Assembly: GCA_015680905.1 (NCBI GenBank)
Contig: CM027380.1
Span: 10,930,001 to 10,994,000 of the forward strand
DNA from: Coptis chinensis
Taxonomy: Eukaryota; Streptophyta; Magnoliopsida; Ranunculales; Ranunculaceae
Direction: 5' to 3'
DNA length: 64,000 nucleotides
In this document: positions 1-64,000 of the stretch, one piece after another
How positions within the stretch are numbered: the first letter of the stretch is position 1
Layout of the letters: each line of letters opens with the position of its first letter
Made by a program: the position numbers and the translations under genes
Notes under the pieces: generated by a model
The model's input: only the letters and a program-made list of their open reading frames with translations
Databases searched by the model: none
What the model was told of the DNA's origin: nothing

Positions 1-311
1 CCTGGTTTATTCTTTATTCAACAAATCTTATGCGTGTTAAAAAATAAATTTAGTGATAGCTCCTAGAAGTCATTTGTTTGATTGATGTACTATATATTGT
101 TGATTCTATTCTTCATACTCTGTTCGATTTTGTTACATGTTGTTCAATTTTATATACCTATAACTCCCAGTAAATGTTATTTTCCAACCACACGTATATT
201 CAGATGCTACAACGATAAAATGCAACGGTTATAACCAAATTGTATGTGTCAGGTTGGACTGTTAGTTCCTATTGTACAATCAAGTATAGCATGGTTGATT
301 TATGGGAAATA
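1..311. other. AT-rich flank, nothing recognised
   Basis: AT-rich sequence to the left of the Copia fossil. I see no coding region, RNA gene or repeat in it. Confidence 0.5.
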
Positions 312-316
312 TTTAA

Positions 317-920
317 TGTAGAGAAAAAGGACGTTTTTTCTCTTTGGTGTGAAGGACGCGACCCGCGTTCGAATTATGCCTGAACAAGGCACGACCTGCG
401 CTCATGCCTTTGGCGATCATCAGGTCCTTAAGCGCAACCCGCACTCCACTTTGCCTGGTCGAGGGTGCGACCCACGCTCCACCATTTTTCAGCACGAATT
501 TTGACTTTTTCAGAAGTTTTCTGAAATAATATAAATATAGGTTTTTTCTGTAAAAACCTAACCTAACCAAAAAGAAAGAAAGAGAGATTGTAAGAGAGAA
601 ATTCTTAGTGAGTTGAATGTTCATTCTTTGTGAGTGAATTGAGAGCTCTTGTAATCTGTTACTCCGGACATCTAGTAAAGCTTGGATCTCGCCAGTGTGG
701 ACGTAAGCAAATTGCCGAACCACGATATATCATTGTCTTGTTGTTGGTTCTCTTTTGCATTATTATCTTTACTGTATATGATTGTTATTTGATATTAAGA
801 AGTGTTGGGATATCACTTGGAGGGTGTTGAAGTCTTGTATAGTAAGAAGAATCGATCGTTGTGTAGGATTGATCTATTTGTTGTGGGTAACGTTGTTTCC
901 GCATTGTACTATTCACAACA
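317..920 (+). repeat. Left LTR of the Copia fossil
   Basis: Begins TG and ends CA. It matches 2472-3030 over most of its length, including the shared end TCCGCATTGTACTATTCACA. A TATAAATA box at about 530-540 is a plausible LTR promoter. Confidence 0.9.
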
Positions 921-921
921 A

Positions 922-940
922 TTGGTACCAGAGTGAGGTT
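922..940 (+). other. Primer-binding site of the Copia fossil
   Basis: TTGGTACCAGAGTGAGGTT follows the left LTR directly. It is close to the TGGTATCAGAGC primer site, complementary to the 3' end of initiator tRNA-Met, that is usual in plant Copia elements. Confidence 0.75.
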
Positions 941-1080
941 TAAAACCTAGGATTTTGAGTTTTGGTAAAGAATCATAGTGCTCAAAATTTGTGTATACAA
1001 GGTGTTCGATAAAATTCATGAGTGAGATATTTTTTGGGTTATTTTTTGGGCTACTGAAAGACTTGGAGAAACTAAGTATG

Positions 1081-1784
1081 GAATTCTGCGAGCATTGTGT
1101 CTATGGCAAGCAGTGCAGAGTCAAGTTCGGTACAAGCAAGCACAAGACGAAAGGCATCCTGGATTATGTGCATAGGTCTGACAATGGTAATGCGAAAGTA
1201 TATCCTATAGGCCTTTCCAAGAGTTTTCAGGCGTATGAGTGGAATTGTCGGATTAATGGATAGTGAGGGGCACGCCGCAACAGAATGGGTTAGTAGAGAG
1301 AAGGAATCGCATGTTGCTTGAGAAAGCTAGGTGTTTACTTTCCAATGCCAATCTTGGCAAATAGTTCTGGGCAGATGTAGTGGCCATGGCGTATTATTTG
1401 TATAATAGATCACCAGTTCCGGCGATAGACTGCAAAACACCTTATGAGGTGTGGACAGGGAAACCAGCTGATTATGGTACTTTGCGCGTGTTTGGATCTA
1501 GTGCTTACTACCATCTGAATGATAGTAAGCTTGATTCTAAAGCTAAGAAAGCAATATTCTTGGGCTATACAAATGGAGGAAAGGGATACGGATTGTGGTG
1601 TCTTGAGAACCACAAGTTCCTGGTTAACAGTGAGGTTACCTTTGATGAGACTTCGGTGCTACATTTTAGCAGGCCGGAGAAGGTTGGAAATAGTGGTGAT
1701 TCTATAGAATCTCAAGTGATTGAGATAGAAGCGTCTGCGGATGCTAAAGAGAGTGAGGTTCTTAGTGAAAGAACTATTCAATAA
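1081..1784 (+). pseudogene. Copia pol remnant: pre-integrase zinc finger and integrase
   Basis: The stretch at 1081-1190 encodes a piece ending in a CEHCVYGKQ-type zinc-finger half, as in the GAG-pre-integrase domain. The stretch at 1380-1784 encodes the later integrase part, with the characteristic words YNRSP, TPYEVWTGK, LRVFGS, KAIFLGY and GYGLW. Together they place the element firmly in Ty1/Copia. The gene is broken. A further fragment at 1818-2010 resembles the linker between integrase and reverse transcriptase. Confidence 0.85.
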
Positions 1785-2125
1785 GAAGTAGAGCTACAAC
1801 AACATAAGCAGCAAGCTTTGGCTAGATCAAAGTCAAAGGGAAGTGTGAAACAAGTTATGAAATATGGGCATGATAAGCCAGTGAAGCATTATGGTCAACC
1901 GGACTCAGTTGCCTACGCACTGAATATCGAGTGTGATGAACCAAACGACTTCGCAGAAGTAGTTAGATATGGTAATTGCATAGATTGGTCGGTGGATATG
2001 CATGAAATGGTGGAGGCTCATAACAAGTTTTGTACTTGGGAATTTGTTTTATGCCTACGGGCAAAAGAGCTTTGGGTTGTAGAAAGTTCTCTATGGAGTT
2101 GAGTTCCAACATTGGTTGGAGGTAT

Positions 2126-2390
2126 TCATGCATTGTTAATTGATGCCTTTCGTAGGCATGGCCCTTTGTGGGTGGAATTGTTCTTTCTGAGCATGACTCT
2201 CTGTGAAGATAGCTCTTTGTGGGCATGACATGCTCTTCGTGGGCATGACTCTTTGTGGGTGGCTCTTCGTGAGCAAGACACTCTTTGTGGGTGGCTCTTC
2301 GTGAGCATGACACTCTTTGTGGGTGGCTCTTTGTGAGCAAGACACTCTTTATGGGTGGCCCTTTGTGGGCATGGCCCTTCGGGGCCGTTG
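2126..2390 (+). repeat. Minisatellite inside the Copia fossil
   Basis: A degenerate tandem array built from CTCTTTGTGGGTGGCTC and CTCTTCGTGAGCA words, with a period of roughly 20 bp that pairs into units of about 40 bp. It lies just upstream of the right LTR. It leaves overlapping minus-strand frames open and Cys/Thr/Lys-rich, which is a by-product of the repeat and not evidence of a gene. Confidence 0.8.
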
Positions 2391-2471
2391 ACTGCGAGTT
2401 CTGGATGGATGTATTCTTGCTGGATGTGTTCGGCTCAGTTTTATGTGTTAAAACCTCACCGAGGTGGAGAA

Positions 2472-3030
2472 TGTAGAGAAAAATGACGTTTTTTCTCTTT
2501 GGTGTGAAGGGCGCGACCCGCGCTCATGCCTTTGGCGATCACCAGGTCCTTAAGTGCGACCCGCGCTCCACTTTGCCTGGTCAAGGGTGCGACCCGCGCT
2601 CCACCATTTTTCAGCACTAATTTTGACTTTTTCGGAAGTTTTCTGAAATAGTATAAATATAGATTTTTTTTGTAGAAACCTAACCTAACCAAAAAGAAAG
2701 AAAGAGAGAAATTCTTAGTGAGTTGAATGTTCATTCTTTGTGAGTGAATTGAGAGCTCTTGTAATCTGTTACTCCAGACATCTAGTAAAACTTGGATCTC
2801 ACCAGTGTGGATGCAGACAAATTACTGAACCACGATATATCTTTGTCTTGTGGTTAGTTCTCTTTTGCATTATTATCTTTACTGTATATGCTTGTTATTT
2901 GATATTGAGAAATGTTGGGATATCACTTGAAGGGTGTTGAAGTCTTGTCTAGTGAGAAGGATCGATCTTTGTGTAGAATTGATCTATTTGTTGTGGGTAA
3001 CGTTGTTTCCGCATTGTACTATTCACAACA
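2472..3030 (+). repeat. Right LTR of the Copia fossil
   Basis: Second copy of the LTR, preceded by a purine-rich tract (GAGGTGGAGA, 2461-2470) that fits a polypurine tract. It ends ATTCACAACA and is followed by the target duplication TTTAA. Confidence 0.9.
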
Positions 3031-3035
3031 TTTAA

Positions 3036-5780
3036 TCTATTGATAAGATGTGTAGGGTGATAATCACTATCTGTTTCGTGAAAATTTTATTGCAGAGGAT
3101 GATAATCACTATATGTTATGGTGACAAATTTAGAGTTAAAAGTTTCCAATAAGTACAACAAGTGGTTTTTCAGTATACCATGGTTTGTAAACTGTACTTC
3201 AACCATGCATATACTTTCAGAGCCATGCATGTAACCTTGTACAAAGAATCGTAGTATCGATAAAGATGAGAAGTAAACTTGGCATCATTACGTTAGTGGA
3301 AACTGTACTTCAACCATGCATGCATATACTTTCAGAGTCATGCATGTAACCCTGTACGTACAGAGAATCTTAGTATCGATAAAGATGAGAAGTAAACTTG
3401 GCATCATTACGTTAGCATTATTCATCATTATTTTTTTTAGTGGGAAAATTAGTATAACTTTTATGTATTGTGCGTACTCTGAAATGTGAGAATTCTTACA
3501 GGAACATTGACAAACCGATTGTGATGAGATGGAAGCAAATTGCAAATAGCTTTATTATGTCAATGTGCCCAGCGCACAAAAGGAGACTAACTGCTGAATC
3601 CACAAGGTTAGCTACTTAGATGACTCCAGTCACAAACTCACAATACAAATTAATGTAGTTTATTTATGCTAAAATCGTCGATGGTACCTCCTTTCGACTT
3701 TAATTTGATCTTGCTAGCTACAAACAATATATGTTTTGTGGTGTCTTTATTAGAGTTACTTAGTGTAGTGATATATCCACATCAACGATACTTTTTAACC
3801 CTCTCCTCTTCATACGTCGCTTAATTTGCAGTGATTTTTTACTCTAACAAGCAGAAACTTGCAATAGGTATGATTTATTCACTGTTTTTGTTTTTGTTTT
3901 TGTTTATTGATGTTCAAAATTGAAATAGCCTTTACTCTTGCAATGTTCATATGTTTTTATTTTATTGAATCAGTCCATATTCTGCAACTTTATGTTTTTA
4001 AGTAGACAAGTAGAGTAACCAATTATAGTTTGAATCCTTTTGTATGAGGTGATCAGTCATATTCAGGTGTAGATAAGCTTTTTGTACCATAGGATTCCTT
4101 ATTATTAGTTTACCTTTTTCTTTGGTGTTTGATCAAGGAGAAAATTTGATTGTTGGAATATTAGATTTGCATGTTTTTTAATTTCCATTTCCTTGATTGC
4201 ACTATGGATGCCATTACATGAGACTGTTGCTGGTGAAGATGTTAAGAAGCGCATGTGTATTCTGCCATTCCTTGACAATAGGATTTTTTCCAGCAACATG
4301 TGTCTTGATAAGAAGTAATTTTAGTTCTTCATTGTTGTTTTCTGAGTTTGATCATTGGTTATGTAGGTTCCCTAAAAAATGATATGATGGTAAGTTTTTA
4401 AACTACACACTTCAATTTCAATGTTTCAATTGTGATGACTAATTAGAGAGCATGCTACTACCTACAAGGCTAGCCATTCTCCACTGGCAACTAACATGTT
4501 TATGCTTTAGATCTCTTGGTTTCGAAGGCAAAATGTAATGGAACTATCAAACGGTGCTTGAAGCCTAGCAGAATAGGGCATCTGAAGACCTAAGAAGGAA
4601 GGTATTAGATATGAAGATTGGACATGTCACCAAACATTTAGCTGTCTAATCCACATGAACAACATATATCAACTTCTCATGATCAGAATAGCCTGCACAT
4701 CTTCATTGTGTGCGAGTCTATGACTCATGCTTATTTTTTTTTATGCCTTTAAATATGTTTCATAACTGTTTTTAGGAAATGATAACATTATATTTCATTT
4801 CAAGTTTCCTTCCATATATAATTGTTGTAATTCAATTCATATACACTTTGAGAATTTAGATCTGTGTTTTGCAATGTCTATGCATTACTATCTCATTGAT
4901 TTTACAGTTGTGGGATACTTTAGCTTTTTTTCAAGAATATTTTTTGAGAATCAATTGTGGGATACTTTAGCATGTTAGCAAAAAGTACTTGGTTGCCCAT
5001 TCATGGTGGTAGCTTGCAATGAATACTATGTACAATTAGTTTGGGTTCGTACAACATATCATGTGCTTTTAATTTTTTTTTTTTTCCATATTAGAAAACT
5101 AAGATGGAAAGTTCCTATGTCGTTGCAATTATTACTTCATGCCCTCGGCTTTATCATCATGCTTTTTCCCTTTTACAAACATGTGAAAGTGATGGGATAC
5201 TAGGAGAAGTCTATGCTTGATTTAGATATTGCAAAAACTATGTACTTATCTTTTCCCCCTTCTAAAAACCTGCTACCACATATACATTTTTCAGACCATT
5301 CTAACCATTGTAGGCAGGCGCAATATGCGTGCCCATTTACTAGTTACTCTAATCTTGTTATTGATAAGTACGTAAATGTTATATATTTGCGCTTAATTTT
5401 ATATTAGTTAGTCGGTTTATTTTATATGTTTGATTTAGTTAGTGTATCTTGTTATTGATATAATTAAGCACGTAAAAGTATACCCGCTCAATTCCCCTCA
5501 TGGCAAAAAAAAACCCCCATAACCATTTTTAAAAAAACGTAAAAGTATACAAATGTTTTCCTTAAAATTCAATATTTAATAAACAAAGTAAAGATGATTA
5601 ACATTTGATATCCACTATTTTCATTACATTCTCGTCATTCCAAAAAATTACAACCACTATTTACACAAAATTATAATAGTAATCACCATTATTTACAAAA
5701 AAAATTACAAGTAACCACTATTTAAAAAAAGTTACAAGTAAACATCATTTTACAAAAGTTTAGCCTTACATTCACTGAAA
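3036..5780. other. Intergenic, no gene recognised
   Basis: AT-rich sequence with only short unconvincing reading frames. Apart from the 110-bp tandem duplication at 3189-3415 I see no gene, RNA or intact transposon. The words ACGTAAAAGTATAC at about 5471 and 5538 are repeated and may lie near an end of the neighbouring MULE, but no terminal repeat could be matched. Confidence 0.5.
3189..3415. repeat. Imperfect tandem duplication, unit about 110 bp
   Basis: The block starting AAACTGTACTTCAACCATGC and ending CATCATTACGTTAG occurs twice in direct order, at about 3189-3296 and 3300-3415. The copies differ by a few substitutions and two small insertions. Confidence 0.85.
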
Positions 5781-5782
5781 AA

Positions 5783-8420
5783 CTACATTAAATCATCATC
5801 ATCAACAACAACGTCAGATAGGATAATTGCATAGGGTTCAACTTCAGCATCTGTCAAAAGTTGAAGCAGGTTCCTAAAAGCCTCTATGTATACATCGACT
5901 TTAGGTAATGCCCAATCTCTCCATTCACCACCTCCTTGAAAAACAAGATCTCTCCATGAAGTCACAGGTCTAGGGAATAAACAATTCTAGTTGAGTTTTA
6001 CATTGACATAATAGTTATTGTCTTTGTCGCACAAAACACCAATTATTTTAGGATTACTTGGAGGACTTAAGTGCAATGGAAGGAAAGAATGTATGCCACT
6101 AGGGGGGATAAAAATAAAATAAAAACCACATTATACTTACTAGCAATTAAATAATTGGTTTCGGGCATCGCGATCAACATATATTTCGAGGAATAACACA
6201 AGCTTCTATACCAATCGATGATTGTGCGAAGTTTTGAGGCTCCATCATCGTGCCACATTTTATCATATAAATCGTGCCTCCATGAGTCAATCTCTTCAAC
6301 TAAGTCTTGCCTCACTTGTATCCACCCGGTCTCCTTATCAAATCCCATACCAACTGTAACTGCCCGAAAACCACAGTTTCCATCACTACTCACATTTTCA
6401 AAATCTTCTACATATTGGCGAAAAGATTCATGCACAAGAGGAAGATATTTTTCTTTCGTACTTATCGGAGCAACATGATTCTTTAGAGTTTTTTCCGAAG
6501 CAACAACCTTTTTCAAAGAAATCTTCGGAGCAACAACCTTTTGTGAAGCATTCTTCGAAGATTCCTTAGGAGCTTTTTGCATTGAAGATACTTTTCGTTT
6601 CTTCGGAGCATGTTGCATGGAAGCAACTGATTTATTGGTTGGTATTATAAGAGGTAGTGATCTCTCCCAAGCCGAAGGATCCATTTTTTGTTGAGTCTTC
6701 ATCTTTACTTTCACTTTTCGTTGACCCTTTAGTTTTCTTGCCAAGACTACCAACTGGTCTTCCCTTTGGCTTCACTTTTGTTTGAGGAGAGATAAACCAA
6801 GTATTTAGCGGACAACTTATTTCCCTCAATCTCTGCAACAAGTTCTTTTTTTTATCTTCAAAAGAATTTTGGTAATGGTCAACAAACAAATCAAATTCAT
6901 CTTGGTAGTCTAGGTCACCTCAATTAATTGGGTTAGGTGTTGTACTTAGCTTCTTCCAAAATGGGTGAATCAGGTTCATAGTAAGCTTTTCTCCCTTCTT
7001 AGAAAGACCATTCAATGAATTGGCACATGGTAATCCATGTGTTACGGAGAACACAACCACACTTTTTTGCGTAACTTTCTACATTTTCACATCTTTCTCT
7101 CTCTTCAAGCAATAAATTCATCGCTTTCCTTGACACAAAGCCTCGAATTTTACTAAACAAAGCAATCATGTGTGCAGGCCTAATGTTGTTCAAGTTTTGC
7201 TCGAACAAAGCTCTAATTTCGATAACTTGAGCAACAACATTAGGATGGATCAATTCCCACATGTCAAGGAATGTATGATTTTTTTTCTCCCATTTAAGCT
7301 TCACTTTAGAGAAGCATGTGCGCCTTCAGCTTGGTTCGTGGTCTTCTCACCAAAGTTCACACAACGATCTGACTAAGCGTCAACAAATTTTTCTTTGCAA
7401 GACATTCATGTGTTTTGAAGATAATCAATCAGATCTGGAAACTCATTGAACTTCTCGACAATATAATTCCATTGCCACTCCACCTCCGCATTAGTTGTAG
7501 AACTTACCAAACGATCCCACAAACTCGAATTTTTTTGGCACAACGATTCCACATCAGGAAGCTCTTTTCTCGCTCTATGTGCAACATTCATAAATATGTG
7601 AAATCGGCAAAACAATTTAGTAACTTGAGGGAAAACAACTTCCAAAGCTTACCTTTCATCAAAGCAGCATCAACATCAATCAGCATTACTAAAGGTGTCA
7701 AACCATCCAACATTAACTTAAATTTCTCTAGTTCCTAACTGAAGCCATCTGCAGTTTCTCTCTGCATTAGACAATAAAATGCCAAAAAAGTTTTGTGAGT
7801 AGGGGTGACACCTACGATCTCGAATAGTGGGTAATCATGCATATTCGTCTTGTAGGTGGCATCCATAATGAAGACATATGGAAAACAGTTGGACAAAGAT
7901 ATGCTGTCTGGATGCGCCCAACACAAATCCCTAATCTCATCTATATTGTCTACAAGTGTAACATGGTGAATATACATTTCCTTTCCTGAGAAATCAAATG
8001 CAGAAGTTGTTGCATTTCTGTTCTACCTGCCATGACTTCTACTTTATTTTTATTGCGAAAGTTGTATAGAGTTTGTATGATCGATGCATTATTTGGAAAT
8101 CTTTCCTTAAGGTTCTTAAGAGTATTCTTGGGTCTCATCCCTGTTTTCATCAAATCAGTGACTAAAATTTTCTCTCCAACTCTTAATATATTGGCATATG
8201 AGTGGCCCTCTAGTTGTACAATAACAAAATGATTGCAACGACCAAAAACCACCTCAATTTTCCAACAATCTTTTGAATAAGAAACAAAAACACCTCTTAT
8301 TTTGAATCGACAACCACACTTTCTCGTTCCCGCGTTTCTCTTCCTCTAGCTTGAAGTGATTTCCTTTACCATTTTTTTTGCACATGCACCTGATACTCAC
8401 CAGAGCGCTGACATTCCAAA
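5783..8420 (-). mobile_element. Decayed Mutator-like (MULE/FAR1-type) transposase locus
   Basis: On the minus strand, pieces follow the order of plant MULE transposases. About 8370-8410 has a Cys-containing N-terminal piece. 7950-8252 is the N-terminal domain. 7735-7977 holds VFIMDATYKTN..YPLFEIVGVT, the first catalytic Asp region of the MULE DDE domain. 7406-7645 carries KLFCRFHIFMNVAHRARKEL, mid transposase. 6999-7304 ends with a SWIM-like CGCVLRNTW..C. 6632-6889 has the basic PKGRPVGSLGKK linker. 6067-6753 carries an OTU-like domain and 5783-5965 the acidic C-terminus. Neighbouring pieces lie in different frames, so there are at least five breaks. No terminal inverted repeats or target duplication were found, so the outer ends are unknown. 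Confidence 0.85.
6067..6753 (-). pseudogene. OTU-like cysteine protease end of the MULE protein
   Basis: An open stretch of 228 codons. The first half is Lys/Ser/Ala-rich with repeated VAPKISLKKVVAS-like words. At about residues 113-125 comes ENVSSDGNCGFRAV, the Asp-Gly-Asn-Cys catalytic-Cys motif of OTU deubiquitinase-like proteases. It is followed by GWIQVRQDLVEEI and an MWHDDGASK helix typical of the OTU proteins fused to plant MULE transposases. The catalytic His is not visible in this frame. Weak similarity to the expected C-terminal part (FLPLHLSPPSNP, about 6040-6100, and 5783-5965) continues in other frames. It is not a working host protease, and whether the transposon uses OTU activity is unknown. 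Confidence 0.8.
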
Positions 8421-8429
8421 AAAAATCTT

Positions 8430-9639
8430 AGAGTCCTTCCACACGTATTTAGTATAGATCCGAGCTCCCAATAACAATAATCATGCCCAAACCTCTCCCC
8501 ACTTGTTGAACCCAATTCACCATTTCTTTACGAGATGGGAACACCTAAGTTCGCAAAACAAAATCACATAAAATAATATCATTATTAACTCAGATCAAGC
8601 AAACATTTCTTTGATTAATAAACTAAAATTTTATGACTTACCACATCTGTAACAAATGAATCACTAAAATCTGGGTACTCCATCCTGCTACTTTGATCAT
8701 AGGGCTCATCATTTGAAACATAACTAGCAAATCCTCTTCAATCCTCATAAATTCACTTGTATACTCATTTGTCGGTAACTAAAAATAAATAAAATGAAAA
8801 TGATTAAAAAAGTTATAAATTCACATGTTTTGTGCTATTCTTATGGTTCGATATAAGGCCATTTTATTCACCTTTCTAATTATGTTTGTTACGGTCTTCA
8901 AGGTAATGGTAAACTTTATTCTCACTCGCTACTCACTTGCCTTAATTTATTTATTTATTTTTTTTTTCATTCACTCGTTTGTATACAATTTTACTATGTT
9001 TTAGTCATTGATGTGAAATTAGTCTCACAAACTTGTCTCTAAAACTTCAACCTATTTCTGCTAGTATGCTAATACAAGCTTCGAACTTGAATGACTTTTT
9101 ACTGGAATTACGTACTATTATCTCATTCAAGTTTTAACTATGGAAATCAGGGAATACCCTTGATTTGTTCTATTTCATATGTTCATGGGAATAACTTACC
9201 GCCAAAATCCATTAGACGAGAAAATGTTGTGAAAAAAATAACGGTGATTGTCGCTCTTCATTTATGTAAGATGTGTGGTAATGAAGGTCATTGTCATTCT
9301 CGACTGACTGATCATACGTCAAATTCTCCAAAATCCCTAACGTGAAACTTGTAATCATTGAGTCTTCTTCAATTTCATTAGGCCATTCACTGGGGTTTAT
9401 GGAAGAGAGCGCTGTATTTTTATCACTCATATTTGAAGGAAGTAAATTTTGGTGGAATTGAGAATGACGGGAGTTCGGTTTCGCTAGGACAAAAAAAGAA
9501 ATAGAGAGAAAGTGTCGGATGAGAATGAGAAATTAATATAAGGTTTAGTTTTCTCTTTTTAAACTTGGGGTGCCTACTAGGGGGGTGGGGGGTAAACCCA
9601 TATGAAGAAGGGACACGTGGCCTATCTTTTTACCAAAGG
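8430..9639. other. AT-rich flank of the MULE, no gene recognised
   Basis: This probably includes the 5' part of the MULE. A minus-strand frame at 9212-9430 (72 codons, starting MSDKNTALSSINPSEWPNE) is acidic and could be its first exon, since such proteins often start with a short acidic leader, but nothing confirms it. The G-rich run near 9580-9592 has no matched partner. Confidence 0.4.
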
Positions 9640-9642
9640 GGT

Positions 9643-9795
9643 CACTACACCATTTAGGCCAAACAAGAACGGATTAGAGCCTGTTTCTGTTAGGCCTGTC
9701 TCTAAATTGTGAAGAAAACTGTTGGACTTTTAGCCTAATTTTGAAACAGGTCTAACGGGCCCTATCCGTTTCTGTTTGGCCCAAATGGTGTAGTG
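9643..9795. mobile_element. 153-bp CACTA-type MITE
   Basis: A foldback element. The left end CACTACACCATTTAGGCC is the near-perfect inverse of the right end, and pairing extends about 55 bp inward on each side. The 3-bp target duplication GGT lies at 9640-9642 and 9796-9798. CACTA termini with a 3-bp duplication define the CACTA/EnSpm superfamily. It is non-autonomous and has no coding capacity. Confidence 0.92.
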
Positions 9796-9798
9796 GGT

Positions 9799-10300
9799 GC
9801 TAGTCCGGTGTCAATACCGCCGCTCTTACTGTAAGGTTGTAAGAGACAAGAGAAACTTTGTTAACATCTCTCTGCCATGTGACATGCTACTGTACTGGCA
9901 GAGCAAGAAATATTTCATTTTTACAGTGAGGGTCCAAAGGCGCACGCCAAGATGTGCAGAGGCATAGCCTTCGTGCGTGCATAAAATCATGAGTCCCGCT
10001 CTTGAGACTAAAATATTCCCACATTGTGATTTTAGAACCTAGAGATCAATCTAAAATTCCTGTGGGCTCTGTACGTAAGCACTCATTGACAATTGTTGTT
10101 CTTGAATTGGATGTTCCGAAGATTAACACCCTAAAGGAACCACTGACACCAATTAACATGGAAGAACTTAATTTTGCCCTTTGTGGCCACAATTTAGAGA
10201 AAAGAAAGTGAAGTTTATTGATTTTTTTATATGAGAAAAACAAATCCGGCCAGGAACAACAAAGAGAAGGTAGTAAAGCTGGGGTCAATGCCAAAGCGTG
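9799..10300. other. Downstream region of the UGT85 gene
   Basis: No gene recognised. It should contain the 3' untranslated region and polyadenylation site of the minus-strand glycosyltransferase that ends at 10301. Confidence 0.4.
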
Positions 10301-12422
10301 TCATCTAAATAGTTGATTGATCATATTGTCAATGTTCATGTAAGAAGAACCACCAGGAGCAGTAGCCTCTTCAGCTTTCTTCTTCCAGTCCAATGCTTTC
10401 ATCTTCATCTCCTTACCCTTCTCTCCCTCCATCAACTCTCTTACAAGGCTCTCCACTTCCTTTCTCTTCACATTACTATCGATCTCCATGCCTATACCCC
10501 AATGTTTACACGAGTATCTGCAATTTGTATGTTGATCGGCAAAGAAGGGCCAACATATCATAGGCACACCACTAGACACACTTTCTAAAGTTGAGTTCCA
10601 CCCACTGTGAGTCAAGAAGCATCCTATAGAAGGGTGACTGAGTACTTGTTCTTGTGAGCACCAAGTTGCTACTAGACCCCTTTCTTGTGTTTCAGTCACA
10701 AATTCAAGTGGTAGGATCACCGAGTCACCAACCACAAGATCGGGTCGGACAATCCATAAAAAAGTTCGATTGGTATTAGCAAGGCCCCAAGCAAATTCGT
10801 TGAGTTGGTTACTCGTCATGACTGTTACACTACCAAAATTTACGTAAACAACTGAGTTAGGTTCCTTGGAATCAAGCCATTCAAGACACTCGGGTTCTTC
10901 TATCCATAGATTGGAACGAATAGAATCCAATGTAGTTCCTGAAACTTGGCCAAGAAGCAAATGCAGTGGACCAATAGTGTATATAGGTGGAAGAGGCCGA
11001 ATCAACTTGAACGAAATTGCTCTTAACACTTCTTGCTCCAATACATCAAAAGTATTGAAAATAATAGCTTTTGCTGCATATGTTCTTTCAGTTTCACTCA
11101 AGACAAAGTCGATGGTGTCGTCTTTGGCATCTGCAGTTCGAGCAGAACTTGGCAGATCTCTGAAACGGATATCATTCATTCCAGGTATGCATTCTATTGG
11201 CATTTCTAGATCTCCATTTGTTAGATAAGTATCACCTGTTCGATTGGAAAAATAAAAAGAATAATTAGCTTACATTATGTAAACAACCACAATATATGCT
11301 CAAGTTGCTTGTCTGGAGTACCACAACACCCAAGAGACGTCTCAAGTTCGAGTCTCTGGGGACTCCTCTGGTTTGACCGGACAAGTGAGGGCGCCAAACT
11401 TCAGCCAGAGGACTATGGACTGTTTTCCCCGGGTTTCAGCCCCAATTACCTTGTGTTGCGGACTTTGTACTCTTTTTTGTGCGCACCCTTTGAGTTTGAG
11501 GGAGTTGACATGCATGTAAAGGATTGACTAGTTGACTTTGGGTGTTTGCTTAACAAAATTTTCAGCATATATTAGCTCATTTGGACAACGAACTGATTAT
11601 ATCATGACAATTGACATATGCTGTACCTTATATTTGATAAATATATAATTACCGCGGAAAACTGGTAAGCTGATTCACTTAAGTTCTTCTTTAAAGAAGG
11701 TTGAAATTGCTGGACCAAACTGCTTAATTTTTCAACAAAAACGACATCTCTGGTACAACAAGATCATACTAATAAGTAATAACCAATAACCATGCATCCG
11801 CTTTAGCTCGTCTGTTGTGATACCATTGAAGTATCCCAAATAGACAACACAAAGCCCCCTGATCAACTGAAGATATATAAAAAAGTTCATATATACTTTT
11901 TACCTATAAGTGGTATAAGACCTCTTTGTATGAGAAGATAATAATGTAAATATGCTGTGAAGCTGCAAACACTAGGAGTCCAAAATAATACTTCCGGAAT
12001 ACCAAGTTCCTCTGCAACTTTAAGAGTGAAGCTCATGACTCCATCTGAAACTATGCATGAAACAGGAGGAATGTTGATGGAAGAGGAAGTGGTATTTAAT
12101 TGATTTACAAGATTGCGAAAAGGGACTAAGCAATTTTTCTAGTTGATGCGTTGAGAGCTTTGACGTTTTGGGTGGTGTTGGAAGCGGAAGGTGGCAGACC
12201 ATCTGGGATTGAATGGAATTGAAAGTCAGGTAAGCCTCTCAGAGAATTAGGACCCCGAGAGTTTTGTAAGCGTTTGTGATTATAGTCAGTATTGACAAAG
12301 GTGATGTGAAAGCCTTTGTGGTGAAGGATCTTGGCTAGTTTGAGCATGGGGGCGATATGGCCCTGTGCTGGGTATGGTATGCATACTGCATGAAGTCTTC
12401 TGGCTTCTTGTTGGGATCCCAT
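10301..12422 (-). CDS. UGT85-type UDP-glycosyltransferase, two exons, one frameshift
   Basis: It transfers a sugar, usually glucose from UDP-glucose, to a small acceptor (in this family cyanohydrins, terpenols or cytokinin-like compounds) in the cytosol; the acceptor cannot be told. Exon 1 is 12422-11904, the intron 11903-11236 (GT-AG, phase 1) and exon 2 11235-10301. The ATG gives [20 protein letters not shown], followed by catalytic His22. SDGVMSF holds the conserved Asp. The 44-residue PSPG sugar-donor box runs from [10 protein letters not shown] to FFADQ (about residues 365-408 of 484), ending in Gln, which favours glucose. Length and intron place match UGT85A. One base is missing in an A-run at about 12137-12142, after 98 codons; on either side the frame is otherwise open. 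It is either a young pseudogene or a homopolymer error. Confidence 0.85.
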
Positions 12423-13640
12423 CTCTTTCTCTGAATAGGTGTTTGTGAATTGTCATGGCAAGGAACTCATCAATTTAAACTGGTAAGGGGGCATACTGGC
12501 ACGTGCTAGCATTCCTCTTAGATTACTGTTTGATCTCTGATGGCCGGAATCTCGAGATATATATACATTTTTTTGGGTACAGATATATTGATAGATTGCC
12601 ACGAGGATTCCCAACGATGTAGCGCACAATTGTCTAACGTGAGCAGTTGGCCGGGTTAAATAGTATTTATGAATCATGATAGCAGGAGTTGTTTTCATCC
12701 TATACATGGATAGACGATTCCACTTGAATTATAAAATACTAGAAGATTGGGTTTGACCTTGATATGTACACTGAATTTAATTGAACAGTTGAATATTTCT
12801 TCTCAATCGCTAAATATGTAGACCCGTGTTAAGTAAGGACAAGTTTGCAAAAGATTCATGCTCCGTAATCTAATAAGACAACTAACTTTTTTAACACATC
12901 TGTTTAAAAGAGATAAACTCTGCAGGCCAAATGTCCAAATGATATAATACAGACATGCATGATCTACAAAACCCAACAAATTTATTAACTTGTACTGCAA
13001 TAAGGACTAATAGTAAGGACTAACAGTCAGTATACAAATTGTTCATGTACGTACCATTTTCTAAGTGGTCTTACTTAGAGTTCTTAAATTCCAAGGATCT
13101 AACCCAATGGTATTGTATGATACCAACCGATACAGATTTTGGAATTAAGAACCTCGTCGACAAGTTTGTTCAGATTAATGCAAGAAGACCCACAAGCATA
13201 GCTAGTAATTAAGCCCGAATTATTTATTTAATTATTCGCTGAATTATAAGGTTTAAGAATAAAGCGAATAATTCGGCGAATTTTTGAATGATCTGGTTTA
13301 ATTAGCGAATTGGTTGGGTCGGCTTTATAATTGCCGAATTATTCGCGAATTATAAGGTTTGGCGAATAAAATGACATTTGTATTATTTTTTCATGAATAA
13401 AATTGTAAAAATAAAAATAAAAGCGTTATATACTTATATATCAAAATTTTAAATGTAAAATATATGGCGAATTTTAAAGAAATATATTCAGATTATCCCG
13501 TTTAAAAACATTATATCGTATTTTTTTTCTTGTTAGCGTTTTATTGGACCGAATATTTAAAAGTATTATTGTTGAAAATTTCGAATCTTAGGCGAATAAT
13601 TGACATACCGAACTTTTACCGTCCACGAATTTACTAGCTA
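12423..13640. other. Upstream of the UGT85 gene, AT-rich
   Basis: This holds the promoter and 5' untranslated region of the UGT85 gene, without a box I would commit to. From about 13205 to 13600 it turns into AT-rich sequence with repeated GAATTATTCG / GCGAATAATTC words. The phrase AATTATTCG(CT)GAATTATAAGGTTT occurs in direct order at about 13226 and 13335. This looks like a worn transposon piece but could not be assigned. Confidence 0.45.
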
Positions 13641-13644
13641 TGCC

Positions 13645-14402
13645 CACAAGGTCAGCCTCTTCAGCTTTCTTCTCCAATCCAACACATTTTTCTTCATTTC
13701 CTTACCTTTATCACCTTCCATCAACTCTCTTACAAGCTTCTCCACTTCATCTCTCTTCACATCATTATCAATATATCTCCATGCCTATACCCCAATGTAC
13801 ACAAGTGTATCGATAGTTTGTTTGTTGATCAGCAAAGAAAGGCCAACATATCATAGGCACACCAGCACATATACTTTTAACTGTTGGGTTCCACCCACAA
13901 TGAGTTGAGAACCCACCTATGGCAGGGTGGTTAAGGACCTATTCTTTAGGACGCCAACTTGCTAATATTCCCCTTTCTTTAGTCTCATTTATGAACTCGG
14001 TTGGAAGAATAGGCGAGTCACCAACGACTAAATCGGGCCTAATGATCCACAAGAAAGCGTGTTTGCTATTCGCTAGACCCCAAGCAAATTCAATGAGTTG
14101 GTCAGTTGTCATGACGGTAATGCTGCCAAAATTGACATAAATAGCTGAATTAGGTTCCTTGGAATCATCTTTCCATAAATTTGATCCTATCCTTTTTCGG
14201 AAAGCTGGCGATGCAGCAGATGAATTGGTCCGATGGTGTAAAGTGGGGATAATAAGGGCTTGATTGCATCCAAAGTTTCACTCTCAAGAGCATCAAAAGC
14301 ATTGAGAATGATTGCCGAGGCTTTGCGTGCTCTGTCTAATTGTGTTATCATGAAGTTGAGCACAATGTCATTAGGATCTGTAGTTCTGATAAGAGTGGGA
14401 AT
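13645..14402 (-). pseudogene. UGT85 pseudogene, C-terminal part only
   Basis: The minus strand matches exon 2 of the UGT85 gene next door nearly block for block. It has counterparts of the C-terminal Lys-rich helix, the PSPG box (about 13800-13960), the LWIVRPDLV region and [11 protein letters not shown]. The frame is broken by several stops and shifts. The 5' end stops abruptly where the Ty3/gypsy LTR begins at 14403. The missing first part is not found on the far side of the retroelement. It is probably a tandem duplicate of the neighbouring gene. Confidence 0.88.
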
Positions 14403-15000
14403 TGTAAAGGAGTGTTTTGATCTTCTCCTAATTACAACAAGGAAGAACGGGAGGGGTTTGGATTTTGGATGTGACCAGAATTATTTGTGAAAGCTGCCCG
14501 CGATTATCTTCTCTCGTTTTTCCTTTTCTTGGGGAGAGAAGAATCAGGTCTGACGTAGTTCCAGTAGGTGGTATTTATAGATTTTAGGGAGAAGAGATCC
14601 TTCTGACACGTGTACTCTTTTGTGCAAATGTAGGGTGGAGATCGCGGATGAGTGTTGAATTGGATTTTGGATATGCCTGTTATGATTGGGGGTAGATCGC
14701 GGTAGTCCCTATTTCGGTGATGAGATTACCACTAAGATCTTGGCAATCATTACACCTAGTGGGGTGTGTTTCTATCCGGCGTTACGTATCGGCAAAGTGT
14801 TAAATCTTGAGATATCTTCGTTCGCACCACCTACGAGTACGCTTTCGCAGGTCGGTCTTGAGGTCGCCTTGGATTCATCTATCTTTGCGACTCGTGTGCT
14901 TGCTAGAGGCATTGTTCTCGTCCGTCTTGGAGGTCGATATCTTCGGGCCGCTTTATGCTCGCGAGTCGCGATGCCCTATGAGGATATCGCTCCCTACTAC
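14403..15000 (-). repeat. LTR of the Ty3/gypsy fossil (3' LTR by element orientation)
   Basis: Shares TGTAAAGGAGTGTTTTGATC and the following 590 bp with 26177-26773. Its inner edge near 15000 is less certain by a few bases because the terminal dinucleotide is not conserved there. Confidence 0.88.
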
Positions 15001-18000
15001 GACCCTACCGGTGGGCGTTGATGTAAGGAAAACGCTGGCCGAGAGAAAGAGTCGGACGGCGTGGTGGAGCATGAAACAAGTAGTGGATGAACCGACCGGT
15101 GGCGCCACTTTTGAATCGTGGCCCGTGAATTGGCGGGGAAAAAGGTAGCTTTACCTTAGTTGCACGTGACGAATCGTAGCGGTTGGAGAAAAACGTGTCG
15201 CCGGCGTTATGCTGGAATCTGAAAGGGCGATTGCCTTGGAACACGTGTCGCGGCTATAAGCGAAGTCGTAATGATTACTCCTTGGTAACCGAACGGGCGG
15301 TTTATACAAAATCAGATTTGAGATACCAAAAAGTTATTTTCGTGTTTTCCTCCATAAAAACGCCGACTAGGGTTTCTCGGTGAGTGCTCTGTCACATTTT
15401 TCTTTCAATTTCCATTTGCTTTCCCTCTCAGTCCGCTCGTTATTTTAAGTAGGTAGGTTATTGTCGGGCTATAGGGTTTAAAATTTGAATATTTGATAGA
15501 AAAGAGTTGTTATAATGTCGATTCGATGATACTCGATCGGAGGAGGTCAGAGATATCTTTGAGTTGTGGAAATGCGAGGATGAAGCTTGATAAGTGTCGG
15601 CGCGGGGGTTGAATTGGAAGAAGAGGATAGGATAAGGGGGGGGTAATGCCCGATCTAGGTCGAGGAGATGGCGTGGCGGTCACGTCGGGTTGGGGAGATG
15701 TCGTCATCGGCGATGTGCCCCTAGAAGTGTGAACCGTCGTCTTTGCTAACTCTTCCCCAACCGAGGGCAGCATATGGGATTAAGGTCCCTGACCTGGAGA
15801 TATACGAGCCACGATTGAGTGAAAATGTTCGTAGTGAGGAGTATAACCCGCCGAACGGTGGAGTTATAATCTGTGAGGGCTAGCTGAGAGCGCATATGCA
15901 CATACCGTTCTCGAAACTGGTATGCGACTTCTTGGTACTTTGTTGGAAGTCTCCCTGTCAGTTCGTGGGTAACACTGGCGATTATTTAAGGTGTTCAACT
16001 GTTGAACGAGTGGGGAATATGACATAAGGGTAGGCCGATATAGTGGAGCACTATGTGAATGCGTCGATCGGGGAACATGAACTTTAGCTTGCAAACCATG
16101 ACGACGGCGTTCTGGCTTGTGATCGATGGAGTAAGCAATGAGGGCTGGACTAAGAGACCGTTGTTGCTAGTTGGCAATTACCGTGTGGCGGGTGTATACT
16201 GCGACCTAGGATTTGTAACATATCCGGTGGGTAGGAACACTTTTTACATTTGTTATTTTTGCGAGCGTTTGATAGTTGTTCTAACAGTCTTTGTTTTGCT
16301 TTGGCTGCGAGTTTTCGGAAGTGGCGAACCGATCGTGGGGAGATAGAAAGATTTGCTCGGGTGAGTCGTCATGGAAAAACAAAGCGAAGTTGCCGAGGTT
16401 GCACATTTCTTTGTAGAAAAGGGTGGACCGGCAATCGGGAAAAAGGAAAGCGCAAAAAAAGCGAGCTCGAGCTCCGCTAAGGCAAGGAGTGATGGAGGTA
16501 ACGAACGAGTGACTGGTAACACGAGAGGAGGAGAGGCGGGTGCATGGGGCGCAAAGGCGCCCTATTAGGGGAACTCGGGAGCCGGGAGGATCGGGCAGTC
16601 GGCCTGAATGGGGTTCGATCGAGGCTCCTGTGGAGTTGGAGCCAGTGGTTTTGACCGCTCGTGCTAGGGGCAGGTCGGAGAGGAGGCAACGCGACGCCTC
16701 TGAGCAAGACGCTGGGCGAGTTGCGAAAGTAGCTCGACACGCTCGTGGGGATGGCTAGCTAGTCGGGCGGATCGATGGTGAAATGCGGCCGGGGCCCGGT
16801 ATCTCGCCGTAGTGGGGCCCGACCTGAGCAGGTCATGGACTTGGCCACTTTTGGAGTGGGGTCCAGTACGCCTCGACTGGGACGCGATCCCAGTCCGGTG
16901 AAGAAGGCCAAGGCTCCGCGTAAGGTGACTGGAAAAGCGGTTGTGTCTGCGGATGATCTGGAGGGACATTTTGTCTATCTGGACGAGCATGGGGCAAATG
17001 TATTTAATGAAAGCAAGCGGATTGCTTCCGGATCGAAGAAGATAGCGGGTTGTTTGCTAGAACAAATAGCTCACGGATGGCACCCCGAGAGCTAGATGAG
17101 AAGGGGTTGGCCGACAACTTGAGACAAATGGAAATTCGCGCAATGCTTGGTATGTGCGTAGTTTCATCCGAGGTAACTTGTTTGCTTATGCAAATTGTTG
17201 TTGTCTTAACCATGTGTAAGTTCGTGTAGGTGGTGAGTGGATTCGAAGTTGAAAGAGATCGCCGGTTCGCGCGAATCGGATAGGAAATGGTGGTGAAGTC
17301 GGTTTGGTGAGGAATTGAAAACGTCGGGGGGCCCCAGATGGATGGGAGAGGGCTGGAAGATTTGAAGAAAGCTCATGAAGGCCTGAGTCCGCCAAGATGT
17401 TGAAAGATCTGAGCGGAAGAGGCTGAGGCAAAAGCTAGAAGAGGATTTGAAGATAATGTCAGAAAGCACCTACCGTGGAAATTGGTAGAATTTGAATGAT
17501 TATGCCTTACCTTGCAAGAAGGTTGCTTTCGGACGATTAACCGGGCCTATGACCGGACGCAGATTTGGGCCTTGAGCCGTTGGAGGTGACTGACAATGGT
17601 TTGAAGGAGGAACCGCCGCAGCGTCCGTCCCTCGGTGGAGGAGGTCAAAGGGATGTCGAGGTGGGGCGATTGCCTCTTACGTGGCGCGTGCGAAGCGGGG
17701 TGGCTCGAGCGAAAAGGCTGTTGCACCTGCGGTGTTGAGCTTAGAGTTGGATGGCATAGCGATTATTGTGGGCCGGGAGAGATCTTTGAGATCGATGAAG
17801 CTTTTTTGGCGTGGAGGGTAGCTACCGTGCGGAGATGACGAGTTGTGAAAGTTGTTGCTTGTCTTTTTATCGGCTTATATCTTTGTGATACAATAGAACT
17901 GGGTTTCACAGGGTAACACAGGCGGTTTCGCTTTTTATGTTTGTGTATTGTAATCTTGAGCGAGTGGGTGTCTCTTTGCTGATTCGGGGTAGCGAATGTT

Positions 18001-20900
18001 GTTAACTCGTGTGTGGTTTGGGTTGGATTTCTACGAGTAGTCTCAAAGAACTTCGGCTCAAGATCGTTTGTATGAAAAAATTTGTTAAACGAGTCGTCCT
18101 TTTGTTTGCATGCGATGGTAGATATTTGTTTTGCTTGTGTATGGCTGAGTCGTTTGCTCGCTCATAGTTATGCAGGATTATACGGCTTATAATGGAACGT
18201 GGTAGGCACATTGTGGTGACAACCTCCTTACTTATGATTGGTAAGATGGGAGGAGCGTCATGTTGTTGGAGTGCTTGCGATTGCGAAATACGCGCAACGC
18301 GAGCATCAGATCGCTGGAGTCTGGCTCGAGACGTAGGTCGAATTGCTATTCGCGTATTGATCTGCCAACTGCGGTGTTCCCTTGCGTCGCGTGAATGCGT
18401 GTAGGGAGACGAAGCGGTTCATGGGACATAATGATGGCGGGCAGATGGCGTTTGGCGTCTCAAGGTGATTATGAGGCACTTAGGAAAAGGCGTTTCCTAA
18501 GGAATATAAAACTCGAATATCATCAAGGGTTTTATCATTGTTATGCCTAAGCTTCCCTTCATCGTCTTTTGCGCCGATGTTTCGCTTCATCGCAGTGCGT
18601 GGTTTCTTATCTGCTTGGCGTGTTATTACGTTTGAGAAATACCTAGAGTAAGCTTTAGCTCATGCCATGATAACTTTCTTTGCTAGGTTAGGATGGCTAG
18701 ATGTCATGCGTTTGTGAGAGAAGCGTCACCACTATCAATGGAGGAAATGGAGTTTGAGCCTCATGTTCATGGCGATCGTGGGAAGAGAAAGGTTCGATGG
18801 AGAAAGCGAAGGGTCATAAGCGACCGAGGAGAGATAGTCGCCCATTTGGCGGCATTGTGTTGGTCGCCACGTCGAATGAAGCTGGCGCTGGTCGTTAAAT
18901 TCGGCGGCGTGGCTGGGGCAAAGTCGCCCGATCCGCGGGTGTAAGAGTTCGCCCCCGTGAATGTAAGGATGGGGGGCGAATTCTACTACGGGGGGAAGCG
19001 GGGAAGAAGCGGATGGTGAAAGCGTTGGTTGTAGCTTCCACTCGGCTCCCATAAGCGACTAAGCGTTACGAAGAGGATTGTGCTAGATGGTGATAAAGCG
19101 AGGTGGAGGGCGAGGACATGGGAACACTACCGGGGGGCGATGGATATGGCGCTTGTTTGGTGAGCTCGATACCTTAAGCGTTTGTCTTGCCGACTTCGTG
19201 GAGTCCGGTGTTCTAACCGCTCATGCGGTTTTGCGCGGGGTATGATAAGTTGAAAGATGATGCGGCGGCGCATCGAGACTAGTGGTAACCCTCACGTGGA
19301 TTTTGGGGTTGATGCGAGCTGCGTGGGGGTGGACAAGAAGAAACTAGAAGTGATGTCCACCAAGTACGAGCGATTTCCGAGAACTTATTTATCTTGGACG
19401 GATATGACCGAGCTAGAAAGGAATTGGGCCAGGATATTTGCTTATCGCGAAGAAATGCCGGAAGGTGTATAAAAGCGAAGAATATCTTTTCGAAGCTTGT
19501 ATCGTTATGCCGCTACGGGACGAAAAAGTATGACTGACGAAGAAAGCGATTGGGTGATGAGTCGAGGGGCACGAGATCGCGTGTGATGCTAAGATCTGCC
19601 CCGGCACACGGCTTCTACCGGTAGCACCACCGGAGAAGATAAGCATGTCATTCGGTGATGTTTGAAGATGTGATCTTCTAGTCTTCGGTTAGTCTTGAAA
19701 AATGTAGTCTACATGCGCTTTCCTCTCTTATATGAGAGTTAACAATAGAAATTTGTGTCTTCGGGCTTACGAAGCGGTTCAGCCTTTTTCGGGCTGGTTT
19801 CCACGAAAGTGGCGATTCGATATTTTGCTTATTTTGTAATGATCCTCGATCTGGATTTCTGGGTAATCGGCGGTCGGTGAACATATCTGTTGCGGCGTTT
19901 GGTCGTGTATTGTTATTGCTTATGCTCGCATGCATGTTATTTCCTATATGTGTATGACTAACGTTACGTGTATGAGGCATGTGGTTTTCGATAGCGAGTA
20001 TATCGTTTTGCGAGAGTGTGTTCTCTTTGAGTCGACCTTAGAAGTATAAGTCATCGGCGATAACAAGAAATAGAGAGGCTATGACAAGAATGCCGTAAGC
20101 TATGAGCATGTAAGCTCCAGAGGCGTTCTCACGGAGAGCGTTTCGCATTATCGATCCTAGAAATATAGGTCCTCGGCGTGACAAAATTGTAGAGGCTATG
20201 TAGCATGTAAGCTCGAGAGGTAGAAATGCGCTCCGCGGAGAGCGTTCGCTTTAGTCGATCCTAGAAATATAGGTCCTCGGCGTGACAAAAGTGTAGGCTA
20301 GGCTATGTAGCTCCGTGAAGCTGGTCGATCCTAGAAATATAGGTCGCTCCGCGGAGGCGTGTGGTGGCGTTAAAGCGTGGTGGAATGGGGAGTATCTTGA
20401 GGTTCGCATCGGATGACCGTTGCATGGCGTTATGACTCTCGGTGGAATAGCTAGCGAAGTAATTATACAAATGTGACCTTAGATTTATAATCTTTGAAAT
20501 AACAATTTGCATAGGTAGAAAAGCTTTATTGATAAAATCGTTTTAGCGGATAAGTATTCCATGGGCGAGGTAACAATTTTCCCTCTTGGGTTTTATCCAA
20601 TATCGCCATTGCTACAACGCTTTACGATGTATGGGCCTTCCCAATTAGGGGCTAGCTTGGAGTCGTCTTGCGTCTTTTTAGCACTAGGTCGCGGGTTGAA
20701 AAAGGCCGAGGATGTACTCGCTTGTTGTAGGAGTTCTTGAGTTTCTTGATAAGACGCGACTCGATGGGACTCGATCAGCGCTTTTCGAAAGCGGTCGATT
20801 TCTTTAAAAGCGCTAAAAGCGAGTCGTTGTGTCCGGATTCTACAAGTTACGGCGAGTCGTAGTATTTGTCATTTCGGTAGGAATTACGACTACGTGCCAT
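15001..20900 (+). pseudogene. Antisense coding section of the Ty3/gypsy fossil
   Basis: Most coding-like stretches here run on the plus strand, opposite to gag-pol. Around 15880-16200 is a Pro/Phe/Leu-rich piece with the MHIPFSKLV..SPCQFVGNT pattern of the plant gypsy-associated antisense protein family (often labelled putative plant transposon protein, Transposase_28). 16371-17095 is Lys/Ala/Gly/Arg-rich and ends in a SADDLEGHFVYLDEHGANV piece. Further short pieces lie at 18190-18950. The whole section is broken. Known Tat-type elements (for example Grande-like) carry such antisense genes of unknown function, so this assignment is by position and weak similarity. Confidence 0.5.
20030..20360. 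repeat. Short tandem array in the Ty3/gypsy fossil
   Basis: TCCTAGAAATATAGGTCCTC recurs at about 20154, 20265 and 20329, with a diverged copy at about 20036. The spacings are roughly 118, 111 and 64 bp, with CTCCGCGGAG-like palindromic words between. Tandem arrays near the 3' untranslated region are common in Tat-type elements and can seed satellites. Confidence 0.8.
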
Positions 20901-20930
20901 AACACAAGGAGAATGGTGATTCGCCCGGTG

Positions 20931-21850
20931 CTAGATCGGGCGTGGTGCGGTGAGCCCTGAGAATTTTTCAACTGATTTTTGGCGGCTTTTGTTCTTTTCG
21001 ATCTTTTTCTTTAGATTTTCGGGATTGCTTTGTTTCGGCCGCAGCTGGCCATTACTCACGAAGCGTCTTCGCGGAGTAGAAAATGAATGAATGATCTTCC
21101 ACTTGGCTAGGAACTCTTTGGTATTCGGCCTTTGAATTGAGGCCCATTGTCCATTACTAGTGTATGTGGTAAACCAAATCTGGTGATAATGTGAGTCGGA
21201 TGAAGTTTGGGACATGGGACTCTTTGGCGTGTGCTAAGAGGAATGGCCTCGACCCACTTGGTGAAGTAGTCGGTGGCAGCTAGGACAAAGCGGAAGCGGT
21301 ACTCTTACGTGGGATGAATGGTCCCATAATGTCCATGCCCCACATGTGAAATGGCCGCGGGCTCGCTATCTTGTCGGTTAGCGGCGAGTTGGATGATATT
21401 GTGGCGAGCGTTTGGCATTTGAGACATTTGAGGGCGTATGCTTTAGCATCGATCTGCATCCGGGGGCGAAATATCCTTGAGAGATGGCCTTGTGAGCTAA
21501 TGGCGGCGCCCGGTGTGATTTCCACATTCTCGCCGTGGATTTACAAAAATCAATTGACCACGATGCAGGGTAATGCCGCGAAAGTAAGTGTGGGCCACCC
21601 GGCGGATTTCTGAGCGGCTTGTTTTGGACTAAACAATAACGGCGAGCTTGATATGGGACTGCGCGGCCTTGATGCGGCTCCTCGGGGGGCGTCGTGCCGT
21701 CTTGGATATAATCGATGATGGGCTGCATCCATGTTTGGCTCAACCGACCGGGCGGAGAGAGAAATAGGTAAACTTATCATCAAGGTGTGGTCGACTTGGT
21801 ATGCGGTCGATCGGCGACTTCTATGAGAACTTGTCGGGGGCAGCATTTCG
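20931..21850 (-). pseudogene. Integrase remnant of the Ty3/gypsy fossil
   Basis: Minus-strand fragments show the pre-integrase region (IDYIQDGTTPPEE), a zinc-finger half CLKCQ, and HMWGMDIMGPF, the start of the catalytic core around the first Asp. Later core fragments appear toward 20931. The gene is broken. Confidence 0.85.
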
Positions 21851-22079
21851 GTGCAGGATAGCCAAGTAAGCTAAAGCTGTCTGCGTGGCGGTTCTCCTCC
21901 CGAGAAATGATGTATGTGTACCGCTTAAAAGAAGGCAATAACCGATGAACGACCTAAAGATATTTGGAAAGGTTTACCGTGGGTAGTGTACTCTTTTGCA
22001 ACTGGCGAGCGACCGATTCGCGAGAGTCACTAAAGACTTGGATCTCTTCGACACCGAAATTGCGGTACCATCCTTAATC

Positions 22080-23490
22080 CCTAATTAAGCCATTACTCCG
22101 CCTCATTATTGGAAGTTGCAAAGTCAATCGCGGTTGACTTTTCAATCATATTTCCGTCGGGGAAACTAAGGCGACTCGATGCCACTTCCACCAAGATTAC
22201 TCGAACCATCCACAAAAGAGACCCGAGTGATTTGACTTTCGTTTTTGTAATGCAGGAGCTCGGTTTCTTGTTCCCGGTTAGGGGTCCTCATTTGGGAAAT
22301 CTGCTAGGAAATCGGCGACGACGACCTTTTACGAGAAGTCGCGGGGACGAACTCTATGTGGTGTTCTCAGAGTTCTTCGCCCCAAACCGCCATTCGAAAG
22401 TAGTCTTGTTTTCTTTGTGAAGGACTTTTTCTTCAATGGAAGGTCGGTAAGAACTTTGATTTGATGTGCACGAAAGTACGGCTGAACTTCGTCGCGGAAT
22501 ACAACAAAGCAAAAATGCGGCTCGTTCGAGAAGGCGTAATTCTTTTTTCTTTTTGGCGTGGAGTGTCTTACTCGCGTGAAGTAGATCGGCTTCTACGAAT
22601 TGTTCTCCTCTTTAAAAGAGAGCTGATGGCGGTAAAAATCGGATCTGACCCGGATAAAGCCCGGTGTCTCTCCATATATTGGTTTGGCTAAGGCGGGGCG
22701 TGGTGAGATACTCTTTGAGAGTAGCGAATGCATGATGACATTGATCGCTCCATGAAAGCGGCTCGCCTTTTTTGAGGAGCTGCGAGGAACGATCTACACT
22801 TATCGAGGCCCTTGATATGAACGGTTGGCGCCCGCGACCATTCAAACAATTTACGTATCTGTTTCTTTGTGCGTGGATCGGGCATATCTAAGAACACTTT
22901 CGGATCGGGTCGATTTGCCTCGATCCCGCGCCTGCGACACACGATACCCTAAAAACTTGGGAGGGCGCTCAAAGAGGCATTTTTACGGGTTCAACTTCAT
23001 GCCCGATGCGGCGTAGTCACGGAAAGCGCTTGTTCGAGGTGGGTGAGGTGATCACCGGCTTTTTGCTTTTGACAACCATGCCGTCAATGTAGACCTCCAT
23101 GGTGTCGCCTAACATGTCTTGGAACATGTTAGTGACCCGGCGTTGGTATGTCGCTCCGTTCTTTGGACGAGCGGGAGGGCGTTGTAATAGATCCCTTGCT
23201 CAGTAATGAAGCGGCGTCTTCTCTTGATCTTCCTCGGCGAGTGGGATTTGGTTGTACCATTATGCGCATCCATAAGGAGAGGGAGCTCATGACCCAAGGT
23301 TTGGTCGACAAGTTGGTCAATCGAGGCAAAGGAAAAGCGTCTTTTGGCGTGGCTTGATTGACATTTGTGAAATCAACGATAAAGCGAATCGTGCCATTCT
23401 TTTGGGGACGGCGACAATATTTGCAATCCACTCGGGGTAGTCTACCTTTCGATGAAACCGACTTGCTTGAGTTTTTCGACCTCGTCATTG
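22080..23490 (-). pseudogene. Reverse transcriptase (and probable RNase H) remnant
   Basis: Minus-strand fragments show GTIRFIVDFTNVNQATPKDA, the RT motif before the PLPR word, at about 23330-23420. Later RT and connection pieces (LSWSDQCHHAFATLKEYLT) lie at 22612-22845. RNase H is expected at 22080-22600 but I could not identify a motif with confidence. The gene is broken. Confidence 0.85.
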
Positions 23491-24239
23491 ATGGCTTTTG
23501 AAAGCGAGGATAGTCGGCGAAGGTCGTTTAATCGGTTTGGTCTAGCATTGGGGTTCACATTTAATTTATGGCATCGCGATTTTAGGATCGACTCGAGACA
23601 CATCAATATCGACCAAGCAAAACATCTTTATTCATAGATAAAAATTTACAAAATTTGGGTCTTTAATGTGGGGTCGAGGTTGGCCCCTACATAAAACGAA
23701 CTTGGGGTCGTCGGTGATTGCCTAAGTTCACTCTTTCTTTTCTCGCCCTTCGGAGGTGTTACAACGGATGGTGGAGCGCTGGTGGTAATTCGCTCTCAAG
23801 GGGTCTTGAGCGTGCTCTGCGGGCTAGTCCGGCTAGCGGTTGGGGTCCGAACGACTTGAGCAGCAGCGTTGATGGGGGCATCCCCCATGGAATGGATAAA
23901 GACTTTGGAGGTATGGACAGCGGTGGTACGGCCGTTGTTGGCACGTGTGTTGGCCCACCACAATCCGAAGCGATTCTTGACACTCTAGTCGATGGGGGGC
24001 TGATTTTGTATCAATCTTTGGGTAGCTTTGCTTGTGCGGGGAATGAGTCGGGGAGCGATCGCGGTATTAACTTCTTTGGAGCCCCAGTTACGCTTGGCGG
24101 GTCGAGTCACGGACTCGACCACTAAATCATGTGCCATTATTATGGCGGGGTGGGCTCGTGTATGATGGGTGTCGATCCGCAGGCGATCTCATTTTGGTTG
24201 ATACTATCGGTTATAGTGATCGCTTCAAAGCCGATTGCT

Positions 24240-24880
24240 TTAAGCTCCATCATTCCCCAGGTCACGGGAAGCGTAGAACTTGATGCAATGTTGATGGATT
24301 GCTTGCATCCGATGGATCGGTAATCGCCCTAGTATTGCATTGTATGACGACTTAATGTCGAGAACGCTAAACCGTGTATTACAGGTAATCTTATCCTCTC
24401 GAGATCCCACCGATAATTGGTAAGATAATGTCACCAATGGGGGTCGGCTCTGGAGCCATTGAACCCCGTAAAGGGGCGATTGGGTCTACGAGCGGACTTG
24501 GGAGGTTCATCTCTTACATGGTGTGGTAAAATAAGATGTCGCAGGAACTACCAGGGTCGATCAGGAGGCGCTTGACTGTCCAATCGCTGATTTTGACATG
24601 AACTACCAATGCGTCATTATGAGGGAGGCGGACTTTGCTTAAGTCGGCCTCGCGGAAAATGATATCGCTCGGCTGCGACTGAATCAGCGGGCGTGGCTGC
24701 TGTGAAGTAAAATGATAGACTTTCGAAGAGCGCCAACCCGACATTTTTTCTCGGGAAGAGGTCGCGGAATCGTCCGGAAAGGTAATCACATGAATAGTGC
24801 GAGCATTGTCCGCGATCGGACGAGTCTTTGCCTTCTCGGGATGAAACGATCGGGGAGCATCCCTGCTCTGCGGGGCGAGC
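24240..24880 (-). pseudogene. Aspartic protease remnant of the Ty3/gypsy fossil
   Basis: VKRLLIDPGSSCDILF carries the DxGSS active-site word of retropepsins in plant gypsy elements. Downstream, YNAILGRLPIHRMQA matches the YNxILGR motif at the protease end. The gene is broken. Confidence 0.85.
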
Positions 24881-24959
24881 ACTGTACCCTTTGGTGGTGG
24901 CGGTGAGGTGGAGATCGACTTACATTACCACGACGAGCCATCAACTTGTGACGCAGTCG

Positions 24960-26069
24960 CCATCGGGGAATGCTAGTGTATTGTTTGATATGACCATCTT
25001 CCACCGGTCTTGGAGATAATGCTTGACCCCAACATGCATCGGTTTCATGGCACTTTGCTTTGTGAAATGCACAAAAGGCTTGCCAGTCGATCTACCGCCG
25101 CCCGATGTTTGGGAGAAAAAAATGAGGCGCTTTAATCTTATCGGTATGTGACCGGGGAGCGATGTCGACGGTGAACTCTCTGCTGTTATCGATCGTGTAA
25201 CGAAGCCGGTGCAAGCGACTGGGCTTCTTGACCCGCGGGTACGATCCGAGACGGCCGCTACTGCCGTGGTTCTCGTCTAAGCCGGTGGCTTCAAAGTTTC
25301 TGCAACTTGATATACTTGTCCACGCGGGCGCATCTGATTTGAGAGTGTGTCTCGGGCTCTTTCATCAACGACACGGAGAGGTCGATTATTCGACGCCGAC
25401 AAGCATTAGAAAATGCGAGTGTGGCGAAAAGACTCTTTTAAGCCGCTTTCCATGCATAGCGATTCGACCTTGAACCGCCCTAGGAATTCACGAATAGTTT
25501 CGTCTTCTCGGAAGATAAGCGAAATAGTGAATCAAGATCCGCCTTCTTCCGATGCATTTGTGCGCGTCTTGGTGGCAAATAGATCGATTGAAGCCGCTTT
25601 CGAAGGTTCTAATAGAATCCGATTCGATTAAAAAAAGAACCAATCAAGAGCACCATCTTTGAGAATTTGGTGGAAATAATCTGCGGTGGAGATGATCGAA
25701 CTCAAAGTGAACCGTAGAGTGCCAAACTCGAATGTAGCGAGCCACATCTTTGACGGGCACGCGTCGCCATCATACATTGGAAAGCGTGGCTGGATAAAAT
25801 CTTTCGGAGAGGGTTTATTGAGAACCTCTGTGCTGAACGGAGACGCGCGATATGTCTTGAGCATCTTGTGAACAATCGTGTGGAGTCCTTCTTCTTGGCG
25901 TTACGATCAATCTTTTGTGATAATTCGTTAATCTGGCGATTGACGATGATATGCGGCTGGCAGATTCTGCAAACTTCTTTGTTGTTGGTAAACATCCACG
26001 AGCTCTTAAGGTAGCATTTTCTTCCCTGAGCAAGGAAATGCTCTCATTTGTTAATCCGGTGGTGTGCAA
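24960..26069 (-). pseudogene. Gag remnant of the Ty3/gypsy fossil
   Basis: The fragment at 25628-25864 has FPMYDGDACPSKMWLATFE and DGALDWF, the conserved gag core (YDGxxDP...GAAxxWF). Around 25000-25080 a CAFHKAKCHETDAC piece followed by EDGHIKQY matches the Cys/His motif before the gag end. The gene is broken. Confidence 0.8.
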
Positions 26070-26176
26070 GGCTCGGACTTGAGCTTCGAGGTGGCCATGC
26101 CGTGGGCTTGAGAATTGGTAATGGAAGAGGTAGTTTATGGTGGTTTCTCAAGTAATCGAGACCACGACGGCCTTGA

Positions 26177-26773
26177 TGTAAAGGAGTGTTTTGATCTTCT
26201 CCTAATTACAATAAGGAAGAGCGGGAAGGGTTTGGATTTTGGATGTGGACCGAGGTATTTGTGAGCTTAAGCCGCCTCACGATATCTTCTCGTTTTTCTT
26301 TTCTTGGGGGAGAAGAATCGAGTCGGCGTAGTTCCAAGTGGGTGGTATTTATAGATTTTGGGGAGAGGAGATCCTTCGACCGTGTACTCTTTTGTGCAAA
26401 TGTAGGGTGGAGATCGCGGATGAGTGTTGAATTGGATTTTGGATATGCCTGTTATGATTGGGGGTAGATGCGGTAGTCCCTATTTCCATTGATGAGATTA
26501 CCACTAAGATCTTGGCAATCATTACTTTGGTGGGGTGTGTTTCTATCCAGCGTTCAGTATCGGTAAAGTGTTAAATGCTTGAGATATCTTCGTTCGCACC
26601 ACCTACTCGAGCCGCTCGCAGGTCGGTCTTGGAGGTCGCCTTGGATTCATCTATGCTGCGCACTCGGTATTGCTGCTAGAAATTGTTCGAATGTCCGTCT
26701 TGGAGGTCGATATCTTCAGTTCGCTTATGCTCCTCGCGAGTGCGATGCCCTATGAGGATATCGCTCCCCTACA
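26177..26773 (-). repeat. LTR of the Ty3/gypsy fossil (5' LTR by element orientation)
   Basis: Begins TGTAAAGGAGTGTTTTGATC and ends CGCTCCCCTACA, giving proper TG...CA termini. It matches 14403-15000 throughout. Confidence 0.9.
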
Positions 26774-27319
26774 ACTTGTTTGATACATTGTTGTGAACTT
26801 CTAGTCTGAAACACACGCCACAGATCCAACGCATTGTTGCACTGTACATCAATGGTGACATCGTGATGTAACTCCTTAGTTTACAATAGTTTCCAAGTCC
26901 ATTTTGATGTGATACGAACTGGAATACTGGATTGATCAATTTTACCAACCTGAGATTGACCAAACTCGGATTAAAACAAAAACAAACCCACCTAATTCTG
27001 CAGCCTGCAGATCATCCAAAACTTAAAAAAAAACCACACCAAAAGAATAAGGGTACCCAAAGAATAATGAAGAAATCTGCGGAGCTCCCAACATTTGGAC
27101 CCATCTCAAATACACTTCAGAAGATATTCTGAGCGACTTCACGTCTTCACCCAATAAAATCAAACACAACACTCCAAATTGCAACCCAACAAAACTAATC
27201 GCATTGTGTGAACCCCAACAAGGGTCATCCACAAAATCCACAACAACATATAACTACTAGCATAGTACCACCATTCACAACTCACAACTCACCACACAAT
27301 TTCATAAAACCCAAAAGCC
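26774..27319. other. Upstream region of HEXO2
   Basis: This should contain the HEXO2 promoter and 5' untranslated region. No convincing TATA box was singled out. The first 170 bp next to the LTR do not resemble the UGT85 sequence interrupted at the other end of the retroelement. Confidence 0.4.
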
Positions 27320-29968
27320 ATGTCGTCTATTTACACCCACCACTTCTATTCTCTTTCCATAATCTTGATCCTCTTTTCGATCACGACCGTCCATTCCCAA
27401 ATCAACGTCTGGCCTAAACCAAGAACCATCTCATGGTCCCACCCACAACTCACTCTTCTATCTCCAACATTCCAAATCACTTCTCCTATTCACACCCACC
27501 TCACTCCGGCAATCACTCGTTACACCCACACTATACTAACAAAACACTACCACCCCATCATCGCACCCACCGTCAACCTCACTTCCTCATCACCCCTACA
27601 AACGTTAACACTCACCATAACCGATCTCATTTCACCACTTCAACACGGCGTAAACGAGTCGTATACTCTATACATCCCCACCACTGGAACGTCTGCTAAT
27701 CTAACAGCTCCAACAGTATGGGGTGCAATGAGAGGTCTAGAAACATTTTCACAACTCGTGTACGGTGACCCGCCACGACTCGCAACGGGTTTGTTTATAA
27801 GTGACTCCCCTATATTTGAACATAGAGGTATTATGCTTGATACATCAAGGAACTACTATGGTGTTGAAGATATATTGAGAACAATTGAAGCAATGAGTTA
27901 TAATAAACTCAACGCGTTTCATTGGCACGTGGTTGATTCTCATTCATTCCCATTGGTTTTGCCTTCGGAACCGGAACTTTCTAGGAAAGGTTCTTATGGG
28001 CCTAAAATGCAATATTCAGTTGAAGATGTGAAGAAGATTGTGCAATTCGGGTTTGAACATGGTGTTAGAGTTATTCCCGAAATTGACTCTCCAGGTTAGT
28101 GTGTTTTACTTTTCTTCATTTTTGATCTCTCCTAATTGTTATGAGTTCAGTTCCTAGTTTCTAGTGGAGTAGCTTTAATGGAGAGTGATTGTGGTCCACG
28201 TGGGGTGTATGGTCCTATCGAGTACTTAGGAAGAAGTGCTCAGATCCGATTAGGTGGTTGGATCACTTGGATAACATGGGCACATGGTCATGTAACTCTA
28301 TTTTCAATTGGTCTGTAGTAAACTAGTAATTCGGTCAGCTGATTTTACGAAGTTGGTCTGGATAAGCACTCCTGTGCCCTGTAGAATGGGAAACGACTCA
28401 AAATATGGTTAATTTGAACTTTGATGCATAGTAAAAAGTACCGCGAAATATCGTCTGTTGCAATTTTTTGAAATTTGCTCAAAATTTTTAAAATCCCCAC
28501 ATAAATACATAATAGGATTTTGATTGAGGAGTTAGGTTTCTACAATTCTACGTACTAACAGTTCTGATTTTTAAACATTGTTGGCTGGTTACTTTGGTAA
28601 GAGTCAACTCCTTTTATTGCATGCCTTGGTAACGTGAATGGGCTGTGGGCATGGTGGTGCTATGTCAGTGAATACTGATAGGTGACATCTGATAGAATTT
28701 CCACGGATGCTTATTAGCATTTTGCGATCAGACTCCGACCAAATTGCTAGATAGAATCATCGGTTAGTTTGGGAAGTTAGAAAGTTTGTACTACCTATTG
28801 AGATTGGACCCTAAATCCTACTTGCATGCAAAAAAAAGAGATTGGACCCTAATTTAATCGTTTATGAACATGAAATGGTATTATATTGTGTATGTAAATT
28901 GGAGCCGGCCAAAATATGCCAAATAACAAGGCCTAATTGACAGATTGGAAACATGGTTTGTATAAGTTGCATTTTCCTCAGAATTTATCTTCAGACTCTT
29001 CATGGTTCTTGTTTCTGGTTGCAGGGCATACAGGTTCATGGGCTGAAGCTTATCCTGAAATCGTCGCTTGTGCAAACATGTTCTGGTTACCATCCGGAAC
29101 TGCTTGGGAAGATCGACTTGCATCTGAACCTGGAACTGGTCACCTTAACCCTCTTCACCCAAAAACCTATGAAGTCCTCAAAAATGTCATCCATGATGTT
29201 ACAACTCTATTCCCAGAAAACTTTTACCATGGAGGAGCAGATGAGATTGTTCCCGGTTGTTGGAAGGCTGACCCAAGCATCCAAAAGTTCTTATCAGATG
29301 GTGGAACTCTTAGTCAACTTCTCGATATCTTTATAAATTCAACTTTACCATATATCACGTCGCATAACCGAACTGTGGTCTATTGGGAAGATGTCTTATT
29401 GGATGCAACTGTGAAGGCAGACCCTTCACTTCTCCCCACTGGAAGCACCATTTTACAAACATGGAACAATGGACCAAACAACACGAAACTCATTGTTTCC
29501 GCGGGATACAGAGCAATAGTTTCATCATCTGAGTTTTACTATTTGGATTGTGGTCACGGCGATTTTCTGGGAAATGATAGTAGCTATGATACTTTAGGAC
29601 CTGTTCCAAAAAATGGTGGGTCATGGTGTGGGCCATTTAAGACATGGCAAACGATATATGACTATGATATAACATATGGTTTAAATGAGCAAGAAGCAAA
29701 GTTGGTTATAGGAGGAGAAGTTGCACTTTGGTCAGAACAAGCTGATTCAACAGTATTAGATGCTAGACTATGGCCTCGAACTTCAGCAATGGCTGAAACA
29801 TTATGGTCAGGGAACAAGGATGAGAGTGGTAAGAAGAGGTATGCTGAGGCAACTGATAGGTTGAATGAATGGCGTTATAGAATGGTGAGCAGAGGTATTG
29901 CGGCTGAACCCCTTCAACCCCTTTGGTGCATTTCTCACCCAGGCATGTGTAATTATAATTATATTTAG
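27320..29968 (+). CDS. HEXO2: Beta-hexosaminidase 2 (GH20), two exons
   Basis: It removes terminal beta-N-acetylglucosamine or galactosamine from N-glycans and chito-oligosaccharides. Plant HEXO2 acts at the plasma membrane/apoplast. Exon 1 is 27320-28094, the intron 28095-29024 (930 bp, GT-AG, phase 1), exon 2 29025-29968, 572 residues, close to the 580 of Arabidopsis HEXO2. Residues 1-26 form a signal peptide ending VHS. INVWPKP opens the N-terminal domain. [28 protein letters not shown] and PEIDSPGHTGSW are GH20 barrel strands. The catalytic pair is Asp331-Glu332 in YHGGADEI. The end [15 protein letters not shown] matches HEXO2 rather than HEXO1. Ala330 stands where the family nearly always has Gly. 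The frame is open throughout. No regulatory site was identified. Confidence 0.93.
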
Positions 29969-30154
29969 TGATTTTATTGGTAGAGAAATCATGTTTGATC
30001 ATAGGCTGTGTGATCCAAAGCCTAAGTTTATAACTTTGAACTTTAGTGAAGAAGAGAATGTTCTTTCCACAGCTATTTTTTGTTGAAAAGTTTGTTAATC
30101 AATGGATAGAAGCAAAAAGGTTTATGTGAAGAGTTTTGTTTTAAATTTATTCAA

Positions 30155-30424
30155 GACATAATGACCTAAAAATACAATGTACTTTGCAGTTTTTTACATT
30201 AAATACAATGTATTATTTTTTTTGCCTAAAAATACAACATACTTTCAATTTTTTACAATTGATACTATCTGTTAAATCGGATTCGACAGAGCTCGATTTA
30301 GCCGTTAAAAAGCAGTCACGTGACTTGCACCCACCTTTTATTTTCGATTTTCATGTTTTGGAAAATTCAAATAATGCTTAGGTGGACTGTATTACTTACG
30401 TGGCTAAGTCAAATAGTGGACTCG
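30155..30424 (+). repeat. Left terminal inverted repeat of the Mutator-like element
   Basis: Pairs with 31218-31495 at high identity, including AAAAAGCAGTCACGTGACTT and GAGCTCGATTTAGCC. Confidence 0.92.
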
Positions 30425-30633
30425 GACATTCCCTCGATCTAATGGTTTCCCTCCTCAAAATTTTCCCCAAATCAGAAACCCAATTTCAATTCTTCTCCAA
30501 TTTCTTCCCTCCAACTCTCCATGTTTTTGCATCCAACTATATATACCCACCAAAAGTGAGGGTTAGTTATAAGTTAGCCCTCTAATAGCCTCAAATTCAT
30601 CCGAAACCAAAAGAACTCACTAATTGGTAAGTT

Positions 30634-31050
30634 ATGCCTTCCTCTTCAATCAACTCCAGATACATATGCGAATGTGGACATCCCACTATTGTGAAGGTTT
30701 CACAGACAGAAAGAAACCCAAGAAGAAGGTTCTGGGGTTGTCATTATTACGGCGAAGGCGCTGGAGAAAACTCTTGTAACTTTTTTTCAGGGATTGATCC
30801 ACCTGCATCTTTAAGTGCCGATTCAAGGGTGGATGATTTGCAATGTCATAATAGGACATTGCAGAACAACTAATTAAATTTTGCTGTGTTTTGTGTTGAA
30901 AGAAGGGACTTGGAGTTGTTGAGGAGGCTGGGAGAAGAGAAGAAAAAAAAAACAGAGGAATTGGAGAACAAGTACGAAAAGATTTGCTAGTTATTGAAAT
31001 TGGCCACTCTGTTGGGTCTGTTTGGATGGTTGATTATTTTGTTCAAGTGA
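30634..31050 (+). pseudogene. GRF zinc-finger protein with coiled coil and membrane tail, carried by the MULE
   Basis: The first 79 codons (from ATG 30634) encode a GRF-type zinc finger with ligands in ICECGHP, WGCHYYG and NSCNFFSGIDPP. This domain binds single-stranded nucleic acid in proteins such as TOP3A and APE2. In the same frame after a TAA at 30871-30873 comes a charged coiled coil (ERRDLELLRRLGEEKKKKTE, to about 30984). Then a TAG at 30988-30990 is followed by the hydrophobic end LATLLGLFGWLIILFK and TGA at 31048-31050. Plants have many small proteins with this exact order of GRF, coiled coil and C-terminal membrane helix. Two in-frame stops break it while the frame is otherwise kept, so decay is recent or the first 79 codons stand alone. 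Confidence 0.75.
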
Positions 31051-31217
31051 ACATTATCTTGTTATATATTGTCAACTGTTGACATTCTTAAGTTTTTTTT
31101 TTGTGGTGGTCATCTGTAATGGAGTTTTTGTTGGTTTTTTGGTGCGTTCTTCAACAGAGAAACATTCATCACAACATTCTATGGTACGTGCTTCAATTCT
31201 TTGAGAGAGGTTATGAC

Positions 31218-31495
31218 TGAGTCCACCATTTGACTTAGCCACGTAAGTAATAAAGTTCACCTAAACATTCTTTGAATTTTCCAAAACATGAAAATAGAAA
31301 ATGGGAGGTGGGTGCAACTGTGCAAGTCACGTGACTGCTTTTTAACGGCTAAATCGAGCTCTGTCGAATCCGATTTAACAGATAGTACCAATTGTAAAAA
31401 ATTAAAAGTATGTTGTATTTTTAGGCAAGAAAAATAATACATTGTATTTAATGTTAAAAACTGCAAAGTATGTTGTATTTTTAGGTCATTATGTC
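31218..31495 (-). repeat. Right terminal inverted repeat of the Mutator-like element
   Basis: Inverse copy of 30155-30424, ending TAGGTCATTATGTC before the target duplication. Confidence 0.92.
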
Positions 31496-31504
31496 TTTAT
31501 TCAA

Positions 31505-33793
31505 TTAATAGAATAGTATGTATACTCAGAATATTCAATTTGTACAATTGATACATGAACCTTCTCTTTATTAGAAAAATGTGTTTGCTTATGACACCAG
31601 CACTTAGAAGTGGGAGATGGATCTCCCGTCCATGAACATAGGCAGGGCTTATCCTGTAGTCGTAGGCTAGTAGCTGCGAAAAACAGGATTTATGCCTTTG
31701 GAATTTTGGTCCCCACGCTTCTCCCGGACCGGTGGGGTGAGTTCTATGATGTCCAAGACAAGTCATCGTGGTCGTATTTTTCCCCCCCGGCACAATATAA
31801 CCTGTCTAACGGCGTTACTTGCCAACCTATTTTAGCTCTTTGTTAGTCCGCCACCACGAACACGGACTATCGGAAAGACCAAATCTTCTTTTGGATTTCT
31901 AGTGATTTTTATGTTTACATCGATCTTGGATCTCTCTACTAAACCTGGCTGCATCCTCTGGATTTGTCTAATTGTCTACCCATGGTTTCAACCCGAGTGA
32001 CTAGCCTTGCCATGGTTTCAACCCAAGTTAATAAGAATAGTGCTTCCCATTTCGCATTGAACTGTCTTTAGTTAAAGAACTCGAACAACTGTTGAGACTT
32101 TCTGGAGGTGAAACTGTTGGTGTAGGCAATGACCTAACCTGAATACTGAAGGTGTACCACAATCACAAACTGAAATCATAACACCGGTTTAGTGGCGCGC
32201 TGCTTAGCTACTACTCACTTCATTCGCTGTTATGGCTGTCATAATATAAATTGAAAACAATAACACTGACTTGATGTGCACTTTTTGGCTACTACTATCA
32301 ATATCACTGTTAATGTTAACAAAATACTATTATGGGTACTCCTGAATACTGGTGTAGTTATAACTTGACTGCTACTTGAATCCTGATGAGTGCAGTTTAG
32401 GCTTGACTGCTATCTGAAACATACTTGCAGTTTAGGCTTGACTGCTATTTGAATACTGAAGACTGAATGGTGGAGATGTCAAGGCATGCTGGAATATGAA
32501 GACATGAGTACTCTTTCTCATACGTCTCCATATTCTTCTTCCCTCATATGTTACTGAATGTTTTCATATCTCCCTATTCCCCCTCTCAAGTTGGAATGTA
32601 CAAGGCTGAGTAGGAATATACAAAGACTTGTATATTCCGACTTCAACTTGAAACAGAGAAAACCAAATACCAACTTATACAACCAACCAATGCCAACTTC
32701 AAAAAACAATACTTCATACTCCAGTACACAAAAAAAAATTTAACTGAACATGCATCAAACAATACTCACTATAAAGGGTGGAGAGTGGGTTGCGCCTTTT
32801 TATGACTGCGAACTTCTGGAATAGTGGAAGATGGAAAGAATAATTTCTCGTGAGATAGAGGTCGTGTGCCCTTATAATACTTCAAACAAACAACGTGATC
32901 ATGTTCTAGAAACTGAGACAAAAGACGACATCAATATCAACTGCGTGGAAGGTAGAAACCCAAACATCCATAACGGCATATAAACAATACTACCCCTCTA
33001 ATCCTGGATGAGAGTGTAAACTAATTTCCAAAGGCTTGATACTTCAAAAATCTCGAAAACTGATGTGTGGAGGTATGGGTGTGGGCGCGCTCTTGGCAAG
33101 GCCAATTTCGAGCGCGCGCGCCCTCAGTACTGTTGTTTCGCGAAAGTTTTTTTTTCCTTTCACTGCATGGGCGCTTGCGCCCTTTTGGGCCTGGCTATAA
33201 TTGAGCGCGTGCACGCCCTCTTTATTGGAAAAACGAATCAGTACATAGAAAACTTACTTCTTTTTCACGGCATGGGCGCGTAGCAGAAGGCTTAGATTGA
33301 GTCGTCTTGGCGTCTCGCCCAATACTAACCGGATCTTGCGCGAGATCTGAGAGAGGTTGTGCCCTCTTACAATACTAAGACAGAGAGATTCTAGAAGAAG
33401 GAGACTGCGAAAGTGAAACAATACTAAGAAACCAATACTGAGAAACTTCGGATCTCTCTCCTAGCTTTATTTAAACAAACTTTAAATACTAGCGGAATCT
33501 TGAAAACTTACTTCAAACCATAGAGAATAATGAGATGAGAGATTTCGAAACTTAGAATACTTAAACATGTCGATGAATAGTCTTTGGTGAGCGGTGGTAT
33601 GAAGCGATCTTGTGAACGATCAAGGTGAGCGATAAATCCTTTCAGAAAAATTGAAACTTGAATTGAAATATAAGAACTTCTTCTTATGAGAAACCCTTCT
33701 TCTTCTTAAAACTTGACTTGAATACTATACTGAAAAACTTAAAGAAACTTGATTTTTTTCTTGGTGAGGAATTCCTCTCTAGCATACTACTGA
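31505..33793. other. Intergenic, possibly worn retroelement interior
   Basis: No gene recognised. 31600-31850 is richer in G and C than its surroundings and unidentified. CCATGGTTTCAACCC occurs twice at about 31979 and 32012. CCCCCTCTCAAGTTGGAATG (about 32580) resembles, in inverse, the polypurine tract before Copia 3' LTRs. With the next feature this hints at a worn minus-strand Copia element. The stretch 33065-33290 contains several GGGCGCG words of unknown origin. Confidence 0.35.
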
Positions 33794-34055
33794 ACCTCGC
33801 TCTGATACCATGTTGAATTCTATGTTAGTGATGATACTAGGAGAGTTGTGACATTGATATATTAGATAAACCAAGAAGAAGAATAGAGAATATTAGAGAT
33901 TGATTAGGGTTAGAGAGTTCTTGTATTTAGTGTTCTCTACCCAGAGTTACATACTTATACTAAACTAAAACATGATAATAGAAACTGCTAGATATAGATG
34001 TCCATACTTAAGCATGAGACTTTTCATATTGGATATATTCTAATTCTGACATATT
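33794..34055 (-). mobile_element. Probable Copia primer site and LTR remnant, minus orientation
   Basis: CCTCGCTCTGATACCATG at 33794-33811 is the inverse of the Copia initiator-tRNA primer site (TGGTATCAGAGCGAGG). The adjoining sequence starts TGTTGAATTC, a plausible LTR end. I could not find the partner LTR or an exact outer end, so the right boundary is approximate. It is a broken fossil. Confidence 0.5.
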
Positions 34056-34597
34056 CTAATATATACGAATATAGTGGTACACAGCAGTACCATGAAATTG
34101 AATCTCCCCACAGTTTCCAAATTTGGCTGGACAAGGATATGATGAGTTGAACCAGACCTCAAAAGCAGTGAAAAAGCATTGAAATAAGACACTCTGATGT
34201 ATTTGGAAGGCTCGATAAAAAATATGGGATGAATTCTGTGAACAAATTATATTGTTGAAAGTATCCAAGTCATATTTGCTCATCAAAAACAAAGTGAAAG
34301 ATATTATTCAACACACATGAACATGGAAGTAACTCCTGCAACAAAATGTAGCATCTTGCATAACTCCTATACCAAATATATGCTGCAAATTTAAACCTTG
34401 TTTTATACAAAGAGTAAAGGATCAAAGAATTAATAAATCAAATTCTAATTCTGAGTTGTTCAAACTAAGCTACAACATTTGTTCAATTTTGATGAACCCC
34501 TTTGCACCAGATGTCTAAGTGTGACATAGAGACGGTGCTATATGTATATGTAAGTCCGGAAAAGAGAGTGGCTTATTGCACAGTCAAGGTTCTGGAA
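34056..34597. other. Between Copia remnant and receptor-kinase fragment
   Basis: No gene recognised. A 16-bp word GGTTCTGGAACTAGAA is tandemly doubled at about 34588-34619, just where the receptor-kinase similarity stops. Confidence 0.4.
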
Positions 34598-35178
34598 CTA
34601 GAAGGTTCTGGAACTAGAAGCAAAAGGTGCACCATGCGTATTAGTATAAACAAGAGCTCGCAATTCTCGTTCAAAGCAGAAGCCACGGAGTTGAACCAGA
34701 TTAAAGTGATGGGATCTTCCATTAGTACTCACTTCTTCCATGAATAGCTCCGCAGTTCTCTTATCAAAATTCCCATTGAAAATCTTCACTAAAACTTCTT
34801 GTCCATTGCTAAAATTTCCTTCATAAACTTCCCCACAACCGCCTGCATCCAACACGTGCGTGAAATTACCGGTAGCAATTGTTAGTTCCTTTGGTGAAAA
34901 TCTAATAAGCATCTCTCTCTCCATGTCAAGTGAATCCTTGGGAAATAGCAGAAACCTTGGATTCAAAAGATAGGAGTTACTTCCTCTATGTAATATTGCG
35001 TAGCATACCACGATGACAATAACGACCTTTATTGCAATGACCACTGCAGGCCGAACAGAACACAGAATATAAAACAGTACTACATACTAAAATTTGAACA
35101 ATAAACTGAAAAATGTGAAATCATAATGTGCAACTTACTAAGGAGAGAAGCATGTTGAGCTCCTTCACCCGATGTCAT
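34598..35178 (-). pseudogene. Receptor-like kinase fragment (LRK10L/PR5K-like), truncated
   Basis: A short exon (35178 to about 35142, MTSGEGAQHASLL) ends at a GTAAGT donor. The acceptor CTGCAG lies at 35049-35044 and the second exon runs from 35043. That exon encodes a membrane helix (VVIAIKVVIVIVVCYAIL), a juxtamembrane segment, RFSPKELTIATGNFT, a glycine loop with Cys in place of one Gly (AGGCGEVYEG), VLVKIFNG with the ATP-binding Lys, and SHHFNLVQLRGFCFE. Similarity ends at RALVY. The rest of the kinase domain, including the HRD and DFG motifs, is absent. No extracellular domain was found upstream. It is a fragment of a defence-type receptor kinase and cannot phosphorylate. Confidence 0.75.
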
Positions 35179-35184
35179 TCTGCA

Positions 35185-35721
35185 AAACTCAGAAACAGAT
35201 CAACTCCAATAAAGAAAATTCAGACTTATTTCCCTATGAGAGAAATAATGGTGTTACTTTCAAAGCAGATATTAGTAATTTGGTATCACTTTTCTAGTGA
35301 ACAAGTCTATCATGGTATCATCACTTGACCATACCTTCAACTACTGGAGTCAGCAACATGAACTCTTTTTCCCAAGTCATGTTATTTTTTGGTATTTTAT
35401 GGCGCCTAGCTCAATAGATGAACACAAGATTTCATATTTTAAGACTTTTTTAAAGATGAAATGTTGTTTTGAGCGATGATATCTTTCTTGCTTGATTCTT
35501 ACTTGTACTTCAAAACGACACAACCAAAGAAACTTGCATTGAAACCACAACCAAAAAAAAACATAAAAAGCCAAGTTCTTAACAACGCCGGCTAGAATTT
35601 GCCATGGGGGTGAGCTGGACTGGATCGGCCTTCTCGGGCTTGGGCAGTAATAGGCTTTTCTCAAGAAGCATGAGCCCAAATCCATACGAATGGGCTTCTG
35701 TTTTCATGCTTTAACTCCCGC
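35185..35721. other. Intergenic, nothing recognised
   Basis: AT-rich sequence upstream of the kinase fragment. Short frames here lack any family motif. Confidence 0.4.
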
Positions 35722-35724
35722 TTA

Positions 35725-36037
35725 GGCTGAGTCCAATGACTCTCTATCCCTTTAAAAGTAGTGTTAAAGTCAATAAAGTAGAGCTAAAATCAATAAAGTA
35801 GTGCTAAAGTCAATAAAGTAGAGCTAAAGTCAACACATTTTCTCTCTATCATTATTTTTCTATGTATATATACAAAGATTCTATTTCTCATCTCTATTTT
35901 ACTCTTCATACATGTAGAGTAAAAATAGAGATAGAAAAGAAATCCCTTTTAATATATAAGAGAAAAAATAGAGATAGAAGTAAAAAAAAATTGACTTTAT
36001 TTTACTTTTAAAGGATAGGGAGCCATTGGACTCAGCC
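35725..36037. mobile_element. 313-bp PIF/Harbinger-type (Tourist-like) MITE
   Basis: The left end GGCTGAGTCCAATGACTCTC is inverse to the right end, which reads GAGCCATTGGACTCAGCC. The shared inner block TATCCTTTAAAAGTA is also paired. The target duplication TTA lies at 35722-35724 and 36038-36040. GG-starting termini with a TTA duplication define Tourist-like MITEs. Inside, a unit of about 20 bp (TAAAGTCAATAAAGTAGAGC) is repeated about four times at 35760-35835. Confidence 0.92.
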
Positions 36038-36040
36038 TTA

Positions 36041-36923
36041 GTACAATTTTAGGCATTCATTCAATCGGGTTATTTCTCAGACAATTTGTCACCAAGAGCT
36101 ACTCCATCTCTTTGAAAAGGGAAATGCCTTTAAATAGGGAATCATCCTTGCTCTAGAGTTGAGTTTGGAAATGTAACCTTGTTTTTGCTTTTGACAATCT
36201 AAACTCTAAATAGTTTAGGGAGGATTGAAGGTGTGAAGGTGTCCAGTAGCCTGCCAGTCAAGCTTTAGAGGTTCGGCTCAAAGTGGTGGATGTTAAGGTT
36301 GAGTGAGTCCCAAAATGAAATAGTGTGATACCGCTCGAATTAGGCTCACCCATTCTGACCATCCTTGGCTGTTGCCTGAACATCACTCTTTGCACTTAAG
36401 CGTGAACTGTGAACTCACTAAATGATCATTAAGTGAGGGAAGGAGAAGATTGCAGTACTAAGCACATGAATACTCCATAACATATTTATACTTCGCAATT
36501 TTGCATCACTACTTCAGTTTCTGAACATTTAATGATTTAAACAGCTATAGGAAAACCATAACACATGATGCATCACAGATTGCAGCTACATAGAAGCTGT
36601 AACACCAAGCACTCCGTTAAAATTAACAAAGCCCAGACAAGTTGAGCACAGTGGAGTAGGAAAGATTTGGGCTGTGATGATGATAATTCTTAGGTACCCA
36701 TCATTTGAAGGACAAGAAAAGCAGTATTAGTTGGGGTGTCGGCGCTTAGCAGTCCGGGCCCGCTTCTCAAAATAATGAAGCCTAATTAAGGAATAAAATG
36801 AGAGAGAGATAACCGCGACTGGCTGTTATTTGTAAGGCAAAAGGCGATTCGATTCATGGAGCAGAGAAGATACCCGACACAAAGATTTGTCCGTATTGAT
36901 TCATCAGATTTCAATTTTCATTT
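36041..36923. other. Intergenic, nothing recognised
   Basis: No reading frame or repeat worth naming was found in this stretch. Confidence 0.45.
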
Positions 36924-36932
36924 TACATTTAT

Positions 36933-37157
36933 GGGTTAGTTAGTGTAACCCCCACCACCAACCCACACACACTAGACGAGCCAATTAGGATCCCCCTAGA
37001 CGGGCAATTAGGGTCTCCCCCCAAATACACTAAAAAAAAACACTATCTGCCCAAGTTGACTTATTTTTGTGTATGTACTTAGGGGAAAACTCGAATTTCC
37101 TCATCTAGTGGGGAGAAAATCCTAATTGGCTCATCTAGGGTTACTACTAATTAACCC
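36933..37157. mobile_element. 225-bp MITE with 9-bp target duplication (Mutator-like)
   Basis: The left arm GGGTTAGTTAGTGTAACCC...AGACGAGCCAATTAGGAT is inverse to the right arm ATCCTAATTGGCTCATCTAGGGTTACTACTAATTAACCC. A perfect 9-bp duplication TACATTTAT lies at 36924-36932 and 37158-37166. The length of the duplication points to the Mutator superfamily. There is no coding capacity. Confidence 0.88.
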
Positions 37158-37166
37158 TACATTTAT

Positions 37167-39041
<1,875 letters not shown>

Positions 39042-39327
39042 TTTTTCGTTATGTTCTGTGTGTTTACTTTCCGTGTTTGTTTAATATAAATTTGATTAGT
39101 TTCTATCATTATTATCCAATAGTAATATATTGTTTGGTGAGAGGTTGAATTTTGCATTTATTCAGACTATGTTCAGATTGTTCATTTCATAAATTGGTTG
39201 CACGTGGTTAGGAGTCTAGGACTGAAAATTCGGATTTGTGAACTCAAATGTTGTAATATTGCCATGAGAGATTGTTGGAAGAATCTGTAATGCTTATGGG
39301 TTCACTCTGCACAAGGAACTGCAGTCT
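39042..39327. other. Short gap, nothing recognised
   Basis: AT-rich sequence between the UGPase fragment and the Ser-rich reading frame. Confidence 0.4.
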
Positions 39328-39753
39328 ATGGATATTTCACTGGATAAGATTCCACTACCCAAGTCTTCCTCATCTTCAAGTAGGAATGATAAGGGAAAAG
39401 GATTGGTAGAAATTACATCACCATCAAAAGTGGTTGCGACAGCAATGGAGAGACAAATTGAGGGGACCTCTTCCTCATTGTCATCTTCATCATTGCTTGG
39501 GCGTTATACAAGAAAGACCAAACATGACTTTCCCACTTCAAAGGCCCCAACTTCGAGAGGTGATGGCATTTCGCAAAAACTGCAATTCTTGCATCTCAAT
39601 ATGAGTACGAAGACGAGTCACGATGACTCATTTGATGATCCGGGTCCGAATGTTGTGGAATCCGGATTTGAAGATGATGAAAATTTGGGTGATAGGATTA
39701 AATCAGTTCCCATGAAATCATCGGGGTCGGCAAAAGCTAATCGCTCCCAATAA
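39328..39753 (+). CDS. Unrecognised Ser-rich, acidic-tailed reading frame
   Basis: An open frame of 141 codons from ATG 39328. The first half is Ser/Lys-rich with runs of serine (PKSSSSSSRNDKGKG, SSSLSSSSLLGRY). The second half is acidic (DDSFDDPG, ESGFEDDENLGD). I do not recognise it. Coding-like sequence in other frames continues to about 40010, with words such as GLGRGGNLPPVF and EQARIEASMLLR, so this may be the start of a longer broken gene or of an unknown element. No domain, signal peptide or membrane segment is visible. Confidence 0.35.
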   Translation: MDISLDKIPLPKSSSSSSRNDKGKGLVEITSPSKVVATAMERQIEGTSSSLSSSSLLGRYTRKTKHDFPTSKAPTSRGDGISQKLQFLHLNMSTKTSHDDSFDDPGPNVVESGFEDDENLGDRIKSVPMKSSGSAKANRSQ

Positions 39754-41302
39754 ATCGGGTCCAAGATAGAACTCAAAGGAAGGGACCTCGGTTTTATCGA
39801 AGGATGGGAAGAACTACTGATTACAAAGTTTCGAGGATCGATTCTTTGTGGACAGATTCTAAAGAAGCAGCTCTGGTCAATCAATCGAAGGAAGTAATTA
39901 ATGGTCTCGGACGTGGTGGAAACCTTCCACCGGTCTTTGTTAAAAATTGACAGTCTAATGAGCAAGCGAGGATCGAGGCGTCGATGTTATTGAGGTAGGC
40001 GGAAGAGGGAGACCAGCTAGCTTGAGGGGCAGGGGAAAAAGAGGTGGTGGTTATTGGAAGGATCAGGCAATGAAGAAACACTTTGCAGGGATAGGTGGTG
40101 GTTATTGAGTACATATTTGAGAAATAGCATATGGTCTTTTCCATTTTTATATCATTTGGTGCAACCAAATTTTGTTCAGTAGGTTTCCTGCTTGATTTTG
40201 AGTATAATATTGAGTAGTCCTGTCATAGTAAATGTATAGTGTCTTGAGAATCTTTTAACATATAAAGTTAAGATTGGCCCAGATAAACTTATTTGTCTCC
40301 GGAATTTGAATAGAGAAAGAAACACATCTTCGGAATTTGAATACAGAAAATTAGTTTTGGTTGAACTTTGAAGATCTTATTACTACTGTAATAGAAAATG
40401 TCTTTAATTATAATTGGAACAAGGAGGGCTAACTCTAAATTTTCAAGAATAGTGCAAATTGTCCAGTCCGCCATTATTTTGGGTGCAATGAAGGTGTCAC
40501 ATACCGTGTTATTCACCGACGACCCACCAGCTGGAGGAAGGGCTACTAGATTGGTCCTCTAAAAGGAAACCACTGAATGATAATTGATATATATTATTTG
40601 CATATTATTAGATATACATAAATATCTTATAATATCAAAAGATGAAACATGCATGTTCATAGTTCCACATACCGACGCTTATTTAGTAAAGTTGATCGTA
40701 TCACAATGAAGTATTTTTGTCTTTTCATCTAGATCATTTTTAGCATTCAAAATTAAAATAATAAGATGTTCATTCCAACAACCTTCCTCTATCTAATTAT
40801 GCATGCGAAGGATTATGCATTATCACATGGAGATATTCAAGGAGGTTGATATCTTGGTGACCCCAACAACAGGGTATGTACGTGGTTTCATTAATAGCAT
40901 ATGCTCATGAGCTATGCTGCACAATCTTTTCATAGGCTATGTGCACGGTGCTTTGGTTCCTTTTTTAAGATCATTTGATGTCTATCATAGTATACTCCAT
41001 AATATAACCCGTCAAATATAGTACTATATTAGATTGTGTAAAATTTATTACCGAGTCCATTTGTCCAGTTTTTGGAATTCTTCTTAATCCAACACTTAAT
41101 ACCTGATCATTCCAAAACCGATAACAGTGTCTGTGCAAACACATTCCTAGGAGTACTTTATTTCTTATCATATTTGATTCCTTTTGTTTCTTTTAGTTTA
41201 AAATCATATCCGTAGCGTATGAGGGGAAAAGAAGGTGTTATCTACTCAAGTTTCATTCTGTTGACTGTCTGATTGACTAAATGCTACTTTGATTTTTTAA
41301 AT
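39754..41302. other. Intergenic, left of the CACTA transposon
   Basis: Up to about 40110 there is coding-like debris linked to the preceding frame. After that it is AT-rich without recognisable genes, with short repeats such as ATCTTCGGAATTTGAATA at about 40320-40350. Confidence 0.4.
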
Positions 41303-41305
41303 ATA

Positions 41306-41600
41306 CACTACAACAGAAGGGCTCTTTTGCAGCGCACCCTTTTGCCACGCTAAAAATTTGTTGCTAAAACACATCTATTGCAACGCCAGCTGGCGCTGCT
41401 AAATGTCTTCCGTTCCATAAGGCCTGACTTACTTGCATTCACATATTGCAACGCCTAGACCGTGACAAATGCTTCCTTTTATTATTTTTAAGAAACAATA
41501 ACAAATATTTTTTTAGGAATTTTAGCATTTAACGCAGGTTGTCGCGCGACAATACATGGAATTATTTGCAACGCCGTATTCATTGCTATAAGCTTTAGTC
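41306..41600. repeat. Left subterminal repeats of the CACTA element
   Basis: TTGCAACGCC occurs at about 41389, 41449 and 41570, together with TTTTGCCACGCT (about 41340) and related words. In CACTA elements such repeats bind the TNPA-type protein. Confidence 0.8.
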
Positions 41601-41986
41601 GATTTAATATTTACGCTTTCTCAATATTTGCTATATATTTGTTCGCGGTGATTGTGGCGTCACAATTGGACTCTTTCAATTTTCAGTCTTCTTCGCGGGC
41701 TTTTCTTTTGGGTTTTGGCCCGAACAAAATAACAAAATACTGAAAATAGAAATAACAACAGAATAAAAAAAAAACCCTAAAATCACTTCTTCTCTCCAAC
41801 TGCTCGCTCCCCTCTTTAGTTTCTTCAGCAAATATTGCTATTGCTAGGTGGCTTCAATCTTCCACCCCCGAATTAAGGTAGTCTTCTTCTACATTTAAGA
41901 TAATTCATATAAGCTTTCCATATTTTGCAATATGGAAAGCTTATAAGATAATTCATACCTGTTTTGTTGATGTTCATGGTAACAAG

Positions 41987-43710
41987 ATGTTGAACTCTAT
42001 CAAAGGTTCACTAAACTGCTTGTATCTGGTCTTTGCCTTTATCTCTGCTCTTCTTCTTGGTGCTCTCAAAGGTACTTCTTCTCTTCTTACTCCCAACTTG
42101 TATCCGCTATTTCGATATTTTATGATGGTGGGGATTGTTTTTCTTCTTCCGTCATACTATAAAGCCGTTTTTTTTGATGACGGGGTTTTGGATTTGCGGA
42201 GGTGTAATATTTGGTCCTATTGCAGCTCTAGTACTCATAATTGGGAATGTTGGAGTGATTTTGGGCCTTTTTCCTTATCATGTTGCTTGAATTTGTTTAT
42301 ACCCCTTGTCAAGTATGTAAATTCCTCAACCTTTGTTTCCTTCAAATTGAATGTCTTTAAGCTATTTTCCATGGAACTTCATATCTGAATTGTATTGTTT
42401 GGGTGTAATAATAATTTCTTTTCTTACTTGATCTTGATCGGTGATTGTTTTCGTCATGTAGGACTAATCGGTTCGATGTGCCACTTAAAATCACTCTCCT
42501 ATTGGCTTTGCGGTGTTTTTTGGCATATGGTTGGGCCTCGGCATCGCTCAGAAGCGTTCTTTTTAGGTCTTTGGATACGGGGTTCTTCACGCCAGGTGTC
42601 AACATTTGAGGCCTTCGATGACACAACGAATCAGGAAAGTTTTGGCCTTTGCATTGTGGTACGTTCGAATTCTCATTTGTGTCATTCTTTTCATTATCGG
42701 CTCCAGAATTGAGGTTCATAAAACTAACTTGGGGTCTCTTACTATTTTATAAAATTGGTAGGATGGGACATGGGATCAAATCAAAACAAGGCATCAGTAG
42801 TTCGAGATTTCGCAGATTTCTGCAACCATTCTTATCCACTCTATTTAAAGGACTTACGCAAAGATTCGGATGAAACTTCGAACTTCGATCTTAGGTATGC
42901 TTTATCATTTGCATCTTGAAATTCATAAGTCAAACAAGCTCCATTTAAGTGATTAATGAAGTTTATCGATGGGCTCAAGCCCTTATTTTCAAGGTTTTAA
43001 GAGGGATTGTTTTCTCTTGGTCTTACATCCGGAGTTTCCGTGCAAAATTCCAATTAACGAAGTGTTGTTTTGGTTGGTTTTTCATTTGAAGCTAATCCAT
43101 GAATTGCTTGAGCACCATTTTTCTTAATGATACTATATATCGGTGAGGGAATGGTGAAGAATATCTTGTCGCATTAAAATCAAAGAGTTGTTTATACTTT
43201 ATACCATGACCTTGTTTCTTTTTTTGTAGGTTTGTGCACATACCTGCATGTATTGCCGTGGGGCTGATAGGACTCCTTGTAGAGATTCCACTTTACACCA
43301 TAATTGCCATAGTGAAGAGTCCATACCTGCTTTTCATAGGATGGTACAGATTGCTACATGATCTCATAAGCCGTGAAGGCCCGTTTCTTGAAACAGCTTG
43401 TATCCCAATTGCGGGTTTAACAATCCTTCTGTGGCCACTTGTTGTGGTTGGAAGCATCTTATTTGCTATCTTCTCAAGCATCTTTGTTCTTGTGTATGGA
43501 GCGATTGTTGTATATCAGTCCAGTTCACCTTTCTTTCCTACATTAAGACTTGAATCTTCTTGGCTGCCAACTTATGTTTAGTCTCTTACTCTTCTTGCGG
43601 GAAAGATCTTTCCGAAGAGGTGCATTTTATGTCGTTGCCATGGTTGCAGAATTTGATGAGTACACGAATGGTGGCTATATCCGAGAGAAGGGTCTATACT
43701 ACCAAAGTAA
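41987..43710 (+). pseudogene. Captured polytopic membrane-protein gene (uncharacterised plant family)
   Basis: Pieces follow the order of a plant family of about 500-600-residue membrane proteins of unknown role. 41987-42073 is an N-terminal hydrophobic segment. About 42183-42308 has GPIAALVLIIGNVGVILGLF. 42464-42660 has NRFDVPLKITLLLAL and later GYGFFTPGVSTFEAF-like words. 42761-42895 has VVRDFADFCNHSYPLYLKDL. 43230-43517 has HIPACIAVGLIGLLVEIPLY, ISREGPFLETACIPIAGLTI and LLWPLVVVGS. About 43592-43707 has ERSFRRG and VAMVAEFDEYTN. Introns remain between them. Several exons are interrupted by stops or shifts, and the splice acceptor before the last piece has lost its AG. It is a captured, decayed copy. 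Confidence 0.82.
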
Positions 43711-44542
43711 TTTTCTTTTAAAGTATTCCTTCTTTTCATTTTGAAGTAGTCGATCAAGTGGTTGCTTTTTCTTTCTTGATCCTCCATTTAACATAATTCA
43801 TATAAACTTTGTTTTCGGTTCTAGGATTGGGATTGGTGTTTTGATTTTAAGGTAATCTCCCCACAAACCGAGAAAAACATTAGTTTTGATTTAGCAGTCA
43901 GTGAACTTAGCTTATGAACGTGCTACTTCTAGTAAATTTTAATGGAATCGGTATCTTCAAGTTGAACATCTTTGTTGTTCCAACCGAAGTTTGACCTCCT
44001 TTTCGAAATGATTATCTTGTCGAGATGAAACGCTTTTGCGATTTGTGATGAAATATCAGGCTTGAGTGTTGGATCCAGTGCGCAAGGAGAGGTTTCATTT
44101 TTGTCATGGAATCATAAGGTCCACCATATATTAGCATCCACTTCTAATAATGGTACCACAATGTGAGAAAGGGAAGACATTATCATTTTTGTATATTGAT
44201 AATTGTGTGTCAGTTTTTTTTTTTTCTTTGAATTCTTACTAATGCATGTTTTCATAAATAAGAATAATGGCTGAGACATAATAGTGTACTATATCAAATA
44301 GTTCATTCCCTCATCACTATTCATTCTTTTCCAAGTCAAATGCCACACATCTCTGCTTTCCAATCTCCCTCTTCTCTTTATTCTCCAAAAACTGGTGATG
44401 GTGGGAGAAGTTTCCAATAATTTTCTCATACATGTGAATTAGGATTGGCTAGAAATGCAGAGATGGTGAAATTTGACTTGCACTTGAAGAACATATATGA
44501 TGAAAACCACAATTCTTAATCTAGTCTAGCATTTGAATTGCA

Positions 44543-46285
44543 GGGTCAATGCTTGCATTAAGTGGGATATCTCCGATGATATCTGCATTGTCTATGGACG
44601 ATAGCAAATCTACATCTCCTATTTACTTGCTTCCTCGATTTCCAAATGAGATTGTTGAAGATCGAGATTGGAGGGTACCGATTGAGGCTCCAAAACAGAT
44701 GTGGCTATTACATGTGGGTAATGCCTTGAAAGGAGGGATGTGAAAGGGAATCTAGAAATTCAAGTGCATGTCAGCCGCTTGCTCCTACCAATGGTTCAAT
44801 TTTTGCAAAATGTTTGGTAATTTCTTTTACTATCACACTATTTCTCTGTTTTTTTATCACCACGGATATGATCCTTTTTTTTCTTATTTATTTGAATATT
44901 GACTTTTACTACAAGTGGTAATTTGTAAATCGCCGCATGTAACATAAAGCAAGGATTTTAATTTTTTCATGATTTTGTAGGATATGGTGGAGAAGTGGTA
45001 CATTGGACCCTTCTTTTATGAATGCAAGAGAAGGTGAAGAGGATTCACTGCCTCATCTAGTGGAGGTACTCTTTGTGTTCCCGTGTATGTTTTGTGATTA
45101 AACGTGTGTATGTTCTGTGGACTCACCGCCTCATCTTCTTCTGTTCACCATGTTTATCGTATCACTGAAAAAAATGTTTGTCATTTAAAACTTCTAATAG
45201 GATCACCCAACAAACCATATCTTCACCACATGGAATCACTCCAATATTTTCTACCTCAAACAAATAAGATGTGTACTTTTCTTTAGAGCCTTCTAATAAT
45301 ACAGAAGGTAATTTTCTTTTAATTTTCAAAAGAACACAGATTACACTAGAAATTAGAAACATTTGAACCGAAGTTCGTGGTTTCTTATGTTAGTAGAATA
45401 TGTAGTAATCTGTTTAATTGAATGATCTTTTGAGCGATTAAGAAAAAGATCCCACAATTTAGGTTGTAAAGTTCGACTAAATCTTATGACAATGTAGGTG
45501 TCTCGTGAACTTTGACAAAGAAGGAAATTGTAAATATTGTTCCGTTGAGCCCTTGAACCTTTGGACTACACCTTTCGACTTTCCGTGATCAACCCAATGG
45601 TCTCAAGTAGAAAAACAAGTACATTTATGTTGCCACATCTTCTCGTTTCTGCCAAACCTTGCCACATTTTCCTTTTGATCTTGTTGCAAAGCTCAATGTG
45701 GACAAAGAAGTCGGGAGTTCGACTTGGTGGGTTGAAATCGAAGATTTATCGGTGAGCCCATCTTCATTTCTAAAGGTGACAAAGAGGATGACGGATACCT
45801 CCTTGTAGTAGAGGTAAGAATGAACACATCGAGTAGGTACTTACTCATGCTAAATGACAAAGAAGGCTGAATTTGGGGAACCGATCTTCCTTATAGAACA
45901 ATAGAAATTCCCTATGTTAACCCCCTCGTTGCCATGTTATGTTATGTTGGGTGCATTTTGTATTTCAACATGTCCTTTGGGTTTCAAGGTAGTTACATAT
46001 TATGGCAACACAGCTAACCACATTAAAGAAAAAAAGAGTATATGGTAACTTTTTTGTCCGTACTCCGTTAATCACAAAAGTTGTGGAACTATCTACTGTC
46101 TCGTTTTAACGGATGTTAATCTATGTTTTTGATTTTTTAGTATGCGCGGTTCAAGACAAAGATGTTACCTTGTGATTTTAGATCCAAGACGGATAGGAGA
46201 GTTTGATGCAGTCATAGCAAGGCTTGAAGTTCCCAAAACTTAAATTTTCCTCTTGCTTTTCATGGTTTTGGGGCCGGAGAGAATT
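44543..46285 (+). pseudogene. CCD7: Captured CCD7 fragment (carotenoid cleavage dioxygenase 7), C-terminal half
   Basis: CCD7 cleaves 9-cis-beta-carotene in plastids during strigolactone synthesis. Four exon pieces appear in order. 44543-44817 has GISPMISALSMDDSKSTSPI, YLLPRFPNE, WRVPIEAP and LLHVGNA. About 44980-45065 has GTLDPSFMNAREGEEDSLPH. About 45497-45812 has CSVEPLN, KNKYIYVATSS, LPHFPFDLVAKL and GEPIFISKG. 46141-46285 has RCYLVILDPRRIGEFDAVIA, RLEVPK and FPL.FHGF near the family's end. GT and AG splice signals remain at most borders. Several frameshifts and stops break it, and the N-terminal half with earlier iron-binding His residues is absent. The host's own CCD7 must lie elsewhere. 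Confidence 0.85.
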
Positions 46286-46929
46286 AGTTGTATCGTTTCG
46301 TATTTGATTGCATTATTTTTACTTCGTTAAACGGTTTGTGTCGATAATTCATTTTATAGATAATGACCCAACGCGCATACGGTTTTCAAGAGGTGAGTGG
46401 AAGCAAAGCAATTATCAAATACAAATTATGTGTTATATATTGAAATTGCCATTGAAAGTTTTAAAGCTTATGATCGCGGCGACTTTCAATTCAAGATGCA
46501 TGGAAGCAAATCATTTCTCGGATGCCTCTTCAAGACAGGAAAATTTGAATATCTGTCACCAGTTCACCACCATTGAGTCATGACAGAGAAACATCGATAT
46601 ACTCGGGAGAGTACCATGCTGAGGAACTCAAGTTGAGAAACAATTTGAACAAAAGAGCCGGAATGTGTCGCAGAAGCAATGAAGTTGTTCAACCGTTTTA
46701 CGGATGACCGCTTTGAGAAGATTTTGGATGGCAAGGGCTATTTATTATCGGCACTATATGCTCTAGTTCAAGTTCTGTTATTTTCTGTTTGTTTACACAT
46801 GGGGTGGCCTAAGTAAGATGTTTTGGGTGTACATGTGGAGTTAATAATGAATGAATAAAAATGCATTTCTTTTGCCATTTCATTGTTGTTTTACTGCCAA
46901 ATAAAGTGTGCTTTTCTGGAATTTATATC
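46286..46929. other. CACTA interior after the CCD7 piece
   Basis: A plus-strand stretch at about 46676-46815 reads MKLFNRFTDDRFEKILDGKG followed by a hydrophobic segment (YLLSALYALVQVLLFSVCL) and then ends. It may be the tail of a third captured gene, which I do not recognise. Confidence 0.35.
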
Positions 46930-47444
46930 ATTCGCAACAATTTTGGTGTAGCTTAAAGATTTGATTCTACCGTAACGTAGACACTTTTTGCCACACTTGG
47001 TGTGTCGCTAAATTTATGGACGTCTGTTGCCACGCCAAATGTATAGCTAAAAATTCAAACTTTCCGCAACGGAAATAGTGTAGCAAAAGGTTGCCTTTGC
47101 GATGCCTAGTTGTGACTAAAGGTATCATTTTTGCAACGCCATCCTAGTTGTTACAAGCTCTCTTTTGCGGCGCAAGCCGCGCAAATAGTTTGAAATAAAT
47201 TTGCAATTAATTTAATTTTCATAAATGAAGTAGCAACGAATTAGTGTATTAGCAAGCCCATAGGCGCCGCGAACAAACTAGGAACATTTGCCACGCCACT
47301 TTTGGCGTTGCATTTGAGTATTTGAGACGACTTTTAGCCACGCCTTTGCAACGCCATCCTGGTGCGTTATGACAGATCTTTGCCACGCTCAAAGGCACCT
47401 TTAGCGATGGGGTATGGCGCGCTAAAACCATGCTCGTTGTAGTG
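46930..47444. repeat. Right subterminal repeats of the CACTA element
   Basis: TTGCAACGCC at about 47136 and 47344 and GCCACGCC/GCCACGCT variants at about 46988, 47028, 47289, 47335 and 47380, in both orientations, lie within 520 bp of the right end. Confidence 0.8.
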
Positions 47445-47447
47445 ATA

Positions 47448-48290
47448 ACTTCGAGATTTTTTTTATGATGGATTCTCAGATTTGGTATGAGGCTTTGAAA
47501 AATCTAAAATATTCGAGCCTATTAGTATTTTGTATCGAGATTTTAAATTAAAATTTTAGAATAGTGCAAGGAAATCTCTTTCAAGAAACATTTGTATACA
47601 CTATACACCAACTCGAAGAGGTAAATTAGTGTTTTAACAAATTTTTCATTTTTCCTTTGAGGCCAGAGGGTGAGTAATATTTTAAAAAATGCTTTTCTTA
47701 ACATCTTCTAGATCTTGCCTTTGTGTCTATGAGAAAGTGTTGCTGCATTACAGTTTCTTATAAATTTTAATTGATCCTAATCTGCTTTTATCAAGTGCAA
47801 CATTAACGGCCATATAGAACACAACCGGTGATGACTGTATGTTGCCCATCTGAATGTATCTGTGTCATTTTACTCGGACATGAGGAGAACAGACCGTCCA
47901 ATCCAATTAAACAAGATGTAGGCAAGAGTTGTTAGACACATGAATTAATTGGACCAAATAAGTCTGGTCATTGTTTTCATTGGTAATAGAATTTGATCTA
48001 AAATGAATGTCTTGGACTTCTTTGTGGACCAAATATACAAAATCAATTGCTTGCACATATTATTGTTCTGCTTATGTTGGTATTTGGTTAAGCATTGCTT
48101 CCTAATTGTATTTATTAAAATTGAGGCCATTCAATTTCAATCATTGTTGTTATTTTACTACAAGTGTGTTTGATAAGTTTGCCTACAAGTGTGTCTGATT
48201 GGTTTGCATGTTTTCATTAATAATGAAGTTATCGATGCCATATTTGACTTTTTTTGTTTTGTTTTGTTTTAATTTTTTGCAACTAAACAG
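47448..48290. other. Intergenic, nothing recognised
   Basis: AT-rich. The last part (T-rich, ending CTAAACAG at 48290) is probably worn intron of the O-fucosyltransferase pseudogene. Confidence 0.4.
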
Positions 48291-48955
48291 AGATGGTGTC
48301 TTGCTATTACGCATTCTGGACTCTAGGCTCTCCAAGGATCTCCCTTCAGACCTTCAAAAGCTTCAATGCAATGTAAGTTCCAGTCTTATATATTCACTTC
48401 CATAAGTATATATAACCATCAATTTTTTTATTTAGTACTAATTAAGAGCCTTTGCTTAACATGTTTAACATCTAATTTGATTTCAAATACATGTATGAGA
48501 GGCATCCGTATTTTATAGTTCTCTAATAGATTCAGTAGAATCTAGAAAGAGAGTGTTTTGATCCAAAGATCAAACACTTTGGTTTTTTATTTTTGGATGG
48601 AAACTGAGTTGTCCCTTCACTTTGATATATATGAAATGTTCAGAGTAATATATGTAGCATTACATTGTTTGATAGGTGGCGTTTGAGGTCATGCAATTTA
48701 CCACACCAATTGTAGAACTTGGAAACAAAATGGCAGAAAGGATGAGGAGCAAGGGCACCTACATAGCTCTCCATCTACGCATGGGAAAGGATGTCTAGAC
48801 TAGAATGGGTTGCCTGGGCCGGCCCATAAGTATGATGAGATCATTAGCAGTGAGAGGAAGTTACAGTCTGAGCTCCTAACAACAAGATCAAACATGAGTT
48901 ATCATGACAGGAAACTTGCTGGGCTCTGCCCTTTGAATGCTATTGAGGTCACGAG
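48291..48955 (+). pseudogene. O-fucosyltransferase-family fragment (GT106-like), two exons
   Basis: Exon 48291-48372 encodes GVLLLRILDSRLSKDLPSDL then QKLQCN with a GTAAGT donor. Exon 48676-48955 (acceptor GATAG) encodes VAFEVMQFTTPIVELGNKMA, ERMRSKGTYIALHLRMGKDV, then in another frame YDEIISSERKLQSELLTTRS, NMSYHDRKLAGLCPLN and AIEVTR. This is the central part of plant O-fucosyltransferase-like proteins (Golgi glycosyltransferases of plant walls). HLRM is their conserved active-site region. A stop after GKDV and a shift break it, and the N- and C-terminal parts of the roughly 550-residue protein are missing. Confidence 0.85.
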
Positions 48956-51502
48956 GTACGGTTTGAAATATATTTTTTCTTTACGGTTTGCAACTTTGCA
49001 TTGCTCCAATTGTCATGGGATACTTTCATCTACACAATTAAACAGATGGAGCTGAAACGACACCTGTACTATATATCTCAAGAGTTGAAAGTGGTCCAGC
49101 TTAAAAAAAACAACTCAGGAAATACTGGAAAAACTTTATACTAAGTTACCATCAATTGATGTTGTCGCAGAATAAAACAGATGGAGCTAAAGCAACACCT
49201 GTACCATCAAAACATCTCAAAGCCCTCCATCTTAAAGAAGCAACTCCAAAAGTACCTGAAGAGCTTAAATCATTGATGAGCTTAAATCCTTGATACTCGG
49301 TCACCACCAACTGATGTAACAACAAGGCCTAAGTCTTCGCATAATCAAACTCATGCCACTATTAAGCAAATTTTAAGTGCACATTCTGCACGAGAATTGA
49401 TTGTCAACTGGATTGAAGGTCGAGGCAAGTATGTTGTTTGCGAAGCTATTATCAAAGAAGATGTGGTAAAGAAACCAATGAAACATTTTTTTTAGGAGTC
49501 TATTTTACGTGTTTGTTTCGGTAGGATGATTTTCTTTTGGTCGCCATGCCCCTAGAACATGGTGGCCCAAGTACACCCTTTTAATTAGAACATGGTGGTC
49601 ATTAAACCAAGTACACCCTTTTAATTATTAGATTCATATTTAGCCTTTAATTTTTATTTATTTTTATTTATGTATTGAAGTTTTCATGAATGCATTTTGG
49701 GTGTTGTTCTTTTCGATTTAAATTGGGCATATTGGATAATTGGAGTATAGATTTTGTGCTAATGAATCGATTATATTTGGATCTCAATATTGAGAAAGTG
49801 CATTGATTAACAGATTTTAATGAGCATTTTAAAGATGGGTTTAACCGGGTAATGTTAAATTAGATTAATTGAGTTGATTGGATGATTTTGTAACACTAAA
49901 TAGAATTAGTTCATCACAATCTGGATTGAAGCCAATGTATTTGGATTTTATTTTCCTCTGTTGGATGCTATTCTATTGTGTAATTTGTCCGAGCACTGAG
50001 AGAAGTTTGGCTCGGGTCTTTAGCTATTTATGTAGCAAATCCGGCCATGGGCCGGGCCAAATGGCTAGTGTTCCAAGCAAAGGAGTGAAAATATCAGAAA
50101 AAGAAAACAAGTCCAACATCGAGTGTAAGACCACTCCTTCGCTTATTTAGAATCCAAAATTTCTTCTTAATTTTAACAGGAGGGACTATGCTGTCTGATG
50201 AGATCTGTCAGATTGATCAAATTCAAGAAATCTCTGTGCATCTACTTTCAAGAAATGCACTCTTACAGTAATCTCTGTTTAGATTTCTTTATCATTAACA
50301 ATCACTTAATAACTTCACAACTAAGTTGGGTAACCCTTGTGCATTCAACTTGTATTCTTATTCATTTTATCTTTTTGGCACACATCAATCAATTTATATA
50401 GGTAATACAATAATAAATTCAATAAATAAATAAAAAAGAAAAAGAAAGAACAGTCGTATAAAAGAAATACAAACAATAGGAGTTCTCAGCCACTAGATTT
50501 AGGTATTCAAACTAAATTTCTCAACCATATTTACATGATATCCTAAATTTGGGAACTTTTTGAGTAGCTTAGATACCAATCTGTTTTAGAACACCTTGAA
50601 TTTTTCTCCATGCAAACTCCAGAATTCCTCATATTCGAGTCCAGAAGTTTCTGGGGAAAAAAATAGACCAGCCGGATAAACCAAATACACTGAGTTGCAG
50701 AAAAGCAAAGTCGGAATGGCGGAGGCCTCAGGTATTTGTTAAGGTATTTAAGAAACATTTTGAATATGAACCAAGGTGGCTGATGGCAAAGGAAGATTCA
50801 ACTCCAAAAGCTTGACAAATCAATAACAGGAATCTCCCTACACTCAAGTAATCTGCTCTAAAAAGAGCATCATGCCTACCAGGACTCTCCAGACCTTTTC
50901 CAACCTCAACTTTCTCGAATACTGAAAGATAACTGAAACTTCTTATCCGGTGCTTGTGCGTAAAAACCTTCTAGATTATGCGAAAAAGCAAGGTTTGTGA
51001 ATGTTAAATGATAAAATAGTTACTAGTATTTCAACAACAAAAGCATGATAAATATCAAAGATCAGAAAAGATCACTTTCTTTCCCGCAGGGTCACACATA
51101 ATAGATTATCATCGACTGTAACAAATACAGTTTTATATTCATGACCCTACACATCTGAAAATAGTAAAACATTGACCATCATAAAACCAAAAATTTAATT
51201 TAGCAGATAGAATATGCAATTCACCTCCAACAACCACCATTATTTTGTTCAAACACTTCTCCACCAATTAGAGGTAGTTGGGAGGGGCATGTTTCGATAT
51301 TGCTTTTCATTTGTCTATTTTATCTTTTAAAAGGATAAAATGGATGATTCAGCAATATCTGAATTCCAAGCCTGAATTTCCTTATTCACATAGAGAAAGA
51401 TGAACTCAATGATTGCATGACCAAGACTAAGAACAAACTGTTACAAAATTCAATTGAATACCTTCTATATTTCTTCAAAAATCAACAAATATACAGCCAG
51501 TA
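48956..51502. other. Intergenic, with a short imperfect direct repeat
   Basis: Two direct copies starting AAACAGATGGAGCT(G/A)AA lie at about 49043-49160 and 49174-49290. The second reads as a Lys-rich peptide (DGAKATPVPSKHLKALHLKE) I cannot assign. ATTGAAGGTCGAGGCAAGTA at about 49412 belongs to another unassigned coding-like piece. 49500-51502 is AT-rich and contains the 3' untranslated region and polyadenylation site of the kinase gene that ends at 51503. Confidence 0.4.
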
Positions 51503-54500
51503 TTAGCAAACGGTCCGACCATAACAAATTGAAGCAATGTAGAGATTTTTGGCCCATTTATCCTGCATAAAACAGTTGTTAATGGACAATGGCAGAAAAG
51601 ATTCACTGGGGTAAATAAAACAATAACTATGAAAAATAGCCAATCATTAAAATGAGATATTGATAAAAAAAAAGTTTCTACAACTAAATTTATCCTTCCC
51701 TTGCAAGGAAGAACTGATGATGATCCAACAGAAGTAATTTGTAGAGCAGGCACCTACCTTTACATGGGTGGTTGGAAAGGCAGATGTACGCAGAGTTTCT
51801 TGTGTTTCATCCATCAATTTACGTTTTGGCACACTCAATATGAAGGCAGCTTGATCAGTTGTAGCAGCTGTTGACGTTATCCGGTAACCATTCTCCCATC
51901 GCCGGTGGATACCTTCACTTGGGTACAGAAAATCAAGCTCCACAACCTAGTACCAACAGTCCAAGCAAAAGACAGCTAATTATTCGCTAATATTGAAAAG
52001 TTGTCAAGATAGTTACTCAACATCATAAATACTATATCTCCCTGCACAACTATTGATACCTGATCAGAATAACCAGAGTTCCTTGACATTACCACCCCCC
52101 AGCGGCTGCCAGCAGTTGTCATGGAAGTAACATGGAAACCTTCTTTCCATTTCTTATTAATCCATTTGAAAGGAAAAGATTCACTAACTTTATAGGACTG
52201 CTGTGTATAAGGAGTGCCTACAAAATCATATAGTGTCATGAGACAGAATGCATTGAGACCGTTGATGAAGACCAAAAAAAACTATTTGCACATGAAAGTA
52301 TGAAATCACTGTACTCATAAAAACTGTCAAGTCGTAGTTCAATATATATTTGGCAGAGTAACCCGGCTTGACTGATGGTTTAATAATCCAGTTCATGTGG
52401 CTGGACAAGTCAACCATCCAAGCAAGAGATAGTTCTAACCATTACTCCTTTTTCATACTGAAAGCTAGATGACCTCGTTAGCAGTTAGCACTGTCATTTT
52501 CTAAAAGATCTAAGCTACATTGCAAATGCTTGTGTGCGATGAAGGGGCATAATATTTGACTTATAATGCATCCTGAAACTGACTGTGTGTGCCCTTAGAT
52601 GATTATCGATATACTAATTTCAGTGTGGTTAAATAGAAGACACAATAACAATGAGCATTTAACCATAGGAAGATGTTACACTCATAACAGGTTATAGAAG
52701 CAGACCAACCTTTGGACATAACAACCAAGGAACTCCCATTTACCGCACCAGCTATTGCACTGATGTAGTAATTCTTTTCCCATTGTTCCATTATCCAATC
52801 CTTACAAGAACCAAAGAAAAATTAGTAAGTAGTTGCAACAATTTATTACAAAAATATGCAACTGAGTACCGCTATTGAACCCAACCTTATGCAGAAAGAC
52901 AGGAGACAATTCGTAAACCTGGGAACCAAAACTTGTCCCAGCATCCATGATAAGGGCCCAAAAATTTCCTTGGGAGGCTACACAACTGATTTGTAAACCA
53001 TCCTCAATGCCCTTCTCTACATGCTGGCGAAGCCTTGTATCTGCTACATTGTAGTGATATCTATACATGTACAATAAAAAATTCAGTATCCACACACACA
53101 CAGACTTCTCAAATAACTTGCCATGTATTTTTCCAGGTTATCTTAACTTCGTGAGAGAAAAGAAAAGAAAAAAAGAAGACCAATAGACAAGATTCATGTG
53201 ACAGGTAATTTTACAAAAATAAAAAAAAATAAGATTTAATTAGATTGCAACAAGCAATATCCTCAACATCCACATGAATCTGCATTAGATAAATATCCAT
53301 GGAAGAAGCATATAGACCAATTGACGAGAACAAGATCTTATCGTCTAGCACTGAGATTTAATGATTTAATTATTCAATCTTTTTTAGGCTGAACCCAACC
53401 TACAGCATACAGATGTTATATTAGTCAATTTCAGTAATTTAGAATACCCTCCAGGTAGCCATCACAACGCAAATCCACCAGTGTCTCAAAGAGACATCCC
53501 TAAGGCCCTTGCCGAAGTTCCCAAGATTATTTATAGTATCCACGAATTTTTAAATGTTTCAATTCATTCTTCAATCTTCATCTATAATATTAGATTATTA
53601 GTCAATTTCAGTCATCAAAAATGTTTATCTAAAAATAACAAAACATAAGTGAGAAGAAGTTTAGAATATATCACAAGAGTCATCATTTCTCATTTTTTTT
53701 TAAATGTTATCGGCACAACCAGTTAAAATTTTTGGTAACAAAAATGAAGATAAGCGTACATGATATTAATGCACTTGATAATATTGTTAGCCTTTACTAG
53801 TACATTACCCGAACTGATTGTATTAGACATGCCATTCGAAACGATATAACTACTTTCACGAAAGACAGAAAAGCAACTTCTAGTATTTTTCTTTTACGTT
53901 TTCCCTTTATTATTGTATTTGAGAATGGGAAAGATGTAACAGATTATAGCCAATCAATAGGCGTCACATTACAGAGAAACAAAGCAGAACAACAACAATA
54001 TCGTTAATCAAAATAGACATTTTCAACTGCATGACGACAAACGAGAAGACTAATCCCTAAAGCACAATTGTATGTGAAACAAAACTAAAGATAAAGTGAC
54101 CTAATCAGAGTAGCAAAAGCAATGGGCCATTTACCTTTGCTTCATGGGTCGACGTGCATTGTACACAGAAATCCACTGCGTAGCTGGACTTCCTATTCGT
54201 ATTTTTTTCTTAGGTTGGCCATCGTCTTCCAGATTTACAACCAACCTACCTCGCTTTTGTCCAACCTATTCAAACAAATCACCAAAAATTAAGCAACCTA
54301 AACACGAGATACATGAAATGTAAGAACTATTAAAACATTCAACCATCGTATAATGCACTTGTATTCGTAACCTTCAAAGCTCCGTCAATTCTAATTGGTC
54401 TCAAAGGTGCACATGGTTCTATCAGGGTATCAAAGAGTGTAATTAGCTTGGCATAGTTTGGTTCTTCATCAAATTTCATATTTGTCACCATCTCAAGAAA

Positions 54501-57434
54501 CTGCTTGAACGGAGGAGGACAATAACAACATAGCACGTCTGGAGAAGTAGCCATCTTTTTCTTAGAAACAAGAAAACTCTTGTTGTCTCCCTGCAATAAT
54601 ACAAATATTAGAACATGAAGAATATATGAGGGAAAAAAACCCAAATGCAAAAAGCTACTTATAGTATATGCCTAGTCTACTATTAAGATAAATCACCTGA
54701 TATCCTTGCCATGGTAACCTTCCCCTGATGAGAAATATTAATGTGTATGCCAAAGATTCAAGATCATCCCTTCTACTTCCTGTCCGACCTAAATGTGCAT
54801 GTACACTTGCGTATCTTACTGTTCCCCTGCCAATGAAAGAGGTTAATACAGTGAAGGAAATTAAGCTAGATGAACTTGAGAAATCAATGAAAACCTGAAG
54901 ATGTCGGGCCTCTGGTCATATTCAACGTGTTCACCGGAGGCAGTATCCTTCCATTTAGATGCTGTACCATAAAAGTATCAAAGAAACTATCAACACTAAC
55001 TATAAAAGGAAATTGAGGGAAATAAAAATACAGGATAAAGGTATAATTCTAAAAAAAAAAACTCCACAACATATTTCTAGTCTAATCAGTCTATTAATGA
55101 AAATGGACAACTTACCCAAACCTAGGTCAATAAGAAACAATTTCTTCGCATCTACAGTTCCAGGTTGACCAAGCAGAAAATTTTCTGGTTTCACATCTCC
55201 ATGCACAAACCTAAATAAGTAACCAAAGACTTCACCAATAAGGACAAGTAGGAAAAAAAAAATGAAAACAGACCAACACTAAAGGAATATTCTAAGGAGT
55301 TAACGATGCAAAACATGTCAGTAAGAGATACCCCTTCAAGTGAAGCTTCTCAAGAATCGATATTGCCTCTACAGCAATACACGCTACCATATTCGGCGAC
55401 ATCCTACAGCAAATATAAACATATTAAACAGGCCCAAAACCATATGCAGATAAAGATGAAAAGTTTAAGATTTTGATGCTCACGCCTGTCCAACAGAATT
55501 CCAAACATCCCAGAGACTAGGCCCAAGTATGTCCATTACCTGAATGAAAGCATATGTTTAGTTTCTCAAACTACAATAAATACCGCCAAAATAGAACACA
55601 AGATACAACTTTGACTAACCAGAATGTAGTAATCTCCTTGCCGACCCTTGTAATGAACCGATGGAATTCCATAACATCCATTGAGCATGCTTATATTGTA
55701 AAGAAAAGAATCAGATATTGCACTTAAGATAGCTAAGTGAAAGTTATATAGGAAGCCAAATAGGGATTGATTGCAAGATGCTTACTTGTAGACCTGCCAT
55801 TCATATGGAGGACCATAATTGCAACCCTTACTACTACGATGCTCCAATTTTAGTGCCACCTATAGCAAAATATTGCATCATAAATCACATAATTCAGGCA
55901 TATAGGTCCTTAAGAACACAAGATCTAAAAGTTTTATCTAAAAGACATATACCTCAAAAGCATCTGGTCCAGAGCGTTCTGTACCCCCAGTCGCCCTTCT
56001 ACCAACATAGACTTGACCAAAACCACCTTTGCCCAGCTTCCTCTCGACTTTATATGTAGGAGAACCACCCACTTGTACCTGAACCAATGAATAAGAACTC
56101 TGTTTAGGGAGGTCTGCCCCATAAGTTTGCAACAATGTAAAGATTTCAAAAACAGCAGCTGACTGGCTGAGATTATACAGTAACAGGCTGTCCAGACTCT
56201 AGATAACGAACAATTTGGAAGTCAATAGCTAAAAAAAACAACACATCGTTCCATCGTCAACCTATGCTACGGCGTTTGTATTTTCCATTTGAAGGAAAAT
56301 CCGCAAAAGTTTCTGGGTACATAGTCAACTTCCGTAAATTAATTCGTGGATATGGGATCCATTGATACGAAACTTCATAAAAATCTTTACTTCCCACCAT
56401 TCAAATTAGAAAAAACGCTACTTCATATAGCAGTTTAAGAAAGCCGTTACCTCAGACCACGACTCACGAGTAAGACCTACATTTACAATTTGTAAAATTA
56501 CGGGACTTCTATTAAAGTAAAAGTTAAATACATATTTGTTTTGAAAATTTTCTCTTTTTAAGAATAAAAAGGGAACGTGCAAAAAAATTGAATAAATGAT
56601 TTGATAACGTTCTGAAGTTTTACTGTATACAACTGTATATGGTATATAGTATATATTAAAAATTGTACCGAAAAGGAAATACATTCACAACATATGTTGT
56701 TACAGCATGATGTTCTGAAGTTTTACTGTATACAACTGTATATGGTATATAGTATATAGTATATAGTAAAAATTGTACCGAAAAGGAAATACATTCACAA
56801 CATATGTTGTTACAGCATGATGCTTACAAATATGATGCCAACAAGGCAACAATAAGAATCAACTATCAAGAAAGGTACAAGTATAACAACGCCATTGAAA
56901 TAGTAAATAACTAAAGACCCAAATCAACATAACCCAAACAATTAGTTTATTTCATTGGTAGTATAATGAATAGAAGCTAAGAAAAAACAATTACAAAAAG
57001 ATAAAAAGTAACTGTATACCTTCTCAGGAACAGGGGTACTGGTTGGGTCTTCTTCACCGCCCACTAATTTCTCGGCACTCCTCCCTTCCACTACTTGGTC
57101 TTTATCTCCTACTACCTCTGCTAGATTCAAAGCTGGTCCTTCTGCACCTCCAGCAGCAGCTTCTGGAAGAACTTCACGAGGAATCTCAGGTTCGATCTAG
57201 ACCAACCAGCCTAACTCCCCTACCTCTGCCAGCAGCAGTCGGCCTTGCTGGTGTTGCTGAAGGCCCTCTCCTCACAGCTGTAGCATTGCCACCCCTTCCT
57301 CTTCCAACACCACCACCCCTTCTTCTGTTCTGAGTAGGCTGGACTAAATTTTCTGCTTGATCAGAAGGCTGAATATCATCAAGTTTTTGGGATCTTAATC
57401 TAGCTTGCCTAACTCCACTTCTCAACTCTGGCAT
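51503..57434 (-). CDS. MLK: MUT9-like / casein-kinase-1-like protein kinase, 16 exons
   Basis: Nuclear Ser/Thr kinase of the plant MLK/PPK family, known to phosphorylate histones and photomorphogenesis regulators (PIF3, CRY2). CDS exons: 57434-57020, 56078-55953, 55859-55786, 55689-55620, 55539-55484, 55403-55332, 55210-55116, 54961-54895, 54826-54697, 54590-54372, 54265-54135, 53060-52886, 52800-52710, 52217-52060, 51946-51758 and 51562-51503; all introns GT-AG. About 708 residues, normal for the family. The N-terminus is Arg/Gly-rich ([10 protein letters not shown]). The kinase domain has [22 protein letters not shown], catalytic Asp in [13 protein letters not shown], and LIDLGLAS in place of DFG. 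The C-terminal half has [36 protein letters not shown] and [12 protein letters not shown] at the end. One extra base at about 57191-57200 shifts the frame in exon 1; all later exons join in frame. It is an assembly error or a recent break. Confidence 0.9.
56609..56821. repeat. Tandem duplication in intron 1 of the kinase gene
   Basis: A block of 103-110 bp from GTTCTGAAGTTTTACTGTAT to GTTGTTACAGCATGAT occurs twice head to tail (56609-56711, 56712-56821). The copies are nearly identical, differing mainly in the number of TATAGTA repeats. Confidence 0.92.
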
Positions 57435-59432
57435 TATTTCCCCATGCAAATTACACCCGCACCAAATTCCAGTGAATCCCTACACGTCTTCTGCAACAAA
57501 ACATCATAATCAAGACATAAAATCACATTGCGTGATGAACAAAAAAAAAATAACACCTAAACACATAAAAGACTGATCAAGAAATCCAATTATTCAACAG
57601 GCAATTGGAATTTTATATTAGACTTCCGCAACAACTATGTGTTCAATGTAAAACTATATCCAGCCTAATTTTGCAATAACAAATAAGAAGAATCAAATAC
57701 CACCAAACTAATTTTACTCCAATGCAAACACACAAACTATTAACTAACAATCACACCATTAAACAATACTAATTCTAAACAAACATATTGATCTTATTCC
57801 ACACAACTCAAATCAAATCTTACTAATACACCAATAAATAAAAAACGTTGTTAAACAATCTAACTACAGATCATCATCAAACATCAATCTAACTACAGAA
57901 TCAATAACATATAAAAACAAAGTCAGAGATTCGTCACCTTAAAACAAAGAGATACAACACGATCAAGTGATTTATAGTTGGAATAATGATCGGTTACTGA
58001 TTCTTTCAGCAATGGTGAAGATAATAAACGTTTTTTTTTTTTTTTGTGTGTATGAAAAAAATTTGAGAGAAAAGTTTTTGAGGTGAAGGAAATAAATTGA
58101 GTTTTGTGTTGTTGTTGTGACTTGTGTTTGTTGTGTGTGTGTGTCAGATGTTGGTAATATAGGAGGAAAAAAAAAAGGTTATTTAGAATTTTTATTTATT
58201 TAGAAATCAAAATGTGGCCTTGTAAAATACCTCTGGATATATATTTTTTTTTTTTCATGAAACTTTTATTGAATGACTATCTTGTCCCTGGATTTTTATA
58301 ATTTTACTGACAAATTTTGTTTTGCCTACCTTGTTTTATGGGGTCCGTATGTGGAATTGTGGATTTATTAATTCCTTTTTGTGGAGATTTTGTGTCCCCA
58401 TTAAGTTTCGGAACTCATTGCGACACGGTCTATGAATGTTTTGTATTGACATGACGCATACTATCAATGTTTCTGTAGAACTAATTAATGATACTTAAAA
58501 AGAAGGTTATTAGTTGTTGTTAACAGAGGCAGCGAGGAGAGAACAAAGATTCTTTTCTTTGATCAGCCTTTTTTTCCTTTTCAAATTTAGATTTTTGTAT
58601 GCTATGAGATTATTATTATTGTCAATGAATGCAATGATTCTACGAACGACTGGACTGAAATTTTGCTGGCTCTAGCTGCCCTGAGAATATTCTCGTAGAG
58701 AAAAATAAGAGTCTGCAAACCGTTGGATGTGTAATCCAATGGTTAGAAAATCAAAAAAAAAAAATGAGAAAAAAATGAGAAAATATTGTATTTCTAAACC
58801 GTTGGATCACATATCTAACAGTCGCGGACCTCGTCTCTATGAGGACATTCTTGGAATAGACAACCTCAATTTTGCTAAGTCTGTTAAGACGTACTTGCTG
58901 AAATTTTGATGTAGAATGATGTAGCCACAGCACAATTTGGAACTTGTGTATGAGTTTTGATTAGCATCAAAAGAGGCTCCTAAACCACTGGACAAAATTC
59001 TCGTACCTCCTAGACATGAATAAAAGGGTGCAAATACCTGGATCATGTGACTTGCATGTGTGTGTTTAACACAAGGCTGGAAAGAGCATGAGTCATGTGA
59101 TTTAACATGTTGTCAGATCACATAGGCCCAATGGAGGCCCAAACACCTAACAGACTTACCCGCGACCTGAATATGGATAATGACCAAACCCGACCCATTT
59201 ATAGCCAAAAAAACGTAAGAAAATATTCGTGTGGCATAAAACCTCGGACACTGAACGTGTGGTTCTAAACAGTTTCCATGTTAAGAAATTTCTGTCATGG
59301 GCTTGCTTGAAGTATCAATATTTGAGAAAAATGCCAACACCTCTCACACTCACACTCAAATGAAGTGGTCAGCATTATTATAACTTTCGTTTCCAACACT
59401 ACCACGGTAACACACCCAGTACCACCACCTTC
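57435..59432. other. Divergent promoter region between the kinase and HNH genes
   Basis: The first 600 bp hold the kinase leader on the minus strand. A leader intron is likely: on that strand an acceptor TTGTTGCAG lies at about 57492 and a donor AAGGTGACG at about 57938, with transcription starting near 57990-58060 beside a long T-run. From about 58150 to 59432 is AT-rich promoter sequence for both genes. No conserved element is claimed. CTCTCACACTCACACTC at about 59342 could be part of the HNH gene's leader. Confidence 0.5.
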
Positions 59433-62400
59433 ATGGCTTTGAATCTACTGTTTAATGGTGAAAGACTGTGTTTTGCATTTGAATATAAAGACCCTTTTGT
59501 TTGTAAAGCTACTAGTAGTAATAGTGGTAATGGGTCAAGTAGGAGTATGTTTAGTAGAAAGAAGAAGATGAGGTATCATGGGTGTGGTAGAATATGTTCT
59601 CTAGGAAAGAAGGCAAGTGGGTTTACTGGAAATGAGCTGCAGCTGTGTGTTAGTCATGATGGAGATTATGATTATGATGAAGATGTTGTTGAGTTTGAAA
59701 GAGATGAGTTATCTTGTTTTAGAGGTTTGGTTTTGGATATCTCTTACAGGTCAGCATAACATTTACTAGTTCTCCACTTTTGTTGATTTGGATTTCTTGT
59801 TTTTGTCAGTAAAGTTGAGATTTTTATTATGTTCTGGCATATCTGTTTGTTTTGAGTAGAATCATTGTGGAGAAATGGGTTGATCATTATCACAGTAGTA
59901 GAACTGAGAGTAATCACTTTGTTATGGAAGCTTCACATTTCATTGTTAATGCATATAGTCTTAAGGCTGTCATTCTTTTTGCTACTAATGTGGAGTAGAT
60001 GTGCCGGAATTTCTAATTGGATTTATCGGAAGAGGTGAAACGAGCTGACAATTGGAGTAGAATCGTATTGTTACTATTGAAACATCTTTATCACATTGAG
60101 ACACTAGTACCGATAGTTTTGTAATGAGGAAAATAACATTATGTCGATTAGAATATTGTTGGTTGTGGTATATTCCTTAGGTTGTAAACAGTTAATGCGC
60201 TGTTTAAAGAACCAGTAGATCAAGGAAATTGCTTGTAGGCTTTTCACGTTTAGGTTTTAAGTACCCTTTTTCCTTTTGCTGATTGAGATGATGGTTAAAT
60301 TATACTGCACTTTAGCTGCCAAAAATGTTTGCATTGACTGTGTTTTAGACAACCTACTCTGCAGGCTTACCCCTAATATATCTCTTTTACTGCTTAGTTT
60401 CCTTTTGGCCAGGAGGTTTCTTAGCTTTTGTTTTGTTTTGTTTTGTTTGCTGCCTTCTGTTCTAAGTTGCAGTGAATATATTGGAAGTGTTGAATTGTAT
60501 TGTATGCTCATAAGCTGATGCTGTTTAGTATCTTTCTCCTTTATTTAAATGATATTTGTGGACATTGTTAGAAATTAAGTGGTGTTTCCCTCTTTCAATT
60601 GAGTGTGGATTTCGTACATGTTGTTGGCTTGCAATACAAGATATAATTTTTAGATTCCATATATAAGTGCTTACAGAGTTATAGTTTGATCCTAAATTAG
60701 TTTATTTTCCAATGTATTGCCAAGAAAAACGTGTCTGATGGTGTTCATCTTGTGCTAGGCCTATCAATGTTGTCTGCTGGAAGCGTGCTATTTGCTTGGA
60801 ATTCATGGACAAGGTGTGTTGATAAATGAAGCTTACTAGATTCAGTTTGATTTGTAATAGAGCAAGGAGCGACCACCTAGCAACCATAAGTGAAGCTAAA
60901 GGTCATTTCTCGAAGTTTTTTTGTTTTGCTTGGTAATGGTTACTGAGGTGGTCAAAGTCCAAGGTGACAATCTACTTCGCTACACAATTGAGACAAATAC
61001 TGATCTGAGTATTCACAATCCAGCCCTTGTCCGTCTCCCTCTCAAAAACAACCAGATACCATTATTTTACTTTACATGCTTTAAGGGACCCAACACAAAC
61101 CAAGGCTTTCCAACTTCGAACTCCACTTCATCTCCTCCAATCACTATGCTTCTTTTCTTCTGTGTTGCAATGTTTTGACAAACTCAAGTTTGAAATTTTC
61201 CTGCACGATTTCCCTTCTTCATTTGTAATATATGGGGGGATTCAAGCAAGCTTGGTTTGTGTGCGTGGACAGGCTTTTAAAAGCCAGAAAGACGGCATGG
61301 AGTAGAATGGAGTGTATATATATGTGTTAAAAAACAAATGTATGAAAAATTCTATTAATAAAATTCATTCAGAGGTCATTTTAGCATGGGCCGGCACTCT
61401 GCCTCTGCGACAGTGGTTCTACGTCCTATTGTATACAATATACAGGTCATGAAAAGCATCAGTACTTCATTCTTTTTCGGGAAATTCATTGAAATTTCCA
61501 CAAGTTCTCTTATAAAGAGTTGCTAACAGCCTTCTCCTGCCACATAAGAATGAAGTTTGTGTCAGTTGTTCTTCTTTCTCTGGCGACCCTGATGCTGTCC
61601 TAGCTGAACGACAATTTATCAACTGCCAGTTTAAATAATGCCTTGATTTCCAAGATTCCGTCCAAGATCTGACCAGACCTTAATCTTCTCCAAGACCAAT
61701 ATTTAGCATTGGTTTGTTTGTCGATACACTACTCACTACGAGCAAAGCCTAAAAATGCAATACTGTGATACAGATGCTTTTGGTCTAAAGATCTCAACAA
61801 TTCATCACTCTTACTTCTACTTGTCTTTTGGTTTCACTCTTTTATTTCCACTTTTTGATTGGGTTCATGATCATATTACCTGCCAGGCTGATGTTTTAGA
61901 ATATTACGATCAGACTGTAAACTCGCCCAGTGGTTCCTTCAATATTCCAGCTGTCTTGAGGGTATGTAAACTCACCCAGTGGTTCCTCCTACATTGTATG
62001 AAAAGTGCTCATGGGTTATAGGTCAATCTTATTTTGTTCTTCTATATTACTATATGTTTCTGGTGTTGTTTACCTTATTCCAATCAATTCAGTTTAACTT
62101 ACTTTGGAGTTCAATCTCTCCTACTTTCAGGTGGCATCTATTTTATATTTTCTTAGTTATATGTTTCTGGTGTTGTTTACCTTATTCCAATCAATTCAGT
62201 TTAACTTACTTTGGAGTTCAATCTCTCCTACTTTCAGGTACCAAATCTGCTACAGGTTGTCAAGAGAAGAAGAATAAGACAACACCTCAGTCGAAAGAAT
62301 ATATTTTTCCGGGATGCTTTCATTTGTCAGTAAGTAAACCAACTAAGCATGTTAAATCTCTTGATAATTTAGTGAAATAATTGAATTGTAGACTGGTGTA

Positions 62401-63362
62401 GGGTTTGACAGCAATCACTAGTGATACGAAGGTTTCAAAATTTCATTTGATTGTGCTCTCTCACTATGATTACTTCTAAGTAAATCTGGATTGTCAATTT
62501 TAGGTTTAAGAATTTAAACTGTAATCAGCCCGTTTTTTTATTTTTCGCTGCGCTACTTCAACAGATATTGTTCCTCACGCGAGAGCCTGACTGTTGACCA
62601 TGTTCTGCCAATTTCACGTGGTGGAGAATGGGAATGGGAAAATCTGGTAAAAACCTCATATGTTGCATTTTGAGTAAACTCTTTTGATGGTAGATTTCTA
62701 ACAGAAAGTTGCTGCTCCTGTGTGGGTTTCATGGCTTAGTTTCTGCTGTTTCAACCTAAGTAAAACATCAGTAACTTTCCTACAGGTTGAAACATTACTT
62801 TAATCTTCATTTGTGACTATGATTTCTAAATCACACAAGATGTATGTTGTAATGATGTAAACAAAGCAAGCATGTCAAGTAGATTTCTGTTTCATTACTT
62901 GTTCAGTAGTATGTGGGAGGAAGCATGCGAGTGCTTTTTTTAATGTCCACGCTCAAGAGGGATTCTTCACACTCTTACTTTGTTTACATTTTGCTTTATG
63001 TTCTTAACATTTTCCAGTAACCTTTCTTTCTATACATTTGTGTGTCCTTGTAGGTCACAGCATGTGCAAAATGCAATTCAAGAAAAGGTCAGAAAACTTT
63101 GGAGGAAGCAAATATGAAGCTAATTCAGGTTCCGAAGGTAGTTTCCAACTTGATCTTTGTTTACCCATTGTCTAATGGGAATGGATTACGTTGTTGGTCC
63201 TGATAAGAACTAGGCTAATGGTTGTTAATCTTGCAGGCCCCAAAGGACTCAGACATAGTTGCCATACCACTGACAGCTGCAGCTTTAAAGACCCTGAGAA
63301 AAAGAAAAGGTTTGCCTAACGAGTGGTGCCAATACCTAGGGATACCGTCCTCAAAAAAGTAA
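59433..63362 (+). CDS. HNH-endonuclease-domain protein, seven exons
   Basis: Plant protein with a C-terminal HNH nuclease fold like bacterial HNH proteins. Its role in plants is not established. Exons: 59433-59749, 60759-60813, 61887-61961, 62238-62329, 62565-62646, 63054-63137 and 63237-63362; every junction is GT-AG and the frame is kept, giving 276 residues. After a variable Ser/Lys/Asp-rich N-terminus that could be a plastid transit region come DISYRPINVVCWKRAICLEF, VKRRRIRQHLSRKNIFFRD, zinc-ligand pair CQYC, TVDHVLPISRGGEWEWENL with the catalytic Asp-His, second pair CAKC followed by NSRKGQKTLEEA, and a Lys/Arg-rich tail. All HNH ligands are present, so it looks functional. It is divergent from the kinase gene and shares its promoter region. 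Confidence 0.92.
62052..62237 (+). repeat. Duplicated intron 3' end including the splice acceptor, HNH gene intron 3
   Basis: About 79 bp, from ATATGTTTCTGGTGTTGTTT to CTCCTACTTTCAG, occur twice (62052-62130 and 62159-62237) and appear identical. Both copies end in the same acceptor. Only the second is followed by the exon (GTACCAAAT). Confidence 0.92.
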
Positions 63363-64000
63363 TAACATCAATGGCTATGTGATGATCTGTACATATCAAT
63401 AGTATGCCGAAATTGTCTTGTCAACCCTTTCTCACTAAGTTCATGACCAAAAGAATACCTTGTAACCTAGTGTACGATAAATCATTTATGTTTACAACAG
63501 TATTTCAATTTAATTGAAATATCACTGTCTTTGTCAAAAGTTGTAATTGAATCTCTTGCACTTTCTTGATAATAAAATGCTGTATTTCTGCAGAAAGGTT
63601 ATTATAGAGGTTAACCATTCAAAATACAACTTGAAAAATACAGACACAATGACCAAGAGCTGTTTTGGAAAAGGTGACATTTAAATGGTAACACACTAAC
63701 ATGTTCACTGTGTTTTGGATGTGGCTCTGAGCAGTTTATGAGCATCAGGACCAGATTATTCTCTGGTTGGGAGATCTTGCTAAGCCGGTTTATTCCTACA
63801 AGTATGCTACTAATAACTGGAGTTGTTTAGGGTCTCAAATCCGCGATATTCCTATTATATGCCCCAGTACATGATTATTATAGAAAATGTTGTGTTTTGG
63901 CATTACTTTGGAAAGATGTTTTCATACCACTTAATTCAGAATCAATGTACTTTTCTATACCAATTGGAGAACTCGAAGCTTGTACATATACAGCCCTACT
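63363..64000. other. Downstream of the HNH gene
   Basis: Contains the 3' untranslated region. AATAAAA at about 63571 is a plausible polyadenylation signal. Nothing else was recognised up to the window end. Confidence 0.45.

Follow-up and report, generated by a model that had tools for sequence, protein, structure and literature searches.

CACTA transposons that capture pieces of several genes are well documented (PMC1947982, PMC5105172, PMC8903248, PMC8978399, PMC13317346), as far as the accessible text of these papers extends. A preliminary description of the present locus had placed it in this known class, and in their available parts the sources agree, with the soybean element Tgm-Express1 (PMC1947982) and the Pack-CACTA elements of rice and maize (PMC8903248) among their examples. 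Novelty is therefore limited to the choice of cargo, which had been presented as undescribed. In the accessible portions of the literature on both subjects (PMC2556100, PMC13282667, PMC12205860, PMC10005552), subscription papers aside, no account of a CCD7 piece inside a CACTA element appears among the matches listed, in keeping with that claim. The reverse situation, in which CACTA-like elements have inserted into Brassica CCD4 genes, is reported in the consulted part of one of these papers (PMC10005552).

Here we describe a locus in a window of Coptis chinensis DNA, the whole stretch analysed being 64 kb long. Positions 41306-47444 very probably constitute a non-autonomous CACTA (En/Spm-type) element of 6.1 kb with captured cargo, an assessment that covers the element and its contents and leaves the route of capture to be graded separately.

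Termini and subterminal repeats

The ends of the element comprise the following features.

41303-41305, no strand: left target-site duplication, ATA, read from the sequence
41306-41314, plus strand: left terminal inverted repeat, CACTACAAC, matching the right end at 9/9 positions
41326-41574, plus strand: left subterminal repeats, five TTTGCMACGC motifs (at most one mismatch)
46987-47388, plus strand: right subterminal repeats, seven TTTGCMACGC motifs (at most one mismatch)
47436-47444, minus strand: right terminal inverted repeat, GTTGTAGTG
47445-47447, no strand: right target-site duplication, ATA, read from the sequence

The interval 41306-47444 begins with CACTACAAC and finishes with GTTGTAGTG, giving inverted CACTA ends that are identical over 9/9 bp, and the ATA on either side forms a 3-bp target-site duplication. 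The exact termini and duplication reported earlier are thus present. Agreement between the two ends is loose beyond the first 9 bp (12/20 bp and 15/30 bp). Matches to the end consensus CACTACAAGAAA, allowing at most two mismatches, show no enrichment across the window (10 against 9.66 expected). The termini might then be chance matches around a region that merely holds two unrelated pseudogene fragments. In favour of such an origin, 22/300 dinucleotide shuffles of the window contained one or more 9-bp CACTA pairs accompanied by a 3-bp duplication, and for the left end at 41306 position 53056 offers a second partner, over 8 bp. Exact termini are consequently insufficient on their own, and it is the subterminal repeats that make the case.

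Just inside both ends lie repeats extending over several hundred bases, as in the CACTA (En/Spm) superfamily. Counting both strands of the window and allowing at most one mismatch, we found 14 TTTGCMACGC motifs; all 12 on the plus strand sit in the element ends, while the two on the minus strand both lie outside them. The core GCNACGC occurs 11 times, on either strand, in the 0.92 kb of ends (400 bases on the left and 520 on the right), whereas 2000 shuffles averaged 0.85 and never exceeded 5. This motif had been picked after inspection of the ends, and for that reason a second test admitted every 7-mer with one inner N, provided that it occurred at least twice in each end. GCNACGC was the commonest qualifying pattern, with 10 occurrences. 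When patterns of any composition were allowed, 49/1000 shuffles of the ends reached 10 with some pattern, so the signal is modest without a composition limit. With patterns restricted to at least four G or C, a limit that was itself set afterwards, none of 1000 shuffles reached 10; the same holds for 280 other sites in the real window laid out with the same geometry, where the top value was 6. Taken against the shuffled pairs and the 8-bp match at 53056, the repeats just inside both ends (0/2000 shuffles reaching the GCNACGC count), the confinement of 12/12 plus-strand TTTGCMACGC motifs to the ends and the absence of a comparably frequent GC-rich repeat at 0/280 other places make chance termini scarcely credible.

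We also considered whether each subterminal unit forms a hairpin, and dropped the idea: folding energies fell within those of shuffles (z of about 0.2 on the left and -1.7 on the right, parameter set unspecified). By pattern, palindromic units number one in the left end, two in the right end and none in the interior.

Two decayed gene pieces with introns

Between the ends lie two gene pieces and a further stretch of short open frames.

41987-43706, plus strand: piece of a multi-spanning membrane-protein gene, six exons with introns, from forward-frame reading
44544-46284, plus strand: carotenoid cleavage dioxygenase gene, C-terminal portion in four exons separated by three introns, from an RPE65 match of a stitched reading
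46395-46816, plus strand: short open frames, perhaps from a third decayed fragment or from the element itself

The dioxygenase reading was stitched by eye with CCD7 in mind. Its translation matched the Pfam family RPE65 (PF03055; 469 profile positions) at positions 227-465 with an E-value of 2.2e-29, and the final 117 residues by themselves still gave 5.5e-18. Since the match starts at profile position 227, the piece lacks the N-terminal half of this domain. Carotenoid oxygenases in the PDB were matched at up to 2.3e-08, within the second half of the reading; its first 61 residues matched no Pfam family, its first 148 residues matched no oxygenase in the PDB, and the single open reading frames 44537-44740 and 45611-45805 gave no RPE65 match in Pfam at an E-value of 0.5 or better. 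Of the identity proposed in the preliminary description, the carotenoid dioxygenase family therefore stands on the stitched reading (RPE65, 2.2e-29), while the choice of CCD7 over other plant dioxygenases is presumptive. As a reading of the sequence the CCD7 label is plausible, the test having covered the dioxygenase family alone; no CCD7 peptides for comparison were found printed in the literature searched. To our knowledge NCEDs are intronless, and the introns of this piece argue against that group.

The membrane-protein piece, read in the three forward frames, has six exons rich in membrane spans and is presumably similar to At3g27390, a membrane protein of plants. No curated Pfam cut-off was reached by this piece, the best match being TMEM169 (0.014) in the open reading frame 43210-43578. 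A comparison of its large exon with viral contigs, where plants are not expected, returned 20 pattern matches, none confirmed by tblastn. Host gene pieces thus lie between the ends, as in Pack-CACTA and transduplicating CACTA elements, one identified through RPE65 and the other by its presumed resemblance to At3g27390.

Both pieces lie on the plus strand in the same orientation, and 7/8 of their internal introns, judged by eye, keep GT..AG, which agrees with the arrangement first described. The retained introns indicate that the pieces were copied from genomic DNA and exclude a cDNA route. Neither reading frame is whole. In the dioxygenase piece, whose exons total 819 bp, eight frame changes fall inside exons (placed by eye and approximate) and a ninth at the start of exon 2, and no intact CCD7 frame is present. 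In the membrane-protein piece the lesions are one in-frame stop (TGA in exon 2), two within-exon frame changes in 923 bp of exons (likewise approximate and placed by eye) and one lost acceptor, with TTGCGG at the expected acceptor site of intron 5, again by eye. From their sequence, both cargo pieces look too decayed for a working protein. A greater age for the dioxygenase piece was considered and set aside as too weak, 7, 8 or 9 lesions against 3 giving P of about 0.13, 0.08 or 0.05.

No transposase was found by Pfam (E-value 0.5) in any of the 44 stop-to-stop open reading frames of at least 50 amino acids that overlap the element, in line with the earlier reading and as expected for a non-autonomous member. 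None of the 44 reaches a curated Pfam cut-off; a weak match below it was to a copia gag model (0.014) in the frame 41492-41740. For the stretch 46395-46816, Pfam and NCBIfam matches all lay far below curated cut-offs and the PDB match was a chance one. Together, the ends, the repeats, the RPE65 match and the introns support the proposal that a CACTA element here captured pieces of two host genes: it is a decayed non-autonomous CACTA carrying two transduplicated gene pieces.

The rest of the window holds a mixed set of features. Direct repeats at 315-884 and 2470-2994 (92-95% identity, about 2.1 kb apart) bracket a retroviral SH3-like domain (1365-1784), and 2248-2375 contains a 32-bp tandem repeat. 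A UDP-glycosyltransferase frame (Pfam UDPGT) at 10301-11269 has a related second copy at 13673-14074, with 74-82% DNA identity over stretches of 100-300 nt. The direct repeats 14403-14805 and 26177-26576, about 11.8 kb apart and 77-100% identical over stretches of 47-89 nt, enclose a G+C-richer stretch, the whole being probably an LTR retrotransposon. A glycosyl hydrolase family 20 domain occupies 28937-29968 (gene region 27308-29968), the frame 27308-28099 being presumably the first exon of this gene, and shortly after it comes a large foldback-like inverted repeat (30144-30442 and 31200-31506; 187 nt at 95% and 118 nt at 86%). On the minus strand, 34598-35086 is a short protein-kinase fragment (Pfam PK_Tyr_Ser-Thr, 1.2e-07). 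Rfam gave no matches on the window.

Junctions, route of capture and possible expression

The edges of the cargo show four further features.

41889-41917, plus strand: 29-nt direct repeat, copy 1 (26/29), at the edge of the membrane-protein piece
41905-41948, no strand: near-perfect hairpin with 20-nt arms, 95% complementary, filler-like
43782-43810, plus strand: 29-nt direct repeat, copy 2
43707-44543, plus strand: junction region, a candidate chimeric intron by inference (GT at 43707, AG at 44542-44543, phase 1 on both sides)

The 29-nt repeat is the best direct repeat of the interior, ends excluded; it scores 20, whereas 60 shuffles gave at most 15. One copy precedes the first ATG of the membrane-protein piece by about 70 bases, and the other follows the last exon of that piece by about 76. 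The hairpin 41905-41948 stands at the left copy, and a further copy of part of the repeat comes after it. Within 41905-41958, a copy of AAGATAATTCATA stands on each side of the hairpin, giving a small palindromic insert framed by a duplication. Dating the event by the repeat was rejected: its 3/29 differences correspond to a K of about 0.11, and the interval around this value, 0.02 to 0.34, is too wide.

In En/Spm elements, a transposase and a repeat-binding protein act on the terminal inverted repeats and the subterminal repeats. The present element would presumably have been moved in trans by the corresponding proteins of an autonomous relative, helpers that would act on its terminal inverted repeats and TTTGCMACGC repeats. 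Its interior appears to have been replaced by copies of two host gene pieces (transduplication). We somewhat favour copying at the DNA level during abortive gap repair: after excision, a broken end would copy an unrelated gene and then switch template. To judge from their sequence, the direct repeat and hairpin at the edges of the membrane-protein piece look like template-switch filler from such repair, and the repeat could already have existed in the donor gene. The cargo would then have decayed free of coding constraint, its lack of present function being our deduction from the broken frames.

A competing account of this step alone, which we hold possible and clearly the less probable of the two, is the fusion of neighbouring insertions, in which two related elements flank host DNA, their inner ends are lost or mutated and the whole moves as one unit. 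The available parts of two papers (PMC8903248, PMC13317346) put such fusion forward for Pack-CACTA of Arabidopsis and give cases from rice and maize that are compatible with it. It would leave decaying inner ends, however, and the interior between the two gene pieces holds no subterminal TTTGCMACGC motif. Moreover, the pieces appear to join between two introns rather than as adjoining whole genes, so that fusion would need two rounds of capture or further deletions. The junction anatomy, a 29-nt flanking repeat with a hairpin, could help to discriminate between abortive gap repair and the fusion of neighbouring insertions.

The orientation of the cargo also bears on its possible expression. 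With both pieces in the same orientation, and with a GT and an AG joining phase 1 to phase 1, a spliced chimera is possible, in which the 5' part of the membrane-protein gene would drive a transcript ending in the 3' part of the dioxygenase. The survival of GT..AG in 7/8 internal introns points the same way, as do captured sequences that are transcribed in Tgm-Express1 (PMC1947982) and Tpn1 (PMC5105172), according to the accessible text on each. Against these points stand the broken frames of both pieces, the lost acceptor and a phase match that has a one-in-three chance of arising anyway. We regard expression of the cargo, which would be compatible with our preferred reading of a decayed element, as unlikely.

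The dioxygenase piece could also, by analogy, give rise to siRNAs that act on an intact CCD7 and thereby influence branching and the level of strigolactone. In the consulted part of one paper (PMC13317346), in which CACTA elements are unnamed, sequences captured by maize Helitrons, Pack-MULEs and Sireviruses are described as reservoirs of siRNAs acting on donor genes. Decay by frameshifts weighs against this scenario, and the identity of the piece to a working CCD7 may now be too low for silencing; trans-silencing of CCD7 becomes less likely accordingly, and we rate it very improbable. Marginally less probable still is a ready-made exon fusion, in which the promoter and 5' exons of the membrane-protein gene would be spliced in phase to the CCD7 3' exons and the transcript or its small RNAs would feed back on strigolactone synthesis in some host lines. 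By itself, the element says nothing on strigolactone control.

Comparison with described gene-capturing CACTA elements

The closest counterparts can be compared through the available text of the papers that describe them. CACTA elements of Chenopodium likewise have subterminal direct and inverted repeats and captured fragments of host genes; unlike the cargo here, the AP2 fragment in that genus is 80 bp long and lies upstream of a transposase domain (PMC8978399). The Tpn1 family of the Japanese morning glory resembles our locus in being non-autonomous CACTA in which captured genic regions replace the inside, with the Tpn1 ends conserved (PMC5105172). That family is estimated, in the part of the paper at hand, at 500-1,000 copies and is still transposing, whereas one element was seen here (PMC5105172). 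Pack-CACTA elements of Arabidopsis, maize and rice share with it CACTACAA ends, the lack of a transposase and coding DNA possibly drawn from more than one locus, on the evidence of the accessible text (PMC8903248). Our locus differs from them as a single element, with no cluster of relatives seen. In size and make-up it comes close to Tgm-Express1 of soybean, a 5.7-kb CACTA element that also consists of exon and intron pieces from several unrelated host genes (PMC1947982, in its available part). Tgm-Express1 holds five pieces against two here, derives from other genes in another host, sits in an intron of F3H and yields chimeric transcripts, as that same portion of the paper reports (PMC1947982). 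Set beside these systems, the Coptis element is one more example of CACTA exon shuffling.
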